Shown: positions 1 to 64,000 of the stretch, piece after piece
How positions within the stretch are numbered: the first letter of the stretch is position 1
Layout of the letters: each line of letters opens with the position of its first letter
NCBI GenBank assembly: GCA_009885805.1
Contig: VFJZ01000047.1
Span: 1 to 64,000 of the forward strand
Direction of reading: 5' to 3'
DNA from: Actinomycetota bacterium
GTDB taxonomy: Bacteria; Actinomycetota; Thermoleophilia; Gaiellales; F1-60-MAGs149
Length of the DNA stretch: 64,000 bases
The notes under the pieces: model-generated
The model's input: the letters and a program-made list of their open reading frames with translations, nothing else
What the model was told of the DNA's origin: nothing
Database searches by the model: none
Translations under genes and position numbers: made by a program

Positions 1-303
1 GACCGGCGGCCGGCGAGGGATGAGCTCGACCGCTGCGCGCCGTGGACCGAGGCGACCCTGCGGCTGCTCGATCCGCCGCTCGTGATCCCCGTCGGCGGCC
101 TCGCGATCGAGCGGCTGCTGGGACGGGCGCGCCTGGCCGACGTGATCGGCGAGGCCGTCGAGCGCGACGGGCGCGTCTACGTACCGTTGCCACACCCCAG
201 CGGCGCGTCGGCGTGGTTGAACGACCCGGCACACCGCGCGCTCGTGTCGGGCGCGATCGCCGAGATCGCGGCGCGGCTCGGACGCGTCCGCCTCGCTCCG
301 TAG
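1..303 (+). CDS. Uracil-DNA glycosylase-like protein, C-terminal part
   Basis: The reading frame is open from the first base, so the gene begins outside the window and only about 100 residues are seen. The end carries PLPHPSGAS followed by a helix (WLNDPAHRAL), which matches the HPS-type second active-site motif of uracil-DNA glycosylase superfamily members. These enzymes remove uracil from DNA in base-excision repair. The first motif and catalytic region are missing from view, so the subfamily cannot be named. There is no sign of decay. Confidence 0.6.
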   Translation, partial: DRRPARDELDRCAPWTEATLRLLDPPLVIPVGGLAIERLLGRARLADVIGEAVERDGRVYVPLPHPSGASAWLNDPAHRALVSGAIAEIAARLGRVRLAP

Positions 304-360
304 CGATTCCGGTGCGATCCGCGCGCTCGCCGCGCGCGGCGAGCGGGCGAACGTGCAGGG

Positions 361-1236
361 ATGGCTTCCGCACGGGGACAGGCGACGTTCGAGGCGGTGC
401 TCCTCAGCGCCGTGGTGGCGGGGCTCGCGCTGGCCTTCGCGGCCGGCCTGGGCGGCGCGACGGCGCAGGACGCGGCGCGTGTATTGCATGCCGCCCTGCG
501 ACCACCGCAACCGCGACACGACGACAGCTGGGCGCTGACCAGCCCGACCTGGGAGCCGCTGATCAGGCGCTACGCCCCGCTGCTCGTTCTGGAACGCGAC
601 CGCTACGGCGACGACCGTTCCGTGCCGGTCGACTTCGCGATCTGCCGCGCCCGCCCCTGTGCCGACGTCGACCGCGCGCGCCCGGTCGCATTCGTCCATC
701 TCGTCCGCCGGCCGGACGCCGCCTATGTCCACTACTGGCTCTACTACACCGACTCGCGCTCGACGCATCTCCCGGACGCGGGTGTCGGCAGCCATCGCGA
801 CGACTGGGAGGGCATGATCGTCCGGATCGGGAACGACGGCGCGTCGGCCCGCCTGACGGCGCACGGCGGGCTGAACGGAGCGCTGCCGTGGTGGGAGCCC
901 GTGAACGGCTGGCGCGCGATCACGCCGCGACCCCGCATCTACCGCGCAGCCGGCTCGCACGCGATGGGATTCACGCCGCTCGACATCGATCTGGCCGGTG
1001 ACGCCTGGAACGGCACCCTCGGCGAGGTCGTGCCACACCTGCTGCCCGCCGACCGCGCCCGGTCGCGCCGTGCTCGCTTCGACCCGGCCTCCGTGCCACC
1101 GTGGCAGAAGCGGCTCTGGACCGACCCCGACGCCGATTCCACCGGCACCGGCGGCCGCGGCCGCGAGGCCGTCGCCGCCGCCGCCTGGGCGCGTCTCTGG
1201 GAGGTTGCGCGGCGCCGGCTGCGTTTCGAACGCTGA
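361..1236 (+). CDS. Secreted Vps62-like protein with class III (Tad-type) signal
   Basis: This 291-residue protein starts with a short basic stretch and then G6-Q7ATFE11 followed by a hydrophobic helix (about 12-30). That is the layout of a prepilin-peptidase (TadE/Flp-like) signal, with Glu at position +5 after the cut. The rest (about 55-250) resembles the Vps62-related family: YAPLLVLERDRYGDD, VHYWLYYTDS, HRDDWEGMIV and SHAMGF. Function of the family is unknown in bacteria; a cell-surface role is inferred from the signal. The ATG at 361 places the signal correctly; no clear ribosome site. The 3' end is repeated at 2328-2416. Confidence 0.6.
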   Translation: MASARGQATFEAVLLSAVVAGLALAFAAGLGGATAQDAARVLHAALRPPQPRHDDSWALTSPTWEPLIRRYAPLLVLERDRYGDDRSVPVDFAICRARPCADVDRARPVAFVHLVRRPDAAYVHYWLYYTDSRSTHLPDAGVGSHRDDWEGMIVRIGNDGASARLTAHGGLNGALPWWEPVNGWRAITPRPRIYRAAGSHAMGFTPLDIDLAGDAWNGTLGEVVPHLLPADRARSRRARFDPASVPPWQKRLWTDPDADSTGTGGRGREAVAAAAWARLWEVARRRLRFER

Positions 1237-1346
1237 GAACGGCGCAGACATCGGCGACGCCGCGAATCCTCGACGGGGGTCGAAGCCTGCGCGCCTTCGG
1301 AAGGATCGAGGGCGGCTGGCGAAACAGCGCGGCAGTTTCAGATCCC

Positions 1347-2168
1347 CTATCTCCCAGCGCCCGAGCGTTCGCGCGCGGCTTGCGCCGCCGCGTGGCGTTC
1401 CTGCCACTTGGTCTGCTGCAGTTCCTGCCACGCAAAGCGGCGCGGCGTGGCCCGCTGCCGGCGCGGCGTGCCAAAGGTCAGGATGTAGGCCCGCCGTGGG
1501 CCGTCGGAGCGGTTGGGCCCGGTGTAGTGCAACGTGCGGCTGTGGTGCACGGTGGCCCCGCCGGCCGTGATCGGGCAGGCGGCGTTGCCGGCCGCATACG
1601 TATCCGGATCATCTACTTCCAACCCAATCACCCGTGGGTCGTTGCCAATGGGATGGTGAGGGAGCACCGCCTGCCGATGCGTGCCCGGCGCAAACTGCAT
1701 GCAGCCGTTCGTAAGCGTAGCTGCTTGCAGCGGGATCCAAATACTCAGTTCCGAATAGTCCAGGGTCGGGTCCCAATAGGCCTCGTCCTGGTGCCAGGGC
1801 GTGGGCGCCTCGGTATTCGGCGCCTTGCGAATGGCGTGGTCGCCGCGATACGCGGCGCTCGGCCCCAGGAGTTGCTTGGCCAGGGCCTCGGCATTGGCGC
1901 GAAAGAGCGTGCCCGCCAGCTCGGGCGCGTATTTCGCTGGGTTCAGAATCTGCGGCAGCACGACCGGGGCGTCATCCTCGTCCGTGCCGCTCAAATCGAG
2001 GTGATCGCCCTGGGCCCGGCCGGCTTGCGTGGCAAACAAGCGGTCATAGATGTCGCACAGTCCGGCGACCTCGTCAGCGGTGGTAATGGCCGGCAGGCTC
2101 AGATAGCCCGCCTGCTGGAAGAACTCGATCTGTTCCGGCGTCAGGGTGAGGGTGGCCTTGACCGTCAT
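1347..2168 (-). CDS. Phytanoyl-CoA dioxygenase family oxygenase
   Basis: The 273-residue protein is a full-length PhyH-type Fe(II)/2-oxoglutarate oxygenase. WHQDEAYW supplies the HxD iron ligands and HHSRTLHYTGPNRS the distal His and the 2-oxoglutarate-binding Arg region. The substrate is unknown; bacterial members hydroxylate a wide range of small molecules. Unlike most genes here it has a textbook promoter and a GGAGG ribosome site 6 bases before the ATG. By eye its GC content is somewhat below the neighbours, with more A/T at third positions. It sits alone between a Vps62-like gene and the remnant of a second copy, suggesting it arrived by transfer. Confidence 0.85.
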   Translation of the reverse strand: MTVKATLTLTPEQIEFFQQAGYLSLPAITTADEVAGLCDIYDRLFATQAGRAQGDHLDLSGTDEDDAPVVLPQILNPAKYAPELAGTLFRANAEALAKQLLGPSAAYRGDHAIRKAPNTEAPTPWHQDEAYWDPTLDYSELSIWIPLQAATLTNGCMQFAPGTHRQAVLPHHPIGNDPRVIGLEVDDPDTYAAGNAACPITAGGATVHHSRTLHYTGPNRSDGPRRAYILTFGTPRRQRATPRRFAWQELQQTKWQERHAAAQAARERSGAGR

Positions 2169-2185
2169 CTGCTACCTCCGGCATG

Positions 2186-2215
2186 AGTCTACGTACCCGC
2201 ACCAGCGCGCGTCAA
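2186..2215 (-). promoter_or_regulatory. Promoter of the phytanoyl-CoA dioxygenase gene
   Basis: On the minus strand TTGACG (2215-2210) is followed after 18 bases by TAGACT (2191-2186), then a leader with GGAGG (2179-2175) and the ATG at 2168. The match to a sigma-70-type promoter is good. Promoter activity is inferred. Confidence 0.55.
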
Positions 2216-2279
2216 CCGGCCGCCCACCCGCGCGCTCGGCGCCTATCGCTGCAGCGTCTGGCCCCAGGCTAGCCGGCAA

Positions 2280-2420
2280 GATGGGCAGCGAGCCGCTGTC
2301 CGCGGACCAAACATCGACCCGCACCCGACCGGCACCGGCGGCGGCGGCCGCGAGGCCATCGCCGCCGCCGCCTGGGCGCGCCTCTGGGAAGTCGCACGGC
2401 ACCGGCTGCGTTTCGATTGA
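2280..2420 (+). pseudogene. Decayed 3' end of a second Vps62-like gene
   Basis: Bases 2328-2416 match the last codons of the Vps62-like gene (1141-1229) at 82 of 89 positions, in the same strand and reading frame. The stop codon follows at 2418. Four of the seven differences are synonymous; the others change R to G, V to I and R to H, so the copy was under protein-level selection before it was lost. Upstream of 2328 similarity fades quickly and no start is available. The fragment lies between the promoter of the phyH gene and the ABC exporter gene. Confidence 0.6.
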
Positions 2421-2421
2421 G

Positions 2422-4287
2422 GTGACCGCGCTCGCCGACCCCGACCGACCGCTCCCGCCGGGGGCGTTCTGGGGAACGCTGCGGCGGCTGATGGGGTTCG
2501 CACGACCCTACCGCTTCCAACTGTGGTTCTCGATCTTGCTCGCGCTCGGCGCCCAGGCGTTCGAACTCGCCATCCCGTGGCTCACCGGCGACCTGATCGA
2601 CGACGCGATCCGGCCGCGCGATACCGACGTGCTGAAGACCCTGGTGCTGCTGATGATCGCCGCAGCGGTGCTCCGCCTCGTGCTCACCGTCGCCCGCCGA
2701 CTGGTCGCCGGCACGATGGCCGTATCGATCGAGTACGACCTGCGCAACCGCATGTACGGCCACCTCCAGGGCCTGTCGTTCTCGTTCTACGACCGCAACC
2801 AGACCGGCCAACTGATGAGCCGCGCGACGGCGGACGTCGGCGCGGTTCGGATCTTCCTGTCCTACGGCCTGCTGTTCTTCACGCAGTACGTGATCACGGT
2901 GGTCAGCGTCCTCGCCGTGCTGATCGTGACCGACCCGCTGCTGTCCCTGGTGGCGGTCGCCGTGACGCCGCTGATCGTCTACACGGCAGTGCGCTACTCG
3001 CGCGTCTCCCACCCTGTTCTGACGAAGGCGCAGCAGACGCTGGCCGACGTCACGACGCAGGCCGAGGAGAGCGTCGTCGGCGTCCGCATCGTCAAGGCGT
3101 TCGGTCAGGAGCGACCGGAGGGGCAGCGCTTCCGCGAGCGATCCGAGCGCGTCTTCGACGCGAACCTGGCCGCCAACGCACTGCGCAGCCGCTACGTGCC
3201 GCTGCTGTCGTTCCTGCCCGCCCTGGCGGTCGCAGCCGTCCTCGGAGCGGGCGGTTGGATGGTGATCGAGGGCCGCACGACGCTCGGCGAATTCGTCCGC
3301 TTCACCCTGCTGCTGGCGATGCTGGTGATGCCGCTGCGGATGCTCGGGATGTGGGTCGGACAGGCCCAGCGGGCCGTCGCCAGCGGGCTGCGCGTGCTGG
3401 AGGTACTCGATCTCGAACCGGTGATCGCCGACGCGCCGACGGCGCAGCGCCTACCTGAGGGTGGCGGTGCGATCCGCTTCGACGGCGTCACTTTCGGGTA
3501 CGACGACTGCCAGCCGATCGTCCGCGACATCGATCTCGAGATCGCCGCCGGTGCGACCGTCGCTCTGATCGGCCCGACGGGGTGCGGCAAGACGACGCTG
3601 ACGACCCTCGTGCCGCGCTTCTACGACGTCACCGCTGGACGTGTGCTCGTCGACGGCGTCGACGTCCGCGACCTGGCGCTGACCGATCTGCGCCGGGCGA
3701 TCGCGATCGTCTCGGAGGAGACGTTCCTGTTCTCGGCCAGCGTCCGCGAGAACATCGCCTTCGGCGTGCCGGACGCCAGCGACGCCGACGTCATCGGCGC
3801 GGCCGAGCGGGCGCAGGCTGCCGATTTCATCGCCTCGCTGCCGGAGGGGTACGACACGCGCATCGGCGAGCGCGGCCTGACGCTGTCGGGCGGTCAGCGG
3901 CAGCGCATCGCGATCGCCCGGGCGCTGCTGGTCGACCCGCGGATCCTGATCCTCGACGACGCGACGGCGTCCGTCGACGCCACCACCGAGGCGCTGATCC
4001 GGCGCGCCCTGACCGAACTGATGCGCGACCGCACCACGATCATCATCGCCCACCGCCACTCAACGATCGCGCTCGCGGAGCGCGTCCTCGTGATGGAGGA
4101 CGGTCGCATCGTCGCCGACGGCAGCCACGACGAGCTGGCGCTCTCCAGCGCCATCTACGCCCGCATCCGCGGCCACGGCCTCGGCGACCGGACGTTCGTC
4201 GACCTCGACAGCGACGTCTACGTCCCGCCGAAGGAGGGCGCCGCGCCCGCGCTGAGCGGTTCGGACCGCAGGAGCCGACTTGGCTAG
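2422..4287 (+). CDS. ABC exporter half-transporter, degenerate-site subunit
   Basis: A 621-residue permease-ATPase fusion: six transmembrane segments (about 25-320) followed by a nucleotide-binding domain. Walker A is GPTGCGKTT and the signature LSGGQ is intact, but Walker B reads LILDDATASVD, with Asp in place of the catalytic Glu, and the Q-loop reads VSEETFLF without Gln. That is the pattern of the TM287-type partner in heterodimeric exporters. The GTG at 2422 is chosen because upstream codons belong to the pseudogene region; the ATG at 2491 is an alternative. The next gene overlaps it by 8 bases and encodes the matching subunit. The substrate is unknown (lipid or drug-like in related systems). 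Confidence 0.9.
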   Translation: MTALADPDRPLPPGAFWGTLRRLMGFARPYRFQLWFSILLALGAQAFELAIPWLTGDLIDDAIRPRDTDVLKTLVLLMIAAAVLRLVLTVARRLVAGTMAVSIEYDLRNRMYGHLQGLSFSFYDRNQTGQLMSRATADVGAVRIFLSYGLLFFTQYVITVVSVLAVLIVTDPLLSLVAVAVTPLIVYTAVRYSRVSHPVLTKAQQTLADVTTQAEESVVGVRIVKAFGQERPEGQRFRERSERVFDANLAANALRSRYVPLLSFLPALAVAAVLGAGGWMVIEGRTTLGEFVRFTLLLAMLVMPLRMLGMWVGQAQRAVASGLRVLEVLDLEPVIADAPTAQRLPEGGGAIRFDGVTFGYDDCQPIVRDIDLEIAAGATVALIGPTGCGKTTLTTLVPRFYDVTAGRVLVDGVDVRDLALTDLRRAIAIVSEETFLFSASVRENIAFGVPDASDADVIGAAERAQAADFIASLPEGYDTRIGERGLTLSGGQRQRIAIARALLVDPRILILDDATASVDATTEALIRRALTELMRDRTTIIIAHRHSTIALAERVLVMEDGRIVADGSHDELALSSAIYARIRGHGLGDRTFVDLDSDVYVPPKEGAAPALSGSDRRSRLG

Positions 4288-6085
4288 GCACGGCAGCATG
4301 AACGCGACCGCGGTGCCGGACCAGCCGACGAGCCTGGCGCGCGGTGCGCGGCGCCTGCGGCGCCTCGCCGGCTACGTGCGCCCGCAGTGGCGTCGGGCGA
4401 CGCTGGGCATCGTCGCCATGCTCGTCGCGACCGGCGCCGGTCTCGCCGGGCCATACCTGGCAAAGGTGGCGATCGACGAGGGCATCGTGCTGGGCGACAC
4501 GACCGCGCTCGCGTGGACCGTCGCCGCCTTCCTCGGCTTCGCCCTCGTCGGCTTCGCCGCGCAGGGCGTCCAGACCTACCAGATCGGCTATGCGGGCGAA
4601 CGCGTCCTGACCGACCTGCGCGGCGACCTGTTCGGCCACCTCCACCGCCTCGACCTCTCCTACTTCGAGCGGACGCGCGCCGGCGTCCTCGTCTCGCGGC
4701 TGACCAACGACATCGAGGCCCTGCAGCAACTCGTCACCGACGGCCTCACCTCGACGGTGTCGTCGACCCTCGCGCTCCTCGGCTCCACGGCCATCCTGCT
4801 CTGGCTCGACTGGCGCCTCGCCCTCGCCACGATCGTCGTGTTCCCGCTGATGGCGCTGGCGACCGCGGTCTTCCGGCGTTTCTCCGCGCGCACCTACCGC
4901 CGCATGCGGGAGCGGCTCGGCCTCGTCACCGCGAGCCTCCAGGAGGACCTGAGCGGCGTCCGGGTCGTGCAGTCGTACCGGCGCGAGGGGGTGAACCTGC
5001 AGCGATTCCACGAGGTCAACGGCTCGTACCGGGACGCGAATCAGGCGACCGTGTACGCGAACGCCCTCTACTTCCCGGTGGTCGGCTTCCTGTCGCACAT
5101 CGGCACGGCGATCGTCTTCGGCTACGGCGGCTGGCTGTACGTCCAGGACGAGATCGCGCTCGGCACCCTCGTCGCCTTCACGGGCTACCTCGCCAACTTC
5201 TTCGACCCGGTGCAGCAGCTGTCGCAGCTCTACAACACGTTCCTCGCCGCCACGGCCGCGCTCGACAAGATCTTCGACGTGATGGACGTCGAACCGCGCC
5301 TCGTCGACCAGCCGGATGCCCCGGTGATCGCGATCGCCGGCGCCGTCGACTTCGCCGATGTCCACTTCGCGTACCGCGACGACGTCGAGGTGCTGCACGG
5401 GCTGACCCTGCACGCCGATGCGGGTCAGGCAGTCGCCCTGGTCGGGCACACCGGCGCCGGCAAGTCGACGATCGTCAAGCTGCTGGCCCGTTTCTACGAC
5501 CCGACGGCTGGCGCCGTGCTGATCGACGGCCACGACCTGCGCGACATCGACTCGGAGTCGCTCCGACGGCAGATCGCAGTCGTCCCCCAGGAGGCGTTCC
5601 TGTTCGCCGCAACCGTCCGTGAGAACATCGCCTACGGCCGGCCCGACGCGACCATGGCCGAGGTGCGCGCCGCGGCGGCGGCGGTCGGCGCCGACGCGTT
5701 CATCGAGGCGCTGCCGTTCGGATATGACACGCCTCTGCAGGAGCGTGGCGTGCGGCTCTCGATGGGCCAGCGCCAGCTCGTGGCGCTCGCCAGGGCACTG
5801 GTCTGCGACCCGCGGCTGCTGATCCTCGACGAGGCGACCTCGGCGGTCGACATCGCGACCGAGGAGCGGATCGAGGCGGCAATCGGAACGGTGCTCGCCG
5901 GACGCACGTCATTCGTCGTCGCGCACCGACTGTCGACCATCCGGCGGGCCGACGTGATCGTCGTGCTCGAACACGGCAACGTCGTCGAACAGGGTACGCA
6001 CGACGACCTGATCGCCCGCGGCGGACGCTACCGGGCGCTTTACGGCGACTGGGCCGAGGCGGCCGCGGCCAGCCCGACCGCGTAG
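4280..6085 (+). CDS. ABC exporter half-transporter, catalytic-site subunit
   Basis: A 601-residue permease-ATPase fusion and the partner of the preceding gene. Walker A GHTGAGKST, Q-loop VPQEAFLF, Walker B LLILDEATSAVD and the switch His (VVAHRLSTI) are all canonical, but the signature is LSMGQ rather than LSGGQ. Combined with the upstream subunit this gives one complete and one degenerate ATP site, as in TM287/288 and BmrCD. The TTG at 4280 is preferred over the ATG at 4298 because AGGAG (about 4270-4274) lies about 5 bases before it; it overlaps the upstream gene by 8 bases, implying coupled translation. Confidence 0.9.
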   Translation: MARHGSMNATAVPDQPTSLARGARRLRRLAGYVRPQWRRATLGIVAMLVATGAGLAGPYLAKVAIDEGIVLGDTTALAWTVAAFLGFALVGFAAQGVQTYQIGYAGERVLTDLRGDLFGHLHRLDLSYFERTRAGVLVSRLTNDIEALQQLVTDGLTSTVSSTLALLGSTAILLWLDWRLALATIVVFPLMALATAVFRRFSARTYRRMRERLGLVTASLQEDLSGVRVVQSYRREGVNLQRFHEVNGSYRDANQATVYANALYFPVVGFLSHIGTAIVFGYGGWLYVQDEIALGTLVAFTGYLANFFDPVQQLSQLYNTFLAATAALDKIFDVMDVEPRLVDQPDAPVIAIAGAVDFADVHFAYRDDVEVLHGLTLHADAGQAVALVGHTGAGKSTIVKLLARFYDPTAGAVLIDGHDLRDIDSESLRRQIAVVPQEAFLFAATVRENIAYGRPDATMAEVRAAAAAVGADAFIEALPFGYDTPLQERGVRLSMGQRQLVALARALVCDPRLLILDEATSAVDIATEERIEAAIGTVLAGRTSFVVAHRLSTIRRADVIVVLEHGNVVEQGTHDDLIARGGRYRALYGDWAEAAAASPTA

Positions 6086-6096
6086 GATTCGCTGCG

Positions 6097-6297
6097 ATGC
6101 CGGTCCTGATGATGTTCGCGCAGCGCTTCCTGCCGCTCGGCGCGGTCGTCATCATCACGCTCCTCGGCCATCGCTTCGTTCCGCCGGGCGTCGGCATCCT
6201 GCCGCGGATCTTCATCATCACGGGCATCGTCGTCGCCGGCCTCTGGATCGTCTCCAAGGGCCTGAAGACGTGGCACGCGCGTCAGGTGAGGCAGTAG
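6097..6297 (+). CDS. Small two-helix membrane protein
   Basis: The predicted 66-residue product has two hydrophobic stretches (about 10-24 and 33-53) and a short basic tail ending at a GTG-rich boundary. It begins 11 bases after the ABC exporter genes and is probably cotranscribed with them. No family is recognised. It overlaps the end of the convergent methyltransferase gene by 16 bases. Confidence 0.55.
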   Translation: MPVLMMFAQRFLPLGAVVIITLLGHRFVPPGVGILPRIFIITGIVVAGLWIVSKGLKTWHARQVRQ

Positions 6298-7325
6298 AAG
6301 CGCCACTGCTCGTGCTCGATGTCGAGCACGTCGACGCTCTCGAAGCCCGCCGCGAGCGCGTAGTCCGTGAAGACGGAGGCTCGCATGCAGGTGCCCGTCG
6401 CCGCCGACTGCTCCGGCGTCGGCGCATCGCCGACGGACACCGGCAGGCAGTGCAGCACGCTGTACCCGTACATGTATCGCTCCCGCTCGTCCGCTGCCGC
6501 CGGGTCGAACCGGTCGCCACAGCGTTCGTCGACGACGAGCACCGTCCCGTCCGCCGCGCGTAGGCCGCGCATCGCGCGGAGGGCGCCGATCGGGTCGCCC
6601 ATGTCGTGGATCGTCTCGAAGGCGCAGACCAGGTCGTAGCGCCCCGCCAGGCCGGGGTCGGCGGCATCGCGCAGGTGGAACGAGACGCGATCAGCGAGGC
6701 CGCGCTCGGCTGCGTGGCGTCGGGCGGCGAACACCGAGGACTCGTCGAGATCGATGCCGTCGACGGCCGCCGTCGCGAACGCGGCGGCGAGCGCGAGCGA
6801 CGACCAGCCCTCGCCGCAGCCGACGTCGGCAATCCGCGCCGGCGACCGGAGATCCGGGATCGCCGCCATCCACGTGCCGAGGTGGTTCGCGTACTCGCGG
6901 CGGTTGTTCGAGCCGAGCCCGGCGCGGAACTCCGGCCCGTAGGCGCCGAACGACACGCCGGCGCCGCTCCTGTACGCCTCGACGACGACGTCGAGCATGG
7001 CGGCCGTCGCGGCGGACGTCCGTGGTGTGCCGCCAACGAACGTCGGATCCTCCGCGTCGAGCAGAGCGCGGGCGTGCTCGTCGGGGAGGCCGAACAGTCC
7101 GTCGGCGTGCGTCAGGAAGCCGGCCACCGCCTGTTGTTCGAGCCACTCCCGGGCGTAGCGCTCACCGATGCCCGCACGCCGGGCAAGGGTCAGCGCCGTC
7201 GCCGGCTCGTCGCGCAGCGCCACGTACAGGCCGAGCCGCAGACCGAGCGCCACCGTCAGCAGTTCGATCGCCTGCAGACCGGCTCCTTCCAGCCGGTCGC
7301 GGAGCGTCTGCGGTGCGTCCGTCAC
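6282..7325 (-). CDS. SAM-dependent methyltransferase with N-terminal winged helix
   Basis: The 347-residue protein has an N-terminal winged-helix-like region (about 10-85, including LARRAGIGERYAREWLEQQ) and a class I methyltransferase domain with the SAM-binding loop ADVGCGEG (near 165) and the acidic strand DGIDLDES. This architecture is common in actinobacterial small-molecule methyltransferases of the Rv2258c type. The substrate is unknown. Its start overlaps the stop of the upstream DNA methyltransferase gene by 4 bases, so the two are likely translated together. Confidence 0.8.
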   Translation of the reverse strand: MTDAPQTLRDRLEGAGLQAIELLTVALGLRLGLYVALRDEPATALTLARRAGIGERYAREWLEQQAVAGFLTHADGLFGLPDEHARALLDAEDPTFVGGTPRTSAATAAMLDVVVEAYRSGAGVSFGAYGPEFRAGLGSNNRREYANHLGTWMAAIPDLRSPARIADVGCGEGWSSLALAAAFATAAVDGIDLDESSVFAARRHAAERGLADRVSFHLRDAADPGLAGRYDLVCAFETIHDMGDPIGALRAMRGLRAADGTVLVVDERCGDRFDPAAADERERYMYGYSVLHCLPVSVGDAPTPEQSAATGTCMRASVFTDYALAAGFESVDVLDIEHEQWRFYCLT

Positions 7326-8650
7326 CGGCGAGAGGGTACACAGTCGAGCCAGACGTCCTCACGGGGAGCGCGTGGTGCGGTGCGCTCGGTCAGGGCGGGC
7401 GCCGAGCGGACGGCGCGGTCCTCCGCCGTCACGACCAGGCCCGCTCCGTGAAGCGCGGCACGCAGAGCGCGCCAGGCGCCGTCATCGGCGGACGCGAACG
7501 TGACCGTCAGCCGTCCGTCCGGCGCCAGCGTCCGGCGCACGGCCCGGAACGCCTCCGCGAGACCGGCCGCGAACGTCGCCGCGTCCCGCCCCCGATGCGG
7601 GTTCTCGCCGATCTCCTGGTCGAGTGGCGGCGAGAGCGGCGGGTCGAGCCAGGCACACCAGAGCGCGGACAGCTCCGCGTACTGGATGCCCTCGCCACCG
7701 TAGGGCGGATCGCAGAAGGCGTACGAGACGGAGCCTGCCGGCACGTGAGCGTCGAGGTCGCGCACGTCGGCGCAGATCAGGCGCGGCGCAGGCGCGGCGG
7801 CAAGCAACGCCGCGGTCTCGCGCTTCGCCGCCACGACCCGGGCGAGCCGGTTCGTGAAGCAGCGAAACGGGTCGAGTTCGAGGCTGCGCGCCGGTAGCCA
7901 GTAGATGTTGATCTTCCACGACGCACCGCCCCCGGCCCGGCCATGGTCGGCCATCATCCGCGACCCCTGGGCGAGAGCGCCGGTCAGCGCCAGCAGCAGG
8001 CAGTCGCGGAGCGGACCGGGTGGCTCGCCCACGATCGAGGCGCGCAGGGTCGCGAGCGCGCGCAGATTCCGTATCGTGAACAGCTCGCCGAAGTCGCCGA
8101 GCCCGGCCCGCACGAGCTTGCGGGTCTGCCAGCCGCGGAAGACTGGAGGCCGCGGCGCACCGCCGTCCCCGGCCAGCTCGGCGGCGGCGGCGAGGACGCG
8201 ATCGTCGTCGCTCGGGAGCTCGCGCCGCGTTCCACCACACGCCGGGCAGCGGACGAGCACGGCGACGATCTCGCTGCCGTCGCGAGCGGTGCCGGCCAGC
8301 GCGGCCTCGCCACCGCAGCCGCGACAGGTTGTCCGGTGCCAGCCTCCCTCCGCCAGCCGGGCGGCGGCGATGATCCTGGCGCCGGTGGCGGCAAGGGCGT
8401 CCGGATCGCAGCGGACCGCAGTCGTGCGCGCCAGGAAGATCGCGAACGGATTGACGTCGACGCCGATCGCCGGACGGCCGAGGATCGCGGCCTCGAGCGG
8501 CGCGACGCCCGAACCGCAGAAGGGATCCAGCACCAGCTCACCGGGCGCCGTCGCCGCGGCGATCCGGTCCGCGACGAGGTCGGCTGGCTTGCGCGACCAG
8601 TACTTGTGCAGCCGGTAACGGGCCGGCCACGTCCGCGGCATCGTGCGCAC
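7322..8650 (-). CDS. DNA methyltransferase with Zn-ribbon, apparently orphan
   Basis: A 442-residue protein of the adenine-specific DNA methylase type that carries a Zn ribbon. RLHKYWSRKPADLV lies at the N terminus, the SAM motif LDPFCGSG at about 41-48, a four-Cys ribbon (CRGCGG and CPACGG) at about 108-140, and the catalytic motif DPPYGG near 315. No restriction endonuclease gene is adjacent. The GTG at 8650 is the longest start; the ATG at 8641 is equally possible. The gene is divergent from the HD-type gene at 8671 with only about 20-30 bases between starts, so a shared promoter region and short leaders are likely. Confidence 0.8.
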   Translation of the reverse strand: MRTMPRTWPARYRLHKYWSRKPADLVADRIAAATAPGELVLDPFCGSGVAPLEAAILGRPAIGVDVNPFAIFLARTTAVRCDPDALAATGARIIAAARLAEGGWHRTTCRGCGGEAALAGTARDGSEIVAVLVRCPACGGTRRELPSDDDRVLAAAAELAGDGGAPRPPVFRGWQTRKLVRAGLGDFGELFTIRNLRALATLRASIVGEPPGPLRDCLLLALTGALAQGSRMMADHGRAGGGASWKINIYWLPARSLELDPFRCFTNRLARVVAAKRETAALLAAAPAPRLICADVRDLDAHVPAGSVSYAFCDPPYGGEGIQYAELSALWCAWLDPPLSPPLDQEIGENPHRGRDAATFAAGLAEAFRAVRRTLAPDGRLTVTFASADDGAWRALRAALHGAGLVVTAEDRAVRSAPALTERTAPRAPREDVWLDCVPSRR

Positions 8651-8670
8651 CGTGCGATACGGTATGCCGC

Positions 8671-9549
8671 ATGGCGGACGACGAACAGTTCGAACCGCCC
8701 GAGACCGGCGAGCGCGGGGTCTCGATCGAGGCCGAGCGCGGCGCGCACATGCTGCCGGCGGAGGCGGTGGCGGCGATGCGGATCCGGCTGCCGGCGCGGG
8801 GCAACCGCATCCTCCGCGAGATCGTCGCCCGCGCCAACGCCGACGTCTCGCTGCGCGCCTGGTGGCACGTCGCGAACGTCAACGCTGTCCGCCGCATGCG
8901 CATCAACGATCACTCCTGGGTGCACATCCAGGTGGTCGCGAACATCGCCCTGAAGCTGCTGCGCGACCTCACCCGGAAGGGCGCCGAGCCGGGCATGGTG
9001 CGGGACTACGGGATGCGGAACGAGGACGCCGAGGCCGTCGTCGTGCTCGGCGCACTGTGGCACTGCGTGGGGATGGCGGTGCACCGACGCGGCCACGAGG
9101 ACTGGAGCCTGTTCATGGCTGCAGACCGGCTGCCGACGATGCTCGACGGGCTCTACGACGAACCGGAGCGGACGATCGTGATCGCGGAGGTGCTGCAGTG
9201 CATCACGGCGCATCGAGCCGACGGCGAGCCGCTCACCCTCGAGGCGGGAGTCGTGCGCGTGGCCGACGCGCTCGACATGGCGAAGGGCCGCTCGCGGATC
9301 CCCTTCGCCGAGGGGCGCACCTCGATCCACTCGCTGTCGGCGGCGGCGATCGAACAGGTCTCGATCCGCGACGGCGTCGAGCGGCCGATCCTGATCGAGA
9401 TCGAGATGAACAACTCGGCTGGCGTGTACCAGATCGACGAGCTGCTCCGCAAGAAGCTGCGCGGCTCGGGTCTCGAGGAGTGGATCGAAGTGTTCGCGCA
9501 CATCGACGGCGAGGCAGAGAAGTTGCTCGTGCCCGTCGTCCGGCTCTGA
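8671..9549 (+). CDS. HD-superfamily phosphohydrolase-like protein, HD motif altered to HC
   Basis: A 292-residue protein resembling the COG3294-type metal-dependent phosphohydrolases. His81/His85 (HSWVH), the block LWHCVGMAVHRRGHED (130-144) and a late Asp (VADALDMA, about 203) follow the HD-domain order. At the defining position the motif is His131-Cys132 rather than His-Asp, so one metal ligand is changed. The remaining His residues are present, leaving open whether it still hydrolyses phosphates or phosphodiesters. It is divergent from the DNA methyltransferase gene and its stop abuts a decayed VapC gene. Confidence 0.7.
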   Translation: MADDEQFEPPETGERGVSIEAERGAHMLPAEAVAAMRIRLPARGNRILREIVARANADVSLRAWWHVANVNAVRRMRINDHSWVHIQVVANIALKLLRDLTRKGAEPGMVRDYGMRNEDAEAVVVLGALWHCVGMAVHRRGHEDWSLFMAADRLPTMLDGLYDEPERTIVIAEVLQCITAHRADGEPLTLEAGVVRVADALDMAKGRSRIPFAEGRTSIHSLSAAAIEQVSIRDGVERPILIEIEMNNSAGVYQIDELLRKKLRGSGLEEWIEVFAHIDGEAEKLLVPVVRL

Positions 9550-9720
9550 TCAGGCGCCGGGCGCGACGGTGCGCAGGCCGGCCAGCCGTGCGACCGCCGC
9601 CTGCCGCTCGTCATACGTGACGAACGCGTCGATCGGTGCGACGGCGAGCGCCGCGGATTCCGGCTCGAGCCGGACCAGCTTCACGAGCGCCGACGTGTCG
9701 GCGTAGACGAGCGTCGTCAG
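9550..9720 (-). pseudogene. Internally deleted VapC (PIN-domain) toxin
   Basis: Two ends of a PIN-domain toxin are joined in one frame: the N-terminal LVYADTSALVKL with the first catalytic Asp, and the C-terminal DAFVTYDERQAAVARLAGL with the last. About 75 residues that should lie between are missing, including the middle acidic residues. The codon where the toxin should start is CTG (9720-9718), overlapping the TGA of a short upstream frame (MNAVDIAERRGDR) that looks like an antitoxin tail. The module is therefore a relic of a VapBC pair. Confidence 0.65.
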
Positions 9721-9790
9721 CGATCGCCGCGGCGCTCGGCGATATCGACCGCGTTCATGTACCGAGAGATAGCACGTCGCCAACGCCGGT

Positions 9791-10789
9791 TCAGGCCGCG
9801 TCGCGCCTCAGCTCCATCGTCGAGCAGTGGATGCCGCCGCCGGCCTTCTGGATCTCGTCGTACGGGATCGCCGTCACCTCGATGCCGCGGGACTCGAGCA
9901 ACTCGCGGGCGCGCGGGCAGGTGTCGTTCATGATCACACGCCCGGGCCGCAGGCAGAGGGAGTTGATCGCCCACTCCTCCCCGGGCGGGCAGATCAGGGT
10001 CTCGATGCCGAGCGCGCGCAGTCGATCTCCGAACCACCACGGCAGTCCGAGCGGGTCGATCAGCGCCGTCTGCACGTCGACCATCGAGAAGTGCCCGTCG
10101 AGGTGGATCGACCAGCCGCCCATCGGCACCACGATCAGCTCGATGCCGAGCCAGGCCAGCGTCTCCTGCAGCTGCCGCGCACCCTCCTCGTTGCAGCGGA
10201 TCGACGTCGAGTACGCGGCAACGGTCGGGCTCAGCTTCGCGAACGATCCGCCCTCGAGCATCCCGGTGCCGTGGATCGTGCGCAGGATCGGCATCCCGAG
10301 CGCGCCGAGGGCACGGTGGACGTGCAACTCCTCGCCCTTGCGCATGGTCGGCGCCAGCCGCCCGAGGATGGCGCCGCCGGCGACGGTGACGAGCGGATCG
10401 CGGGTGTAGATCGCGCGGACGTGCCCCTCGTCGTAGCCCTCGACGAAGTGCACCGTCACGCCCGCCGCCGTCAGGGCGTCGATCAGGCCCTGCTGCTCGG
10501 CCTGCGCCCGGGCGATGTCGGGCCGGGCCCGATCCGCCCAGTACCAGCGGCCGGCTGGATCGATCAGCGCCTGGCAGCGCTCGTCCCAGCAGTCGTCGCG
10601 CACGACGCTCCACTCGTCGCGGAGCCGGCGCATCAACACGGATCGCAGCACGCCGACCTCGTCCGACGCCCCCCACGGGCCACCCCAGTACGTCTCCTGC
10701 TCGTGCGCGGACTCGAACGGCGGCTCCGCCGCGTGTTCGCAGAGCGCGAGGTAGTAGCCGGGCGGGTAGGGGTAGTCGGGAGCTGGCAT
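9791..10789 (-). CDS. Amidinotransferase/arginine-deiminase family hydrolase
   Basis: A 332-residue protein of the guanidine-modifying superfamily, which acts on arginine, dimethylarginine or related guanidines through a covalent Cys intermediate. Key motifs are YTRDP (about 129), EGGSF (about 202), HLDGHFSMVD with the catalytic His (about 235), and GGGIHCSTM with the nucleophile Cys322. The dimethylarginine dimethylaminohydrolase or arginine-deiminase-like branch is the best guess; the exact substrate cannot be read from the sequence. It lies 9 bases downstream of lgt on the same strand. Confidence 0.8.
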   Translation of the reverse strand: MPAPDYPYPPGYYLALCEHAAEPPFESAHEQETYWGGPWGASDEVGVLRSVLMRRLRDEWSVVRDDCWDERCQALIDPAGRWYWADRARPDIARAQAEQQGLIDALTAAGVTVHFVEGYDEGHVRAIYTRDPLVTVAGGAILGRLAPTMRKGEELHVHRALGALGMPILRTIHGTGMLEGGSFAKLSPTVAAYSTSIRCNEEGARQLQETLAWLGIELIVVPMGGWSIHLDGHFSMVDVQTALIDPLGLPWWFGDRLRALGIETLICPPGEEWAINSLCLRPGRVIMNDTCPRARELLESRGIEVTAIPYDEIQKAGGGIHCSTMELRRDAA

Positions 10790-10798
10790 CCGGCAAGG

Positions 10799-11584
10799 CT
10801 ACCGGGTGCGTCGCCGCCGGTCGAGCATCGCCAGCACGAGCAGCGCGGTCGCGACCGCGAACAGCGAGACGATCTGGTTGAGCCGCACGCCGGCGATCTC
10901 GGGCGTCTCGTCGATCCGGAGCACCTCGATCGCGATCCGTCCCGACCCGTACAGCGCCACGTACGCGGCGGCGACCGCGCCGGGCCGGAACCGCGCCCAC
11001 AGGTGCGGCCAGAGGACGAGCAGCAGCCCGAACACCGTCACGTCCCACAGCGCCTCGTACAGGAACGTCGGGTGGAAGGTCGGCTCGTCGAGGAACCCGA
11101 GCGGTCGGTAGGCCTCGTCCACCTGCAGCGCCCAGGGCAGGGACGTCGGCGAGCCGTAGAGCTCCTGGTTGAACCAGTTGCCGAGGCGACCGATCGCCTG
11201 ACCGAGAGCGAGACCGGGGACGGCGCAGTCGAGGAACGTGCCGACCGGCCAGCGGCGTCCGCGAGCGACCACCACCAGCGCCGCGATGCCGGCCAGGATC
11301 GCGCCGTAGATGCCGAGGCCGCCCTGCGAGAAGTCGAGCGGCGGCGACGGCGCGCCACGGATGGCGTCGGTCGCCGCCGAGTACAGCCGCGCGCCGACCA
11401 GCGCCATCGGCGCGGATAGCAGGCACGCCCACATCGCGTCGACCGCATCGCCCCCGCCCCGCTCCCAGATCCGCGCGGTTACGAGCATGAAGACGAGGAA
11501 CCCCGCGAGCACGCAGAGCGGGTAGAACCGCACCTCCACCCCTGCCAGGACGAGGCTCTCGGAGGGCGGCGGTGGCACCGCCAT
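10799..11584 (-). CDS. lgt: Prolipoprotein diacylglyceryl transferase
   Basis: A 261-residue membrane enzyme that moves diacylglycerol from phosphatidylglycerol onto the lipobox Cys of prolipoproteins. The family blocks GGLGIYGAILAG, GQAIGRLGNWFNQELYG (the signature containing the essential Arg and Asn), HPTFLYEALWD and GSGRIAIEVLRID are all present, together with about seven hydrophobic segments. Length is normal. It is divergent from the tRNA genes and followed by the amidinotransferase-family gene. Confidence 0.95.
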   Translation of the reverse strand: MAVPPPPSESLVLAGVEVRFYPLCVLAGFLVFMLVTARIWERGGGDAVDAMWACLLSAPMALVGARLYSAATDAIRGAPSPPLDFSQGGLGIYGAILAGIAALVVVARGRRWPVGTFLDCAVPGLALGQAIGRLGNWFNQELYGSPTSLPWALQVDEAYRPLGFLDEPTFHPTFLYEALWDVTVFGLLLVLWPHLWARFRPGAVAAAYVALYGSGRIAIEVLRIDETPEIAGVRLNQIVSLFAVATALLVLAMLDRRRRTR

Positions 11585-11605
11585 ATGCTACGGTGATAGC
11601 GTCTT

Positions 11606-11676
11606 TGCGGGATCGTCTAACGGCAGGACAACGGACTCTGACTCCGTTTATCTAGGTTCGAATCCTAGTCCCGCAG
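11606..11676 (+). tRNA. tRNA-Gln (CTG)
   Basis: A cloverleaf can be folded. The acceptor stem pairs 11606-11612 with 11669-11675, with G as discriminator. The anticodon stem ACGGA/TCCGT holds the loop CTCTGAC, giving anticodon CTG. The T-arm is CTAGG-TTCGAAT-CCTAG. CCA is not encoded. Confidence 0.95.
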
Positions 11677-11717
11677 TTCCCCTGGAGGCCGTTCCGGTAT
11701 CATCGGACGCAGTCCGT

Positions 11718-11790
11718 GGCGCATTCGTCTAGGGGCCTAGGACGCCGGCCTCTCACGCCGGTAACACGGGTTCGAATCCCGTATGCGCTA
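11718..11790 (+). tRNA. tRNA-Glu (CTC)
   Basis: A cloverleaf can be folded. The acceptor stem pairs 11718-11724 with 11783-11789 (first pair G-U), discriminator A. The anticodon stem CCGGC/GCCGG holds the loop CTCTCAC, giving anticodon CTC. A TATCAT hexamer at about 11698-11703 could be its own -10 box. CCA is not encoded. Confidence 0.95.
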
Positions 11791-11795
11791 CTCGA

Positions 11796-11825
11796 CGAAA
11801 GCCCCGCGCCCGCGCGGGGCTTTCG
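11796..11825 (+). terminator. Hairpin terminator after the tRNA genes
   Basis: A perfect 13-bp stem (CGAAAGCCCCGCG paired with its complement) with a 4-base loop sits 6 bases after tRNA-Glu. It is very GC-rich and lacks a long U tract, as is common in high-GC actinobacteria. Confidence 0.75.
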
Positions 11826-11929
11826 CGTCCTCAGGGCCGATCCCGTCAGCGCTTCGATCCTACGCCGAAGGTCGAATCGCGACAGCCCACCGCTCGTCAG
11901 GATGCTTTCCCGAGGTTTGTCGAAGATCG

Positions 11930-11958
11930 TTGACACTCGTGTCACGGGCCGGTATCGT
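11930..11958 (+). promoter_or_regulatory. Promoter with palindrome over the -35 box, upstream of the LVIVD/PA gene
   Basis: TTGACA (11930-11935) and TATCGT (11953-11958) are 17 bases apart, a strong sigma-70-type match. The palindrome TGACACTCGTGTCA (11931-11944; 6-bp arms) overlaps the -35 box and is a plausible repressor site. The regulator is not identified. Confidence 0.6.
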
Positions 11959-11968
11959 CGTCGTCGGT

Positions 11969-11989
11969 CCTGCATTAGGGGAATGCAGG
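11969..11989 (+). promoter_or_regulatory. Inverted repeat in the leader of the LVIVD/PA gene
   Basis: CCTGCATT and AATGCAGG form a perfect 8-bp inverted repeat around AGGGG. It lies just after the predicted transcription start and about 8 bases before the AGGAGG ribosome site (11997-12002), so it could act as an operator or as an RNA stem near the ribosome site. Confidence 0.4.
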
Positions 11990-12003
11990 CCGTATGAGGA
12001 GGA

Positions 12004-13956
12004 ATGATGAGGAAGACGAGAATGGCAGCTGCACTCTGCGTGGCCGCAGCGCTGGGCGTTGCGGTGACCGGTGGCGGTACCGCCGGCGCGCACCCCGAGC
12101 ATGCGGGGGGGCTCCAGCTCGATGACTTCACCGGCGAGGGCGTCCTCGGCGACAAGGTGCAGCATCCGGGCAACACCGGGCACCTGCCGCCCGTCAGCCG
12201 CAACGTCACGCTCGTCGGCAAGGCGAAGGTCTCGGATCGCTCGGCCAACGGCGTCGGCATCCAGGGCAAGGTCGCCGACGTCGCCGCCTACGGCGACTAC
12301 GCGTTCCTGAACGCCTTCCGCAGCCCGACCTGCGAGGGCGGCGGCACGTACGTGATCGACGTCTCCGATCCGGCCAACCCGGTCGAGGTGCCCGCTGCCT
12401 TCATGCCCACCAGTCCCGGCTCCTTCGCCGGTGAGGGCGCGCAGACGCTGCGTGTGCGGAACGACCACTTCAACGGCGTGCTGTTCCTCTCGCAGAGCGA
12501 GACCTGTGCACTCGTCGACGGCGCCGACGCCGGCGGCATCAACATCTGGGACGTCAGCGATCCGCGCCACCCGCAGGCGCTGGCGATGCACGCCGGTGAC
12601 CGCCTCGGCGCGGACGGCCTCGATCAGGGCTTCGCGAACGACACGCACAGCGTCTTCGCGTGGCGTGGCAAGCACGGCAAGGTCTACGCCGCACTCGTCG
12701 ACGACTTCGAGGCGACCGACATCGACATCCTCGACATCACCGACCCGCGCAACCCGGTGCTGATCAACGACACGCTCGACCTCAACGAGCCGCCGTTCGA
12801 CGTCGACCAGGCGTCGCCGGACAGCCTCACCGCCGTGTTCTCACATGACATGACGGTGAAGAAGATCCGCGGCCGCTACGTGATGAACATGAGCTACTGG
12901 GACGGCGGCTACGTGCTGCTCGACGTCACCGACCCGACCCCCGGCAACGTCTCGCTGATCGCGCAGTCCGACTACGCGGCGCTGGACGAGGAGCAGCTGG
13001 CGCGGGGTCGCGAGGTCACGCCCGAGGGCAACGCGCACCAGTCCGAGTTCTCGCCGGACAACAAGTTCCTGCTTGGCACCGACGAGGACTTCGCACCGAT
13101 CCGGATCAACGCCACCATCGATGGCGGCCCGGCCGCCGGCACCAGGTTCATCGCCACGCCGGCCGGCGACACGCCGCAGCTCGGCGACGGCGACGCGCTC
13201 GTCGGCGCGCCGACCTACGTCGGCCGCGCCTGCGCCGTGGCCGAGGGTTCGGTTGTCCCGCCCGGGACGGGCATCGCCCTGATCGAACGCGGCGTCTGCA
13301 CGTTCCAGGAGAAGGGCGACGCCGTGACGGCGGCCGGCTACTCGTCGGCGATCGTCTTCAACAGCCGCCGGGCCGATTGCCTGGCGCGCGTCAACATGCT
13401 CGTCACGGCGACGATCCCGATGTCGTTCGTGAACCGGCCGACGGGTCTCGACATCCTCGGCGAGAGCTACACCGACCCGTGCGTGACGCCGACCGTTGCC
13501 GCGCCCGGCGACGCCGCGAACGACATCTCGATCCGCGCCGTCTTCGACGGCTGGGGCTTCGTCCGGCTCTTCCGGGTCAACGTCCCGGGCGACGCCGACG
13601 AGGCCGGCTCGATCGCCGACGTCGACACGTTCGCGATCCCCGAGTCACAGGACCCCGCGTACGCCGAGGGCTTCGGTGACCTGTCCGTCCACGAGGTCGC
13701 GATGGACGGCAAGCGCGACAACATCGCCTACCTGTCCTACTACTCGGGTGGCCTGCGCGTCGTCCAGTTCGGCAAGAAGGGCATCAGGGAGGTTGGCGCC
13801 TTCATCGACGAGGGCGGCAGCAACTTCTGGGGCGTCGAGATGCACCGGATCAACGGCAAGCGCTACGTGCTCGCCTCCGACCGCGATCACGGCCTGTACA
13901 TCTTCGAGCCGTACAAGGCGAAGAAGAAGAAGCACGGCCGCCGCGGCGACGACTAG
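12004..13956 (+). CDS. Secreted LVIVD-repeat protein with PA domain
   Basis: This 650-residue protein has a signal peptide (about 1-30, ending near TAGAHPEH), repeated strands of the type TYVIDVSDPANPVEV, INIWDVSDPRHPQ and IDILDITDPRNPV (LVIVD repeats, likely a beta-propeller), and a protease-associated domain near 395-485 (GIALIERGVCTFQEKGDAVTAAG). The C terminus is strongly basic (KAKKKKHGRR). It is exported, possibly wall-attached; no catalytic motif is seen. ATG 12004 and ATG 12007 are adjacent; the second has better spacing to AGGAGG. A hairpin follows the stop. Confidence 0.8.
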   Translation: MMRKTRMAAALCVAAALGVAVTGGGTAGAHPEHAGGLQLDDFTGEGVLGDKVQHPGNTGHLPPVSRNVTLVGKAKVSDRSANGVGIQGKVADVAAYGDYAFLNAFRSPTCEGGGTYVIDVSDPANPVEVPAAFMPTSPGSFAGEGAQTLRVRNDHFNGVLFLSQSETCALVDGADAGGINIWDVSDPRHPQALAMHAGDRLGADGLDQGFANDTHSVFAWRGKHGKVYAALVDDFEATDIDILDITDPRNPVLINDTLDLNEPPFDVDQASPDSLTAVFSHDMTVKKIRGRYVMNMSYWDGGYVLLDVTDPTPGNVSLIAQSDYAALDEEQLARGREVTPEGNAHQSEFSPDNKFLLGTDEDFAPIRINATIDGGPAAGTRFIATPAGDTPQLGDGDALVGAPTYVGRACAVAEGSVVPPGTGIALIERGVCTFQEKGDAVTAAGYSSAIVFNSRRADCLARVNMLVTATIPMSFVNRPTGLDILGESYTDPCVTPTVAAPGDAANDISIRAVFDGWGFVRLFRVNVPGDADEAGSIADVDTFAIPESQDPAYAEGFGDLSVHEVAMDGKRDNIAYLSYYSGGLRVVQFGKKGIREVGAFIDEGGSNFWGVEMHRINGKRYVLASDRDHGLYIFEPYKAKKKKHGRRGDD

Positions 13957-13962
13957 CGATAC

Positions 13963-13999
13963 GCGTGGAACGAAGGGGCCTGGCCCCTTCGTTCCACGC
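13963..13999. terminator. Long perfect hairpin between convergent genes
   Basis: An 18-bp perfect inverted repeat (GCGTGGAACGAAGGGGCC and its complement) with a single-base centre fills the gap between the convergent LVIVD/PA and SoxD genes. It can terminate transcription from both sides. No U tract is present. Confidence 0.65.
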
Positions 14000-14211
14000 T
14001 ACTCGTAGCTGAGGATCTCGTCGGTGCGGGTGTCGCGCACGAGCGTCAGCCAGCGCCGGCAGCCGAACTCGTGGTACCAGCGCTCGCGGCACGGGCCCTC
14101 CGGGTTGTCGCGCCGCCAGACCTCGCGCCAGTTCTCCGGCACCTCGCCGCCGTAGCGGAACTCCGTGGAGGAGCGCGCGCCGCAGACCGGACACGTGATG
14201 CGGAAGCTCAA
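13999..14211 (-). CDS. soxD: Sarcosine oxidase delta subunit-like protein
   Basis: The 70-residue product carries ITCPVCGARSSTEF, EFRYGGE and CRERWYHEFGCRRW, the zinc-binding layout of heterotetrameric sarcosine oxidase delta subunits (two Cys near the N terminus, then His and Cys). The TTG start at 14211 overlaps the TGA of soxB, so the two are translationally coupled. It is the last gene of a five-gene operon. Confidence 0.85.
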   Translation of the reverse strand: MSFRITCPVCGARSSTEFRYGGEVPENWREVWRRDNPEGPCRERWYHEFGCRRWLTLVRDTRTDEILSYE

Positions 14212-15419
14212 TGCGTCCCCGCCGATCCACGGTCGGCGCGCGTTCGGTCGCGCTCGAACCGGTCGAGGCCGAACGGGGCGATCAGCGGCGCCGGCCGGCC
14301 AGTCGCGATCGTCTCCGCCAGGGCCTCCCCACCGGCGGGGATCGCCTTGAAGCCCCAGGTGCCCCAGCCCGTGGTGATCAGGAATCCGTCCGTTCCGGTC
14401 ACGCCCATGATCGGCGAGTAGTCCGGGCTCATGTCGCAACTGCCGGTCCACTGCCGCAGGATCCGCAGCTGCCGCGTGAACGGCATCAGCGTCGTCACCC
14501 GACGCGCACAGAGCGCGAGGATGTCGTGGCCGGAGCGCCGCGAGTAGCTCGCCTGGCGATCGATCTCGGCGCCGAACAGGAACTCGCCGCGCGGCGTCTG
14601 CGAGATGTAGACCAGGAGATCCGCCGACGCCACGATCGGATCGAGGATCGGCGCGTAGTGATTCGTCACCGCTGCCTGGAGCGGGTGCGTCCGAATCGGC
14701 AGGACAACGCCGGCCATCGATGCGAGCACGGTGGCGTGGCCGCCGACGGCGGAGACGACGACACCGGCGTCGATCCGCCCCGCCGTCGTCTCGACGCCGA
14801 CGACGCGCCCGCCGTCACGGTGCAGGCCCGTCACCCCGACGCCCTGGTGCACGTGGACGCCGAGCCGCATCGCGCCCTCCGCGTAGCCCCACACGACGCG
14901 GTCATGTCGCGCCGTCGCACCGCGCGGGTGGTAGGTGCCGCCGAGCACCGGATAGGTGCCGCCGCCGGTGAGATCGATCTGCGGGCAGATCGTCCCGATC
15001 TCGTCCGGTCCGACGAAGACCGTCTCAGCACCGCAGGCCGTGTTGAGCGCCGCTCGCGCACGCTCGCCGCGGAGCGTCGCCTCGGAGTGCGCGAGCCAGA
15101 GGACACCGCGCGTCGAGTGCATGACCGCCCGGCCGAACTCCTCCTCGAGGCCCGCGTAGAGGTCGACGCTGCGCTGGTAGAAGTTGACGGCGTCGGGGAT
15201 GCCGTAGTTGGCCCGGATGACCGTCGTGTTGCGCCCCGAGTTGCCACCGCCGATGTAGTCGCGTTCGAGCACCGCGACGTCGGTGATGCCGTGCCGGGTC
15301 GCGAGGTAGTACGCCGTCGCGAGGCCGTGCCCGCCGCCGCCGACGATCACGACCTCGTAGGAGCGGCGCACTGCGCGCGGCCAGCGCAGACCGATCTGGC
15401 GCTCGACGAACTCGTTCAT
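14208..15419 (-). CDS. soxB: Sarcosine oxidase beta subunit-like FAD oxidoreductase
   Basis: A 403-residue flavoprotein of the D-amino-acid-oxidase fold. The FAD loop VVIVGGGGHGLATAYYLA is at about 23-40, SGRNTT at about 60, GATARHDRVVWGYA contains the His expected to bind FMN covalently, and TGWGTWGFK is at the C terminus. In the known complex this subunit oxidises sarcosine or a related secondary amine to an imine, passing electrons to oxygen through the subunit interface. The substrate here is unproven; the neighbouring proline-racemase-family gene hints at a cyclic amino acid. Confidence 0.85.
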   Translation of the reverse strand: MNEFVERQIGLRWPRAVRRSYEVVIVGGGGHGLATAYYLATRHGITDVAVLERDYIGGGNSGRNTTVIRANYGIPDAVNFYQRSVDLYAGLEEEFGRAVMHSTRGVLWLAHSEATLRGERARAALNTACGAETVFVGPDEIGTICPQIDLTGGGTYPVLGGTYHPRGATARHDRVVWGYAEGAMRLGVHVHQGVGVTGLHRDGGRVVGVETTAGRIDAGVVVSAVGGHATVLASMAGVVLPIRTHPLQAAVTNHYAPILDPIVASADLLVYISQTPRGEFLFGAEIDRQASYSRRSGHDILALCARRVTTLMPFTRQLRILRQWTGSCDMSPDYSPIMGVTGTDGFLITTGWGTWGFKAIPAGGEALAETIATGRPAPLIAPFGLDRFERDRTRADRGSAGTH

Positions 15420-15787
15420 GGCAGACGCTCCACGGCGTCGGCGAGGTACGGGCGCGGAACGAGCAGCAGGGCGTCTCCAGCGGGGTCGATCAGCAGCTTC
15501 ACGGGCAGACCGGCCAGCGCCCCCTGTGCGATGCCGGCTGGCGGCACCGACCAGTCGCCATGGTCGGCCACCAGCGCGCTCGCCTCGGCGGCCGTCATCC
15601 GCCGCAGCGCCCAGCCGTCGTCCCGACAGACGATCGCGTCGGGATCGTCCGGCCGGACGTCCACCGCCCCGACCAGCAGCAGATCGTCCGGCGCCAGGCG
15701 GAGCGCGACGGCGTCGGTGGCCAGCGCGTCGAGCGCTGCCGGCGACGCCACGACGCGGGTGCAGAAGATCGGCTCAGGCGCGGACAC
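15416..15787 (-). CDS. soxG: Sarcosine oxidase gamma subunit-like protein, short form
   Basis: The 123-residue product lies between alpha and beta genes in the usual place for gamma. It has the family-like pattern ALRLAPDDLLLVG, a Trp-containing middle and a hydrophobic C-terminal strand (ALLLVPRPYLADAV). It is clearly shorter than typical gamma subunits (about 180-200 residues). The GTG at 15787 overlaps the end of the alpha gene by 14 bases. Assignment rests mainly on operon position. Confidence 0.6.
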   Translation of the reverse strand: MSAPEPIFCTRVVASPAALDALATDAVALRLAPDDLLLVGAVDVRPDDPDAIVCRDDGWALRRMTAAEASALVADHGDWSVPPAGIAQGALAGLPVKLLIDPAGDALLLVPRPYLADAVERLP

Positions 15788-18374
15788 GGACGCCCTCCGG
15801 GTCGAGGAACGGCAGGTCGACCACGCGCGCGGTGCGCCCGTCCACCTCGAACGTCGGCGGCACGGCACCGTCGACGAGGTCGGCGAACGCCAGCAGGACG
15901 GCGCGGCCGAGCACCGGCGAGCGCCACGCCGATGTGACGTTGCCGCGGACGGCGCCGCCGTCGAGGAGCGGTGCGCCCTCGACCGGCGCGTCGCCGTCGA
16001 CCTCCAGACCGACCAGGCGGCGATCGAGGGGGATCCGATCGATCCGTTCGAGCGCGTCTCGACCGAGGAAGTCGTGACCCTTGTCCATCCGCACTGCCCA
16101 CTCCATGCCGAGCCGCCGCGGCGTCGAGTCGAAGTCGGTGTCCATCCCGACGATGATGTGCCCCTTCTCCAGGCGCAGCGCGAGCAGCGCCTCCAGGCCG
16201 TGCGGACGGATGTCGTCGGCGGCGCCAGCCGCCATCAGCGCCTCCCACAACTCGGCCGAGCGGCCGGCGTCGTGATGCAGTTCGAACGACGGCTCGCCGG
16301 TGAAGCCGATCCGCAGCACGCGGCAGGGCACGCCGCAGACGACGGCGTCGGCGGTGCGCAGGAACGCCGGGGGCGTGTCGAGGCCGCAGCGCCGAAGGAG
16401 CGCGGCCGCCCGCGGCCCGGTGACGTTGATCGCGCCGAGTGCCGCGGTCCGATCGAGCAGCCGCACGTCGCAGCCGAACGCCTCGGCCCAGTCGCGCAGC
16501 CACGCCTCGGCGCCCGAGGCGCCGCCCGTCGTGAACGTGAGGAAGAAGCGCCGCTCGTCGTCACGGATGATCACGCCGTCGTCGAAGACGTAGCCGCGCT
16601 CGTCGAGCAGCAACGCGTAGCGGACGCGGCCGGGCTCGAGGTCGCCGACGGGGCAGGGATAGATGCGCTCCAGGAAGCCGACGGCGTCGGGACCGCTCAC
16701 GAGCATCTTGCCCAGGGTCGAGACGTCGCCGATCGAGACGCCGGCGCGCACCGCCTCGTACTCCCCGAGCGTGTCGCCGTACGTCCAGGGACGCCACCAG
16801 CCGCCGAAGCGCTCCATCCGCGCGCCGAGGGCGCGGTGCGTCTCGTGCAGCGCCGTCCGCCGCGTCGGCGGATGCCACGTGCCCGCCGCCGCCTCCATCA
16901 TCGTCATCTGCCGGGTCAGGGGACGCGCGGTGAAGGCGGGCTGCTCGTCTCCGCCCCGCGCGGCGAGGTACGCGCGCAGGTGCGGCAGGCACGCGGCGCC
17001 CTGGCAGGTGCCGGTGCCGGCCAGCGTGGCGCGCTTGAACAGTTCCATCGTCTGGAAGCCCCGTTCCCACACCGACGCGAGGTCGTCGACCGTCGTCCCG
17101 GTGCAGGCGCAGACGACTCCCGCAGCCGGTGCCGGGGGCAGCGCGGAGATCTCGGCGCAGGAGCCGACGGCGCGGACCGGGAGCCCCGCGCCCTGCCGGG
17201 CCAGCGAATCGCGCGGATGGCTGCCGAGGTCGAGGACGACACCGACACACGGCTGGCGCACCTCGACACCGCTCGCGTCGAGCGTCACCACGCCCGTCAC
17301 GGCGCCGTCTCCCTCGAAGCGCACCGGACGGACGCCGGCTCCCAGCCGGATCGTCCCGGCCGGGAGCAGCCCGGCACCGTCGAGAACCTCGGCCGCCGCG
17401 GCGGTATAGAGGCCCGCCAGGTCGCTGCCCGGGCAGACCGGCTGCTCCTCGCTCGCCCCCGTCGCGACGATCACCTCCACCGCGTGGACGTGGAGGAGAC
17501 CGGACGGCGTACGGACGAGCAGACGCGGCCCCTGGTACACACCGGCGACCTCCTCGCCGTTCAGTTGGTCGAGCTCGATCACCGAGCGACCGGCCGCCCT
17601 GGCCTCGTCGCCAGCCGCCCGACCAGTGGCGCCGCGCCCGATGACCGCGACGTCGCAGTGCAGGTGTCGGGAGCCAACGGCGCGGTCGGCCGCGACCGCT
17701 GGCACCACCGCGGTGCCACCGGCGCCCTGTCGCTCGATCCGCATCCCTGCGACGGCCGGCGTCAGGCAGGCACGGCTGTACGCCACGTCGTCGATCACGC
17801 ACAGGCAGTTCGGGCAGTCCCCGGCGAGGCACAGCGTGCCGCCGTGACCGGGATGCAGCCCGCTGCGCACCAGTGCGACGGCGACGCTGTCGCCGGACGC
17901 GAACGCGATCTCACGGCCGTCCGCGGTCAGCGTCGGCGCCGGTGCCGCCGGCCAGACCAGCTCGAAGCGCTGGTACGAGACGAGCGTGTCGTCAGCGAAC
18001 TCCAGGCCGTTCGCCAGACACCGCTCGCGGAGAAATGGTTCGTGCACGAGCCGCCAGTACCGCAGCGAGCGGTCGCCCTCGCCCTCCAGCCACCCGAAGT
18101 CGGGCGGGACGTCACGGTAGGACGCCACCTCGACCGAGGTCGTGCGGATCACGCAGACTGGCCCACCGGCCGCGTCGAGCAGGACGGAGTAGCCGCCGGC
18201 GACGTCGTCGTGGCACTCGGCCGCCAGTCCGCTCGTCGCGCGCTTGCCACCGTGCAGGACGAGGTCGACGAGCGGCGGCGGCGCAAACGACCAGGCGTCG
18301 TACGGCGTCGCCGGATCGATCTCCGCACCCGCGCAGGCGAGCCGCCAGAACGCGTCGATGCCCTCGTCAGCCAC
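15774..18374 (-). CDS. soxA: ASCH domain fused to a sarcosine-oxidase/HcnA-type alpha subunit
   Basis: An 866-residue multidomain protein in one open frame. Residues 1-142 form an ASCH domain (GGKRATSG, EGEGDRSLRYWRLVHEPFL, VSYQRFELVW). Residues 148-216 form a 2Fe-2S domain with Cys182, 187, 190 and 203. Residues 238-415 are a shortened Rossmann-type dinucleotide domain (GRGATG). Residues 419-470 are a BFD-like 2Fe-2S domain (Cys422, 424, 457, 462), and 500-866 are a GcvT-like folate domain. The GTG at 18374 overlaps the proline-racemase-family gene by 8 bases. ASCH domains bind RNA or hydrolyse acylated nucleosides in known cases; its role here is unknown. Confidence 0.8.
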   Translation of the reverse strand: MADEGIDAFWRLACAGAEIDPATPYDAWSFAPPPLVDLVLHGGKRATSGLAAECHDDVAGGYSVLLDAAGGPVCVIRTTSVEVASYRDVPPDFGWLEGEGDRSLRYWRLVHEPFLRERCLANGLEFADDTLVSYQRFELVWPAAPAPTLTADGREIAFASGDSVAVALVRSGLHPGHGGTLCLAGDCPNCLCVIDDVAYSRACLTPAVAGMRIERQGAGGTAVVPAVAADRAVGSRHLHCDVAVIGRGATGRAAGDEARAAGRSVIELDQLNGEEVAGVYQGPRLLVRTPSGLLHVHAVEVIVATGASEEQPVCPGSDLAGLYTAAAAEVLDGAGLLPAGTIRLGAGVRPVRFEGDGAVTGVVTLDASGVEVRQPCVGVVLDLGSHPRDSLARQGAGLPVRAVGSCAEISALPPAPAAGVVCACTGTTVDDLASVWERGFQTMELFKRATLAGTGTCQGAACLPHLRAYLAARGGDEQPAFTARPLTRQMTMMEAAAGTWHPPTRRTALHETHRALGARMERFGGWWRPWTYGDTLGEYEAVRAGVSIGDVSTLGKMLVSGPDAVGFLERIYPCPVGDLEPGRVRYALLLDERGYVFDDGVIIRDDERRFFLTFTTGGASGAEAWLRDWAEAFGCDVRLLDRTAALGAINVTGPRAAALLRRCGLDTPPAFLRTADAVVCGVPCRVLRIGFTGEPSFELHHDAGRSAELWEALMAAGAADDIRPHGLEALLALRLEKGHIIVGMDTDFDSTPRRLGMEWAVRMDKGHDFLGRDALERIDRIPLDRRLVGLEVDGDAPVEGAPLLDGGAVRGNVTSAWRSPVLGRAVLLAFADLVDGAVPPTFEVDGRTARVVDLPFLDPEGVRVRA

Positions 18375-19425
18375 CCCAGATATCGCCCATGGTGTAGCCC
18401 TCGGGCAGCGGATCGGTCGGGTCGAGGACGTACTGCGCGAAGCCGGTGATCCACGCCTGCCCGGCGATCGTCGGGACGACTGCGGGCCGGCCGCCGAGTG
18501 TGGTCTCCTCCACCAGACGCCCGGTGAAGACCGTCCCGAGGATCCCCTCGTGCAGGAACGGCTCACCGATCGCGAGCTCGCCCTTGGCGTGCAGGCAGGC
18601 CATCGCCGCACACGTGCCCGTGCCGCAGGGCGAGCGGTCGATCGCGCCGGTCCAGGTCGCGGGTCGCGCCCAGTCGAGCTGGCCGGTCGAGACGGTGACG
18701 ACGTTCCGCCGCGAGACGCCGGCAGTCGGCGACGGCGCGTACAGCTGGCCGATCGTGATGCCGCTGATGCCCGGGTTCTCCGGATGGACGACCGCCAGCT
18801 GCTCGGCAGCCGCGGCCTTGATCATCTCCGTCACGCGGACGACCTCGCCGCCGTTCGACGGCACCAGCTCCAGATCGAACTGCCGCGCGTCGGCGATCAC
18901 GTAGTACATGCCGCCCCAGCCGACGTCGACGGTGACCGTGCCGAGGTGCGGCACCTCGATCGGCACGTCCAGATAGGCCGCGTAGGCCGGGACGTTGCGA
19001 AACTCGACCGACGTCACCTTGCCGGCGCTGCAGGTCGCAACGACGCCGATCAGGCCGGCCGGCGACTCCAGTGTCAGCCGCGTCGTCGGCTCGTGCATCT
19101 CCAGGATGCCGGTCTCGAGCAGCGTCGTGACGACGCAGATCGTGTTCGTACCGCTCATCGGCGGATACTCGATCTGCTCCATGATCACGTACCCGGCATC
19201 GGCCTCCGGCGTCGTCGGCGGCAGCAGCAGGTTGACGTTGGCGGCGGGATAGCCGCGCGGCTCGCGCAGCATCATCAGCCGGATCCAGTCGCGCGAGTCG
19301 CGGAGGTACGTCATCTTCTCGAACATCGTCGCCCCCGGCACGTCGCTGACGCCGCCGACGATGACGCGGCCGTGCTCCCCGGCGGCGTGGAGGTCGACGG
19401 CATGGATCATCCGGCTGAAGCGCAT
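18367..19425 (-). CDS. Proline racemase family enzyme, Ser/Cys type
   Basis: A 352-residue member of the proline racemase superfamily. The first catalytic position is Ser91 (PPMSGTNT) instead of Cys, and the second is Cys267 (DRSPCGTGTC). In this superfamily, Cys/Cys proteins racemise or epimerise proline and hydroxyproline, while Ser/Cys proteins have been reported as trans-3-hydroxy-L-proline dehydratases and/or 4-hydroxyproline epimerases. It is the first gene of the operon with the SoxAGBD-like oxidase, which suggests breakdown of hydroxyproline or a proline-like amine. Confidence 0.85.
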   Translation of the reverse strand: MRFSRMIHAVDLHAAGEHGRVIVGGVSDVPGATMFEKMTYLRDSRDWIRLMMLREPRGYPAANVNLLLPPTTPEADAGYVIMEQIEYPPMSGTNTICVVTTLLETGILEMHEPTTRLTLESPAGLIGVVATCSAGKVTSVEFRNVPAYAAYLDVPIEVPHLGTVTVDVGWGGMYYVIADARQFDLELVPSNGGEVVRVTEMIKAAAAEQLAVVHPENPGISGITIGQLYAPSPTAGVSRRNVVTVSTGQLDWARPATWTGAIDRSPCGTGTCAAMACLHAKGELAIGEPFLHEGILGTVFTGRLVEETTLGGRPAVVPTIAGQAWITGFAQYVLDPTDPLPEGYTMGDIWGG

Positions 19426-19449
19426 CGCCGGATTGTGGCGCAGCCGCGG

Positions 19450-21015
19450 TCAGCAGGCGACGCCACGGGCGACGCGCAACGGCCGTCCCGGTGCGACTGC
19501 GACCCGCGCCCGCAGCACGGCCGTCCGATACCGGTCCGAGCCGGCCTCGATGGTTCCGGACAGGCGCGTGAAGGGGGCGCCGACGCGGACGAACCCGCCG
19601 CTTGAGCGCCAGCCGGCGGCGGTCTGCTCGACGACCTCGCCGCGCTCGAGCGGCAGGCGGGCGCCGACGACGACTGAACGGGCGGCGGTGACGGTCAGGG
19701 TCTCGACGACCGTGCAGCCATCGAGCCGGATCGCGAGGCGGTAGCCGGGGCCGCGGGCGACGACCGACCGGCCGGCGAGGGAGACGGCCGTCGCGGACTC
19801 GAGGTCGAAGTCGGGCGCGGCCGACCGCGACATCGCCGGCACCAGCGGCCGGCGCGCCTGCTCGGCCCGGTGCACGCCGAAGCCGTAGCGGCCATCGGTG
19901 GCGCTGCGTGCGCGCCGTAGCGAGATCGCGAGATACGAGCGGTCGTGCCGCAGAGTGACGAGGCCGGGGCCGCCGGCGGCGTCGAGCTCCGTCTCGCCGA
20001 GCACGACGTCGGGCGGTGGCCCGGCCGGCGTCACCGTCGCCGGCGGCGCGAGCGCGAGGAGCGCGAGGGTGAGGCCGTTGTACACCTGCAGGTGGGCGTA
20101 GTTGTCGGTGCCGTCGCGCGCGATCGTCTGCGCGAAGCGCATCCGCGGCACGATCGCGAGCGGGCCGTGGATCGTCGGGTGCTCGCGGCGGAGCATCGCG
20201 AGGGCCGCGACGGCGGTCCGCTCGTAGCGCCCGGCGTTGGGCGGATGGAACCGCTCGCAGCGGCGCAGCGCGTAGACCGCGGCCGCCTGCGCGAACGACT
20301 CCTCGTACGAACGGCCGTACCAGGCGACGCGGCCCATCGGCGTCGTCATTCGGACGAGGACGCGGCAGCCCTGGACGGTGGCGGCGATCAACGCGCGGTC
20401 GCCCGTCAGGTGCGCGACGTGCGCGAGCCAGGCGAGACCGAAGGCGTGGTAGGCGAGCGGCCAGGCGCCGAGGTCGCCGCCGTAGCCGGAACGGATCTGG
20501 GGCAGGTACTGCCGGCGCAGGAATCGTACGACCCGACGCTCGTAGCTGCCGAGACCCGCTCGGTCGGCCTCGATCGCTGCGGCTGCGGCGACGAGCGACC
20601 AGTTGCCGAGATAGCGGTCGGCGAGGTAGACGTCAGCGACGAGCGCCATCCGCCGGCGCAGCACGGCGTCCCAGGCGGTCGGCGCGGCGGCACCGAGCGC
20701 GCGTCGCGTCCGCAGCGCCGCGAGGGCGTTGAAGGGAGGATGCGGAGCGACCGTCGGGGGATGGTCGATCCAGTGCTGCACCGCGCGGACGGCGGCCTCG
20801 TCATGCCCGCGGAGCGCAAGCGCCAGCGCCATCATCGTGTTCCCGTAGTGGGGCGCCGGCGTCATCTCCGGGATCGCCGGGAAGGCGCCCGACGGCAACT
20901 GGACGTCGAGCCAGTAGCGCACCGCACGGTCGCCGTACTCGACCGCCGGCGCCGCCGGGGCAGCCACCAGCAGCAGTGCCAGCGCGACCAGCCAGAAAGA
21001 TCCGAATGGACGCAC
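19450..21015 (-). CDS. Secreted alpha/alpha-toroid-like protein
   Basis: The 521-residue product begins with a clear signal peptide (MRPFGSFWLVALALLLVAAPAAPA). The N-terminal two thirds are rich in paired helices with terpene-cyclase/lyase-like toroid features (HYGNTMMALALAL, DRYLGNWSLVAAAAA, AWPLAYHAFGLAWLAH), and the last third is beta-rich, as in polysaccharide lyases and heparinase-like enzymes. No catalytic residue can be fixed with confidence. The GTG at 21015 is chosen because the signal peptide then starts at once; the divergent methyltransferase gene starts 22 bases away. Confidence 0.55.
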   Translation of the reverse strand: MRPFGSFWLVALALLLVAAPAAPAVEYGDRAVRYWLDVQLPSGAFPAIPEMTPAPHYGNTMMALALALRGHDEAAVRAVQHWIDHPPTVAPHPPFNALAALRTRRALGAAAPTAWDAVLRRRMALVADVYLADRYLGNWSLVAAAAAIEADRAGLGSYERRVVRFLRRQYLPQIRSGYGGDLGAWPLAYHAFGLAWLAHVAHLTGDRALIAATVQGCRVLVRMTTPMGRVAWYGRSYEESFAQAAAVYALRRCERFHPPNAGRYERTAVAALAMLRREHPTIHGPLAIVPRMRFAQTIARDGTDNYAHLQVYNGLTLALLALAPPATVTPAGPPPDVVLGETELDAAGGPGLVTLRHDRSYLAISLRRARSATDGRYGFGVHRAEQARRPLVPAMSRSAAPDFDLESATAVSLAGRSVVARGPGYRLAIRLDGCTVVETLTVTAARSVVVGARLPLERGEVVEQTAAGWRSSGGFVRVGAPFTRLSGTIEAGSDRYRTAVLRARVAVAPGRPLRVARGVAC

Positions 21016-21037
21016 GCGGCAGTATGCTCCGCGGGCG

Positions 21038-21751
21038 ATGGCGGCGGAGCCGATCACGGAGCGGGCCCGCACCCTGTTCTCCGGTCTCGGTGGCGACTAC
21101 GATCGCTGGTCGGCATGGCTCTCACTTGGACAGGATCCACGGTGGCGCCGGTTCCTGGTCGATCGCGTCCCGGTGCCTGCCGGGGCGCAGGTCCTCGACG
21201 TCGCGTGCGGCACCGGGCTCGTCAGCCGTGAGCTGATCCGGCGGCGCGGTTGTCGCGTCACCGCGCTCGACCAGTCGCCGGAGATGCTCGCCGGCGCCCG
21301 GCGGCGGACGGCCACGGTCGCCGACCGCGTGACGCTCGTCGAGGGTCGGGCGGAGGCGCTCCCGTTCGCCGACGCCAGCTTCGATGGCCTCACCTGCACC
21401 TACCTCCTGCGCTACGTCGACGACGTCGATGCGACGCTCGCCGGCCTCGCCCGCGTCCTTCGTCCCGGGGCGCCGTTCGCCTACCTCGAGTTCGCGTTGC
21501 CCGCGCGCGGGCCGCTGCGCCTCGCCTGGGACGCGTACACCGGCGTCGGGCTGCCCCTGGCCGGCCGTCTGATCTCCCCGGCCTGGCACGAGGTGGGTCG
21601 GTTCCTGCGGCCGAGCATCCGCTCGTTCTGCTCGCGGTACGACCAACGACGGCTCGCTGACGCCTTCGGCCGCGCCGGCTTCACCGGCGTGCAGACCCGG
21701 CGGCTGTCGCTCGGCGGTGCGATCGTCGTCTGGGGACGGCGTGCGGACTGA
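21038..21751 (+). CDS. UbiE/MenG-like methyltransferase
   Basis: A 237-residue class I methyltransferase. The N-terminal FSGLGGDYDRW, the SAM loop LDVACGTG (about 54-61) and the downstream ARVLRPGAPFAYLEF fit the demethylmenaquinone/ubiquinone methyltransferase family. It lies directly upstream of a UbiA-like membrane protein gene that it overlaps by 11 bases, which supports a link to quinone or other prenyl-lipid metabolism. The two central motifs are not enough to separate MenG from relatives acting on other substrates. Confidence 0.75.
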   Translation: MAAEPITERARTLFSGLGGDYDRWSAWLSLGQDPRWRRFLVDRVPVPAGAQVLDVACGTGLVSRELIRRRGCRVTALDQSPEMLAGARRRTATVADRVTLVEGRAEALPFADASFDGLTCTYLLRYVDDVDATLAGLARVLRPGAPFAYLEFALPARGPLRLAWDAYTGVGLPLAGRLISPAWHEVGRFLRPSIRSFCSRYDQRRLADAFGRAGFTGVQTRRLSLGGAIVVWGRRAD

Positions 21752-22430
21752 CGGCCCACCGCGCGCGTTCTACGCGCTGGCGCCGGGCGGCTGGCGCGAT
21801 TACGTGACGCTCCTGCACCCGCCGTACACCGCCTGGCACCTGGCGTACGTGGCGATCGGCGCGGGCCTGGCGCCGACGCTCGACCCGGCGCGACTGGTCG
21901 CGTCGCTCGCCGCCTTTGCCCTGGCGGTCGGCGTGGCCGCTCACTGCCTCGACGAGCTGCACGGTCGACCGCTGCGCACGACCGTGCCCGATCGGGTCCT
22001 GCGGGTGCTGTCGGTCGTGTCGCTCGGCGGCGCCGTCGTGATCGGCCTGACTGCCCTCGATGATCTCGGTGCCGGCTTCGTGGCGTTCGTCGCGGTCGGC
22101 GCCGCGGCCGTTCCCGTCTACAACCTCGAGCTCTTCGGCGGGCGCCTCCACACCGACGCGACCTTCGCGCTGCTCTGGGGGGCCTTCCCCGTCCTGACCG
22201 GGTACTTCGCGCAGGCCGGCGAGCTCGCTCCGGCGGCGATCGCTGCCGCGGCAGCGGCCGCAGCCATGTCGCTGGCGCAGCGCCGGCTCTCGACCCGGGT
22301 CCGACGGCTCCGCCGTGATCCGGTCGCGCCGACCGATCCCGCCGACCCGGCGGTCGCCGTGCCGGAGGCTGCGCTGCGCGCCCTCACCTGGGCTGTCGTC
22401 CTGCTCGCCGTGGCAGTCGTCGCCGCCTGA
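21741..22430 (+). CDS. UbiA-like integral membrane protein
   Basis: A 229-residue protein with about seven hydrophobic segments. AAHCLDELHGRPLRT (about 67-81) and VYNLELFGGRLHTD...WGAFPVLTGYF (about 132-165) are reminiscent of the two Asp-rich regions of UbiA prenyltransferases, but the canonical NDxxD is not intact. It may be a divergent prenyltransferase or an inactive relative. The GTG at 21741 overlaps the stop of the MenG-like gene. Confidence 0.5.
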   Translation: MRTDGPPRAFYALAPGGWRDYVTLLHPPYTAWHLAYVAIGAGLAPTLDPARLVASLAAFALAVGVAAHCLDELHGRPLRTTVPDRVLRVLSVVSLGGAVVIGLTALDDLGAGFVAFVAVGAAAVPVYNLELFGGRLHTDATFALLWGAFPVLTGYFAQAGELAPAAIAAAAAAAAMSLAQRRLSTRVRRLRRDPVAPTDPADPAVAVPEAALRALTWAVVLLAVAVVAA

Positions 22431-22473
22431 CGTCGGCTGCAGGGGTCGCCGGCGCTCCGACGAAGAGGTCGGC

Positions 22474-23844
22474 GTGCGCCGTACAGCCATGCTCGCAGCC
22501 GCTTCGTTGCTCGCCGTTCCGTCCGCCGCCGGCGCCTTCCCGTCGGGCGTCGCCGCCGGCGACGTGACGGAGGATTCCGCCCTGCTCTGGGCGCGAGCGC
22601 CTCGTGCCGGAGTCGTCCGCCTGATCGTGATCGACGCCGATGCGCGCGTCCCGACGGGGCGCTTCAGGACGCTGCGCGTCGCTGCCGGGCGCACCGTGAA
22701 GATCCGGATCCGCGGCCTCGCCGCCGCGCATGACCACATCTTTCGCTTCATCCAGGGTTCGTCCGTCTCCCCGGAAGGTCGCTTCCGGACCGCACCACGG
22801 CTGTCGTCGACGCGCACCGTGAAGTTCGTCGTCGCGGGCGGCGCTGTCGGCGACGCGAGGCCGCGACTCCAGAACGGCCACCTCCCCGGCGTCGACTTCC
22901 GCATCGACCTCGGCGCGACGGGCGCCGCCACCCTGGCCGGTGAACGCCGGCGGGCCGGCGCCACCGCGCCCCTGCGGGCGGCGGCCGGGACGTACTACCT
23001 GTGGAACGGCGACGGCGCCGGCTCCGGCCGCGATGCCTTCCTGCGAAACACACCGGCGGCGCTGGGCGATCACGGCCTGTTTCGCCGCTTCCGCTGGGGT
23101 CGAACGGTCGATCTCCTCCTGCTCGACGCCCGCTCGTTCCGGTCGGATTCGGCGCGACCCGCCTGCCCGAACGGCCTCGACGTCGATCCGGCGCCGACGC
23201 TGCCGGACCTGATCCGCGGTACGAGTGGCATTCCCGCGCTCCTCCAGCCGCTCGCGGCCGGCTGCCGGGAGACGATCGATCGCAGCGATCGCGTGCTCCT
23301 CGGCACCGCGCAGTACGACGCGCTGCTGGAGGCGCTCCGCTCGTCGCCGACCGGCTTCCACGTGATCGTCTCCCCCGTGCCGCTGTCGCAGCTCTACGTC
23401 GACCCGTACGACCGCGCGGAGGGGTTCGGCAACGAGCGTCGCCGCCTCGTCGACGCGCTCCGCGACCCCGCAGGCGGCATCCGCAACGTCGTCCTGATCG
23501 CCGGCGCCGCCGGCGGGACGATGGTCGGCGACCTGCGCTTGCAGACGCTCGAGGCGGGCGGCGTCGTCGGCACCGGTATCACCGAGATCGCGACCGGTGC
23601 GGGACCCGCCGGCCTGATCGCGTCGCGCCCGGATGCGGCCGCCTGGCGTGCGCTGCTGACCACGCAGCCGCCGACGGGCGTCGGCCTACGCTGCGCCTCG
23701 CTCGGTTCGACCGCGTACATGCGGGTGACGGTCGATGCGACGGCCCTGACGGTCAGCCTCCGCGACGCACGGCGGCGGCTGATCATCGACGACGCCACCG
23801 GGCAGCCGTGCCCGGCGGTCGTCGTCCCCTACGTCGCCGGCTGA
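22474..23844 (+). CDS. PhoD-fold secreted protein lacking metal-binding motifs
   Basis: The 456-residue product has a signal peptide (about 1-21) and the N-terminal PhoD-type domain (SGVAAGDVTEDSALLWARA). The order of conserved blocks follows PhoD phosphatases, including DLLLLDARSFRS and the LLGTAQYDALLEAL helix. The metal-binding motifs are lost: the usual GDY is GAT, WDDHE-like is WNGDG, and GDVH is GAAG. It is therefore probably not a phosphatase. The GTG at 22474 has GAGG 5 bases upstream and keeps the basic signal start; ATG 22489 is an alternative. Confidence 0.65.
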   Translation: MRRTAMLAAASLLAVPSAAGAFPSGVAAGDVTEDSALLWARAPRAGVVRLIVIDADARVPTGRFRTLRVAAGRTVKIRIRGLAAAHDHIFRFIQGSSVSPEGRFRTAPRLSSTRTVKFVVAGGAVGDARPRLQNGHLPGVDFRIDLGATGAATLAGERRRAGATAPLRAAAGTYYLWNGDGAGSGRDAFLRNTPAALGDHGLFRRFRWGRTVDLLLLDARSFRSDSARPACPNGLDVDPAPTLPDLIRGTSGIPALLQPLAAGCRETIDRSDRVLLGTAQYDALLEALRSSPTGFHVIVSPVPLSQLYVDPYDRAEGFGNERRRLVDALRDPAGGIRNVVLIAGAAGGTMVGDLRLQTLEAGGVVGTGITEIATGAGPAGLIASRPDAAAWRALLTTQPPTGVGLRCASLGSTAYMRVTVDATALTVSLRDARRRLIIDDATGQPCPAVVVPYVAG

Positions 23845-24752
23845 GCCCGCCGGAGGCGGCGCAGGGCGACGACGGCCGCGAGCAGCGCCGCCTCGACGCC
23901 GGTGATCAGCAGCCGGTTGAGGGCGACGACCACGAGCGCGGTCGCCGAGTCGACGTACGCAAGCAGGAGTGCGTAGACGGCACCCTCCCGGACGCCGAGG
24001 CCGGACGGTGCGAAGACCACGAGCACGGCGACGATCGCGCCGATCGCGCTCGCGCCGCCGAGGTAGGCGACGGCGGACAGCGGCACATCCGCGCCGAACG
24101 CGAGGCACAGCTCGCGCAGGACGAGCCCGCCGAGGAGCCACGTCACGCCGTAATAGACGAGGACGGCGGCCGCCGTCCGCGCCGGCAGACGCGGGATCGC
24201 GTGATCGCCGAGTCGCTTCAGCCACCGGTCGGCGGCGGCGCCGTAGATGCGCGGGTGGAGCACGACGAGGAGCAGCAGCGCGAACAGCACGATCGCCCAG
24301 AACGGCACCGGCAGGTCGACCGCGGGCGCGAATGGCAGTGCCAGAGCGAAGACGATCACCCCGGCGATCGCCGACAGTCCCGCCTCGTAGCCAACTGACG
24401 CCAGCACCGGCCCGGGTGGCAGCCCGATCCGCTTGCACGCGACGACGCGCGCCGCCGGCGTCCAGACCCCGCCCGGAATGTACTTCGCGAGCATCGACAG
24501 CATCTCCGCGCCGACGGCGTCCGCGTAGCCGATGCGCAGCGCGAACGCGCGCATGATCGCGACCCAGCCGACCACGAACAGCAGGTAGTAGGCGCTGAGG
24601 ATGCCGGCGGACAGCGTGACATGGGCGAGGTCGACGTCTTCGAGCCGCGGCCGCAGGTCACCCCACGATCCGTGCACCTCGAAGGAGAGGAACACGAGCA
24701 TCGCGGCCAGCAGGACGACCTGCAACGCGAGGATCGCACGCCTGCGGCTCAC
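23829..24752 (-). CDS. Flippase-like membrane protein (LPG synthase TM family)
   Basis: A 307-residue membrane protein with eight or so hydrophobic segments and the family marks KYIPGGVW (about 85) and APSGLGVREG (about 250). Members of this family (lysylphosphatidylglycerol synthase TM region / AglD-like) move lipids or lipid-linked intermediates. No C-terminal catalytic domain is attached. It overlaps the convergent PhoD-fold gene by 16 bases and ends 7 bases from trkH on the same strand. Confidence 0.75.
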   Translation of the reverse strand: MSRRRAILALQVVLLAAMLVFLSFEVHGSWGDLRPRLEDVDLAHVTLSAGILSAYYLLFVVGWVAIMRAFALRIGYADAVGAEMLSMLAKYIPGGVWTPAARVVACKRIGLPPGPVLASVGYEAGLSAIAGVIVFALALPFAPAVDLPVPFWAIVLFALLLLVVLHPRIYGAAADRWLKRLGDHAIPRLPARTAAAVLVYYGVTWLLGGLVLRELCLAFGADVPLSAVAYLGGASAIGAIVAVLVVFAPSGLGVREGAVYALLLAYVDSATALVVVALNRLLITGVEAALLAAVVALRRLRRAQPAT

Positions 24753-24759
24753 AGCCGCA

Positions 24760-26253
24760 CTATCGCAGCCAGAACGATCGCGAGAGGAGGACGAGCGCCG
24801 GCAGGAGCTCGAGCCGCCCCATCCACATCAGCAGCGCCATCGTCGACTTGCCGACGTCGCCGTACGCCGCAAACGACCCCATCGGGCCGTTGTCGCCGAA
24901 CCCCGGGCCGACGTTGCCGAGCGAGGTCGCGGAGGCCGCGAGTGCCTGCTCGACCGTGACCGGCAGCCCGCGGGCGGCCGCGTCGGCGGCCAACACGATG
25001 GCGCCGACGATGAAGACGACGACGTAGAGGAGGATGAAGCCGATCGTCGCCCGCAGCGCGGCCTCGTCGACCACCCGGCCGGAGAGGCGGATCGGGCTGA
25101 TCAACTCGGGATGGACGCCGGTGCGCACGTCGCGCCGCAGCATCCGCACGGCGAGGAGGACCCGGACAACCTTGATCGATCCGCCGGTCGAGCCGGAGCA
25201 GCCGCCGGCGAACATCAGCACCAGCAGCAGCAGGAGCGCCGGCGATGACCAGACGGCGAAGTCGGTCGACGCATACCCGGTCGTGGTGATCGTCGAGACG
25301 GCCTGGAAGGCACCGTGCCGGATCGCGTCGTGGAGGTGATGGCGATCCTCGAGCAGGAGGATCAGCGCCAGAACGGCCGTCGAGAGTGCGATCAGCCACA
25401 GGTAGGCACGGAGTTCGTCATCCCGCCTGAACGCCCGGTGCGACCGGAAGAGCCCGCGGTACCAGAGCGCGAAGTTCATGCCGGCGACGGCCATCGTGGC
25501 GACCGCGATCCAGTGCGCGGTTGCTCCGAAGGCCTCGAACGATCGCGGCTCCGGTGAGAAGCCGCCGGTGGCCATCCCGGCGAACGCGTGCGTGACGGCC
25601 GAGTAGAGGCCGATCTTCGGTTCGAGGCCGACCGCGCCGCTGATCCAGAAGGCCGTGATCGATAGCACCGTGAAGCCGACGTACAGCACCCACAGCCTCG
25701 CCGCCGTGGCACGGATGCGCGGCACGAGCTTGTCGAAGTCGGGGCCGGGCGATTCGCGCTCCATCAGCGCGCGTCCGCCGCCCGAGAGCCGAGGCAACAC
25801 GGCCAGCGCCAGGACGATGATGCCCATCCCCCCCAACCACTGCGTCAGTGATCGCCAGAAGAGGATCCCGCGGCCGTGGCTCGCGATGTCCGCCATCACG
25901 CTGGCGCCCGTCGTCGTGAACCCCGACATCGACTCGAAGTAGGCGTCGATCGGCCGCTCGATGTCACCGCCCTCGAAGATGTAGGGCAGCGCGCCGACCG
26001 CCGCCACCAGCAACCAGCCGAGCGCGACGACGAGGAACCCCTCACGGAGCCCGATGTCTCGGTGTGGACCGGCGCGCTCCATCGTCAGACCGACCGCCGA
26101 CCCGATCACCAGCGTCCAGATGAACGGCGCCGTACTCTCGCCGTAGGCGAACGCGATCACGGCGGGGACGGCCAGCGTCAAGGAGAACCAGCGCACGATC
26201 GACCCGGTCGTGCGGATCGTCGTCCGGACATCGACCGCCGTTCGGCGACTCAC
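24760..26253 (-). CDS. trkH: Trk potassium uptake protein, membrane subunit
   Basis: A 497-residue K+ channel-like transporter. The pore loops carry SGFTTTGASV, GMATGGFSPE, TITTTGYAS and SLGNVGPGFG, the four filter-type segments of TrkH/KtrB. The GTG start at 26253 lies 2 bases after the trkA stop, so the pair is cotranscribed. Uptake depends on the TrkA ring that senses nucleotides. Confidence 0.95.
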   Translation of the reverse strand: MSRRTAVDVRTTIRTTGSIVRWFSLTLAVPAVIAFAYGESTAPFIWTLVIGSAVGLTMERAGPHRDIGLREGFLVVALGWLLVAAVGALPYIFEGGDIERPIDAYFESMSGFTTTGASVMADIASHGRGILFWRSLTQWLGGMGIIVLALAVLPRLSGGGRALMERESPGPDFDKLVPRIRATAARLWVLYVGFTVLSITAFWISGAVGLEPKIGLYSAVTHAFAGMATGGFSPEPRSFEAFGATAHWIAVATMAVAGMNFALWYRGLFRSHRAFRRDDELRAYLWLIALSTAVLALILLLEDRHHLHDAIRHGAFQAVSTITTTGYASTDFAVWSSPALLLLLVLMFAGGCSGSTGGSIKVVRVLLAVRMLRRDVRTGVHPELISPIRLSGRVVDEAALRATIGFILLYVVVFIVGAIVLAADAAARGLPVTVEQALAASATSLGNVGPGFGDNGPMGSFAAYGDVGKSTMALLMWMGRLELLPALVLLSRSFWLR

Positions 26254-26255
26254 CG

Positions 26256-27578
26256 TCAGAGAGCCTGCTCGAGGTCGCGGATGCGTCTCGCGTCGCCGAG
26301 GATGATCGCGCGGTCGCCGATCGCCAGCACGTCGTCGCCACGTGGGAACAGCACGCGATCACCACGGACGATCGCACCGACGATCGCGCCGTCGAGCGGT
26401 CGCTCACGGAATGGACGTCCGAGCAGCGCGCTCTCTGGTCGGATCGCGAACTCGACGACCTCGACGCGATCGTTCTCGAGCATCGCAAAGCCGCTGATCC
26501 GCGGATCGTGGGTGAAGCGGACGATCTCCTCGGCCGTCACCTCCCGCTCGTTCAGGGCGAGCGTGACGCCAGCGTCGTGGAAGACCGGAATCAGCTTCGG
26601 CTCACCCACGACGGCGAGCACGGTCGACACGCCGATGCGGCGCGCGATCAGCGCGAGGAGCAGGTCGCGACCGTCGTCGCTGGTGCAGCAGATCGCCGCA
26701 TCGACGTCACCGATCGCCTCGCGGGCGAGGAAGTCGGTGTCGGTCGCGTCGGCGTGGAAGACGCGCACCTCCGGAACCCGTTCGGCGACGAGGCGCGCGC
26801 GCGCCTCGTCGCGGTCGATCACGCGGACACCAAGCCCGAGGCGGGCGAGCGTCGCCGCGATCAGGACGCCCGTCTCCCCCGCCCCGAACACGACCGCCTC
26901 GCCGATCGCCGCGCCGGCCGGGGACAGTCGCTGCGCCCACTCCCGCGCCGCCGCCGGCGACGCGATCAGCACGATGCGGTCACCAGCCTCGATGCGGTCG
27001 CTCCCGGTCGGGATGATCACGCGGTCGGGCCGGATGATGGAGGCGACGACACTCTCGTCCGGAATCCGCGCCTCGGCGAGAGTCGCACCGACGAGACCGC
27101 CGGCGTGCGTCGGATCGACGACGAACTCGACGAGCTCGACGCGACCCTCCGCGAACACGTCGGTCTGAACCGCACTCGGATAACCGACGGCGCGGGCGAC
27201 GGCCTGCGCCGTCTCCTGCTCCGAGGACACGACGAAGTCGACATCGAGGTGGCCGCCGCGCCACGCCTCGATGTACTCCGGCGAGCGCGTCCGGACAACG
27301 ATCTTGCCCACGCAGACGGCGCGGGCCAGCATCGCCGCGACGATGTTCGTCTCGTCGCGGTCGGTCGCCGCGATGACCAGATCCGTGCCACGGATCCCAC
27401 AGCGCAGGAGGTCGCTGCGCGCCGTCCCGCTGCCCTGGACGGACAGCACGTCGAACCCGTACGAGACGGCCGACAGCCGATCGGCGTCGAGATCGAGCAC
27501 CGTCACGTCGTGCGTCGCGTGCAGCGCGGCGACGACCGCCGTCCCGACCTGCCCCGCACCGATCACCAGGACCTTCAC
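26256..27578 (-). CDS. trkA: Trk potassium uptake protein, NAD-binding regulatory subunit
   Basis: The 440-residue product has two RCK halves: VLVIGAGQVGTAVVAAL near the N terminus and VVFGAGETGVLIAATL near 230, each followed by a TrkA-C domain. This two-copy form is the TrkA of TrkH systems, binding NAD or ATP and gating the channel. It is divergent from corA; about 73 bases separate the starts, with a TATCAT box (27611-27616) facing corA. Confidence 0.95.
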   Translation of the reverse strand: MKVLVIGAGQVGTAVVAALHATHDVTVLDLDADRLSAVSYGFDVLSVQGSGTARSDLLRCGIRGTDLVIAATDRDETNIVAAMLARAVCVGKIVVRTRSPEYIEAWRGGHLDVDFVVSSEQETAQAVARAVGYPSAVQTDVFAEGRVELVEFVVDPTHAGGLVGATLAEARIPDESVVASIIRPDRVIIPTGSDRIEAGDRIVLIASPAAAREWAQRLSPAGAAIGEAVVFGAGETGVLIAATLARLGLGVRVIDRDEARARLVAERVPEVRVFHADATDTDFLAREAIGDVDAAICCTSDDGRDLLLALIARRIGVSTVLAVVGEPKLIPVFHDAGVTLALNEREVTAEEIVRFTHDPRISGFAMLENDRVEVVEFAIRPESALLGRPFRERPLDGAIVGAIVRGDRVLFPRGDDVLAIGDRAIILGDARRIRDLEQAL

Positions 27579-27651
27579 GATCCGCGAGCGTACCGTATGG
27601 GCACGCGCGGTATCATCTCGAAGACCCTTTCGATGCGTCCATCACAGCCTC

Positions 27652-28632
27652 ATGCCCCGTATCCGTCGCCGCCGGCACCGTGCCGTGACCGTGATGGCTC
27701 CGCGCCCGTCGGAGCCACGGATTGCCGTGATCGAGGAAGCCGGGCTGCGCTGGATCCAGATCGAGTCGCCGGGCGCCGCTGAGGTCGCCTGGCTCGACGC
27801 CGAGTTCCCGTTCCACGAACTCGACCTGGAGGATGTTCGCTCGCGCCGCCAGCGCCCGAAGGTCGACGACTACGACGATTACCTGTTCGTCGTCGTCCAC
27901 TTCCCCTGGTACGACGCGGACACGGAACGCCTCTACGCGGCCGAGATGAACGCCTTCATCGGACGCGACTATCTGATCACGCTGCCGAACGTGCCGCTGA
28001 AGCCGATCTCGACGGCGTTCCGGCAGTACGCGACGAACGACGACCTGCGTGCGGAGCATTTCGGGAAGGGCGCCGGGTACCTGTTCTACGAGGTCCTCGA
28101 CGCGATGTACGCCTACTGCTTCCCGATCCTCGATCAGATCGGGCGCAAACTCGATGACATCGAGGATGCGATGTTCGATGACGGCCGCCACGAGTCCGTC
28201 GTCCGCGACATCTCGAACGCCAAGCAGGAGATCATCTCCTACCGCAAGATCATGAAGCCACAGCGACCGGCCCTGCGGTTGCTGGAGCGTGACACGGTGC
28301 GGTTCCTGGCCGAGGACCTCGAGATCTACTACGACGACCTCGTCGACGCGTCCGAGCGGATCTGGGACGTGCTCGACAACTACAAGGAGGTGATCGAGGC
28401 GCTCGAGCGGACGAACGAGTCGAGCATCGCGCAGCGGCAAAATCGCATACTCCGGATCCTCACGGTGCTGACGGTGCTGTTCCTGCCGCTGACCTTCGTC
28501 ACCGGCCTGTTCGGGATGAACACGGGCATCCCGTGGGAGGGAGACCTCCACGGCTTCTGGGTCGTCGCGGGTGCGACGGCGGCGATCGGCGGCGGGATGA
28601 TCACGGCGTTCAAGCTCGCTCGCTGGCTCTGA
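27652..28632 (+). CDS. corA: CorA-family Mg2+/Co2+ channel
   Basis: A 326-residue protein with a soluble alpha/beta N-terminal domain, a long coiled helix (about 150-260), two C-terminal membrane helices and the family signature GMN (FVTGLFGMNTG) just after the first helix. It forms pentamers that admit Mg2+, Co2+ or Ni2+. The ATG at 27652 is used; ATG 27694 gives a start closer to the fold. The cluster with Trk and Ktr genes suggests joint cation homeostasis. Confidence 0.9.
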   Translation: MPRIRRRRHRAVTVMAPRPSEPRIAVIEEAGLRWIQIESPGAAEVAWLDAEFPFHELDLEDVRSRRQRPKVDDYDDYLFVVVHFPWYDADTERLYAAEMNAFIGRDYLITLPNVPLKPISTAFRQYATNDDLRAEHFGKGAGYLFYEVLDAMYAYCFPILDQIGRKLDDIEDAMFDDGRHESVVRDISNAKQEIISYRKIMKPQRPALRLLERDTVRFLAEDLEIYYDDLVDASERIWDVLDNYKEVIEALERTNESSIAQRQNRILRILTVLTVLFLPLTFVTGLFGMNTGIPWEGDLHGFWVVAGATAAIGGGMITAFKLARWL

Positions 28633-28633
28633 G

Positions 28634-29425
28634 CTACCCCGTCGCGTAGTTGGCGACGCCGAGCTCGAGATCGCGCCGCCCCGGCAGCGTCGGGCCGAGC
28701 ACCATGCGGGCGAGGCGCCGCGTTTCGATGAAGCCGAGGCTGTCGGCGAGCTCTCCGTACGAGCTGCCGGGCGGCAGCAGCAGCCGCGTTGCGCCGCTGA
28801 CGGTCAGAAGGGCGGCGGCGGCAGTCGCGGAGCGCGCCATCGCCGGCCCGATCGTCCCTTCCGGCTGCACGCAGGCGAAGCCGCCGTCCGTGATGACGTA
28901 GCGCGCGCCCTCCCCGCGGAGGTAGCGGTGCAGATCTGCGCGCGGCACGCCGAAGGTCTCGGCGTCAAGGGCGTCGATCGTCGCGAGATCGCCGTCGGCC
29001 GCCGGGCGCAGCGTCGTCGATGGCAGCAACGTCGGCGCGGCGAGCGCGCGGACGTGCCCGACGACGCGGAAGCCGAGCTGGGCGTAGAGGCCCTGCCCCT
29101 TGTCCGACGCGTCGAGTGCGATGGTCTCGACCCCGCCCGCTCGGAGCCACCCGAGGAGCTCCGCGGTGATGCGCCGTCCGAGGCCCTGGCGCTCGCGATC
29201 GGGACGCGTCGCGACGAGGCCGATCCAACCGAAGCGGCCGTAGGACACCGCCATCCCGCAGGCCACCGGCTCGCCGTATTCGAGCACCACGCGCCAGCCG
29301 GAGCCGTACAGCGACACGAACCGGTCGAGCTGGGCCCGCCAGACGGGATGCCCGTACGCGGCACCGAGGAGTCGGTCGAGTGCGTCGAGCATCGCCGGGG
29401 TCGGATCGAGCGTCTCGATCGTCAT
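28634..29425 (-). CDS. GNAT acetyltransferase with C-terminal extra domain
   Basis: A 263-residue protein. The N-terminal GNAT fold has the acetyl-CoA loop RPDRERQGLGRRI (about 75-87) and DASDKGQGLYAQLGF. The C-terminal half is a second domain of the kind seen in YitH/HolE-like acetyltransferases, ending in strands. The substrate is unknown. It is divergent from another GNAT gene, with 17 bases between the starts. Confidence 0.8.
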   Translation of the reverse strand: MTIETLDPTPAMLDALDRLLGAAYGHPVWRAQLDRFVSLYGSGWRVVLEYGEPVACGMAVSYGRFGWIGLVATRPDRERQGLGRRITAELLGWLRAGGVETIALDASDKGQGLYAQLGFRVVGHVRALAAPTLLPSTTLRPAADGDLATIDALDAETFGVPRADLHRYLRGEGARYVITDGGFACVQPEGTIGPAMARSATAAAALLTVSGATRLLLPPGSSYGELADSLGFIETRRLARMVLGPTLPGRRDLELGVANYATG

Positions 29426-29442
29426 CCTGGAATCATGTCGGC

Positions 29443-29985
29443 GTGAGCACCCCCTTGCGCCTGGCGACCCAAGACGACATCGCGGCGATCGATGCCCTGA
29501 TGAAGGCGTCGACGCGCGATCTGTTCCCGCGCGTGTACGACGCGCGCCAGACCGCCTCGAGCGTGGAGCACATCGCTGCCGTCGATCCGCAGCTCGTGGA
29601 CGACGGGACGTACTTCGTCGCCTGCGAGGGTGCCGACGTGATCGCGTGTGGCGGCTGGAGCCGGCGCGACAAGCTCTACACCGGCTCCGGGGCGACCGCG
29701 GGCGAGGCGCGACTGCTCGACCCGGCGAGCGAGCCGGCCCGGGTGCGCGCGATGTTCGTGCGGGCCGATCGCACGCGGCGTGGGCTCGGGACGAAGATCA
29801 TCGAGGCCTGTGAGGAGGCCGCTCGGGCGGAGGGCTTCAGCGCACTGGCGCTGATGGCGACCCTGCCGGGGCTGGAGCTGTACTCCCGCTACGGCTTCGC
29901 GGTGGTCGATCACGTCGACGTGACGATGCCGGACGGGGTCTCGATCGTGTGTGCCGCCATGGCGATGCCGCTGGCCGATCGCTGA
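29443..29985 (+). CDS. GNAT family acetyltransferase
   Basis: A 180-residue GNAT protein with the acetyl-CoA motif FVRADRTRRGLGTKI (about 105-119), ALMATLPGLELYSRYGF and a strand-rich C terminus. The GTG at 29443 is the only start compatible with the short gap to the divergent gene. Substrate unknown. It ends 5 bases before a long hairpin. Confidence 0.8.
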   Translation: MSTPLRLATQDDIAAIDALMKASTRDLFPRVYDARQTASSVEHIAAVDPQLVDDGTYFVACEGADVIACGGWSRRDKLYTGSGATAGEARLLDPASEPARVRAMFVRADRTRRGLGTKIIEACEEAARAEGFSALALMATLPGLELYSRYGFAVVDHVDVTMPDGVSIVCAAMAMPLADR

Positions 29986-29990
29986 CCGCG

Positions 29991-30058
29991 TGTCGCAATC
30001 GTGCCGCACGCCTTTGCGACACGCCCCTGTCGCAAAGGCGTGCGGCACGATTGCGACA
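29991..30058. repeat. Perfect 31-bp inverted repeat with nested short repeats
   Basis: The arms 29991-30021 and 30028-30058 are exact inverse complements around CGCCCC. Each arm is itself bounded by TGTCGCA and TGCGACA, so four copies of this 7-mer occur. The element lies between convergent GNAT and ktrA genes. It could be a bidirectional terminator or a small mobile hairpin element. Confidence 0.8.
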
Positions 30059-30061
30059 GCG

Positions 30062-30715
30062 CTACCGGGCGAGCCGCTCGATGTCCGCGGTCGGCCCGGC
30101 GACGACCAGGATGTCGCCCGCCTCCAGGCGCCGGTCCGGGCCGGGAATGATGTCGACGACCGCGCCGGACTTGACGCAGAGCACGATCACGCCGTGCCGG
30201 CCGCGGACGTCCGCCTCGGCCAGCGTCTTGCCGGCGATCTCCGCCGGACAGCGCACCTCGGCGACCGCGTAGGCGGGGTCGAGCTCCATGTAGTCGATCA
30301 GGTTGGTGCCTGCGAGCGAGTTTGCCAGGCGCACGCCCATCTCGTGCTCGGGGAAGATCACGCGGTGCGCACCGACCTTCTCCAGGATCCTGGCGTGCGC
30401 CAGGGTCATCGCCTTCGCGACGATGTCGCGGCAGCCGAGCTCCGCGAGGTTCGCCGTCGTCAGGATCGACGCCTCGACGTCCGCTCCGATCGCGACCACG
30501 GCCGTGTCGAAGTCGCTGATGCCGAGCTGCTCGAGCGCGGCCCGATCCGACGAATCGAGCTGCACCGCCTGCGTCACGATCGGCGCGAACCGCTGGACAC
30601 GGCGCTCGTCGGAGTCGACACACGCGACCTCGGTACCGAGCGCCGCGAGTGTCTCGGCGACTGCCGAGCCGAAGCGGCCGAGTCCCACTACGAGCACCTG
30701 TCGTTTCCTAGCCAA
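30062..30715 (-). CDS. ktrA: Ktr potassium uptake, regulatory subunit
   Basis: A 217-residue RCK protein with one NAD/ATP-binding domain (VLVVGLGRFGSAVAETLAAL) and a C-terminal TrkA-C domain (about 140-217), the KtrA/C layout. It gates the partner KtrB channel. The TTG at 30715 overlaps the ktrB stop by 8 bases, indicating coupling, and is the right length for the fold. Confidence 0.9.
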   Translation of the reverse strand: MARKRQVLVVGLGRFGSAVAETLAALGTEVACVDSDERRVQRFAPIVTQAVQLDSSDRAALEQLGISDFDTAVVAIGADVEASILTTANLAELGCRDIVAKAMTLAHARILEKVGAHRVIFPEHEMGVRLANSLAGTNLIDYMELDPAYAVAEVRCPAEIAGKTLAEADVRGRHGVIVLCVKSGAVVDIIPGPDRRLEAGDILVVAGPTADIERLAR

Positions 30716-32093
30716 TGATCGGAGCCTCCGTTGCGTAGCGAATCTTGAGCGGCCGCTGGCGCAGCGCAAAGGCCAGAGCCAGCGTGTACGGCCCGACGCG
30801 GCCGAGGTACATCAGTGCGACGAGGACGTACTGGGAGAGGTCGGGGAGCGACGGCGTGATACCGGTCGACAAGCCGACTGTACCGAACGCCGAGACCGCC
30901 TCGAACAGCACGCGGACAAAGGCCAGATGGGTATCGGTCAGCATGATGAGGGTGCCGATCACGATCGCGTTCATCGCGATGAACGCGATCGAGAACGCCT
31001 GCCGGATCGCCTCGACCGGGATCCGTCGGCCGAACGCGGCGGTGTCGGGCACGCCCCGCGCCTCGGCGACGATGAACAGGAACAGGACGATGAATGTCGT
31101 CACCTTGATGCCGCCACCGGTCGAGGCGGGCCCGGCGCCCACGAACATCAGCATCATCTGCGTCAGCCACGTCTCCTCGTGCATCTGCGAGTAGTCGAGC
31201 GAGTTGAAGCCCGCCGTCCGCGGCGTCACCGACTGGAACAGGCTCGGGAGCACCTTGTCGATCGTGTCGTACTGCCCGAGCGTCGCCGGATTCGACCACT
31301 CCAACGCGAGCGTTGCGAGGGCGCCGACGACGAGCAGGGCAGCCGTGCCGACGAGCATCAGCTTCGTGTGCAGCGTCAGGTGGTGCAGGTCGCGGAGGCC
31401 GTGCTCGCGCAACTCCAGCCAGACCGGGAAGCCGAGGCCGCCGGCGATGATCATCGTCATCACGGCGAGGTTGACGGGCCAATCCTGCACGAACGGGGAG
31501 AGATTGGTCGGGAGGAGGCCGAAGCCGGCGTTGTTGAACGCGGAGACCGAGTGGAACATGCCGTGCCAGATCGCCTGCCACGGGTCGTAGCCATAGCTGA
31601 ACCCGAAACGGAGGGCGAGGACGCCGGCGCCGAGGATCTCGAACGTCAGGGTCAAGGTCGCGACGAGGATCACGAGGCGCTTGACGACGGCGACGCCGAC
31701 GGCACCCTTGTCGGCGTGCGACAGCACCCGTCGGCGCAGACCGAGACGCCGACCGAGCAGCAGCAGGCCGACGCTCGCCAGCGTCATGATCCCGAGCCCG
31801 CCGATCTGGATCAGCACCATGATCACGACCTGGCCGAACGGACTCCAGTAGGTGCCGGTGTCGACCACGGCGAGCCCGGTCACGCAGACGGCCGACGTGG
31901 AGGTGAAGATCGCCGTCACGAACGGCGCGCCGTCGCGAGCCGCGACCGACCAGGGGAGCATCAGCAAGACCGTCCCGAGGAGCACGACGGCCGCGAACGA
32001 GTAGGCGATCAGCCGCTCGGGGTGACGCGGGCGACGCCGCCGGCGCCCTTCCGTCCGGGCGAGCGGACGGAGGGGCGCGGCGACGTCGTCCAC
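30708..32093 (-). CDS. ktrB: Ktr potassium uptake, membrane subunit
   Basis: A 461-residue K+ transporter. The pore motifs include TSTSAVCVTGL, SAFNNAGFGL, TPRTAGFNSL and SAFGTVGLSTG, the four pore loops of KtrB. The GTG at 32093 is preferred; a longer frame reaching ATG 32168 would run through the operator of the toxin-antitoxin genes. The first 25 or so residues are basic and cytoplasmic. Confidence 0.85.
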   Translation of the reverse strand: MDDVAAPLRPLARTEGRRRRRPRHPERLIAYSFAAVVLLGTVLLMLPWSVAARDGAPFVTAIFTSTSAVCVTGLAVVDTGTYWSPFGQVVIMVLIQIGGLGIMTLASVGLLLLGRRLGLRRRVLSHADKGAVGVAVVKRLVILVATLTLTFEILGAGVLALRFGFSYGYDPWQAIWHGMFHSVSAFNNAGFGLLPTNLSPFVQDWPVNLAVMTMIIAGGLGFPVWLELREHGLRDLHHLTLHTKLMLVGTAALLVVGALATLALEWSNPATLGQYDTIDKVLPSLFQSVTPRTAGFNSLDYSQMHEETWLTQMMLMFVGAGPASTGGGIKVTTFIVLFLFIVAEARGVPDTAAFGRRIPVEAIRQAFSIAFIAMNAIVIGTLIMLTDTHLAFVRVLFEAVSAFGTVGLSTGITPSLPDLSQYVLVALMYLGRVGPYTLALAFALRQRPLKIRYATEAPIIG

Positions 32094-32153
32094 GGCCGGG
32101 GAGCATAGCCCCGAGTCCAGCCGGCACCGGCGCTCGCGACGAACGGCCGGTCG

Positions 32154-32173
32154 ACCATATGGCATCATATGGT
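32154..32173. promoter_or_regulatory. Palindromic operator upstream of MazEF
   Basis: ACCATATG and CATATGGT form a perfect 8-bp inverted repeat around GCAT, 3 bases before the antitoxin ATG at 32177. TATGGC or TATGGT within it could be a -10 box. Binding by the antitoxin-toxin complex for self-repression is inferred by analogy. Confidence 0.6.
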
Positions 32174-32176
32174 CAG

Positions 32177-32428
32177 ATGAGTCGTCGACAGACCCTGGTG
32201 CAGCTCAACGACGCGCTCCTCGCGCGCCTCGACCAGCGCGCCGCGCAGCTCGGCTGCTCGCGGTCGCACGCGATCCGGACGGCGGTCGAAGGCTGGCTCG
32301 AGGCGGATCCTGAGGGGGCGACCGAGCGGGCGATCCTCGAGGGCTACGCGCGCGCGCCGGCAACGGCTGGCGAGGACACGTGGGCAGAGCTGAGCACGAT
32401 CGAATCGATCGCCGAGGAGCCCTGGTGA
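32177..32428 (+). CDS. mazE: Ribbon-helix-helix antitoxin
   Basis: The 83-residue product opens with a ribbon-helix-helix fold (QTLVQLNDALLARLDQRAAQ then SRSHAIRTAVEGWL) followed by an acidic, probably disordered tail (EDTWAELSTIESIAEEPW) that would block the toxin. The ATG at 32177 fits the fold; the ATG at 32159 lies in the operator. The stop overlaps the toxin GTG. Confidence 0.8.
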   Translation: MSRRQTLVQLNDALLARLDQRAAQLGCSRSHAIRTAVEGWLEADPEGATERAILEGYARAPATAGEDTWAELSTIESIAEEPW

Positions 32429-32733
32429 ATCGCGGCGAGATCTGGTGGGTCGAGCATCCGTCGGCCGGTCGCCGCCCGCACCTGATCCTCACGCGGCAGG
32501 GCGTGATCGGCGCCCTGACGCACGTCATCGTCGTGCCGGCGACACGGACGGTACGCTCGATCCCGACCGAGGTGATGCTCGGCCCCGACGACGGGATGCC
32601 GACCGACTGCGCCCTGAGCCTCGACAACGTCCGGGTCGTCCGCAAGGGCTACCTCACCGAGCGGATCTGCAGCCTGCGCCCGGAACGGATGCACGAGGTC
32701 TGCCGTGCGCTCGCGATCGCGACCGGTTGCTGA
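32425..32733 (+). CDS. mazF: MazF/PemK-type mRNA interferase toxin
   Basis: A 102-residue toxin with NRGEIWWVEHP, GRRPHLILTR, VVPATRTVRSIPTEV and DCALSLDNVRVVRKGYL, the core of the MazF fold, including the conserved Arg and Thr/Ser residues of the catalytic pocket. It cuts RNA at short sequences. Translation is coupled to the antitoxin by a GTGA overlap. Both genes look intact, so the module is likely functional. Confidence 0.9.
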   Translation: MNRGEIWWVEHPSAGRRPHLILTRQGVIGALTHVIVVPATRTVRSIPTEVMLGPDDGMPTDCALSLDNVRVVRKGYLTERICSLRPERMHEVCRALAIATGC

Positions 32734-33570
32734 TCAGTGGTCAGGGGCGACGACGTCGCCGAGGCGGATCTCCCCCGGCACCACCACATCGGCCCGCACA
32801 CCGCCCCGATGGACGAGGCCGCGCAGCGTGCCGGCCGGCGTCGTCCGCTGCAGCCACGCGCAGGGCTCGGCGAGGCGCTGGATGTAGAGCTGGACCGCGC
32901 CGACCGTCACGTGACGGCCGACGAGGCCGTTGAGATCGATGCCGCGCGTCACCACGCTGCGCCGGTGCGCGCCCGGCTCGAGCGCGATGCCGTCGACGGC
33001 AGCCAGCCGATCGAGCGCCTCCCCCTCGATCAGCGTCAGGGCCCGGCCGGTCGCGCCGCCCGGCGAGAAGTGCCCGGTGCCAGCCGCGTAGCGGTCGCCC
33101 TCGATGCCGTTGGCCCCGACCACGGCGACGTCCAGCCGCTCCATCCGCGCGTCCGGGGCAGCGCTCCGGAACAGCGCCTCCACCACGCCACGTGTCCGCG
33201 TCGCGTCTCGCGGCAGGGTCAGCGCCGGCCGCGCCGGGACGAGACCTTCGAGCACGGGCGCAGCGGCCGACGCACCCGTGCCGGCCGGGGCGAACACGAC
33301 GGCGCTGGGCGTTCCGGCCATCACGACGTACGGGCCGTCGGCGACGAAGCGAGCAAGCCACCAGCCGCCCCACTGGAACCGCTCCGGATCGCGGACCGGG
33401 ACGAGTGCCAGACCGCGCGTCGCGAGCGCCTCGTTGATCCGCCGTCGCGGATCGTCCGTCGTGCACGGCAGGGCGTCGACCGGCTCGTCGAGGATCGCCG
33501 CCAGACACGCGACGAGCGAGCGGGTCTCGAGCGTCGCACCGGCGGCGGCGGGAAGCTCGACGGTGCGCAC
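32734..33570 (-). CDS. MOSC domain protein with N-terminal extension
   Basis: A 278-residue protein. The C-terminal half (about 150-278) is a MOSC domain: NGIEGDRYAAGTGHFS, TLIEGEALDRL, RRSVVTRGIDLNGLVG and LAEPCAWLQR with a candidate cofactor Cys. The N-terminal 130 residues resemble a predicted nucleotide- or substrate-binding segment and are not assigned. MOSC proteins act in molybdenum-cofactor sulfur transfer or small-molecule reduction. The GTG start overlaps the lepA stop by one base. Confidence 0.75.
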   Translation of the reverse strand: MRTVELPAAAGATLETRSLVACLAAILDEPVDALPCTTDDPRRRINEALATRGLALVPVRDPERFQWGGWWLARFVADGPYVVMAGTPSAVVFAPAGTGASAAAPVLEGLVPARPALTLPRDATRTRGVVEALFRSAAPDARMERLDVAVVGANGIEGDRYAAGTGHFSPGGATGRALTLIEGEALDRLAAVDGIALEPGAHRRSVVTRGIDLNGLVGRHVTVGAVQLYIQRLAEPCAWLQRTTPAGTLRGLVHRGGVRADVVVPGEIRLGDVVAPDH

Positions 33571-35372
33571 TACTTCGTCTCGTCGAGACTGAGCACGGCC
33601 AGGAAGGCCTCCGGCGGCACCTCGACGATGCCGAGCTGCTTCATGCGCTTCTTGCCCTTCTTCTGCTTCTCGATCAGCTTCCGCTTGCGGGAGATGTCAC
33701 CGCCGTAGCACTTCGACAGCACGTCCTTGCGCTTCGCCTTGATCGTCTCTCGCGCAATCACGCGCGAGCCGATCGCCGCCTGGATCGGGACGTCGAACAT
33801 CTGACGCGGGATGATCGTCCGCAGTCGTTCGACCAGGGCCCGGCCCGACGCGTAGGACTTGTCGCGGTGGACGATCAGGCTGAGCGCGTCGACCACGTCG
33901 CCGTTGAGGAGGATGTCGACCTTGACGAGGTTCGAGGCGGTGTAGCCGGCCACCTCGTAGTCGAACGAGGCGTACCCGCGCGTCCGTGACTTGAGCTGGT
34001 CGTAGAAGTCGAGGACGATCTCCGCCAGCGGCAGCCGGTAGATCAGCACCACGCGCTTCTCGGTCAGGTACTCCATGTGATCGAAGTCGCCGCGACGGTC
34101 CTGACAGAGCTCCATCACGGTGCCGACGAACTCCTTCGGCACGATCACCGAGCTCTTGACGTACGGCTCGGAGATCGTCTCGATGCCGTTCGCATCGGGC
34201 ATCTGCGACGGGTTGTTGACCTCGACCTCGGCGCCACCGACGGTCGCGACCCGGTACTCGACGTTCGGGGTGGTCGCGATCAGGTCGAGGCCGAACTCGC
34301 GCTCCAGCCGTTCCCGGATCACCTCCATGTGGAGCAGGCCGAGGAAGCCGACGCGGAACCCGAAGCCGAGCGCCTGGCTCGTCTCCGGCACGTACTGCAA
34401 CGAGGCGTCGTTCAGCTTCAGCTTCTCCAGCGCGTCCCGGAAGTCGGCGTACTCCTCGCCGTCGGACGGGAACAGCCCCGCGAAGACCATCGGCTTCACG
34501 TCGAGGTAGCCCGGCAGCGGCTCGGCGGCCGGCGCTGCCTGCAACGTCAGGGTGTCGCCGACCTTGAGCTCGGAGACATCCTTGAGGCCGGTCACGATGT
34601 AGCCGACCTCGCCCGCCTCCAACGCGTCGATCGGGGTGCGCTGCGGCGACATCACGCCGATCTCCTCGACGTCGAAGCGGTTGCCGGTCGCCATCGCGGC
34701 GACGCCCTGATGGGTACGGAAGACCCCGTCGACGACGCGGACGAAGGCGATCACGCCCCGGTACTGGTCGTAGACGGAGTCGAACACGAGGGCGCGCGAG
34801 GGCCCGGCCCGATCGCCGGCAGGCGGCGGGATCCGCTCGACGACGGCGTCGAGCAGGGCGGGGACGCCGAGACCGGACTTCGCCGAGATCCGCAGGACGT
34901 GCTCGGGCCGGTCGCCGAGGAGATCGGAGATCTCCGCCGAGGCGCCGTCCGGATCGGCCGCCGGCAGGTCGATCTTGTTCACGAGGGGCACGATCTCGAG
35001 GTTGTTGTCGATCGCCAGATGCGCGTTCGCGACGGTCTGCGCCTCGACGCCCTGCGCGGCGTCGACGACGAGCAGCGCCCCCTCGCACGCCGCCAGCGAG
35101 CGGGACACCTCGTACGTGAAGTCGACGTGCCCGGGCGTGTCGATCAGGTTCAGCTGATACGTGACGCCGCCGCACTCCCACATCACGCGCACGGCCTGCG
35201 CCTTGATCGTGATGCCGCGCTCGCGCTCGATGTCCATCGAGTCGAGCAGCTGGTCGCGCATCTCCCTGGCCGTGACGGCGTGGGTGACCTCGAGAATCCG
35301 GTCGGCGAGCGTCGACTTGCCATGATCGATGTGCGCGATGATCGAGAAGTTACGGATCAGACGCTGCTCCAT
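33570..35372 (-). CDS. lepA: Elongation factor 4
   Basis: A 600-residue translational GTPase with the GTP-binding motifs [17 protein letters not shown] and NKIDL, and the LepA-specific C-terminal domain ending in [20 protein letters not shown]. It acts on stalled or mistranslocated ribosomes. Length is normal. The start is ATG 35372; the next gene upstream, murJ, ends 18 bases away. Confidence 0.97.
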
Positions 35373-35389
35373 CGGTCACAGCGTACCGA

Positions 35390-36928
35390 TCAGCGCCTGA
35401 GCCTTCTCCGCAGGGTGTCGGCGACGAGGTCGGCTTCCGGGAGGCGCGCGAGCCGCGTGAGCCACGCATACATCGCCGCGCCGGCCGCGATGGCGACGCC
35501 AACGGCCAGCAGTTGGGCGCCGAACGAACGGCCGAGCGCGCCGTCGATCGCCCACCAGACGCCGTAGGAGACGCCCGCCAGTGGTGCGCAGCAGGCGAGC
35601 ATGATCGCGATCGCACGGGCCGTCGCCCGGCCCTCGAGCGAGCCGACCGAGCGGCGCAGCACCAGCCACAGCGCGCCGAGGAAGCAGACGTTGGCCAGCG
35701 ACGTCGCCAGCGGGATCCCCCAGATCCCGAGTGGTCGGTAGAGCAGCCAGGTGAGGAGGGCCGAGAGGGCGACGTTGGCCGCCGCCGCGCCGGTCGGGAG
35801 CCAGGGGCGCTGCAGGGAGAAGAACGCCCGGTTGACGAGCAGCAGCGCGCCGTTCGCCGAGAGGCCGATCGCGTACGCGGCGAGGCAGTCGGCGACGACG
35901 TCGCGCTGATCGGGGGCGAAGGCGCCGCGCTCGAACAGCAGCAGCACGATCGGCGCGGCGAGCACCGCCGACAGGGTCGCCGCCGGCAGCAGCACGTAGT
36001 GCAGCGTCCGGACGCCCTCGGCGACGCCGCGCCGGAACGCGGCCAGATCACCGGCGGCGGCGTAGCGGGATAGCGTCGGGAACAGCACCGCCGCGATCGC
36101 GACGGCGAAGATCCCCTGCGGCAGCATGTAGATCCGGAAGGCGCTCTCGATCGCACGCGGAGCGAGATCGGGGTCGACGAACGTCGCGAAGATCGTGTTG
36201 ACGAGCGCGTTGACGTTGATCAGGCCGAGCCCGAGCGCCACCGGCAGCATCAACACGAAGACGCGACGGACTGCAGCGTCGCCCCAGTCCCAGGCCAGAG
36301 TCAGGCGCCCGCCGCGGCCCCTCAGCCACGGCAGCGGGACGAGGACCTGGACGAGGGTGCCGGCCAGCGTCGCCCAGGCGTAGACGAGCAGCGCGTCGGC
36401 CGGGTCGTCGATCGTGATCGCGTAGACCAGGCCACCGGCGATGACGACGTTCCACAGCACCGGCGCGAACGCCGGCACGAAGAACTCGCCGAGGGAGTTG
36501 AGGATCGCCTGGACGATGCCGGCGAAGCCGAGCAGCACCACGGTCGGCATCAGAATCCACGTCAGCTGCACCGTCAGGTGGGGCACGTCGCCGTAGAGGA
36601 GGCCGAGCAGCGGCTCGGCTAACACCATCGTCGCGGCCGTCACCACCGCCAGTCCGGCGAACGAGATGGTCGTGACGGTGGAGGCGACGCGCCACGCGCG
36701 CCGCTCCTCGCCGCGCTCCAGCAGCTCGTTGAAGACGGGGATGAAGGCCGCCCCCAGCGCGGCGTCGGCCACGAGCGAGCGCACGACGTTCGGGACCTGC
36801 GAGGCGAGCGTGAACTGGTTGATCGCGCCGCGGACACCGAACACGTACGCGACCAGGATCTCCCGCAGCAGGCCGAACACGCGCGACAGGCCGGTCGCGG
36901 CCGAGAAGAGCGCCGCTGCGCGCGCCAT
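35390..36928 (-). CDS. murJ: Lipid II flippase
   Basis: A 512-residue MurJ/MviN-type transporter with about 14 hydrophobic segments and the N-terminal block GLSRVFGLLREILVAYVFG and GAAFIPVFNELL typical of the family. It carries the peptidoglycan precursor lipid II across the membrane. ATG 36928 has GGAGGG about 4 bases upstream and is preferred over ATG 36946. It is divergent from rpsT. Confidence 0.93.
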   Translation of the reverse strand: MARAAALFSAATGLSRVFGLLREILVAYVFGVRGAINQFTLASQVPNVVRSLVADAALGAAFIPVFNELLERGEERRAWRVASTVTTISFAGLAVVTAATMVLAEPLLGLLYGDVPHLTVQLTWILMPTVVLLGFAGIVQAILNSLGEFFVPAFAPVLWNVVIAGGLVYAITIDDPADALLVYAWATLAGTLVQVLVPLPWLRGRGGRLTLAWDWGDAAVRRVFVLMLPVALGLGLINVNALVNTIFATFVDPDLAPRAIESAFRIYMLPQGIFAVAIAAVLFPTLSRYAAAGDLAAFRRGVAEGVRTLHYVLLPAATLSAVLAAPIVLLLFERGAFAPDQRDVVADCLAAYAIGLSANGALLLVNRAFFSLQRPWLPTGAAAANVALSALLTWLLYRPLGIWGIPLATSLANVCFLGALWLVLRRSVGSLEGRATARAIAIMLACCAPLAGVSYGVWWAIDGALGRSFGAQLLAVGVAIAAGAAMYAWLTRLARLPEADLVADTLRRRLRR

Positions 36929-36953
36929 GCGCCCTCCGGCCTGCATCGCGCCA

Positions 36954-36990
36954 TGGTACCGGTCGGTCCGCCCGGTGCCCTGTGGTACCG
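36954..36990. repeat. Direct repeat between murJ and rpsT
   Basis: TGGTACCG occurs at 36954-36961 and again at 36983-36990, 29 bases apart, in the divergent promoter region. TACCAT facing murJ and TACCGT facing rpsT could be -10 boxes. No matching -35 boxes are clear. Confidence 0.35.
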
Positions 36991-37001
36991 TTCGCGCCTC
37001 A

Positions 37002-37313
37002 GTGGCGAACATCAAGCAGCAGAAGAAGCGTATCCTCGTAGCCCGCCGACAGCGACTCGAGAACCTGCATTCGACCTCGAGGATCAAGACCTACTTCCGT
37101 CGTCTCCAGACCGCGGTCGACGGTGGCGACGCCGACGCCGTGAGTGCCGACCACGCCGTGCTCGTCAAGCTGCTCGACCGCGCGGCCGCAAAGCGCGTGC
37201 TGCACCCGAACACTGCCGCGCGTCGCAAGTCGCTCGCCGCGGCGATCGTCGCCCGCGGTCCGCAGGAGGCGAAGGCCAAGCGCCGCCGCCCCGCGGCCAA
37301 GAAGAAGTCGTAG
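37002..37313 (+). CDS. rpsT: Ribosomal protein S20
   Basis: A 103-residue basic protein with ANIKQQKKRILVARRQR at the N terminus, SRIKTYFRRL and a Lys/Arg-rich tail (KRRRPAAKKKS). S20 binds 16S rRNA in the lower body of the small subunit. The GTG at 37002 fits the conserved start. A likely -10 box sits about 10 bases upstream, so the leader is very short. Confidence 0.95.
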   Translation: MANIKQQKKRILVARRQRLENLHSTSRIKTYFRRLQTAVDGGDADAVSADHAVLVKLLDRAAAKRVLHPNTAARRKSLAAAIVARGPQEAKAKRRRPAAKKKS

Positions 37314-37321
37314 CCCGGCGT

Positions 37322-37684
37322 CTACGCCGTTACGGCGACCGCGACGGCCGCCGCCGTCGTGCGTGAGTGCGTCATCGACAGGTCGATGCGCACGACACCG
37401 AGCCGCTCGGCGGCCGCGAGCATCGAGCCGGTGAGCGACACCTGCGGCTTGCCGCGACCGACGATCTCGATCTCCGTCCAGGTGAACGGCACCCCGCGGC
37501 CGAGCGCCTTGCCGACCGCTTCCTTGCCGGCGAAACGCCCCGCGTAGCTCTGGGCGGGTCGCGGCTTGCGGTCGCACTCGTCGATCTCGCGCGTCGTGTA
37601 GACGCGCTCACGAAACCGCGCCGGGTGTCGCGCGAGCGCGGCGGCGACGCGGTCGATCTCGATCAGGTCGATACCGACGAACAC
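37322..37684 (-). CDS. acpS: Holo-[acyl-carrier-protein] synthase
   Basis: A 120-residue phosphopantetheinyl transferase. The metal-binding Asp in GIDLIEIDR and the Glu in RFAGKEAVGKAL are present, along with a C-terminal SMTHSRTTAAAVAVA strand. It loads the 4'-phosphopantetheine arm onto acyl carrier protein. The GTG start at 37684 is placed by the family's N terminus. Confidence 0.93.
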   Translation of the reverse strand: MFVGIDLIEIDRVAAALARHPARFRERVYTTREIDECDRKPRPAQSYAGRFAGKEAVGKALGRGVPFTWTEIEIVGRGKPQVSLTGSMLAAAERLGVVRIDLSMTHSRTTAAAVAVAVTA

Positions 37685-37724
37685 GGCGCAAGCGTAGCCC
37701 GAACCGATTCCGCGGACGCTGCGA

Positions 37725-38453
37725 ATGCGGTGCATGTTCGGACTCGACGACTGGATCGCCGGGCTCGGCGCCTCGAGCCCCCTGGTGTTCGCGACGGTGA
37801 TCGCGGCGCTGCTCGGCCTGCGACACGCCACCGACCCCGACCACCTGACGGCGCTGACGACGCTGCTCGCCTCCGGGCGTGACCCGCGCGGACGCACCGC
37901 TGCACGCCTGGGCGCCGTGTGGGGCGCCGGACATGCGCTCACCCTGTTCGTGTTCGGCCTGCCGATCGTGATCGCGTCGCGCTTTCTTCCACCCCGCGCG
38001 CAGGAACTGGCGGAAGCGGGCGTCGGCGTGATGATCTGCGTGCTGGCGATCAGGCTCCTGTGGCGCTGGCGCCAGGGCGCCTTCCACACGCACGAGCACG
38101 ATCACGGCGACGGCCGCCACCGGCACCTCCATCCACACGGACGCCCGGCCCGCTCCTCGCGAACCGCGTTCGGCATCGGCCTCGTCCACGGCATCGGCGG
38201 CAGCGCCGGCATCGGCGTCCTGCTGATCGCCTCGCTCGACGCGACGCGACTCGCCGTCGTCGCGCTGGGGGTCCTCGCCGTCGGCACCGCGATCTCGATG
38301 GCCCTGTGTTCTGCGCTGCTCGGCCTCCTGCTCACGCGCCCGGCGCGCGGCCGCTCCCTCCGTCGCTCGGTGCCAGCCCTTGGCAGCGCCAGTCTCGCGT
38401 TCGGCGTCTGGTACGTCGCGGCGGCGTTCGCACTCGTGCCGTATCCGTTCTGA
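37725..38453 (+). CDS. Nickel/cobalt transporter-like membrane protein
   Basis: A 242-residue membrane protein with six or so segments. GLRHATDPDHLTAL carries the NiCoT signature HX4DH, GLVHGIGGSAG is a second conserved block, and a His-rich loop (HTHEHDHGDGRHRHLHPHG) lies in the middle. Uptake or efflux of Ni2+/Co2+ cannot be decided. ATG 37725 and ATG 37734 are alternative starts. A TetR-family gene with its own promoter follows. Confidence 0.8.
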   Translation: MRCMFGLDDWIAGLGASSPLVFATVIAALLGLRHATDPDHLTALTTLLASGRDPRGRTAARLGAVWGAGHALTLFVFGLPIVIASRFLPPRAQELAEAGVGVMICVLAIRLLWRWRQGAFHTHEHDHGDGRHRHLHPHGRPARSSRTAFGIGLVHGIGGSAGIGVLLIASLDATRLAVVALGVLAVGTAISMALCSALLGLLLTRPARGRSLRRSVPALGSASLAFGVWYVAAAFALVPYPF

Positions 38454-38460
38454 CATCCAC

Positions 38461-38490
38461 TTGACAAACCAACCAGTCGGTTTGTATTGT
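38461..38490 (+). promoter_or_regulatory. Promoter and operator of the TetR gene
   Basis: TTGACA (38461-38466) and TATTGT (38485-38490) are 18 bases apart. Between and over them lies a palindrome with arms ACAAACC and GGTTTGT (about 38464-38485), a typical TetR operator. The ATG at 38498 is about 7 bases after the -10 box, so the mRNA is likely leaderless and the gene self-repressed. Confidence 0.75.
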
Positions 38491-38497
38491 CCTGGAC

Positions 38498-39091
38498 ATG
38501 GTCAGCACCGACAAGGGTCAGGAGACGCGGCAGCGAATTCTCGACGTCGCCGCACAGGCCTTCGCCGAGCGCGGCTACGCCGGCATCTCGCTCAACGACG
38601 TCATCCGCCAGACCGGTCTGACCAAGGGCGGCTTTTACTTCCACTTCGACTCCAAGGCGGCGCTCGCCCTCGCCGTGCTCGAGTACCTGCGCGAGACGAC
38701 GCGGGCCCGCGTGCTGGCGAACGTCGCACCGGGTCCGGCCGTCGTCCAGATCGACGCGATGGTGCGGGCGATCGTCCGCGCCAAGCAGGAGGACCGCTCG
38801 ATGGCGGCCCTTGGTCGCATCTGCCAGGAGCTCGGCGAGGCCGAGCCGCACCTCCGCGCCGAGCTCGGCCACTTCGAGGCCTGGTTCGAGACGACCGAGG
38901 CGCTCTTCCGTGCGGCGCAGGCCGAGGGGTCGATGGATCCGACCGTCGACGCTGCCGCCGCGGCCTGGTTTGCCGTCACGTCCTTCGTCGGCGCCGATTT
39001 CGTCGCCGACCTTCGCGGCGAGACGCTCGACGACAGGGTCGACTCCTACCTCGCCTTCGTCGCCCGGGCCGTCGGCCTGACGCCGTCCTGA
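38498..39091 (+). CDS. TetR-family transcriptional repressor
   Basis: A 197-residue protein with an N-terminal HTH (about 10-56: QRILDVAAQAFAERGYAG, GLTKGGFYFHFDSKAAL) and a helical C-terminal ligand domain. It probably represses itself and the MMPL exporter gene 27 bases downstream. The inducer is unknown. Confidence 0.9.
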   Translation: MVSTDKGQETRQRILDVAAQAFAERGYAGISLNDVIRQTGLTKGGFYFHFDSKAALALAVLEYLRETTRARVLANVAPGPAVVQIDAMVRAIVRAKQEDRSMAALGRICQELGEAEPHLRAELGHFEAWFETTEALFRAAQAEGSMDPTVDAAAAAWFAVTSFVGADFVADLRGETLDDRVDSYLAFVARAVGLTPS

Positions 39092-39118
39092 TCGATTCCC
39101 CAACCCGGAGCAGCAACC

Positions 39119-41203
39119 ATGCGATCTCTTTTCTCCCCCGGCCGCCTCGCACGAGCCTCGGCCGAACACCCATGGCGCACCGTCGCCGTCTGGTCGGTCG
39201 CGCTGGTCGCCTCGATCGCCATCATCGCCACGCTTCTGGCGGGTGCGTTGACCACCGACCAGGGCTTCGTCTCGAACCCGGAGTCCGAGCGCGCCAGGGC
39301 CGCAATCGAAGATCGGCAGGGCAGCGCCGAGCGCGTCGTCGAGACCGTCGTCATCCAGCCCGCCTCGGCGGCCGCGCAGGCCGCCGTGATCGGCGCCGTG
39401 CAGGGCCTCGACACGGTCGCCGCCGTCCAACGAGGGCCGTCGTCGCCCTCGTCGAGCCTGGTGCAGATCGTGATGAAGGGCGACCGCGAGCAGGCCGGCA
39501 AGGACGTCGCTGCGGTGATCGCGGCCGCGCAGGCCGCTGCCGCCCAGTCCAACGCCACCGCTCGCTTCGCCGGTCCCGCCTCGATCGACGTCGACTTCCA
39601 GCACATCGCCGAGAAGGATCTCCAGACCGGCGAGGCGATCGGCATCCCGGTGGCGCTGGTGATCCTGCTGATCGTGTTCGGCGCGTTCGTCTCCGCACTG
39701 CTGCCGCTGATGCTGGCCGGCGTCGCGATCGTCGTCTCGCTCGCTCTGACGGCGCTCCTCGGACAGGTTTTCGAGCTGTCCTTCTTCGTCACCAACATGA
39801 TCACGATGATGGGCCTCGCCGTCGGCATCGACTACGTGCTGTTCATCGTCTCGCGCTACCGCGAGGAGCGCCTGAAGGGTCTCGAGCGGATCGCGGCGAT
39901 CGAGCGGGCGGGATCGACCGCGAGCCGGGCCGTCCTCTTCTCCGGCGTCGCCGTCGTGGTGGCGTTGCTCGGCCTGCTGATCGTGCCGACGACGATCTTC
40001 ATCTCCCTCGGCGCCGGCGCGATCCTGGTCGTGCTGTGCGCGATCGCCGCGGCCCTGACGCTGCTTCCCGCCGTGCTCGCCCTGCTCGGCGACCGCATCG
40101 ACCGCGGCCAGGTCGGCCGGCTGCTCCCGCGCCGCTTCCGCCGATCCGCGGGCGAGCCCGGGCGCGGCTTCTGGCCGCGCGCAGTCGCCGCCGTCATGCG
40201 CCGGCCCGTGGCGTGGCTGCTCGCGACGACGGCCGTGCTCGCCGTCGCCGCCGTGCCCTACTTCTCGATCTCGACCGGCGCCGCCGGCATCGAGACGCTG
40301 CCCACGTCCGTCGAGTCACGCCAGGCGTTCGACGTGCTCGCCGCCGAGTTCGAGGTCGGCGGCATCGCCCCGGCCCGGATCGCGGTGGCGGACGCCGCGG
40401 AGGCCGATCGCATCACCACGGCGATCGCCGGCGACTCTCGCTTCGGCGTCCCCGTCCTGACGGACGGCGTCCTCGACGTGCCGGTCAACGCGCCCTCGAC
40501 GAGCGACGCGGCCGTCGCGGCCGTCCGTCACCTGCGTACCGTCAGCGACAGCCCGGTCGGCGGCGAGACGTCATTGAACGCCGACTACTTCGACATCGTC
40601 GACCAGTTCCTGCCGATCGTGATCGGACTCGTCCTGGCACTGTCGTTCGTGGTGCTGCTGATCGCCTTCCGGTCGCTGGTCGTTCCGGTCGTCGCAATCG
40701 CCATGAACATCCTCAGCGTTGGCGCCGCCTACGGCGTGCTGGTACTGGTGACGCAGAAGGGCTACGGCGCCGATCTGCTCGGCTTCACGCAGGCACCGAC
40801 CGTCGACGCCTGGATTCCCCTGTTCCTGTTCAGCGTCCTGTTCGGCCTCTCGATGGACTACCACGTGTTCCTCCTGTCGCGGATCCGCGAGCGCTACCTC
40901 GAGACCGGCGACACGGCTGACTCCATCTCGTTCGGCATCACCTCGAGCGCGCGGCTGATCACCGGCGCCGCGCTGATCATGGTCGCCGTCTTCGGCGGCT
41001 TCGCGATGGGCGACCTGGTGATGTTCCAGCAGATGGGCTTCGGTCTCGCTGTCGCCGTGCTCGTCGACGCGACGCTGGTACGGACGATCCTGGTGCCCGC
41101 GACCATGAAGCTGCTGGGCCGTTGGAACTGGTATCTACCGCGCCGGCTCGGGTGGCTGCCGAACGTCGACGTCGAAGGTGCGGCGGTCGGCGTGCGTCAG
41201 TAG
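39119..41203 (+). CDS. MMPL-family RND exporter
   Basis: A 694-residue exporter of the MmpL/HAE type with two repeats of a periplasmic domain and a five- to six-helix membrane bundle. Both proton-relay sites are present: AVGIDYVLFIVSRYREE and LSMDYHVFLLSR. Related proteins export lipids, siderophores or drugs. GGAG lies about 7 bases before the ATG. TetR control is inferred from the neighbouring gene. The stop overlaps the convergent gene by 7 bases. Confidence 0.88.
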   Translation: MRSLFSPGRLARASAEHPWRTVAVWSVALVASIAIIATLLAGALTTDQGFVSNPESERARAAIEDRQGSAERVVETVVIQPASAAAQAAVIGAVQGLDTVAAVQRGPSSPSSSLVQIVMKGDREQAGKDVAAVIAAAQAAAAQSNATARFAGPASIDVDFQHIAEKDLQTGEAIGIPVALVILLIVFGAFVSALLPLMLAGVAIVVSLALTALLGQVFELSFFVTNMITMMGLAVGIDYVLFIVSRYREERLKGLERIAAIERAGSTASRAVLFSGVAVVVALLGLLIVPTTIFISLGAGAILVVLCAIAAALTLLPAVLALLGDRIDRGQVGRLLPRRFRRSAGEPGRGFWPRAVAAVMRRPVAWLLATTAVLAVAAVPYFSISTGAAGIETLPTSVESRQAFDVLAAEFEVGGIAPARIAVADAAEADRITTAIAGDSRFGVPVLTDGVLDVPVNAPSTSDAAVAAVRHLRTVSDSPVGGETSLNADYFDIVDQFLPIVIGLVLALSFVVLLIAFRSLVVPVVAIAMNILSVGAAYGVLVLVTQKGYGADLLGFTQAPTVDAWIPLFLFSVLFGLSMDYHVFLLSRIRERYLETGDTADSISFGITSSARLITGAALIMVAVFGGFAMGDLVMFQQMGFGLAVAVLVDATLVRTILVPATMKLLGRWNWYLPRRLGWLPNVDVEGAAVGVRQ

Positions 41204-43125
41204 ACCGCGACCGTGGTGCCGACCGTCGCAAAGGCATGGACGGTCGGCGCCTCGGGTGCCGGGATCCAGACGCTGCCGTGGCTGGCCGGGAACGTCGGCA
41301 CGTCGGCGTACTCGTGGAGCCCGTAGCCGGCGCTGAAGTAGCTGACCGATGGCACCCAGATCTGGAACGGGTGAGACCAGTCCCGAGCCTCGCTGCGGTA
41401 AATCCGGTAGGTGCCGAGCGGCGTCGTGAATCCTGGCTTCCCCGTCGAGGTGTGGATCGCGCGCACGACCTTGCCGGCATCGACGAGCAGGACGACACCC
41501 TTCCGGCGGTGCACCTCGATGCGGCGGCCGCCGGCGACCGTCGGCACCGGTGCGGTCGCATCCGTCAGCGCCGCCCGCGTCGCGGGCCCGGTGAAGCCGT
41601 CGCGTTCAAGGCCGGTCCACGACTGGAACGCCATGACCGCCTGGCGTGTGCGGTAGTCGTAGCGGCCCGTCGCCGTCCCGGACGGCAGGTACCGCAGTTC
41701 GATCAGCCGCTGCTGCACGTCGGCGACGTTCCCGGCCAGGACCCCGGGCCCCGGACGAGGGACGACGACGGTCGCGGGCGGATCGACGCTGGTCTCGCGC
41801 CAGGAGGCGGCGCTGCCCTGCGACCCGACCAGGACCCGCACCGAGTCGACGAAGGTGAACTGATCGGCGGTCATGACGACCTGCGCGATGCGTGCGGCGA
41901 TCGCCGTCTGGTCCTCACCCGCGGCAAAGGCGTCGGACAGGTCGATCGTCGCGACGCTCCCACGCAGCCGCACCTCGAGCAGGGTCGTCGTGCGCGGGAT
42001 GACGGTGCGTACGTCGAGGCGCGTCTTCTCACCGCCCGTCGGCCCGATCAGCAGGCGCCGGATCGCCTCGCGGACGGTCGCCTCCGGCGCAAGGCCGGCG
42101 GGGAGCGTCCGCTGCCGCGGAGCGATCTGCAGGCCGCGGATGAAGTAGACGCGGACGTTACGGTCCGTGGTGCCGACGGGCGGGGCGCCGGCGGGGACGT
42201 CGGCGAGCGTCTCGGGGGCCACGGCCTTGACCTGATCCGCGAACGCCTGCGTGATCAGGCCCCGTGCGAGCAGGAAGTCGGCTGCCGTCCGCCGCACGGG
42301 GCGCCGTCGTCGGAGCACGGCGTCGTTCAGCGCGCGCACCCGTGAGGTCGCGAGCACGGCGGAGACGCCGTCGATCTCCGCCTGCAACCCGGGCGCCGCG
42401 TCGGCGGCGGCCTGGCGGAGGACGACGAAGCCGCGAGCGGGCGTGCCCGTGAACGCACCCTTGTCGTCACGGAGCACCACGAGGCCGAGACGCGCGGGCT
42501 CCGGATCGGTCGCCAGCGCATGGATGCAGTGCGCACGCCCGTCCCGGATCGGCGAGTAGCGGCTGGCGGTCGGCTGGACCTCGAGGCCGCGGAACAGGGC
42601 GCCGTACTCGCGTCCGAGAACGACGAGGCCGTCGGGCCCGAGCAGGTGCCCTCGCGTCGCCGCGTAGACGATCTGCTTCGGGTGCCGTCGGAGGCTGGCG
42701 AGCGATCGCAGCCGCAGGCGGCTGACGATCTGCCTCGTGCAGGCGACGCGCCCGGCCGTGGACAACGGCGCCGGCGTGGTGGCGATCAGTCCGAGCGGAG
42801 CGTACGCCTCACGAATCCCGGCGAGGACGGTCGCGAGATCGGTCACTGGCAGCCGGTCGAGGATCGCCAGGTGCGCCGACGCCGTCGACTCGGGGTAGAG
42901 GTCGATCGTCCCCGCGCTGATCGCGGCGTGCGCCACCGCACTCGACGCGGCCCGCCGGTAGACCACCTCGTGACCCTTCGCCTCCAGCGCGAGACCGTAC
43001 ACCTGGCCGACGATCGCGCTCTCGGACGTGCCGAGGTCCGCGATCACCAGCCTGGCAGCGTGAGCCGGCGGCGTCGCGATGACAACGGCTGCAGCCGCCA
43101 CCAGCGCGCGAATGACGAGTCGCAT
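41197..43125 (-). CDS. Secreted OpuAC-GerMN-peptidoglycan-binding-YkuD protein
   Basis: A 642-residue exported protein (signal peptide about 1-23) with four parts: an OpuAC-type glycine-betaine-binding domain (about 24-290), a GerMN domain (about 310-450), a peptidoglycan-binding domain (about 478-530, VQQRLIELRYLPSG) and a C-terminal YkuD domain (about 540-642). YkuD domains are L,D-transpeptidases, but the nucleophile site reads SHGS (615-618) instead of SHGC, followed by VW instead of VR. His604 remains. The catalytic Cys is thus absent. The architecture links solute sensing or binding to the cell wall; function is inferred. Confidence 0.75.
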   Translation of the reverse strand: MRLVIRALVAAAAVVIATPPAHAARLVIADLGTSESAIVGQVYGLALEAKGHEVVYRRAASSAVAHAAISAGTIDLYPESTASAHLAILDRLPVTDLATVLAGIREAYAPLGLIATTPAPLSTAGRVACTRQIVSRLRLRSLASLRRHPKQIVYAATRGHLLGPDGLVVLGREYGALFRGLEVQPTASRYSPIRDGRAHCIHALATDPEPARLGLVVLRDDKGAFTGTPARGFVVLRQAAADAAPGLQAEIDGVSAVLATSRVRALNDAVLRRRRPVRRTAADFLLARGLITQAFADQVKAVAPETLADVPAGAPPVGTTDRNVRVYFIRGLQIAPRQRTLPAGLAPEATVREAIRRLLIGPTGGEKTRLDVRTVIPRTTTLLEVRLRGSVATIDLSDAFAAGEDQTAIAARIAQVVMTADQFTFVDSVRVLVGSQGSAASWRETSVDPPATVVVPRPGPGVLAGNVADVQQRLIELRYLPSGTATGRYDYRTRQAVMAFQSWTGLERDGFTGPATRAALTDATAPVPTVAGGRRIEVHRRKGVVLLVDAGKVVRAIHTSTGKPGFTTPLGTYRIYRSEARDWSHPFQIWVPSVSYFSAGYGLHEYADVPTFPASHGSVWIPAPEAPTVHAFATVGTTVAVY

Positions 43126-43154
43126 CGGGCAAGTATAGGGCGCTGCGCGGCGAG

Positions 43155-44993
43155 CTACTCGACGGTGACGGTCTTCGCCAGGTTCCGCGGCTTGTCGATG
43201 TCGAGACCGAGTTCGCGCGCGATGTGGTACGCGAGGAGCTGCAGCGGGATGACGGCCAGGATGGGCTCGAGCTCGGGCAGCGTCCGCGGCACCTCGATCA
43301 CGTGCTGGGCGTGCTCGTGGATGTTGGTGTTGCCCTCGGTGACGACGGCGATGACGGCTGCGCCGCGCGCCTTCACCTCCTGCAGGTTCGAGACGATCTT
43401 CTCGTACACGTGCGAGTCGGTGGCGACGGCGACCACCGGCGTCTCATCCGTCAGCAGCGCGATCGGACCGTGCTTCATCTCGCCGGCGGCGTAGGCGTCG
43501 GTCGGGATGTAGGACAGCTCCTTCAGCTTCAGAGCTCCCTCCTGGCAGATCGGCAGACCGATGTGGCGCCCGAGGAAGAGAAAGAAGCGATGGGTGCTGA
43601 ACTCGCGGGCGAGCTGTTCGACCTTCGCGTGCATCGCGGCGTCGTCGAGCAGCCGCTGCACGAGTTCCGGCAGCCGTTCGAGCTCGCGACCGATCTCGGC
43701 GATGCGGGCCGGTTCGAGCCGCCAGCGAAGCTGTGCCAACCGCAGCGCGAACAGCGTCATCAGCGCGATCTGCGCAGTGAAGCACTTCGACGAGCCGACG
43801 CTGATCTCGAGCCCGGCACGCGTGTAGAGGACGCCGTCCGCAACGCGCGTCACGGCGCTTCCCATGACGTTCGTGATCGCCACGACCCTGGCGCCGCGCT
43901 CGCGCGCCAGCTGCACCGCCGCCAACGTGTCCGCCGTCTCGCCCGACTGGGAGATCGCGAGGACGAGCGTCCGCGGGTCGAACACGGCCTTGCGGTAGCG
44001 CCACTCCGACGCGACGTCAGCCTCGGTCGCGACTCCCGCCCACTCCTCGATCAGGTACCGACCGACGAGTCCCGCGTGCAGCGCCGTGCCGCAGCCGACG
44101 ATCAGGACGCGGTCGATCTCGGCGAGTTCGGCGTCGGACAGGCCGATGCCGTCGAGGTGCAGCTCGCCATCGCGGTACCGCTCGCCGATCGTATCGGCGA
44201 TGGCGCGTGGCTGCTCGTGGATCTCCTTCAGCATGAAGGTCTCGTAGCCGCCCTTCTCGGCGACCTCGATCGTCGCGTCCGCCTCCTCCACGGCGCGCTC
44301 GCGCGCGGGCCCGCCGGCGATCGGCCAGAAACGGGCGCCGTCGGGGCGAAGATCGACGATCTCGCCCTCCTCGACGTGCTGCACCTGGCGCGTCTGCTCG
44401 AGGAACGCAGGCAGGAACGAGGCGATGTACATCTCGCCGTCGCCCTTGCCGACGACGAGCGGCGGCCAGGCGAGCCGGGCCGCAACGATTCGGTCCGGCT
44501 CGTCCCGCGCCAGCGCGAGGAAGGCGAAGTGGCCGTCCAGGCGCGGGTAGACCTTCCGCACGGCCTCGACGAGGTCGCCCTCGTAGGCGTCGGCGAGCAG
44601 GTGGACGAGCGCCTCGGTGTCGGTATCCGAGCTGAGCGTGTGGCCACCCGCGACCACCTCGGCGCGCAAGTCGACGTAGTTCTCGACGATCCCGTTCATG
44701 AGGACCGCGATGCGGCCGTCGTTCGACAGGAACGGATGCGCATTGCGGTCGAAGACGCCACCGTGCGTGGCCCACCGGGTGTGCCCCATACCGAGCGTCG
44801 CCGGCGACCCGTTATCCCCGACGAGCCGACGGAGGTCGGCGACCTTGCCGACGGTGCGGTCGCGCACGAGCGCACCATCCTCGAGCAACACGATGCCAGC
44901 CGAGTCGTAGCCCCGGTACTCGAGCCGTTCGAGTCCGTCGAGAATCAGGCCCTTGCAGGCGCGCGGGCCGGTGTAGCCGATGATGCCGCACAT
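43155..44993 (-). CDS. glmS: Glutamine-fructose-6-phosphate aminotransferase
   Basis: A 612-residue enzyme making glucosamine-6-phosphate. It has the N-terminal nucleophile Cys2 (MCGIIGYTG), the glutamine-binding WATHGG, and two SIS domains in the isomerase half with SQSGETADT, ending in NLAKTVTVE. It supplies UDP-GlcNAc for the cell wall with glmM, which lies directly upstream (8-base gap). The start has GAGGGA ahead of it. Confidence 0.97.
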   Translation of the reverse strand: MCGIIGYTGPRACKGLILDGLERLEYRGYDSAGIVLLEDGALVRDRTVGKVADLRRLVGDNGSPATLGMGHTRWATHGGVFDRNAHPFLSNDGRIAVLMNGIVENYVDLRAEVVAGGHTLSSDTDTEALVHLLADAYEGDLVEAVRKVYPRLDGHFAFLALARDEPDRIVAARLAWPPLVVGKGDGEMYIASFLPAFLEQTRQVQHVEEGEIVDLRPDGARFWPIAGGPARERAVEEADATIEVAEKGGYETFMLKEIHEQPRAIADTIGERYRDGELHLDGIGLSDAELAEIDRVLIVGCGTALHAGLVGRYLIEEWAGVATEADVASEWRYRKAVFDPRTLVLAISQSGETADTLAAVQLARERGARVVAITNVMGSAVTRVADGVLYTRAGLEISVGSSKCFTAQIALMTLFALRLAQLRWRLEPARIAEIGRELERLPELVQRLLDDAAMHAKVEQLAREFSTHRFFLFLGRHIGLPICQEGALKLKELSYIPTDAYAAGEMKHGPIALLTDETPVVAVATDSHVYEKIVSNLQEVKARGAAVIAVVTEGNTNIHEHAQHVIEVPRTLPELEPILAVIPLQLLAYHIARELGLDIDKPRNLAKTVTVE

Positions 44994-45000
44994 ACGTCCC

Positions 45001-46341
45001 TCACTCTAGCCCGAGCTCTGCCTCGACAACCGCGAGCAGGGCGGCGCAGTGGCGCTCGCAGGTGGTCTCGTCGGCCGCCTCGACCATGACCCGCACGAGC
45101 GGCTCGGTGCCCGATGCACGCAGCACCACACGGCCCTCGCGTCCGAGTTCCGCCTCCGCCGTCCGCACGGCCTCCCAGACCGGCACGGCGTCGCGCAGCC
45201 TCGTGCGGTCGGCGCGAACGGAGACCAGACGCTGAGGGTACTTGGTGACGAGCGCCGCGGCCTCGGCCAGGCTCTCGCCGGCGCGCGCCAGGGCAGCCAG
45301 CAGCAGCGCCGCCGTCAACGGACCGTCACCGGTCGTGCCATGTGCGAGCGAGATGATGTGGCCGGACTGCTCACCGCCGAGCGTGGCGCCGTCGCGACGC
45401 ATCGCCTCCAGCACGTACCGATCGCCGACATCCGTGATGATCGCGGTGCAGCCGAGCGCCTCGAGCGCACGGTGCAGACCGAGGTTGGCCATCGACGTCA
45501 GAACGACCCGGCGGCCCGGCAACGCTCCCTGGGCGAGGAGGTCACGCGCCAGGATCGCGAGGATGTGGTCGCCGTCCACGACGCTGCCCGCCGCATCGAC
45601 GCAGAGCAGGCGATCGGCGTCACCGTCGAACGCGAGACCGAGATCGTGGCCGCCCCGCGCGACGACCGCCGCGACGTGCTCGAGGTGCGTCGATCCGCAG
45701 CGGACGTTGATGTTGACGCCGTTCGGCGCGGCGCCGACCACGTCGTGGCGGACGCCGAGTCGCTCGAACAGCCGGGCGGCGATCGGGGCGGCGGCACCGT
45801 GGGCGCAGTCCACGGCGACGTGCAGCCCAGACAGGTCGCCCGCCGCCGCCGCCGACACCCACGTCGAGTAGCGGTCGGCGCCGTCCACGATCGGCTCGCT
45901 GGTGCCGACGCCGTAGCCGGTCGGCGGATCGAACGAGTCCACGAGCAGGGCCTCGATGCGGTGCTCGTCGTCATCCGTCAGCTTGAACCCATCACCGCCG
46001 AAGAACTTGATGCCGTTGTCCGGATACGGGTTGTGGCTGGCCGAGATGACCGCGCCGAGGTCGGCGCCGAGGTCGCGCGCGAGCCAGGCGACGGCCGGCG
46101 TCGGCACGATCCCGGCCCGGAGAGCGATACCGCCGGCCGACGCGATGCCGGCGCAGATCGCGTCTTCGAGCATCGGGCCCGAGCGACGCGTGTCACGGCC
46201 GACGACGACGCGTGGACGCTCCGCCCCGCGCTCGATCATCAGTCGTGCCGCAGCCCGGCCGAGGCCGAGCGCGAGGTCGGGTGTCAGGACGTCGTTGGCG
46301 ACGCCGCGGACGCCGTCCGTGCCGAAATGGTGGCGAGCCAA
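45001..46341 (-). CDS. glmM: Phosphoglucosamine mutase
   Basis: A 446-residue mutase converting GlcN-6-P to GlcN-1-P. The phosphoserine loop VISASHNPYPDNGIKFFGGDG (about 96-116), the Mg2+-binding DGDADR and GEQSGH blocks are present. The start is TTG 46341, 9 bases after rpsI. The gene order rplM-rpsI-glmM-glmS is common in actinobacteria. Confidence 0.96.
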   Translation of the reverse strand: MARHHFGTDGVRGVANDVLTPDLALGLGRAAARLMIERGAERPRVVVGRDTRRSGPMLEDAICAGIASAGGIALRAGIVPTPAVAWLARDLGADLGAVISASHNPYPDNGIKFFGGDGFKLTDDDEHRIEALLVDSFDPPTGYGVGTSEPIVDGADRYSTWVSAAAAGDLSGLHVAVDCAHGAAAPIAARLFERLGVRHDVVGAAPNGVNINVRCGSTHLEHVAAVVARGGHDLGLAFDGDADRLLCVDAAGSVVDGDHILAILARDLLAQGALPGRRVVLTSMANLGLHRALEALGCTAIITDVGDRYVLEAMRRDGATLGGEQSGHIISLAHGTTGDGPLTAALLLAALARAGESLAEAAALVTKYPQRLVSVRADRTRLRDAVPVWEAVRTAEAELGREGRVVLRASGTEPLVRVMVEAADETTCERHCAALLAVVEAELGLE

Positions 46342-46350
46342 CGGAGTCAG

Positions 46351-46749
46351 CTAGCGCTTCGAGAACTGCGGGCGCCGCCGAGCCTTCTTGAGGCCGGCCT
46401 TCTTGCGCTCGACCTCGCGCGCGTCACGGGTCAGGAAACCCGCCTTCTTGAGCGGTCCGCGCAGCTCGGGGTCGGCCTCGAGCAGCGCCCGCGCGATTCC
46501 GTGGCGGAGGGCCCCGGCCTGCCCGGTGACGCCCCCGCCGTGCAGTCGCGCGATCACGTCGAAATGCTTCTCCATCTCGACGAGCGTCAGCGAGGCCAGC
46601 GCCAGCATCCGGTCGGAGGGGCGCGGGAAGTAGTCGAGAATGCCGCGCCCGTTGCACGAGACGGTGCCGTCTCCCGGCACGAGGCGCACGCGCGCGACCG
46701 AGGTCTTGCGCTTGCCGGTGCCCTGGTAGACAGCCTTGTCAGAAGCCAC
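46351..46749 (-). CDS. rpsI: Ribosomal protein S9
   Basis: A 132-residue protein with [14 protein letters not shown] near the N terminus, [19 protein letters not shown], and the C-terminal RRRPQFSKR that reaches the P-site tRNA. It follows rplM by 18 bases, as in most bacteria. Confidence 0.97.
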
Positions 46750-46767
46750 GATAGTTCCTTCCTACGG

Positions 46768-47199
46768 TCACGGGAGCGGCGCCGGCTGCTGCGCGTCGTG
46801 CGGGTGAGCGGCGCCGGCGTAGATCTTCAACTTGCGGAGCTGTGCCCGCGCGATCCGGTTCTTCGGCAGCATGCCGCGAACGGCGTGGCGGATAACCTCT
46901 TCGGGCCGGCGCGCCAGCTGCTCGGCGAGCGTTCGCTGCCTGATGCCGCCCGGGTAGCCGGAGTGGCGGTAGTAGATCTTCTGCTCGAGCTTGCGGCCGG
47001 TGACGCGAATACGCTCGCAGTTGACAACGACGACGAAGTCGCCCGTGTCGACGTGCGGCGCGTACTGCGGCTTGAGCTTGCCGCGCAGGGTGTCGGCGAT
47101 CCGGGTCGCGAGGCGACCGAGCGTCTCGCCGTCGGCGTCGACGACGTACCAGGCCCGATCGATCTCGCCGGGCTTCGGGCTGTAGGTCTTCTGCGGCAC
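46768..47199 (-). CDS. rplM: Ribosomal protein L13
   Basis: A 143-residue protein with [53 protein letters not shown] and [17 protein letters not shown], the full L13 pattern. The GTG at 47199 is used. A short TGCCC/GGGCA hairpin lies in the leader. Confidence 0.96.
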
Positions 47200-47282
47200 G
47201 GCTATCCGTCGGAGTGGTGGTCGGTGCCCCTGTCGGGCAAGAGGCGGCGTCTGCGCGGTCGGACCGTGCGACGACCGGCGGA

Positions 47283-47870
47283 CTATAGCAGGGAGCGATC
47301 GAGCCAGACACCAGCGAGGACGCCCAGCGTGCAGGCCGAGACGATGGCGAGACCCCCGCCCCGAGCGACGATGCGGGCGATGCCCGGATCGCCGCCGAGC
47401 CGCTCGACGAGACGGCGGGCGAGACCGGCCGGCAGGCCCTTGAACGTCGTTCGCGTGAAGGCGGAGGAGCGGCCGATCGACACGAGTCCGATCAGCGGGA
47501 CGCCACCCATGACGACGAAAACGACCCCGGCGAACAGCGCACCCCCACGCCCGCCGAAGCCGTCCGGCGGCGCGAACCCGTACTCGAGGAAGTTCCAGCC
47601 GAGCGACAGGAACAGCGCAGGCCAGGCGAAGCCGATCAGCACCGGCAGGCCGGCGCGGAGTGCGTAGAAGACGGAGCCGAACGCGGCGAGCATGCCGACG
47701 ATGATCGCGAGCGGAATCGAAACGGCGGTGCCGGACGGGCAGGGCGGGAACGCCCCGCCGCAGGAGCCGCCGATCTCCATCACCGCGCGCATCCCGAAGA
47801 AGAGCAGCGTCAGGCAGAGCGCGACGAGGCCGTACAGGCCCAGCGCGACGATCGTGGCGGTCCGCTCCAT
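47283..47870 (-). CDS. Membrane protein of unknown function
   Basis: A 195-residue product with about five hydrophobic segments and a conserved-looking loop [14 protein letters not shown] with two Cys residues between the first and second segments. No family is recognised. It lies upstream of rplM on the same strand and is divergent from the HIT-family gene. Confidence 0.6.
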
Positions 47871-47897
47871 CGTTTCCCACAGTAGACTGGCCGCCCG

Positions 47898-48299
47898 ATG
47901 GACTGCATCTTCTGCCGGATCGTGGCCGGCGAGCTACCAGCGACGGTGATCCGCTCGGACGAGCGGACGATCGCCTTCATGGATATCAACCCCGGCAGTC
48001 GCGGGCACTGCCTGGTCATCCCCCGCGCCCACGCCGCCGATCTCGCCGAGATCGCGTCCGACGATCTCGCTGCCTGCATCGCGGCCGCGCAGGACCTCGC
48101 CCGGCGCGCCCTCGACCGGCTCGGCGCGGAGGGCGTCAACCTCGTCAACTCCTGCCGAGCGGCCGCCTGGCAGACGGTCTTCCACTTCCACCTGCACGTG
48201 ATCCCGCGCTACAGCGGCGACGGGCTCGTGCTGCCGTGGACGCCGGCGCCGGCCGCCGCCGCTGATCTGGCCGCGGCTGCGCGACTGCTCAGCGCGTAG
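47898..48299 (+). CDS. HIT-family nucleotide hydrolase/transferase
   Basis: A 133-residue histidine-triad protein. [12 protein letters not shown] near the start and the triad HFHLHVIPR (about 95-103) are intact. HIT proteins cleave nucleotide phosphoramidates or AMP esters. A TAGACT box (47883-47888) ends 9 bases before the ATG, so the leader is very short. It is convergent with guaA. Confidence 0.88.
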
Positions 48300-48302
48300 C
48301 GG

Positions 48303-49901
48303 CTACTCCCACTCGATCGTGCCCGGCGGCTTCGACGTGATGTCTAGCACGACCCGGTTCACCCCGACCACCTCGTTGATGATGCGGCTCGAGATCCGCT
48401 CCAGCAGGTCGTAGGGCAGCCGCGCCCAGTCGGCCGTCATCGCGTCGTCCGAGGTGACGGCGCGCAGCACGATCGGGTAGGCGTAGGTGCGGGCGTCGCC
48501 CATCACACCGACCGACTTCACCGCCGGGAGCACCGCGAAGCTCTGCCACAGCTCCCCGTAGAGGCCGGCGCGGCGGATCTCCTCCTGCAGCACCGCGTCG
48601 GCGCGACGGAGGATCGCGAGGCGCTCCTCCGTGACCTCACCGATGATGCGGATCGCCAGGCCGGGGCCGGGGAACGGCTGCCGCCAGACCATCCGCTCCG
48701 ACATCCCGAGCTCCTCGCCGACGCGCCTGACCTCGTCCTTGAACAGCAGCCGCAACGGCTCGACGAGCTCCATCTCCATGTCGTCGGGAAGCCCGCCGAC
48801 GTTGTGATGCGACTTGATCGTCGCCGCCGTGCCGGCGCCGGATTCGATCACGTCGGAGTAGAGGGTGCCCTGCACGAGGAAGCGGACGCCGTCGAGCTTC
48901 GCCGCCTCCTCCTCGAACAGCCGGATGAATGTCTCGCCGATGATCTTGCGCTTGCGCTCGGGGTCGGTGACGCCCGCGAGCAGGGTCAGGAAGCGGTCCT
49001 GCGCGCGGACGTGGACGAGCGGTACGTCCAGGTGCCCGCCGAACGTCTCCACGACCTGCTCGGCCTCGCCCTCACGGAGGAAGCCGTGGTCGACGAGGAT
49101 GCAGGTCAACTGGTCGCCGACAGCCTGGTGGACGAGGAGTGCGGCGACGGCGGAGTCGACGCCACCCGACAGGCCGCAGATGACACGCTCGGAGCCGACC
49201 TGCCGACGGATGCGCTCGATCTGCTCGGAGATCACGTGCGCCGCCGTCCAGGTGGTGGGTGCCGCGCAGCCGATCTCGAGAAAGTTCTTCAGGATGTCGT
49301 GCCCGCGCGGGGTGTGGACGACCTCCGGATGGAACTGCACCGCGTAGAGGCCGCGCTCGGCGGACTCCATCGCAGCGACCGGCGCGTTGCCGGACGAGGC
49401 GGTGACGCGAAAGCCGGCCGGGACGCTGACGACCGCATCGTTGTGACTCATCCAGCAGTCCTGGTCGGCGGGTAAGTCACGGAACAGGACGGCGTCGGGC
49501 TGCGCCCGCAGTGGCGCCTTGCCGAACTCGGCCGCACCGGTCCGACCAACGTCGCCGCCGAGCGCGAGCGCCATCGCCTGCATCCCGTAGCAGATGCCGA
49601 GCACCGGCACCGAGAGGCGGAGCAGTTCCGGGTCGAGCGCCGGCGCACCCGGTTCGTGGACCGAGGCGGGCCCGCCGGAGAGGATGATGCCGCGCGGTGA
49701 CCGCGCGCGAATCTCGGCCACGGGCGTGTCGTGCGGTATCAGCTCGGAGTAGACGCGGGCGTCGCGCACGCGGCGGGCGATCAGGTGCGCGTACTGCCCG
49801 CCGAAGTCGAGGACGAGGACGGGACGGTCCTCGAGCGAGCCGGTGGCGTCGGCCGAGGGCTCCACGAGCGACGTGTCGTCGCCGGAGAGGGACGGGGACA
49901 T
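48303..49901 (-). CDS. guaA: GMP synthase (glutamine-hydrolysing)
   Basis: The 532-residue enzyme has an amidotransferase domain with [11 protein letters not shown] (Cys nucleophile), HPEVVHT, and the ATP-pyrophosphatase domain with [14 protein letters not shown]. The C terminus ends in [13 protein letters not shown]. It converts XMP to GMP. ATG 49901 overlaps the guaB3 stop by one base (TGATG). Confidence 0.97.
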
Positions 49902-51061
49902 CAGCGGCTCATCCCGATGCTCTGCTCGCGCTGCAGCCGTTTCCCTTCCGTCTGGAGCGCCGGCGCGAACATGATCTCGGCCTTCTGGAACTCGTGGATC
50001 GTCTCGTAGCCGCACGTCGCCATCGACGTGCGCAACGCCCCCATCAGGTTCAGCGTGCCGTCGTTCTCACGAGCCGGCCCGAGCACGACTTCGGAGAGCG
50101 ACGCGACCTGCGGCGTCTGCACCCTTGCCCCGCGGGGCAGCGACGGATGGAACGTCGCCATCCCCCAGTGGTACCCACGGCCGGGTGCCTCGTGCGCCCG
50201 GGCGAGTGGCGATCCGATCATCACGGCGTCGGCGCCGCAGGCGATCGCCTTGGCGATGTCGCCACCCGTCCGCATGCCGCCGTCGGCGATCACGTTGCAG
50301 TAGTTGCCGGTCTCCAGCAGGTGCTGGATGCGCGCCGCCGCCGCATCGGCGATCGCCGTCGCCTGCGGCACGCCGACGCCGAGGACGCCACGCGTGGTGC
50401 AGGCCGCCCCGGGCCCGACGCCGACGAGGACGGCAGCGGCCCCCGTCCGCATCAGGTGGAGCGCCGTCTGGTAGCTGGCGCACCCGCCGACGACGACGGG
50501 GACGGGCAGGGCGGCGATGAACTCCTTGAGATTGAGCGGCTCGACCACGGTCGAGACGTGCTCGGCGGAGACCACGGTGCCCTGGATGACGAGAATGTCG
50601 AGGCCCGCCTCGAGGACCAGTTCGTAGTGCTCGCGAACCCGCTGCGGCGTCAGCGACGCGACGGCGAGGACGCCCGCGGCCTTGATCTCGCGGATCCGCT
50701 GAGCCATCAGCTCCGGCTTGACGGGCTCCGCGTAGATCTCCTGCATCCGCCGTGTCGCCTCGACCTTGTCGAGCGTTGCGATCTCTTCGAGCAACCGGTC
50801 GGCGTCGGCATAGCGGCCCCAGATACCCTCGAGGTTGAGGACGCCGAGGCCCCCCATTCTGGCGAGCGCGATCGCGGTGTCGGGCGACACGACGCCGTCC
50901 ATCGCCGAGGCCAGTAGCGGCAACTCGACCAGGTAGGGGCCGAGCTTCCAGCCGATGTCGACGTCTTCAGCGTCCCGCGTCCGCCGCGACGGGACGATGG
51001 CGATGTCGTCGAAGCCGTACGCCCGCCGAGCCTTCTTGCCGCGCCCGATCTCAATCTCCAC
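49901..51061 (-). CDS. guaB3: GuaB3-family IMP dehydrogenase-related protein
   Basis: A 386-residue TIM-barrel protein with [19 protein letters not shown] at the N terminus and the nucleotide-binding loop [17 protein letters not shown] with the catalytic Cys. It lacks the CBS domains of classical GuaB. GuaB3 is typical of actinobacteria and cyanobacteria; its exact reaction in purine metabolism is not settled here. The GTG at 51061 fits the family start; GTG 51073 is possible. It forms an operon with guaA. Confidence 0.85.
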
Positions 51062-51160
51062 GTTCCAGATCACTCTCCCGCGTCATCGCCGCAGCACCGG
51101 CGGCGTGCAGGAACGGACGGCTCGGCGGCGAATGTCGATTGCTTTCGGGGATCCTAGCGT

Positions 51161-52114
51161 TCAGACCGGCGTGCCCGAGTACTCGGTCACGCGCGCCGCG
51201 GCTGCGTAGCGCGTCGCGTCCCGCGGATCGAACCGTCCCGCGCCGACGGAGCGGGCGTTGGCGGTCCCGCAGCCGACGGCCTGCCGCAGGCACTCCTCGA
51301 GTGACCGCTTCCTGAGCCGGCCGGCGAGGAACCCGGCGAGGAGGGCGTCGCCGGAGCCGACGTCGGAGACCGCCTCGACCTGCTCGACCTCCACGCGGAG
51401 GCGCCGTGTCTTCGACCCCTCGCGGACGAGCGCGTGCAGTCCGCCGACGTGCGTGATCAGCACGTTGCGGGCCCCGAGGTCGGCGATCTCCTCGAGTGCC
51501 GCCGCGAAGTCGGCGTCGCTCGAGAACTCGTGACCGACGACCTCCTCCGCCTCATGCTGGTTCGGCGCCACCAGGTGCGGCTGGCTGGCGATCGCGAGGC
51601 GCAGCGGGTCGCCCTCGGAGTCGACGACGACCTCGACATCCCGTCGTCGGAGGTCGCGGACGGTGTGTGCGTACCAGTCCGGGTCGACGCGCCGGGGCAG
51701 CGACCCGGCGAGGACGATCATCGCCGCGCTCGCCGCCAGGTAGCGCAGCTTCTCGAGCAGCATCGCCAGCTCCGCCGGCTCGACCTCCGGGCCGTACTCG
51801 AAGATCTCCGTCTGCGTCCCGATCGTCGGGTCGACGACCACCGTCGTCGTCCGCGACTCGTCGGCGATCCGCACGAAGTCGTTCAGGATCCCCTCGTGCG
51901 TCAGCGTCTCGACGATCAGTTCGCCGGTCCGCCCACCGGCGAGGCCGCAGGCGACGACCGGCTCGCCGAGGCGCTTGAGGGCGCGGGCGACGTTGATGCC
52001 CTTGCCGCCCGGGAGCGATTCGCCGCGCTGACAACGGTGCCGCTGACTCAGCTGGAAGTTCGCGACGTTCAGCGTCTTGTCGATCGCCGCGTTCGGGGTG
52101 ACGGTGACAATCAC
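51161..52114 (-). CDS. PfkB-family kinase, 1-phosphofructokinase-like
   Basis: A 317-residue sugar kinase. IVTVTPNAAIDKTL at the start, GGKGINVARAL, and the C-terminal anion hole SDVGSGDALLAGFLAG with the catalytic Asp fit the PfkB family, closest by pattern to 1-phosphofructokinase or tagatose-6-phosphate kinase. No PTS genes are beside it, so the sugar is uncertain. Start at GTG 52114 by the family N terminus; GTG 52120 is possible. Confidence 0.8.
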   Translation of the reverse strand: MIVTVTPNAAIDKTLNVANFQLSQRHRCQRGESLPGGKGINVARALKRLGEPVVACGLAGGRTGELIVETLTHEGILNDFVRIADESRTTTVVVDPTIGTQTEIFEYGPEVEPAELAMLLEKLRYLAASAAMIVLAGSLPRRVDPDWYAHTVRDLRRRDVEVVVDSEGDPLRLAIASQPHLVAPNQHEAEEVVGHEFSSDADFAAALEEIADLGARNVLITHVGGLHALVREGSKTRRLRVEVEQVEAVSDVGSGDALLAGFLAGRLRKRSLEECLRQAVGCGTANARSVGAGRFDPRDATRYAAAARVTEYSGTPV

Positions 52115-52151
52115 CGCCACCAGCGTAGCCGACCGCCGCACCGGCTCACGG

Positions 52152-53246
52152 TCAGGCCACTGCGACGGCCCGCCCGAGCCAGGCCGTGACGCGGTCGACG
52201 ATGCCCGGCGCCGGCACCGCCGCCGCCGCCACGAGCGGCGCGACGGCGACGACGCGGTCGTCGACGAGGACCTCGGCCCGCCCGATCTCGGCGCCGCGCA
52301 CCAGTGGCGCCGGCACCTCGCCCGGCAGCGAATAGCGGACGCGGAGCCGCTCGCCCGGCCGAATGGTGACCCGGACCGCCTCGCCGACGACGGCTCCGAC
52401 CGTGCCTCCCGCCGGACGGGGAACGCTCGCGACGAGCGTCCCACCCTGCAGGACGGTGACCCGCCGGATACCGGCGAAGCCCCAGTCCAGGAGGCGGGCG
52501 ATGGCGAGGTCGCGCGACTCGCGGTCCGGCGCGCCGAGCCCGACCACGAACAGGCGCCGCCCGCCCCGGGTGGCACTCGCGGCAAGGCACCAGCCGGCGT
52601 CGGCGGTGTGACCGGTCTTGACGCCGTCCAGCCCGGCGTAGCGCCCGAGCAGCGTGTTGCTCGCGGGCAGGTCGACGCTGCCGATGCGGGCGCGGCGCTG
52701 GCGCACGATCCGCCGGACACGCCCGTCGCGCATCAGGAGCCGGGCGAGGATGAGCTGATCGGCCGCCGTCGAGTGCTGGCCGTCGGCATCGAGACCGTAC
52801 GGTGCGCGGTAGACCGTGTCCAGCATCCCGAGGCTCGCCGCGGTCTCGTTCATCCGCGTGACGAAGGCTCGCTCGGAGCCCGCGAGCCCGATCGCGAGCG
52901 TCTCTGCGGCGTCGTTCGCGCTCGGCACCAGCAGCGCCTCGAACAGGTCGAACCCGGAGATCCGCTGACCGGCGCGGAGGCCGGCGGTCGATTCGCCGAT
53001 CACCGTCGCGGCGGCCGGCACCCGGAAGCTCCGGTCGAGCGCGCCGGCCTCAAGCGCGAGGTGCGCCGTCATCATCTTCGTCAGGCTGGCGACGGCTCGC
53101 GGTGCCGTCGCGTCGTGCTCGGCCAGGACGTAGCCGTCGCGACCGTCGACGACGATGTACGCCGCCAGGGGCACGTCGGGAGCGGGAGCCGCGCCGGCCG
53201 ACGCGACAGCCGCCAGCAGGGCGACCAGGGCGAGGAGGTACCGCAC
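52152..53246 (-). CDS. dacA: D-alanyl-D-alanine carboxypeptidase
   Basis: A 364-residue exported S11 peptidase with signal peptide (about 1-20). The three penicillin-binding motifs are SLTK (about 54), SAN (about 108) and KTG (about 214), followed by a C-terminal beta domain (about 260-350). It trims pentapeptides in the cell wall. The GTG start lies 38 bases from the divergent membrane protein gene. Confidence 0.92.
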   Translation of the reverse strand: MRYLLALVALLAAVASAGAAPAPDVPLAAYIVVDGRDGYVLAEHDATAPRAVASLTKMMTAHLALEAGALDRSFRVPAAATVIGESTAGLRAGQRISGFDLFEALLVPSANDAAETLAIGLAGSERAFVTRMNETAASLGMLDTVYRAPYGLDADGQHSTAADQLILARLLMRDGRVRRIVRQRRARIGSVDLPASNTLLGRYAGLDGVKTGHTADAGWCLAASATRGGRRLFVVGLGAPDRESRDLAIARLLDWGFAGIRRVTVLQGGTLVASVPRPAGGTVGAVVGEAVRVTIRPGERLRVRYSLPGEVPAPLVRGAEIGRAEVLVDDRVVAVAPLVAAAAVPAPGIVDRVTAWLGRAVAVA

Positions 53247-53272
53247 GGAGCCAATGTAGCGGCGGGCGCCCG

Positions 53273-53278
53273 TATACT
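53273..53278 (+). promoter_or_regulatory. -10 box of a leaderless membrane protein gene
   Basis: TATACT lies 6 bases before the GTG at 53285, so transcription would begin at or next to the start codon. The -35 region is not clear. Confidence 0.5.
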
Positions 53279-53284
53279 CACCGC

Positions 53285-54055
53285 GTGGCCCGTGGCGATG
53301 CCGGCGCGCCAGGCTCGCTCGGTTCCGGCGCGCGCCGGGCTCTGCGGCTCGCGGCGGCCAACCAGCGACTCCTGATCCTCCCCGTCGCCGGGCAACTCGT
53401 GACGGCTCTACTCGCGCTGCCGGTCGTGCTCGCCGCGCGCGACGGCGTCACCTTCGCCGTCTTCGCCCGCGATGCTGCCGAGACCGACCGGTTCTACGTC
53501 GACGTCCTCGGCGAGCCGCGGACGACGGATCTCACGTTCGCCGCGATCGTCGCCGCGATCATCGCCGGCGCCGTCGTCAACGCCCTGGTCGGGGGAGCGC
53601 TGATCCGGTCGCTGGGCGAGGGGCGCACCCGCCTCTGGGTCGGCGGTCGGGCATTCGTCGCGTTGACCGCGATCTGGCTCGTCGGGGGCTTTGCGGGACT
53701 CGCGGTGACCGCCCTGGGGGACTCGCCGTACTCGCTGCTGCTGCTCCTGCTGCTGCTCGTGCCGCTGCTCTACGCCGACTACGCCGTGGTCCTGGAGGAG
53801 CGGTCGCTGTGGGCAGCGATGGCGAGAAGCGCCAGGCTGATCGGGCGCCGCCCCGGCCAGACGCTCCTCGTCCTGCTCGCCGTGCAGCTCCTCGGGGCGC
53901 TGCTCGCAGTCGTGTTCATCGATCCGCTCGACGGCGCCGACGGGATCTTCCCCGGCTTCTTCGGCGCCCTGCTGCTCGCCGTCGGCGGGCTCGACTACCT
54001 CGTCACCTGCGCGTTGGTGGCGATCGTGCTGGAGAACCCGGTCAGCGAACCTTGA
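53285..54055 (+). CDS. Integral membrane protein of unknown function
   Basis: A 256-residue product with about six hydrophobic segments, including a run of Leu (SLLLLLLLLVPLLYADYAVV) and VLEERSLWAAMARSARLIGRRPG, a motif seen in DUF-type actinobacterial membrane proteins. Function unknown. It is divergent from dacA and overlaps the convergent LysM gene by 14 bases. Confidence 0.6.
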   Translation: MARGDAGAPGSLGSGARRALRLAAANQRLLILPVAGQLVTALLALPVVLAARDGVTFAVFARDAAETDRFYVDVLGEPRTTDLTFAAIVAAIIAGAVVNALVGGALIRSLGEGRTRLWVGGRAFVALTAIWLVGGFAGLAVTALGDSPYSLLLLLLLLVPLLYADYAVVLEERSLWAAMARSARLIGRRPGQTLLVLLAVQLLGALLAVVFIDPLDGADGIFPGFFGALLLAVGGLDYLVTCALVAIVLENPVSEP

Positions 54056-54428
54056 TGATGTCGCCCGGCGTGAGCCTCAGCGGATCGAGGTCCGGGTTGA
54101 GATCCGTCAGCGCGTCGACCGTGGTGTCGAAGTCCTCGGCGATCGAGGACAGCGACTCGCCCGACCGCACGCGGTGACGGCGCGCCTGCACCGTCGTGAC
54201 GGCATCCGTCGTCGACACTGCCACCGTCGTCGGTGCCGTGGTCGTCGCGGTCGTCGTCGCGGCGCCGGTCGCCCGCTCGTCGAGCGTCGAGCGGATCACC
54301 GAGACGACGATGATGACGGCCGCGATCAGCGCGACCGGCGCAACGAACGTCCAGGCGGAGTAGCGGCGTGGCCGACGCCGACGACCGGCCGCGCGTTTCG
54401 GATCACGCAGGAGCATGCGACGCCACAT
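54042..54428 (-). CDS. Membrane-anchored LysM protein
   Basis: A 128-residue protein with a basic start, one membrane helix (about 27-46), a Thr/Ala-rich linker and a C-terminal LysM domain (about 85-128: HRVRSGESLSSIAEDFDT). LysM binds the glycan strands of peptidoglycan. The ATG at 54428 lies within the end of pyrF; ATG 54416 is possible. It is the last gene of the pyrF operon. Confidence 0.75.
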   Translation of the reverse strand: MWRRMLLRDPKRAAGRRRRPRRYSAWTFVAPVALIAAVIIVVSVIRSTLDERATGAATTTATTTAPTTVAVSTTDAVTTVQARRHRVRSGESLSSIAEDFDTTVDALTDLNPDLDPLRLTPGDIIKVR

Positions 54429-55302
54429 TCCACGTCGTCCGTCGATGTTCCTGCGCGGCTGCCGCCACTGCCGACCGCCAGTCACCCGGATCGCCCCGCC
54501 AGACCTCGATCACGGAGCGCGCCGCGACAACCAGCGCGCCAGCCGGATGGGAGGCGTAGGCGGCGCGGGCCGCGCCCGGATCTCCCCCCTGGACACCGAG
54601 CCCGGGCAGGAGCAGCGGCGCCCGCGGCAGCAGGCGCCGGATCGTTGCCAGAGCCGCCGGCTGGGTCAGTCCGACGACCGCACCGATCGCCGACAGCCCA
54701 CAGGCCGCCACCGGGGCCGTGTCCGCGGCGGCGACGAGGGCGGCGACCGACTGCCAGACCGGCCCGTCCGGTGTCTCGAGGCCCTGGACGTCGGCCGAGC
54801 CGGGGTTCGACGTCCGCACGAGCACGTAGAGCCCGCGTCCGTGCTCGCGACAGGCGGCGGTGAACGGCTCGAGGGAGTCGGCGCCGAGGTAGGGGTTGAC
54901 GGTCAGCGCATCGGCCAGGGGCGGCTCGCCGCCGGGTCGCGGCTCGAGCCAGGCGGCCGCGTACGCCGCCGCCGTCGACGCGATGTCACCGCGCTTGGCG
55001 TCCGCGATCACGGGGAGGCCGCGCTCGGCCGCTGCGGCGGACACCCGCTCGAGCGCCGTCAGCCCGTAGCCGCCGAGCGCCTCGAAGAACGCCACCTGCG
55101 GCTTGACCGCGGCCGCGAACGGCTCGACCGCCTCGATCAACCCGAGGCAGTACCGCTCCATCGCCCGCGCGAGGCCCGAGCGATCGTCGCGCAGACCGCG
55201 GTGGCAGTCGCTCGGGAACGGCAGTCGCGGGTCGAGACCGACGCAGAGCACCGACTCCGTCGCCTCGACGCGAGCCGCCAGCCGATCCGCGAAGTGCGTC
55301 AC
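54403..55302 (-). CDS. pyrF: Orotidine-5'-phosphate decarboxylase
   Basis: A 299-residue enzyme of the type 2 PyrF group. VLCVGLDPRLP at the start, the catalytic DAKRGDI (about 103-109) and GVQGGDPGAARAA are present. It makes UMP. The GTG start overlaps the upstream nuclease gene by 4 bases. pyrE lies 2.3 kb away on the same strand. Confidence 0.93.
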   Translation of the reverse strand: MTHFADRLAARVEATESVLCVGLDPRLPFPSDCHRGLRDDRSGLARAMERYCLGLIEAVEPFAAAVKPQVAFFEALGGYGLTALERVSAAAAERGLPVIADAKRGDIASTAAAYAAAWLEPRPGGEPPLADALTVNPYLGADSLEPFTAACREHGRGLYVLVRTSNPGSADVQGLETPDGPVWQSVAALVAAADTAPVAACGLSAIGAVVGLTQPAALATIRRLLPRAPLLLPGLGVQGGDPGAARAAYASHPAGALVVAARSVIEVWRGDPGDWRSAVAAAAQEHRRTTWNVASHAPA

Positions 55303-57152
55303 GCCTGGAACTGTAGTGCGAGCGCGGCGCGGATTCCGGCCGTCCCGGCTTGCAGCGGGACCGCCGCCACCAGCGACGAACGACGTGAGAAGGCCGTCAG
55401 GACGTGCATGGCCTCGTCCGCCCGGGCCGGGACGACGGCGTACGGGCCCTCCGGCCCCGGGCCGGCGGCGACCGCGCGGTCGAGTTCCGCCGCGAGCGCG
55501 GCGACCTCCGCGTCCGCCCGTCCGGAGCGCGGGAGCGCGCGCCGGTGGACGACGAGGCCATGCGCGACGGCGAAGGCGGCCACGAAGCCCGGCTCGCGGT
55601 GTGGCGCCAGCACCGTCCCGTGCAGGGCGCGGGCCATGCGCAGACGGCGCAGCCGGGCGCCGGCCTCGCGCAGTGCCTCCTCGTCGTCTCGCAGGCGCGC
55701 CGCCTCCTCGAAGCGCAGGCCGGCGACAAGGACCGATCGACGACGGCGGAGCCGGTCGACGGGGACGCGCCCGCCGCCGAGCGCGTCGGCGAGGCTGTCG
55801 GCAGCCGCGGCGTGCGCAACCCGCTCCTCCGCACCTCGGCACGGCGCGAGGCACCGACCGAGGCGACCCTCGAGGCAGCCAGTCTCGTCGGGTCGCGCCG
55901 CCTTGCACGACCGCAGTCCGTAGGCCTGGCGGAGCGCGCGCGCGACCGCCTCCGCCGACGCGCGCCGCCCGACCGGCCCGACCAGCAGCGCGCCGTCGAG
56001 CGCCGGGCCGTCGGCCAGGGCCAACCGCGCCACGCCCTCGCGCTCCAGCCGCAGGTGCAGGAGGCGATCGGAACGGACACCGTGCCGGTTGCCCGCCGGG
56101 CGGAGGGCGTCGAGGAGCGAGATCTCGTCGAGCCGCGCCTCGAACGGCGAGCCGGCCTCGCGGAACTCCAGCCGTTCGACCGCGGGGAGCACGCGCTCGA
56201 CCGGCCGGGGCGTGGCCACGCCGCGGAAATACGAGAGCGTGCGGGCGCGTAGATCGGTGGCCGTCCCGACGTAGAGCGGCCGGTCTCGCGCGTCGCGCAT
56301 CACGTACGTGCCCGGGGCCCGCGGGGCAGCCTCGGCCAGCGCCCGCCGTCCATGGGCGCGGCGTGCGGGCGCCACGGACAACTGCACGAGGTCGTCGATC
56401 GTCGTCGCGCCAGCCTCCTGAGCCTTCCCGAGCAGCACGAGGAGGATCTCGGCCGTCGCGAGCGCGTCGGGCAGCGCGCGGTGGCAGGGGGTCGTGTCGG
56501 TGCTATAGCGCTCGGCCAGCGCGCCGAGGGAGTAGCGGCGCCGGCCCGGCAGCAGCCGGCGCGCGAGGCCGACGGTGTCGAGGACCGTGCCGGCGAGACG
56601 CCGGCCCCGGGCGCGTTGCAGCTCGGCGTCGAGGAACCCGATATCGAAACGGGCGTTGTGCGCCACCAGCACGGCGTCGCCGGCGAAGGCGAGGAAGGCC
56701 CGGAGTGCGGGCCCGATACCCGTGCGTCCCTCGACATCTCCGGGCCGGATACCCGTCAGGCGCGTGATCTCGACCGGGAGCGGTAACCCGGGATCGACGA
56801 GCCGCTCGAAGCGGGCGCCGAGCTCGTACGAGACGACCAGCACGGCACCGATCTCGACGATGCGGTCGGTCGACGCACGGGTCCCCGTCGTCTCGAGATC
56901 GAGGACGCAGAACGCCGCGTCGGCAATCGGCCGTTCGACGGGAGCCCAGGCTGCGAGGGCGATCTCGGCCGACGATCGCCACGCGAGCCGCGCATCGCCG
57001 CGGATCGCCTCGTCGAGGAGCCGGCGCTGGAGGTCGGCCGGCACGCGGGCGGCAGCGACGAGCAGACGCGCCGCCTCTGCCAGCGCGAGCGGTTCCTGCC
57101 GTTCGGTCAGGACAGCGACGAGACGATCGGCGGCGTCGAGCGTGAGTTGCAT
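55299..57152 (-). CDS. DEDDh exonuclease fused to Cho/UvrC-like GIY-YIG nuclease
   Basis: A 617-residue two-part nuclease. The first part (about 80-240) is a PolIII-epsilon-like exonuclease with FCVLDLETTG (D85, E87), HNARFDIGFL and CHRALPDALA. The second part has a GIY-YIG domain (about 285-360, GTYVMRDARDRPLYVG) and a UvrC-type Cys cluster, as in the Cho endonuclease. It most likely removes damaged DNA in nucleotide excision repair. A perfect SOS box lies directly before the ATG at 57152; ATG 57161 would fall inside the box and is rejected. Confidence 0.88.
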   Translation of the reverse strand: MQLTLDAADRLVAVLTERQEPLALAEAARLLVAAARVPADLQRRLLDEAIRGDARLAWRSSAEIALAAWAPVERPIADAAFCVLDLETTGTRASTDRIVEIGAVLVVSYELGARFERLVDPGLPLPVEITRLTGIRPGDVEGRTGIGPALRAFLAFAGDAVLVAHNARFDIGFLDAELQRARGRRLAGTVLDTVGLARRLLPGRRRYSLGALAERYSTDTTPCHRALPDALATAEILLVLLGKAQEAGATTIDDLVQLSVAPARRAHGRRALAEAAPRAPGTYVMRDARDRPLYVGTATDLRARTLSYFRGVATPRPVERVLPAVERLEFREAGSPFEARLDEISLLDALRPAGNRHGVRSDRLLHLRLEREGVARLALADGPALDGALLVGPVGRRASAEAVARALRQAYGLRSCKAARPDETGCLEGRLGRCLAPCRGAEERVAHAAAADSLADALGGGRVPVDRLRRRRSVLVAGLRFEEAARLRDDEEALREAGARLRRLRMARALHGTVLAPHREPGFVAAFAVAHGLVVHRRALPRSGRADAEVAALAAELDRAVAAGPGPEGPYAVVPARADEAMHVLTAFSRRSSLVAAVPLQAGTAGIRAALALQFQA

Positions 57153-57154
57153 GG

Positions 57155-57168
57155 CGAACATATGTTCG
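57155..57168. promoter_or_regulatory. LexA (SOS) box
   Basis: CGAACATATGTTCG is a perfect match to the Gram-positive LexA consensus CGAACRNRYGTTYG, and the palindrome extends to 16 bases (57154-57169). It lies 3 bases upstream of the nuclease start, and TATGTT within it may be the -10 box, so LexA would block transcription directly. Confidence 0.85.
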
Positions 57169-57296
57169 CACAACACCCGGACGGCGCCGCAACCCGCACC
57201 ACTGTGCGGAATCCGCCGGCGCGGGCTCCGTCCGATGCCTCTGGTAACGTCCGCGGCCGTTGCACGCCAACGAACCCGGATGGAGGCGGAATCAGC

Positions 57297-57572
57297 GTGA
57301 CTAAGGCTGAGTTCATCGACAGCGTGGCCGCTAAGGCCAACCTGACAAAGAAGGAAGCGGGCGCGGCAGTCGATGCCGTGCTCGACACCGTGTCCGATAC
57401 GCTCGCCGGTGGCGGCGACGTGACGTTCACCGGTTTCGGCAAGTTCCACGTGCAGAACCGCGCCGCCCGCATGGGCGTGAACCCGCGCACCGGCGAGAAG
57501 GTCCAGATCGCCGCCGGCCGCGTCCCGAAGTTCTCTGCCGGCTCGGGCCTGAAGGCCCGCGTCAAGGGCTGA
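57297..57572 (+). CDS. hupB: HU-family DNA-binding protein
   Basis: A 91-residue histone-like protein with TKAEFIDSVAAKANLTKKEA, the DNA-contacting arm GFGKFHVQNRAARMGVNPRTG and the C-terminal RVPKFSAGSGLKARVKG. No long Lys/Ala tail, unlike mycobacterial HupB. The GTG at 57297 has GGAGG about 10 bases upstream. Confidence 0.95.
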   Translation: MTKAEFIDSVAAKANLTKKEAGAAVDAVLDTVSDTLAGGGDVTFTGFGKFHVQNRAARMGVNPRTGEKVQIAAGRVPKFSAGSGLKARVKG

Positions 57573-57578
57573 CGGCCA

Positions 57579-57622
57579 CGTACGGGGCCCCGTCGGTGTC
57601 CGCACCGGCGGGGCCCGGTACG
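57579..57622. terminator. Hairpin terminator after the HU gene
   Basis: A 19-bp stem with one mismatch and one G-U pair (GTACGGGGCCCCG... paired with ...CGGGGCCCGGTAC) and a 4-base loop lies between the HU and pyrE stop codons, and can serve both directions. Confidence 0.7.
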
Positions 57623-57633
57623 ACGTGCGACCG

Positions 57634-58155
57634 TCACGTCCCGAGTGCGCTGCGCCCGATCAACGCGTGCAGCGCGATCTGCTCGGCGGCGAGCGCCTCG
57701 GTCCCGCCCTCCTCGCGGTCGACCACGCAGATGACGGTCGCGCAGACGAGGCCCGCCTCGCGGAGAGCGGCGACGGCGTCGATTGCGGCCCCGCCCGACG
57801 TCACCACGTCCTCGACGACCACCACGCGCTCGCCAGGGACGAAGACCCCTTCGAGGCGATTCCGCGTGCCGTAGTCCTTCGCCGCCTTGCGGACGATCAC
57901 GAACGGCAGCTGCGAGCGGAGGCTGGCCGCGGCCGCGAGGGCGATCGCGCCCACCTCCGGCGCCGCGATGCGCACCGCATGCGGGTCGTGCAGGCGCATC
58001 GCGTCGGCGAGCGCCTCGCCGATCTCCGCCAGCAGGTCAGGGCGCGTCCCGAAGCGGTACTTGTCGACGTAGAAGCGGCTGCGACGCCCCGAGCGGAGGA
58101 CGAAGTCGCCCTCGATGACGGCCGCCTCCCGTACGCGATCGGCGAGGCCCGTCAC
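57634..58155 (-). CDS. pyrE: Orotate phosphoribosyltransferase
   Basis: A 173-residue enzyme that adds orotate to PRPP. The PRPP loop VVVVEDVVTSGGAA (about 108-121) and the KYRFGTRPDLL helix are present. The GTG start overlaps the stop of the upstream small gene (GTGA), linking it to the Roadblock-like gene. Confidence 0.93.
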   Translation of the reverse strand: MTGLADRVREAAVIEGDFVLRSGRRSRFYVDKYRFGTRPDLLAEIGEALADAMRLHDPHAVRIAAPEVGAIALAAAASLRSQLPFVIVRKAAKDYGTRNRLEGVFVPGERVVVVEDVVTSGGAAIDAVAALREAGLVCATVICVVDREEGGTEALAAEQIALHALIGRSALGT

Positions 58156-58358
58156 CCGTCGCCGCCGGCGAGGATCGCGCTCGCGGCGCCGACGACCGCC
58201 GCCACCTCGGGCGCGTCATCGGACAACGCGAGCATCGAGCCGTCGCTGAAGTACAGGTCGACGCGCGTCTGGTGCTTCCGCCGTCGGCGGCGAAGGACGA
58301 CCGTGCCGATCACCGAGCCCGCCGCGAGGCCGATCGCCGTGAAACTACGTCTCGCCAT
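58152..58358 (-). CDS. Small membrane-anchored protein
   Basis: A 68-residue product with an N-terminal hydrophobic stretch (about 6-22), a basic patch RRRRRKHQ and a short acidic C-terminal part. It overlaps the Roadblock-like gene by 14 bases and pyrE by 4. Function unknown. Confidence 0.55.
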   Translation of the reverse strand: MARRSFTAIGLAAGSVIGTVVLRRRRRKHQTRVDLYFSDGSMLALSDDAPEVAAVVGAASAILAGGDG

Positions 58359-58737
58359 CGTCGGACGCCTCCTCCACCGGACCTGGCTCAGCAGGATCCT
58401 CGGCGACATTGCGCAGGCAGGTCTTGAGGTCGTAGAAGATCAGGCCGACCGTGGGGTCGCAGCCGGTGACGGCGCAGACGAGCCGCTCGTCATCGCGGAC
58501 GGCGAAGACACTCCCGGCGGGCGTCGCCACCTCGAGCTGGGAGAGCGGCGGACGTCCGAGAGTCGACCGCGCCACCTCGGCGACGCGCCACAGCTCGCGC
58601 GCATTCGCGCCGAACGCCTCGGCCGCGAACGTTCCCAGCGTCGACGCCTCGACCGAACCGTCGTCGCGGACGATCACGGCGCGCTCGACCTGCGTCGAGA
58701 TCTGCTTCAGGTCAGCCAGGGCCTCGGCGGGCTCCAT
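58345..58737 (-). CDS. Roadblock/LC7-like protein
   Basis: The 130-residue product has the alpha/beta pattern of Roadblock/LC7 domains: AVIVRDDGSVEAST, LWRVAEVARSTLG, LEVATPAGSVFAVRDDERLVCAVTG and LIFYDLKTCL, followed by an acidic tail. Such proteins regulate small GTPases or dimerise as scaffolds. No GTPase gene is adjacent. Confidence 0.65.
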   Translation of the reverse strand: MEPAEALADLKQISTQVERAVIVRDDGSVEASTLGTFAAEAFGANARELWRVAEVARSTLGRPPLSQLEVATPAGSVFAVRDDERLVCAVTGCDPTVGLIFYDLKTCLRNVAEDPAEPGPVEEASDDGET

Positions 58738-58800
58738 CGTTCCTCCCGGTCGCGTCGTGTGAGGCTAGCACGAGGGCCGCACTCCCTATCGTTCGAGGAG

Positions 58801-59676
58801 ATGGCGCGCCAGAGGAGCATGCGCAGGTGGTTCGGCCTGCAACCGCGAAAGCTGCGGGCGCCGCACGTGCCGTGGCTCGCCAATTTCTTCGCAGATCGTG
58901 GCACCCACCTGGCCGCGATGATCGCCTACTACGCCCTCCTGTCGTTCGTGCCGCTGCTGTTCCTGCTGCTCCTGCCGCTGCAGCTCGCCGGTGAGCAGTC
59001 CGAGTCGAGCTTCCTGATCAGGCGCCTGTCCGAGGCGTTCCCCGGCCAGTCGGTCTCCGACATCGTCCGCGTCGTCAACGATCTGCGCGGGCCCGCCTCG
59101 ACGATCGGCCTGATCGGCCTGGCGCTGCTGATCTGGTCGGCGCTCGGCCTGCTGTCGGCGATCGGTTCGGCCCTGAACATCATCTACGAGGTTCCGAACC
59201 GTCCGTTCCTGCAGCAGAAACTGCACACGCTCGTGCTGGTCCTCGGCGCGATCGTCGGGCTGTTCGGTGTTCTGACGGTGACGAGCGCGATCTCGGCGAT
59301 CGCGACGGCGTACACGGACTCGGTGTTCGGCCTGCTGTCGGTCGAGGAGGCGCTCGGCCTGGCGTTCTCGATGTCCGTCACCACGGCGCTGCTGTTCGTC
59401 GTCTACCGCTACGTGCCGAACACGCAGGTGACGACACGCGAGGTGCTGCCGGGGACGATCGCAGCGGCTGCCGCCTTCCAGGCGGGATTCCTCGCGCTCC
59501 CGCTCTACCTCGACGTGATCGACACCGTGCCATCGCTGAAGGCGCTCGGCGGTTTCGTGATCCTGCTCGTCTGGTTCTTCCTGATGTCGAACGTGATGCT
59601 GCTCGGCGCCGAGATCAACTGGTGGTACGGGCGCGGCCGGCTGCAGGGTGACGACGACCCGATGGGCCTCGCCTGA
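58801..59676 (+). CDS. YihY/BrkB-family membrane protein
   Basis: A 291-residue protein with six hydrophobic segments and the family blocks HLAAMIAYYALLSFVPLLF, YEVPNRPFLQQKLH and FLMSNVMLLGAEINWWYG. Function in bacteria is unclear. TATCGT (58787-58792) lies 8 bases before the ATG at 58801, so a leaderless mRNA is likely; GAGGAG directly abuts the ATG. Confidence 0.85.
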   Translation: MARQRSMRRWFGLQPRKLRAPHVPWLANFFADRGTHLAAMIAYYALLSFVPLLFLLLLPLQLAGEQSESSFLIRRLSEAFPGQSVSDIVRVVNDLRGPASTIGLIGLALLIWSALGLLSAIGSALNIIYEVPNRPFLQQKLHTLVLVLGAIVGLFGVLTVTSAISAIATAYTDSVFGLLSVEEALGLAFSMSVTTALLFVVYRYVPNTQVTTREVLPGTIAAAAAFQAGFLALPLYLDVIDTVPSLKALGGFVILLVWFFLMSNVMLLGAEINWWYGRGRLQGDDDPMGLA

Positions 59677-59682
59677 CCGGCG

Positions 59683-60900
59683 TCAGCGCCCGACACGGAT
59701 CGCGTAGAGGCCGAACCAGGGGCGAGCCGACGGGCGGACGCGCACCTCGATGTATGCGCCGCCGCCGGATGGCCGGCAGCGAACGGTGTACGCAGCCGTG
59801 ACGCGGCGAGAGAACGGGCACGTCCGGCGGTTCCGCAGTCGCCAGACGTCGACGGGGTCGTCACCGGCCGCGAGCGCGCCGTACAGGACGCAGGTGCGCG
59901 GGCAGAACCGCCGCCCGTACGCGCGCGCCGTGGAATTGTTCGGCTCCGTCTCGTCGATGCGGGGCGCCTTCGCCGCCAGCGCTCGCTGCAGGTCGATCGT
60001 GCCGTAGCCCGTCGTCGCGTTCCACCGCGTCGCGGCGGTCGCTGTCCGACGCAGCAGATACGTGATCACCTGCGGGTTCGTCACCGTCTCGTGCCGACCC
60101 CAGACGAGCGCGGCCGCGCCCGAGACGATCGCGGCCGAGTAGGACGTGCCGCTGTCCGGGCCCCACGAGCCGTCGATCCGCGGGAGCGTCAGGCCCGTCC
60201 CGGGAGCCGACAGATCCAGGTGCGCGTCGCGGGCCGACCCGCCGAGGGTCGACGCGACGCTCAGGACGTGATCGCTCCGCGCCGGCCAGCGGACGGGCTC
60301 GTCCGGCTCCGGATCGTTGCCGGCGGCGGCGACGACGAGGGCGCCGGCCCTGACGAGCGCGTCGAGTGCACGCTGGTTCGCCGCCGTCCTCGGCATCTCG
60401 AACGACAGGTTGACGACGAGTGGTTGCGTCGCGGCGAGGCGCTTCAGGTAGCCGAACGCGCAGGCCACCTTCAGGTCATCGCCGTCCCTGGTGATGCGGA
60501 CGGCGACGACCGGCGAGTAGGGCGAGACGCCGACGGCGCCGATGCCGTTGATCGGAGCGGCCGCCAGCATCGCCACCTTCGTGCCGTGCCCGACGCCGTG
60601 GTAGGAGTCGTCGACGATACCGAGCGACGTCGCCGGCTCGGCCTGACCGCTCGTGCAGTCGGCGCTCGTGTCGTCCAGGTAGCCGGCGAAATCGTCGAAC
60701 CCGGCCCAGATCCCGGAGTCGACGATGGCGATCACCGGGTACGCGCGGTCGGCGTTCGGCTGGGCCGGACTCCAACGGATCTCGTCGAGCCAGGCATGGT
60801 CGGCGAGGTACTGCCCGTCGAGGGGATCGGCCAGCGCCGGCGCGGCGAAACCGGCCGCGGCGATGAGCGGCAGCGCCAGCCACAGAAAGCGCAGTCGCAC
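59683..60900 (-). CDS. Secreted subtilisin-family serine protease
   Basis: A 405-residue S8 protease with a signal peptide (about 1-24). The catalytic triad is Asp61 (AIVDSGIW), His105 (GVGHGTKVA) and Ser253 (SGTSYSAA), with Asn194 in the oxyanion region. The propeptide is absent or very short. A C-terminal beta domain (about 310-405) with four Cys residues follows. An inverted repeat lies upstream of the start. Confidence 0.92.
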   Translation of the reverse strand: MRLRFLWLALPLIAAAGFAAPALADPLDGQYLADHAWLDEIRWSPAQPNADRAYPVIAIVDSGIWAGFDDFAGYLDDTSADCTSGQAEPATSLGIVDDSYHGVGHGTKVAMLAAAPINGIGAVGVSPYSPVVAVRITRDGDDLKVACAFGYLKRLAATQPLVVNLSFEMPRTAANQRALDALVRAGALVVAAAGNDPEPDEPVRWPARSDHVLSVASTLGGSARDAHLDLSAPGTGLTLPRIDGSWGPDSGTSYSAAIVSGAAALVWGRHETVTNPQVITYLLRRTATAATRWNATTGYGTIDLQRALAAKAPRIDETEPNNSTARAYGRRFCPRTCVLYGALAAGDDPVDVWRLRNRRTCPFSRRVTAAYTVRCRPSGGGAYIEVRVRPSARPWFGLYAIRVGR

Positions 60901-60955
60901 GTACCCAGCCTACTTCGGCCGCTGCGCGCGGCCATCACCCGGTTCGGGAAAGACT

Positions 60956-60971
60956 TGTTGAGATTTCAACA
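60956..60971. promoter_or_regulatory. AT-rich inverted repeat upstream of the subtilisin gene
   Basis: TGTTGA and TCAACA form a perfect 6-bp inverted repeat around GATT, 55 bases before the protease start and 18 bases after the rdgB stop. It stands out in the GC-rich surroundings and is a candidate operator. Confidence 0.4.
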
Positions 60972-60989
60972 CGTTGACCATGAGACAGG

Positions 60990-61553
60990 TCATCGCCGGA
61001 GCAGCGGCCGCAGAGCGGCAGCGGCGCGGCCGCGATGGGAGATCTCGTCCTTTCCCGACGGCGCCAGCTCGGCGAGCGTGCGCGTGGCACCGGCGGGGAC
61101 GAAGATCGGGTCGTAGCCGAAGCCGGCGGCGCCGCGCCGTTCGGCCGCGATCGTGCCGTCGAGCGTCCCCTCGGCGATGAGCTCGCGCCCGTCCGGGAGC
61201 ACGGCGACAAGGACGCACCGAAACGACGCCGCCCGGTCGCTCGCACCGCCGAGCGCGGCGAGCAGGTACGCGATGCGGCCGGCGTCGTCGAGCCCGTCGC
61301 CGCCGTATCTGGCGGTCTCGACGCCGGGCGCGCCACCGAGAGCCGCGACCTCGAGCCCGGAGTCGTCGGCGACGACGGTCGCGCCGGCCGGCGCGAGCGC
61401 CCGTCCGGCGGCAGCCTTGAGGCGGGCGTTCGCGAGGAAGGTGCCGCCGTCTTCGACGGGCGGCTGGTACCCGACGATCGGCTCCACCGGCACGCCCAGT
61501 AACCGGGCCAGCTCGGCGGCCTTGTGCACGCTCGTCGAGGCGATGCGGATCAC
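60990..61553 (-). CDS. rdgB: RdgB/HAM1 XTP/dITP pyrophosphatase
   Basis: A 187-residue nucleotide-pool cleaning enzyme with [38 protein letters not shown] and FGYDPIFVP. It hydrolyses dITP, XTP and similar non-canonical nucleotides. The GTG at 61553 overlaps the rph stop as GTGA; the family N terminus supports this start over GTG 61565. Confidence 0.94.
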
Positions 61554-62269
61554 GAAGCGGCGCACGCGGCGAACTGCAGCGCACGGATCGAGCCGATGCC
61601 CTCCTCCGCGAGGGCGAGGAGCCGATCGAGCTCCTCACGCGCGAACGGCTCGGCTTCTGCCGTGCCCTGCACCTCGACGAAGCGCCCGTCGCCGGTCATC
61701 ACGACATTCATATCGGTGTCGGCGCGCACGTCCTCGCCGTAGTCCAGATCGAGCAGCGCCACGCCGTCGACGACGCCGACCGAGACCGCGGCGACCGTCT
61801 GGCTGAGCGGCAGCTCGGCGATCCGGCCGCGGTCGACCAGCGCCGCCAGCGCCCGGTGCAGGGCGACGTAGCCGCCCGAGATCGCCGCGCAGCGCGTCCC
61901 ACCGTCAGCCTGGATCACGTCGCAGTCGACCCACACCGTCCGCTCGCCGAGCGCGCGCCGATCGACGACCGCGCGCAGGGAGCGACCGATCAGCCGCTGG
62001 ATCTCGACCGTGCGGCCGTCCGTCCGGCCGCGGGCCGCGTCGCGCGGCTTCCGGGTCGAGGTCGAGCCGGGCAGCATCCCGTACTCCGCCGTCACCCATC
62101 CGACCCCCTGGCCGCGCATCCAACCGGGCACGGACTCCTCGACCATGGCGGTGCAGACGACGCGCGTGCTGCCCGCGTGGACGAGCACGGAACCGGACGC
62201 CGACGGGATGAAGTCGACATCGAACACGAGCTGGCGGATCTCGTCGGGACGGCGACCATCGGCGCGCAT
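61550..62269 (-). CDS. rph: Ribonuclease PH
   Basis: A 239-residue phosphorolytic exoribonuclease trimming tRNA 3' ends. [48 protein letters not shown] and [18 protein letters not shown] are all present. It lies between aspS and rdgB on the same strand, in the usual order rph-rdgB. Confidence 0.96.
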
Positions 62270-62292
62270 CGCCGGAGCGTACCTGCGGGCCC

Positions 62293-64000
62293 CTACGGGC
62301 GCGGCCGCAGCCGCAGGCCGAGCTCGTCGAGCTGGGCGCCCTCGACGGGCGTCGGTGCATCGGTCAGCGGGTCGTGGCCGCCGGCGATCTTCGGGAAGGC
62401 GATCACGTCGCGGATGTTGTCGGTCCGCTCGAGCAGCATCACCGTCCGATCGAGGCCGGGCGCGATGCCACCGTGCGGCGGCGCGCCGAATCGCAGGGCA
62501 CGCAGCAGGAAGCCGAATCGGGCCTCCGCGTCGTCGGTCGAGAAGCCGACGACGTCGAAGATGCGCTGCTGCAGGTCGGCACGGTGGATTCGCAACGACC
62601 CCGACGCGATCTCGAGACCGTTGCAGACGAAGTCGTACGCCTCGGAGATGACGGCGCCGGGGTCGCTGTCGAGCAGCTGCTCGTGCTCGCGCTTCGGCGC
62701 GGTGAACATGTGGTGCTCGCCCTCCCAGCGCTGCTCGTCGGTGTCCCACTTGAGGAGCGGGAAGTCGACCACGAACGCGAACGCGTAGGAGTCCCGGTCG
62801 TACAGGGCGAGGCGATCGGCCAGATGTGGCCGGAGGGCTCCGAGCACGCGGCAAACGATCGCCTCGTCGTCAGCCGCGAGCAGGATCGCGTCGCCGCTCT
62901 GCGCGCCGGTCGCGGATCGGAGCCCGTCGATCTCGGCCGGTGTCAGGAACTTCGCGATCGGCGAACGCACCTCCCCGCTGGCGTCCAGCAGCAGGTACGC
63001 GAGCCCCTTCCCGCCCCACTCCCTGGCGAACGCGACAAGGTCGTCCAGCTCGCGGCGCGAGAGGCCGGCGCCGCCCGGGCACGCCAGGCCGCGCACGACG
63101 CCGCCGCTGCCGGCCGCACCCTTGAAGACGGCGAACCCGGAGTCGCGCACGAGGTCGGTGACGTCGGCGATCTCGAGTCCGTAGCGGCGGTCGGGCTTGT
63201 CGGTGCCGTACCGCGCCATCGACTCGTGCCAGGTGAGCTTCGGGAACGGCCGCGGCAGCTCCACGCCCCTGACCTCGCGCCAGATCTCGGCGTAGAGTCC
63301 TTCCACCAGATCGAGCACGTCGTCGCGCTCGACGAACGCCATCTCGATGTCGAGCTGCGTGAACTCGAGCTGCCGGTCGGCGCGCTGCGCCTCGTCCCGG
63401 AAGCAGCGGGCGATCTGGTAGTAGCGCTCGAACCCGCTCATCATATAGAGCTGCTTGAACAGCTGAGGGCTCTGCGGGAGGGCGTAGAACGCGCCGGGCT
63501 GGAGCCGAGCCGGTACCAGGAAGTCGCGGGCGCCCTCGGGCGTCGACTTCGTCAGGACGGGAGTCTCGAGATCGAGGAAGCCGCGCTCCTCGAGGTACCG
63601 GCGCATGATGCGGGTGACGGTGGCGCGCGTCGTCAGGTGACGCGTCATCGCCTCTCTGCGCAGGTCGAGCGCGCGGTGGCGGATGCGGAGCGCCTCGTCC
63701 ACGCCCTCGTCGTCGAGCTGGAAGGGCAGCACCTCGGCCATCGACAGCACCTCCAGCGCCACCACGCGCAGCTCGATCGCTCCCGTCGGCAGCTTCGGGT
63801 TGACCGTCGCCGGCGTGCGCGCGACGACGTCCGCCTCGACGCGGACGACCGATTCGACGCGCGTCGAATGCGCCAGCGCATGGACGCCCGGCTGGTCGGA
63901 CGGGTCGATGACGGCCTGGACGATGCCGGACGCGTCGCGCAGGTCGAGAAAGATCAGCGCGCCGTGATCGCGATGTCGCGCGACGAAGCCGGACAGGACG
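62293..64000 (-). CDS. aspS: Aspartyl-tRNA synthetase, 5' end beyond the window
   Basis: The open frame runs off the window, so about 568 residues are visible. The N-terminal OB-fold part, motif 2 ([22 protein letters not shown]), the bacterial GAD insertion region (GDAILLAAD) and motif 3 ([14 protein letters not shown]) identify a bacterial-type AspRS. Whether it also charges tRNA-Asn cannot be judged. Confidence 0.97.

Follow-up and report, generated by a model that had tools for sequence, protein, structure and literature searches.

The 64,000-nucleotide stretch of actinomycetotal DNA analysed here (the window) encodes a 642-residue protein that combines an OpuAC, a Germane, a PG_binding_1 and a YkuD domain, and in which the functional sites of the first and the last domain have been substituted. 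Judged from sequence comparison, the protein is probably (about 60%) a secreted, peptidoglycan-bound and working pseudo-L,D-transpeptidase carrying a fused binding-protein fold that is blind to ligands. The fusion was found in one sampled genome only, and it appears to join genes that lie side by side elsewhere, a relation that the initial annotation of this locus had missed. Further points that go beyond this annotation are the loss of the OpuAC pocket, the selective loss by domain, the absence of the gene at the corresponding locus of the nearest genome and the presence of Cys-type gene pairs in three genomes.

The gene occupies positions 41197–43125 of the window on the minus strand, starts with ATG and comprises 642 codons plus a stop. 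Its N-terminal segment (residues 1–23, MRLVIRALVAAAAVVIATPPAHA, positions 43057–43125) reads like a signal peptide with an AxA end. It is followed by the OpuAC domain (residues 25–285, positions 42271–43053, Pfam E-value 3.3e-24), the Germane (GerMN) domain (residues 326–434, positions 41824–42150, 9.4e-15), the PG_binding_1 domain (residues 466–520, positions 41566–41730, 6.8e-14) and the YkuD domain (residues 534–641, positions 41203–41526, 1.2e-10), all on the minus strand. Each match lies above its curated Pfam cut-off (Germane 55.7 vs 23 bits, PG_binding_1 52.2 vs 23 bits, YkuD 42.6 vs 23.4 bits for the last three), which confirms the four-domain architecture that had been read from the translation alone. 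The third-codon G+C is about 0.9 (0.89–0.92) across all four domains, as in the neighbouring genes. A predicted structure of the OpuAC domain (pLDDT 94.7) shows an intact fold and superimposes on solved quaternary-amine binding proteins with TM-scores of about 0.75–0.90. The model of the Germane-PG-YkuD part has a mean pLDDT of 88.3 and one linker of low confidence; its top structural match is the L,D-transpeptidase of PDB entry 4lpq.

The active-site stretch of the YkuD domain is LHEYADVPTFPASHGSVWIP. It contains His604, the residues EYADVPTFPA and then Ser615, His616, Gly617, Ser618, Val619 and Trp620, so that SHGSVW stands where relatives have SHGC[VIAM]R. By comparison with homologues, Ser618 (AGC, positions 41272–41274, minus strand) is located at the position of the catalytic Cys and Trp620 (TGG, positions 41266–41268, minus strand) at that of the conserved Arg two residues further on (+2 Arg); these codons agree with the initial reading of the site as SHGS with VW for VR. 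The conserved active-site His (His604, positions 41314–41316, minus strand) and Ser615-His616-Gly617 are retained, and the His and SHG are invariant columns of our alignment A2, the four-domain protein included.

The YkuD homologues compared here came from the genome itself, from other members of its family, order and class, and from named members of the Solirubrobacterales. Judged from these named relatives, the class is probably Thermoleophilia. Every homologue examined (about 75–80) has Cys at position 618, the six further YkuD matches of the same genome among them. The motif could be read in 77 distinct stretches, of which 76 gave Cys followed by [VIAM]R in a scan; the sole exception (TTV) is a match lying further downstream in a protein that itself contains SHGCVR. 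Of the 42 YkuD columns with a conservation of 85% or more among 31 relatives, the four-domain protein keeps 36, the lowest value of the 32 sequences, with the losses K578S, S582D, A594V, A602G, C618S and R620W. Two pattern searches for other Ser- or Thr-type YkuD domains, the first covering 399 class genomes and the second 150 phylum genomes, found none; the patterns represent part of the possible codon choices, and rare variants could escape them. The matches L046 and L112–L116 were rejected as chance hits to a NuoD-like protein or short frames. Our literature search on YkuD domains combined with OpuAC, on pseudoenzymes and on loss or replacement of the cysteine yielded no natural Cys-less YkuD domain. 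The only Cys residues of the whole protein, 129 and 200, both belong to the OpuAC domain, which rules out the rescue by another Cys that the initial annotation had considered.

L,D-transpeptidases of the YkuD type with a PG_binding_1 domain, such as that of Xylanimonas cellulosilytica (PDB-entry 4lpq), have the YkuD fold, the equivalent of His604, the SHG motif and the order PG_binding_1 then YkuD in common with the four-domain protein. The latter differs from them by Ser for Cys, Trp for the +2 Arg and the additional Germane and OpuAC domains. The same exchange of Cys for Ser within the same motif has been made in the laboratory in LdtMt2 (C354S, PDB-entry 8PXY), whose other domains differ. 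This variant gave no product with muropeptide monomers and was not acylated by the β-lactams tested (PMC11410929, PMC6391942). Because it is inactive, a transpeptidase working through Ser618 is unlikely, and we consider a working serine transpeptidase doubtful. The serine variant suggested initially is disfavored by this inactivity together with the loss of the Arg at position 620. The pseudoenzyme that had been proposed alongside it gains from the same data: Cys and +2 Arg are lost, fold, His and SHG remain, and the Cys-to-Ser exchange kills a model L,D-transpeptidase.

The OpuAC domain has its whole fold in common with the substrate-binding domains of EgtU, ProX and OpuBC (Pfam OpuAC, cluster F-III), but the aromatic residues of the cage and the charged contacts are replaced, and a wall module is fused to it. 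EgtUC binds the quaternary amine through F293, Y341, Y419, Y443 and N339, and the residues K242, T296, R379 and E375 touch the remainder of the ligand (PMC9732360). In our alignment, the four cage aromatics correspond to Ser80 (positions 42886–42888, minus strand; Y63 in AfProX, with Tyr or Phe as the usual cage residue), Gly125, Leu204 (positions 42514–42516, minus strand) and Ala230 (positions 42436–42438, minus strand). N339 at the base of the cage aligns with Thr123, T296 with Ser83, and K242, E375 and R379 with Leu31, Gly159 and Gly163. All four cage aromatics, the residue at the base and three more of the ligand-contacting residues are thus substituted. The majority of transporter-type relatives have K, Y, T, N/D, R, F and Y/F at the matching alignment positions; at position 125, most of them carry Asn instead of Tyr. 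With the cage substituted, binding of glycine betaine or choline by the known mechanism is not expected from the alignment, and the ligand binding implied by the initial annotation is not supported. The genome has no OpuAC match other than this domain, and the neighbouring genes include no ABC permease or ATPase partner.

The two remaining domains are better preserved. The PG_binding region (residues 460–524) keeps 17 of 17 conserved columns and the Germane domain 9 of 11. Relative to its sister from genome G106 (see below), the four-domain protein shows 8 vs 1 changes in YkuD (p = 0.039), 23 vs 6 in OpuAC (p = 0.002), 1 vs 1 in PG_binding and 9 vs 2 for PG_binding and YkuD pooled (p = 0.065), where changes are departures from a 70% consensus, numbers are small and p-values stem from five sign tests without correction. 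The excess in YkuD is marginal. The loss is selective in that YkuD and OpuAC changed faster than in the sister, and PG_binding is without such an excess.

Upstream of the gene and on the same strand lies glmS (positions 43155–44993, minus strand). On the other side, a convergent MMPL-like transporter gene (positions 39119–41203, plus strand) overlaps the stop end of the four-domain gene by 7 bases. The block acpS - Nix/TetR - MMPL - glmS - glmM - rpsI is conserved in the nearest genome (G001, GlmS 80% identical); there the ends of the MMPL gene and glmS abut, and the four-domain gene is absent between them. In genomes of genus g4, acpS directly follows glmS. The absence in G001 would most simply be explained by a gain in the lineage of the four-domain gene; a loss in G001 is possible.

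Whole-protein searches retrieved no second four-domain protein from 297 phylum genomes (E ≤ 1e-62) or from 399 class genomes (E ≤ 1e-50), and a contig scan reaching close relatives only found no other case of this architecture. The comparison of the motif among homologues of the same architecture, as proposed initially, found Cys in all YkuD relatives examined, but had no such homologue to draw on among the sampled genomes. Three genomes of another family (G106, G129 and G161) contain an OpuAC-like gene immediately adjoining a Germane-PG-YkuD gene of the Cys type. These pairs provide the domains of the four-domain protein on one strand; they differ from it as they are two genes, with the L,D-transpeptidase first and its Cys intact. 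In G106 the Germane-PG-YkuD gene, which has SHGCVR and is split over two contigs sharing an exact 56-base end, precedes an OpuAC gene with an intact cage, whose likely start is 19 bases past the L,D-transpeptidase stop. Like the four-domain protein, the OpuAC proteins of G129 and G161 have lost the cage. The two genes of G129 overlap by 8 bases and are part of a gene run that also includes a DUF2079 protein, a family-2 glycosyltransferase and an LPG_synthase_TM match that is weak and falls below the family cut-off. When the 399 class genomes were searched for cage-less OpuAC proteins, G129 and G161 were the only ones obtained besides transporter-type or cage-intact proteins; the cage-less type as found here comprises one genus and the four-domain protein.

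An alignment that covered all domains together (A1) was set aside, since its OpuAC rows were misplaced. In trees, the L,D-transpeptidase part of the four-domain protein and its G106 counterpart form sister branches (SH-aLRT 90), with end-branch lengths of 0.52 and 0.20, respectively. The OpuAC domain of the four-domain protein falls within the family-f5 group (99/99) and groups weakly (48/62) with the linked OpuAC proteins of G129 and G161. The four-domain protein looks like a fusion of this gene pair, which is found as neighbours elsewhere in the class. As the pairs place the L,D-transpeptidase before OpuAC and the fusion places it after, a rearrangement would be required.

Early decay would likewise explain the faster change at both functional sites and is the main rival to a working pseudoenzyme, although we regard it as rather unlikely. 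A newly fused or acquired gene would have become useless, with both sites freed from constraint and the frame not yet broken. This would account for the loss of both functional sites, the acceleration of both domains, the absence in the nearest genome and the lack of another OpuAC domain in this one; moreover, an open frame is weak evidence in G+C-rich DNA, where long antisense frames stay open too. Decay is at odds with 642 codons without a stop, four domains above their Pfam cut-offs with PG_binding unchanged, a third-codon G+C matching that of the neighbours, and predicted folds (pLDDT 94.7 and 88.3) that the substitutions do not break. That the gene is an artefact, either of a chimeric contig or of base errors, is highly improbable. 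The genome is a draft in 101 contigs whose contamination is estimated at 3.3%, but the gene lies inside a block that is conserved on both sides in the nearest genome, its frame is continuous, and two motif codons as well as eight pocket positions are substituted. For the same reason the single sequencing error that the initial annotation had named as a refutation is insufficient, as C618S and R620W affect two codons and many pocket residues differ.

We also considered a re-purposed serine enzyme, in which Ser618 with His604 would act as the nucleophile of a new reaction, for example hydrolysis of peptidoglycan stems or β-lactams. The retained His604 and SHG would suit such chemistry, and members of the YkuD superfamily with altered active sites offer partial precedents. 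The YafK protein Lpg1514 turns over β-lactams in a Ser-dependent manner (PMC13400389), and the YkuD-type amidase DpaA has Ala instead of the +2 Arg, which faces the substrate groove in many L,D-transpeptidases (PMC10653827). However, Lpg1514 uses a different residue, Ser132, and still contains its canonical Cys, DpaA and the YafK hydrolases keep theirs as well, LdtMt2 C354S is inactive and unacylated, and our two pattern scans contained no second Ser-type YkuD domain. Such an enzyme is therefore very unlikely. A further proposal, compatible with the pseudoenzyme, is that the OpuAC domain senses a new ligand other than a quaternary amine, such as a wall glycan or peptide, and steers the wall-binding module. 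Support comes from three other genomes in which OpuAC-like genes adjoin those of Cys-type L,D-transpeptidases, two of the three paired OpuAC proteins being cage-less and one of these lying in the run with glycosyltransferase and membrane-protein genes. That the cage-less type was found in one genus plus the four-domain protein only, and the weak grouping of the latter with the G129 and G161 proteins (48/62), speak against it, and we consider it unlikely.

Based on these comparisons we propose that the pseudo-L,D-transpeptidase is exported and attached to the wall through PG_binding_1, a domain taken to bind peptidoglycan as its family does. The YkuD groove, although catalytically dead, may still accommodate stem peptides. 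The protein would then be a non-catalytic structural or regulatory wall binder, neither enzyme nor betaine receptor, which could for example shield, or compete for, the sites of the cell's other Cys-type L,D-transpeptidases. Pseudo-L,D-transpeptidases of this kind would give 3-3 cross-linking an additional level of regulation. The fact that OpuAC folds are repeatedly paired with L,D-transpeptidases, combined with loss of the cage, hints at binding-protein folds recruited for wall sensing or scaffolding in this class. A more speculative idea, which we rate as improbable, is that OpuAC folds neighbouring L,D-transpeptidases or fused to them constitute a lineage of wall-linked receptors that dropped betaine for a wall-derived ligand; here the enzyme half would have become a non-catalytic reader of stem peptides, yielding a wall sensor in one protein.

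The region upstream of the start codon contains the sequence TATACT (positions 43132–43137, minus strand), six bases before the ATG, as a possible -10 element. A matching -35 element was not found, and a sigma-70 scan of the region gave no promoter, so TATACT is a weak candidate for driving a leaderless transcript. Read-through from glmS, whose stop codon precedes the ATG by 29 bases, could be the other route of transcription.

In two genomes of the class, G129 and G161, a gene run (L125:3535-9470 and L124:5272-8385, respectively) comprises a Germane-PG-YkuD L,D-transpeptidase, an OpuAC-like protein that has lost the aromatic cage for the quaternary-amine ligand, and a membrane protein resembling LPG_synthase_TM. 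In G129 the run also includes genes for a family-2 glycosyltransferase and a DUF2079 protein. These gene neighbours suggest a role of the OpuAC-like protein in wall or glycan biology and not in osmolyte uptake.

Four genomes of the same order (G021, G018, G027 and G030) contain single ORFs of ~830-1110 aa with two OpuAC domains in tandem (loci L047, L048, L049 and L050, respectively). Several hundred residues precede the OpuAC pair; our guess is a fused permease.

Elsewhere in the window's genome, on contig C64 (L004 and L007; 128079-128174 and 129381-129701), the C-terminal end of a YkuD protein, SHGCARxPMWAADWLYRQSPVGETVYVYR, is repeated in a short stretch ~1.2 kb away. This short stretch is possibly the remnant of a duplicated gene.

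The hexamer TATACT (window 43132-43137) is located 6 bases upstream of the ATG of the four-domain gene, a placement compatible with leaderless transcription as judged from the sequence.
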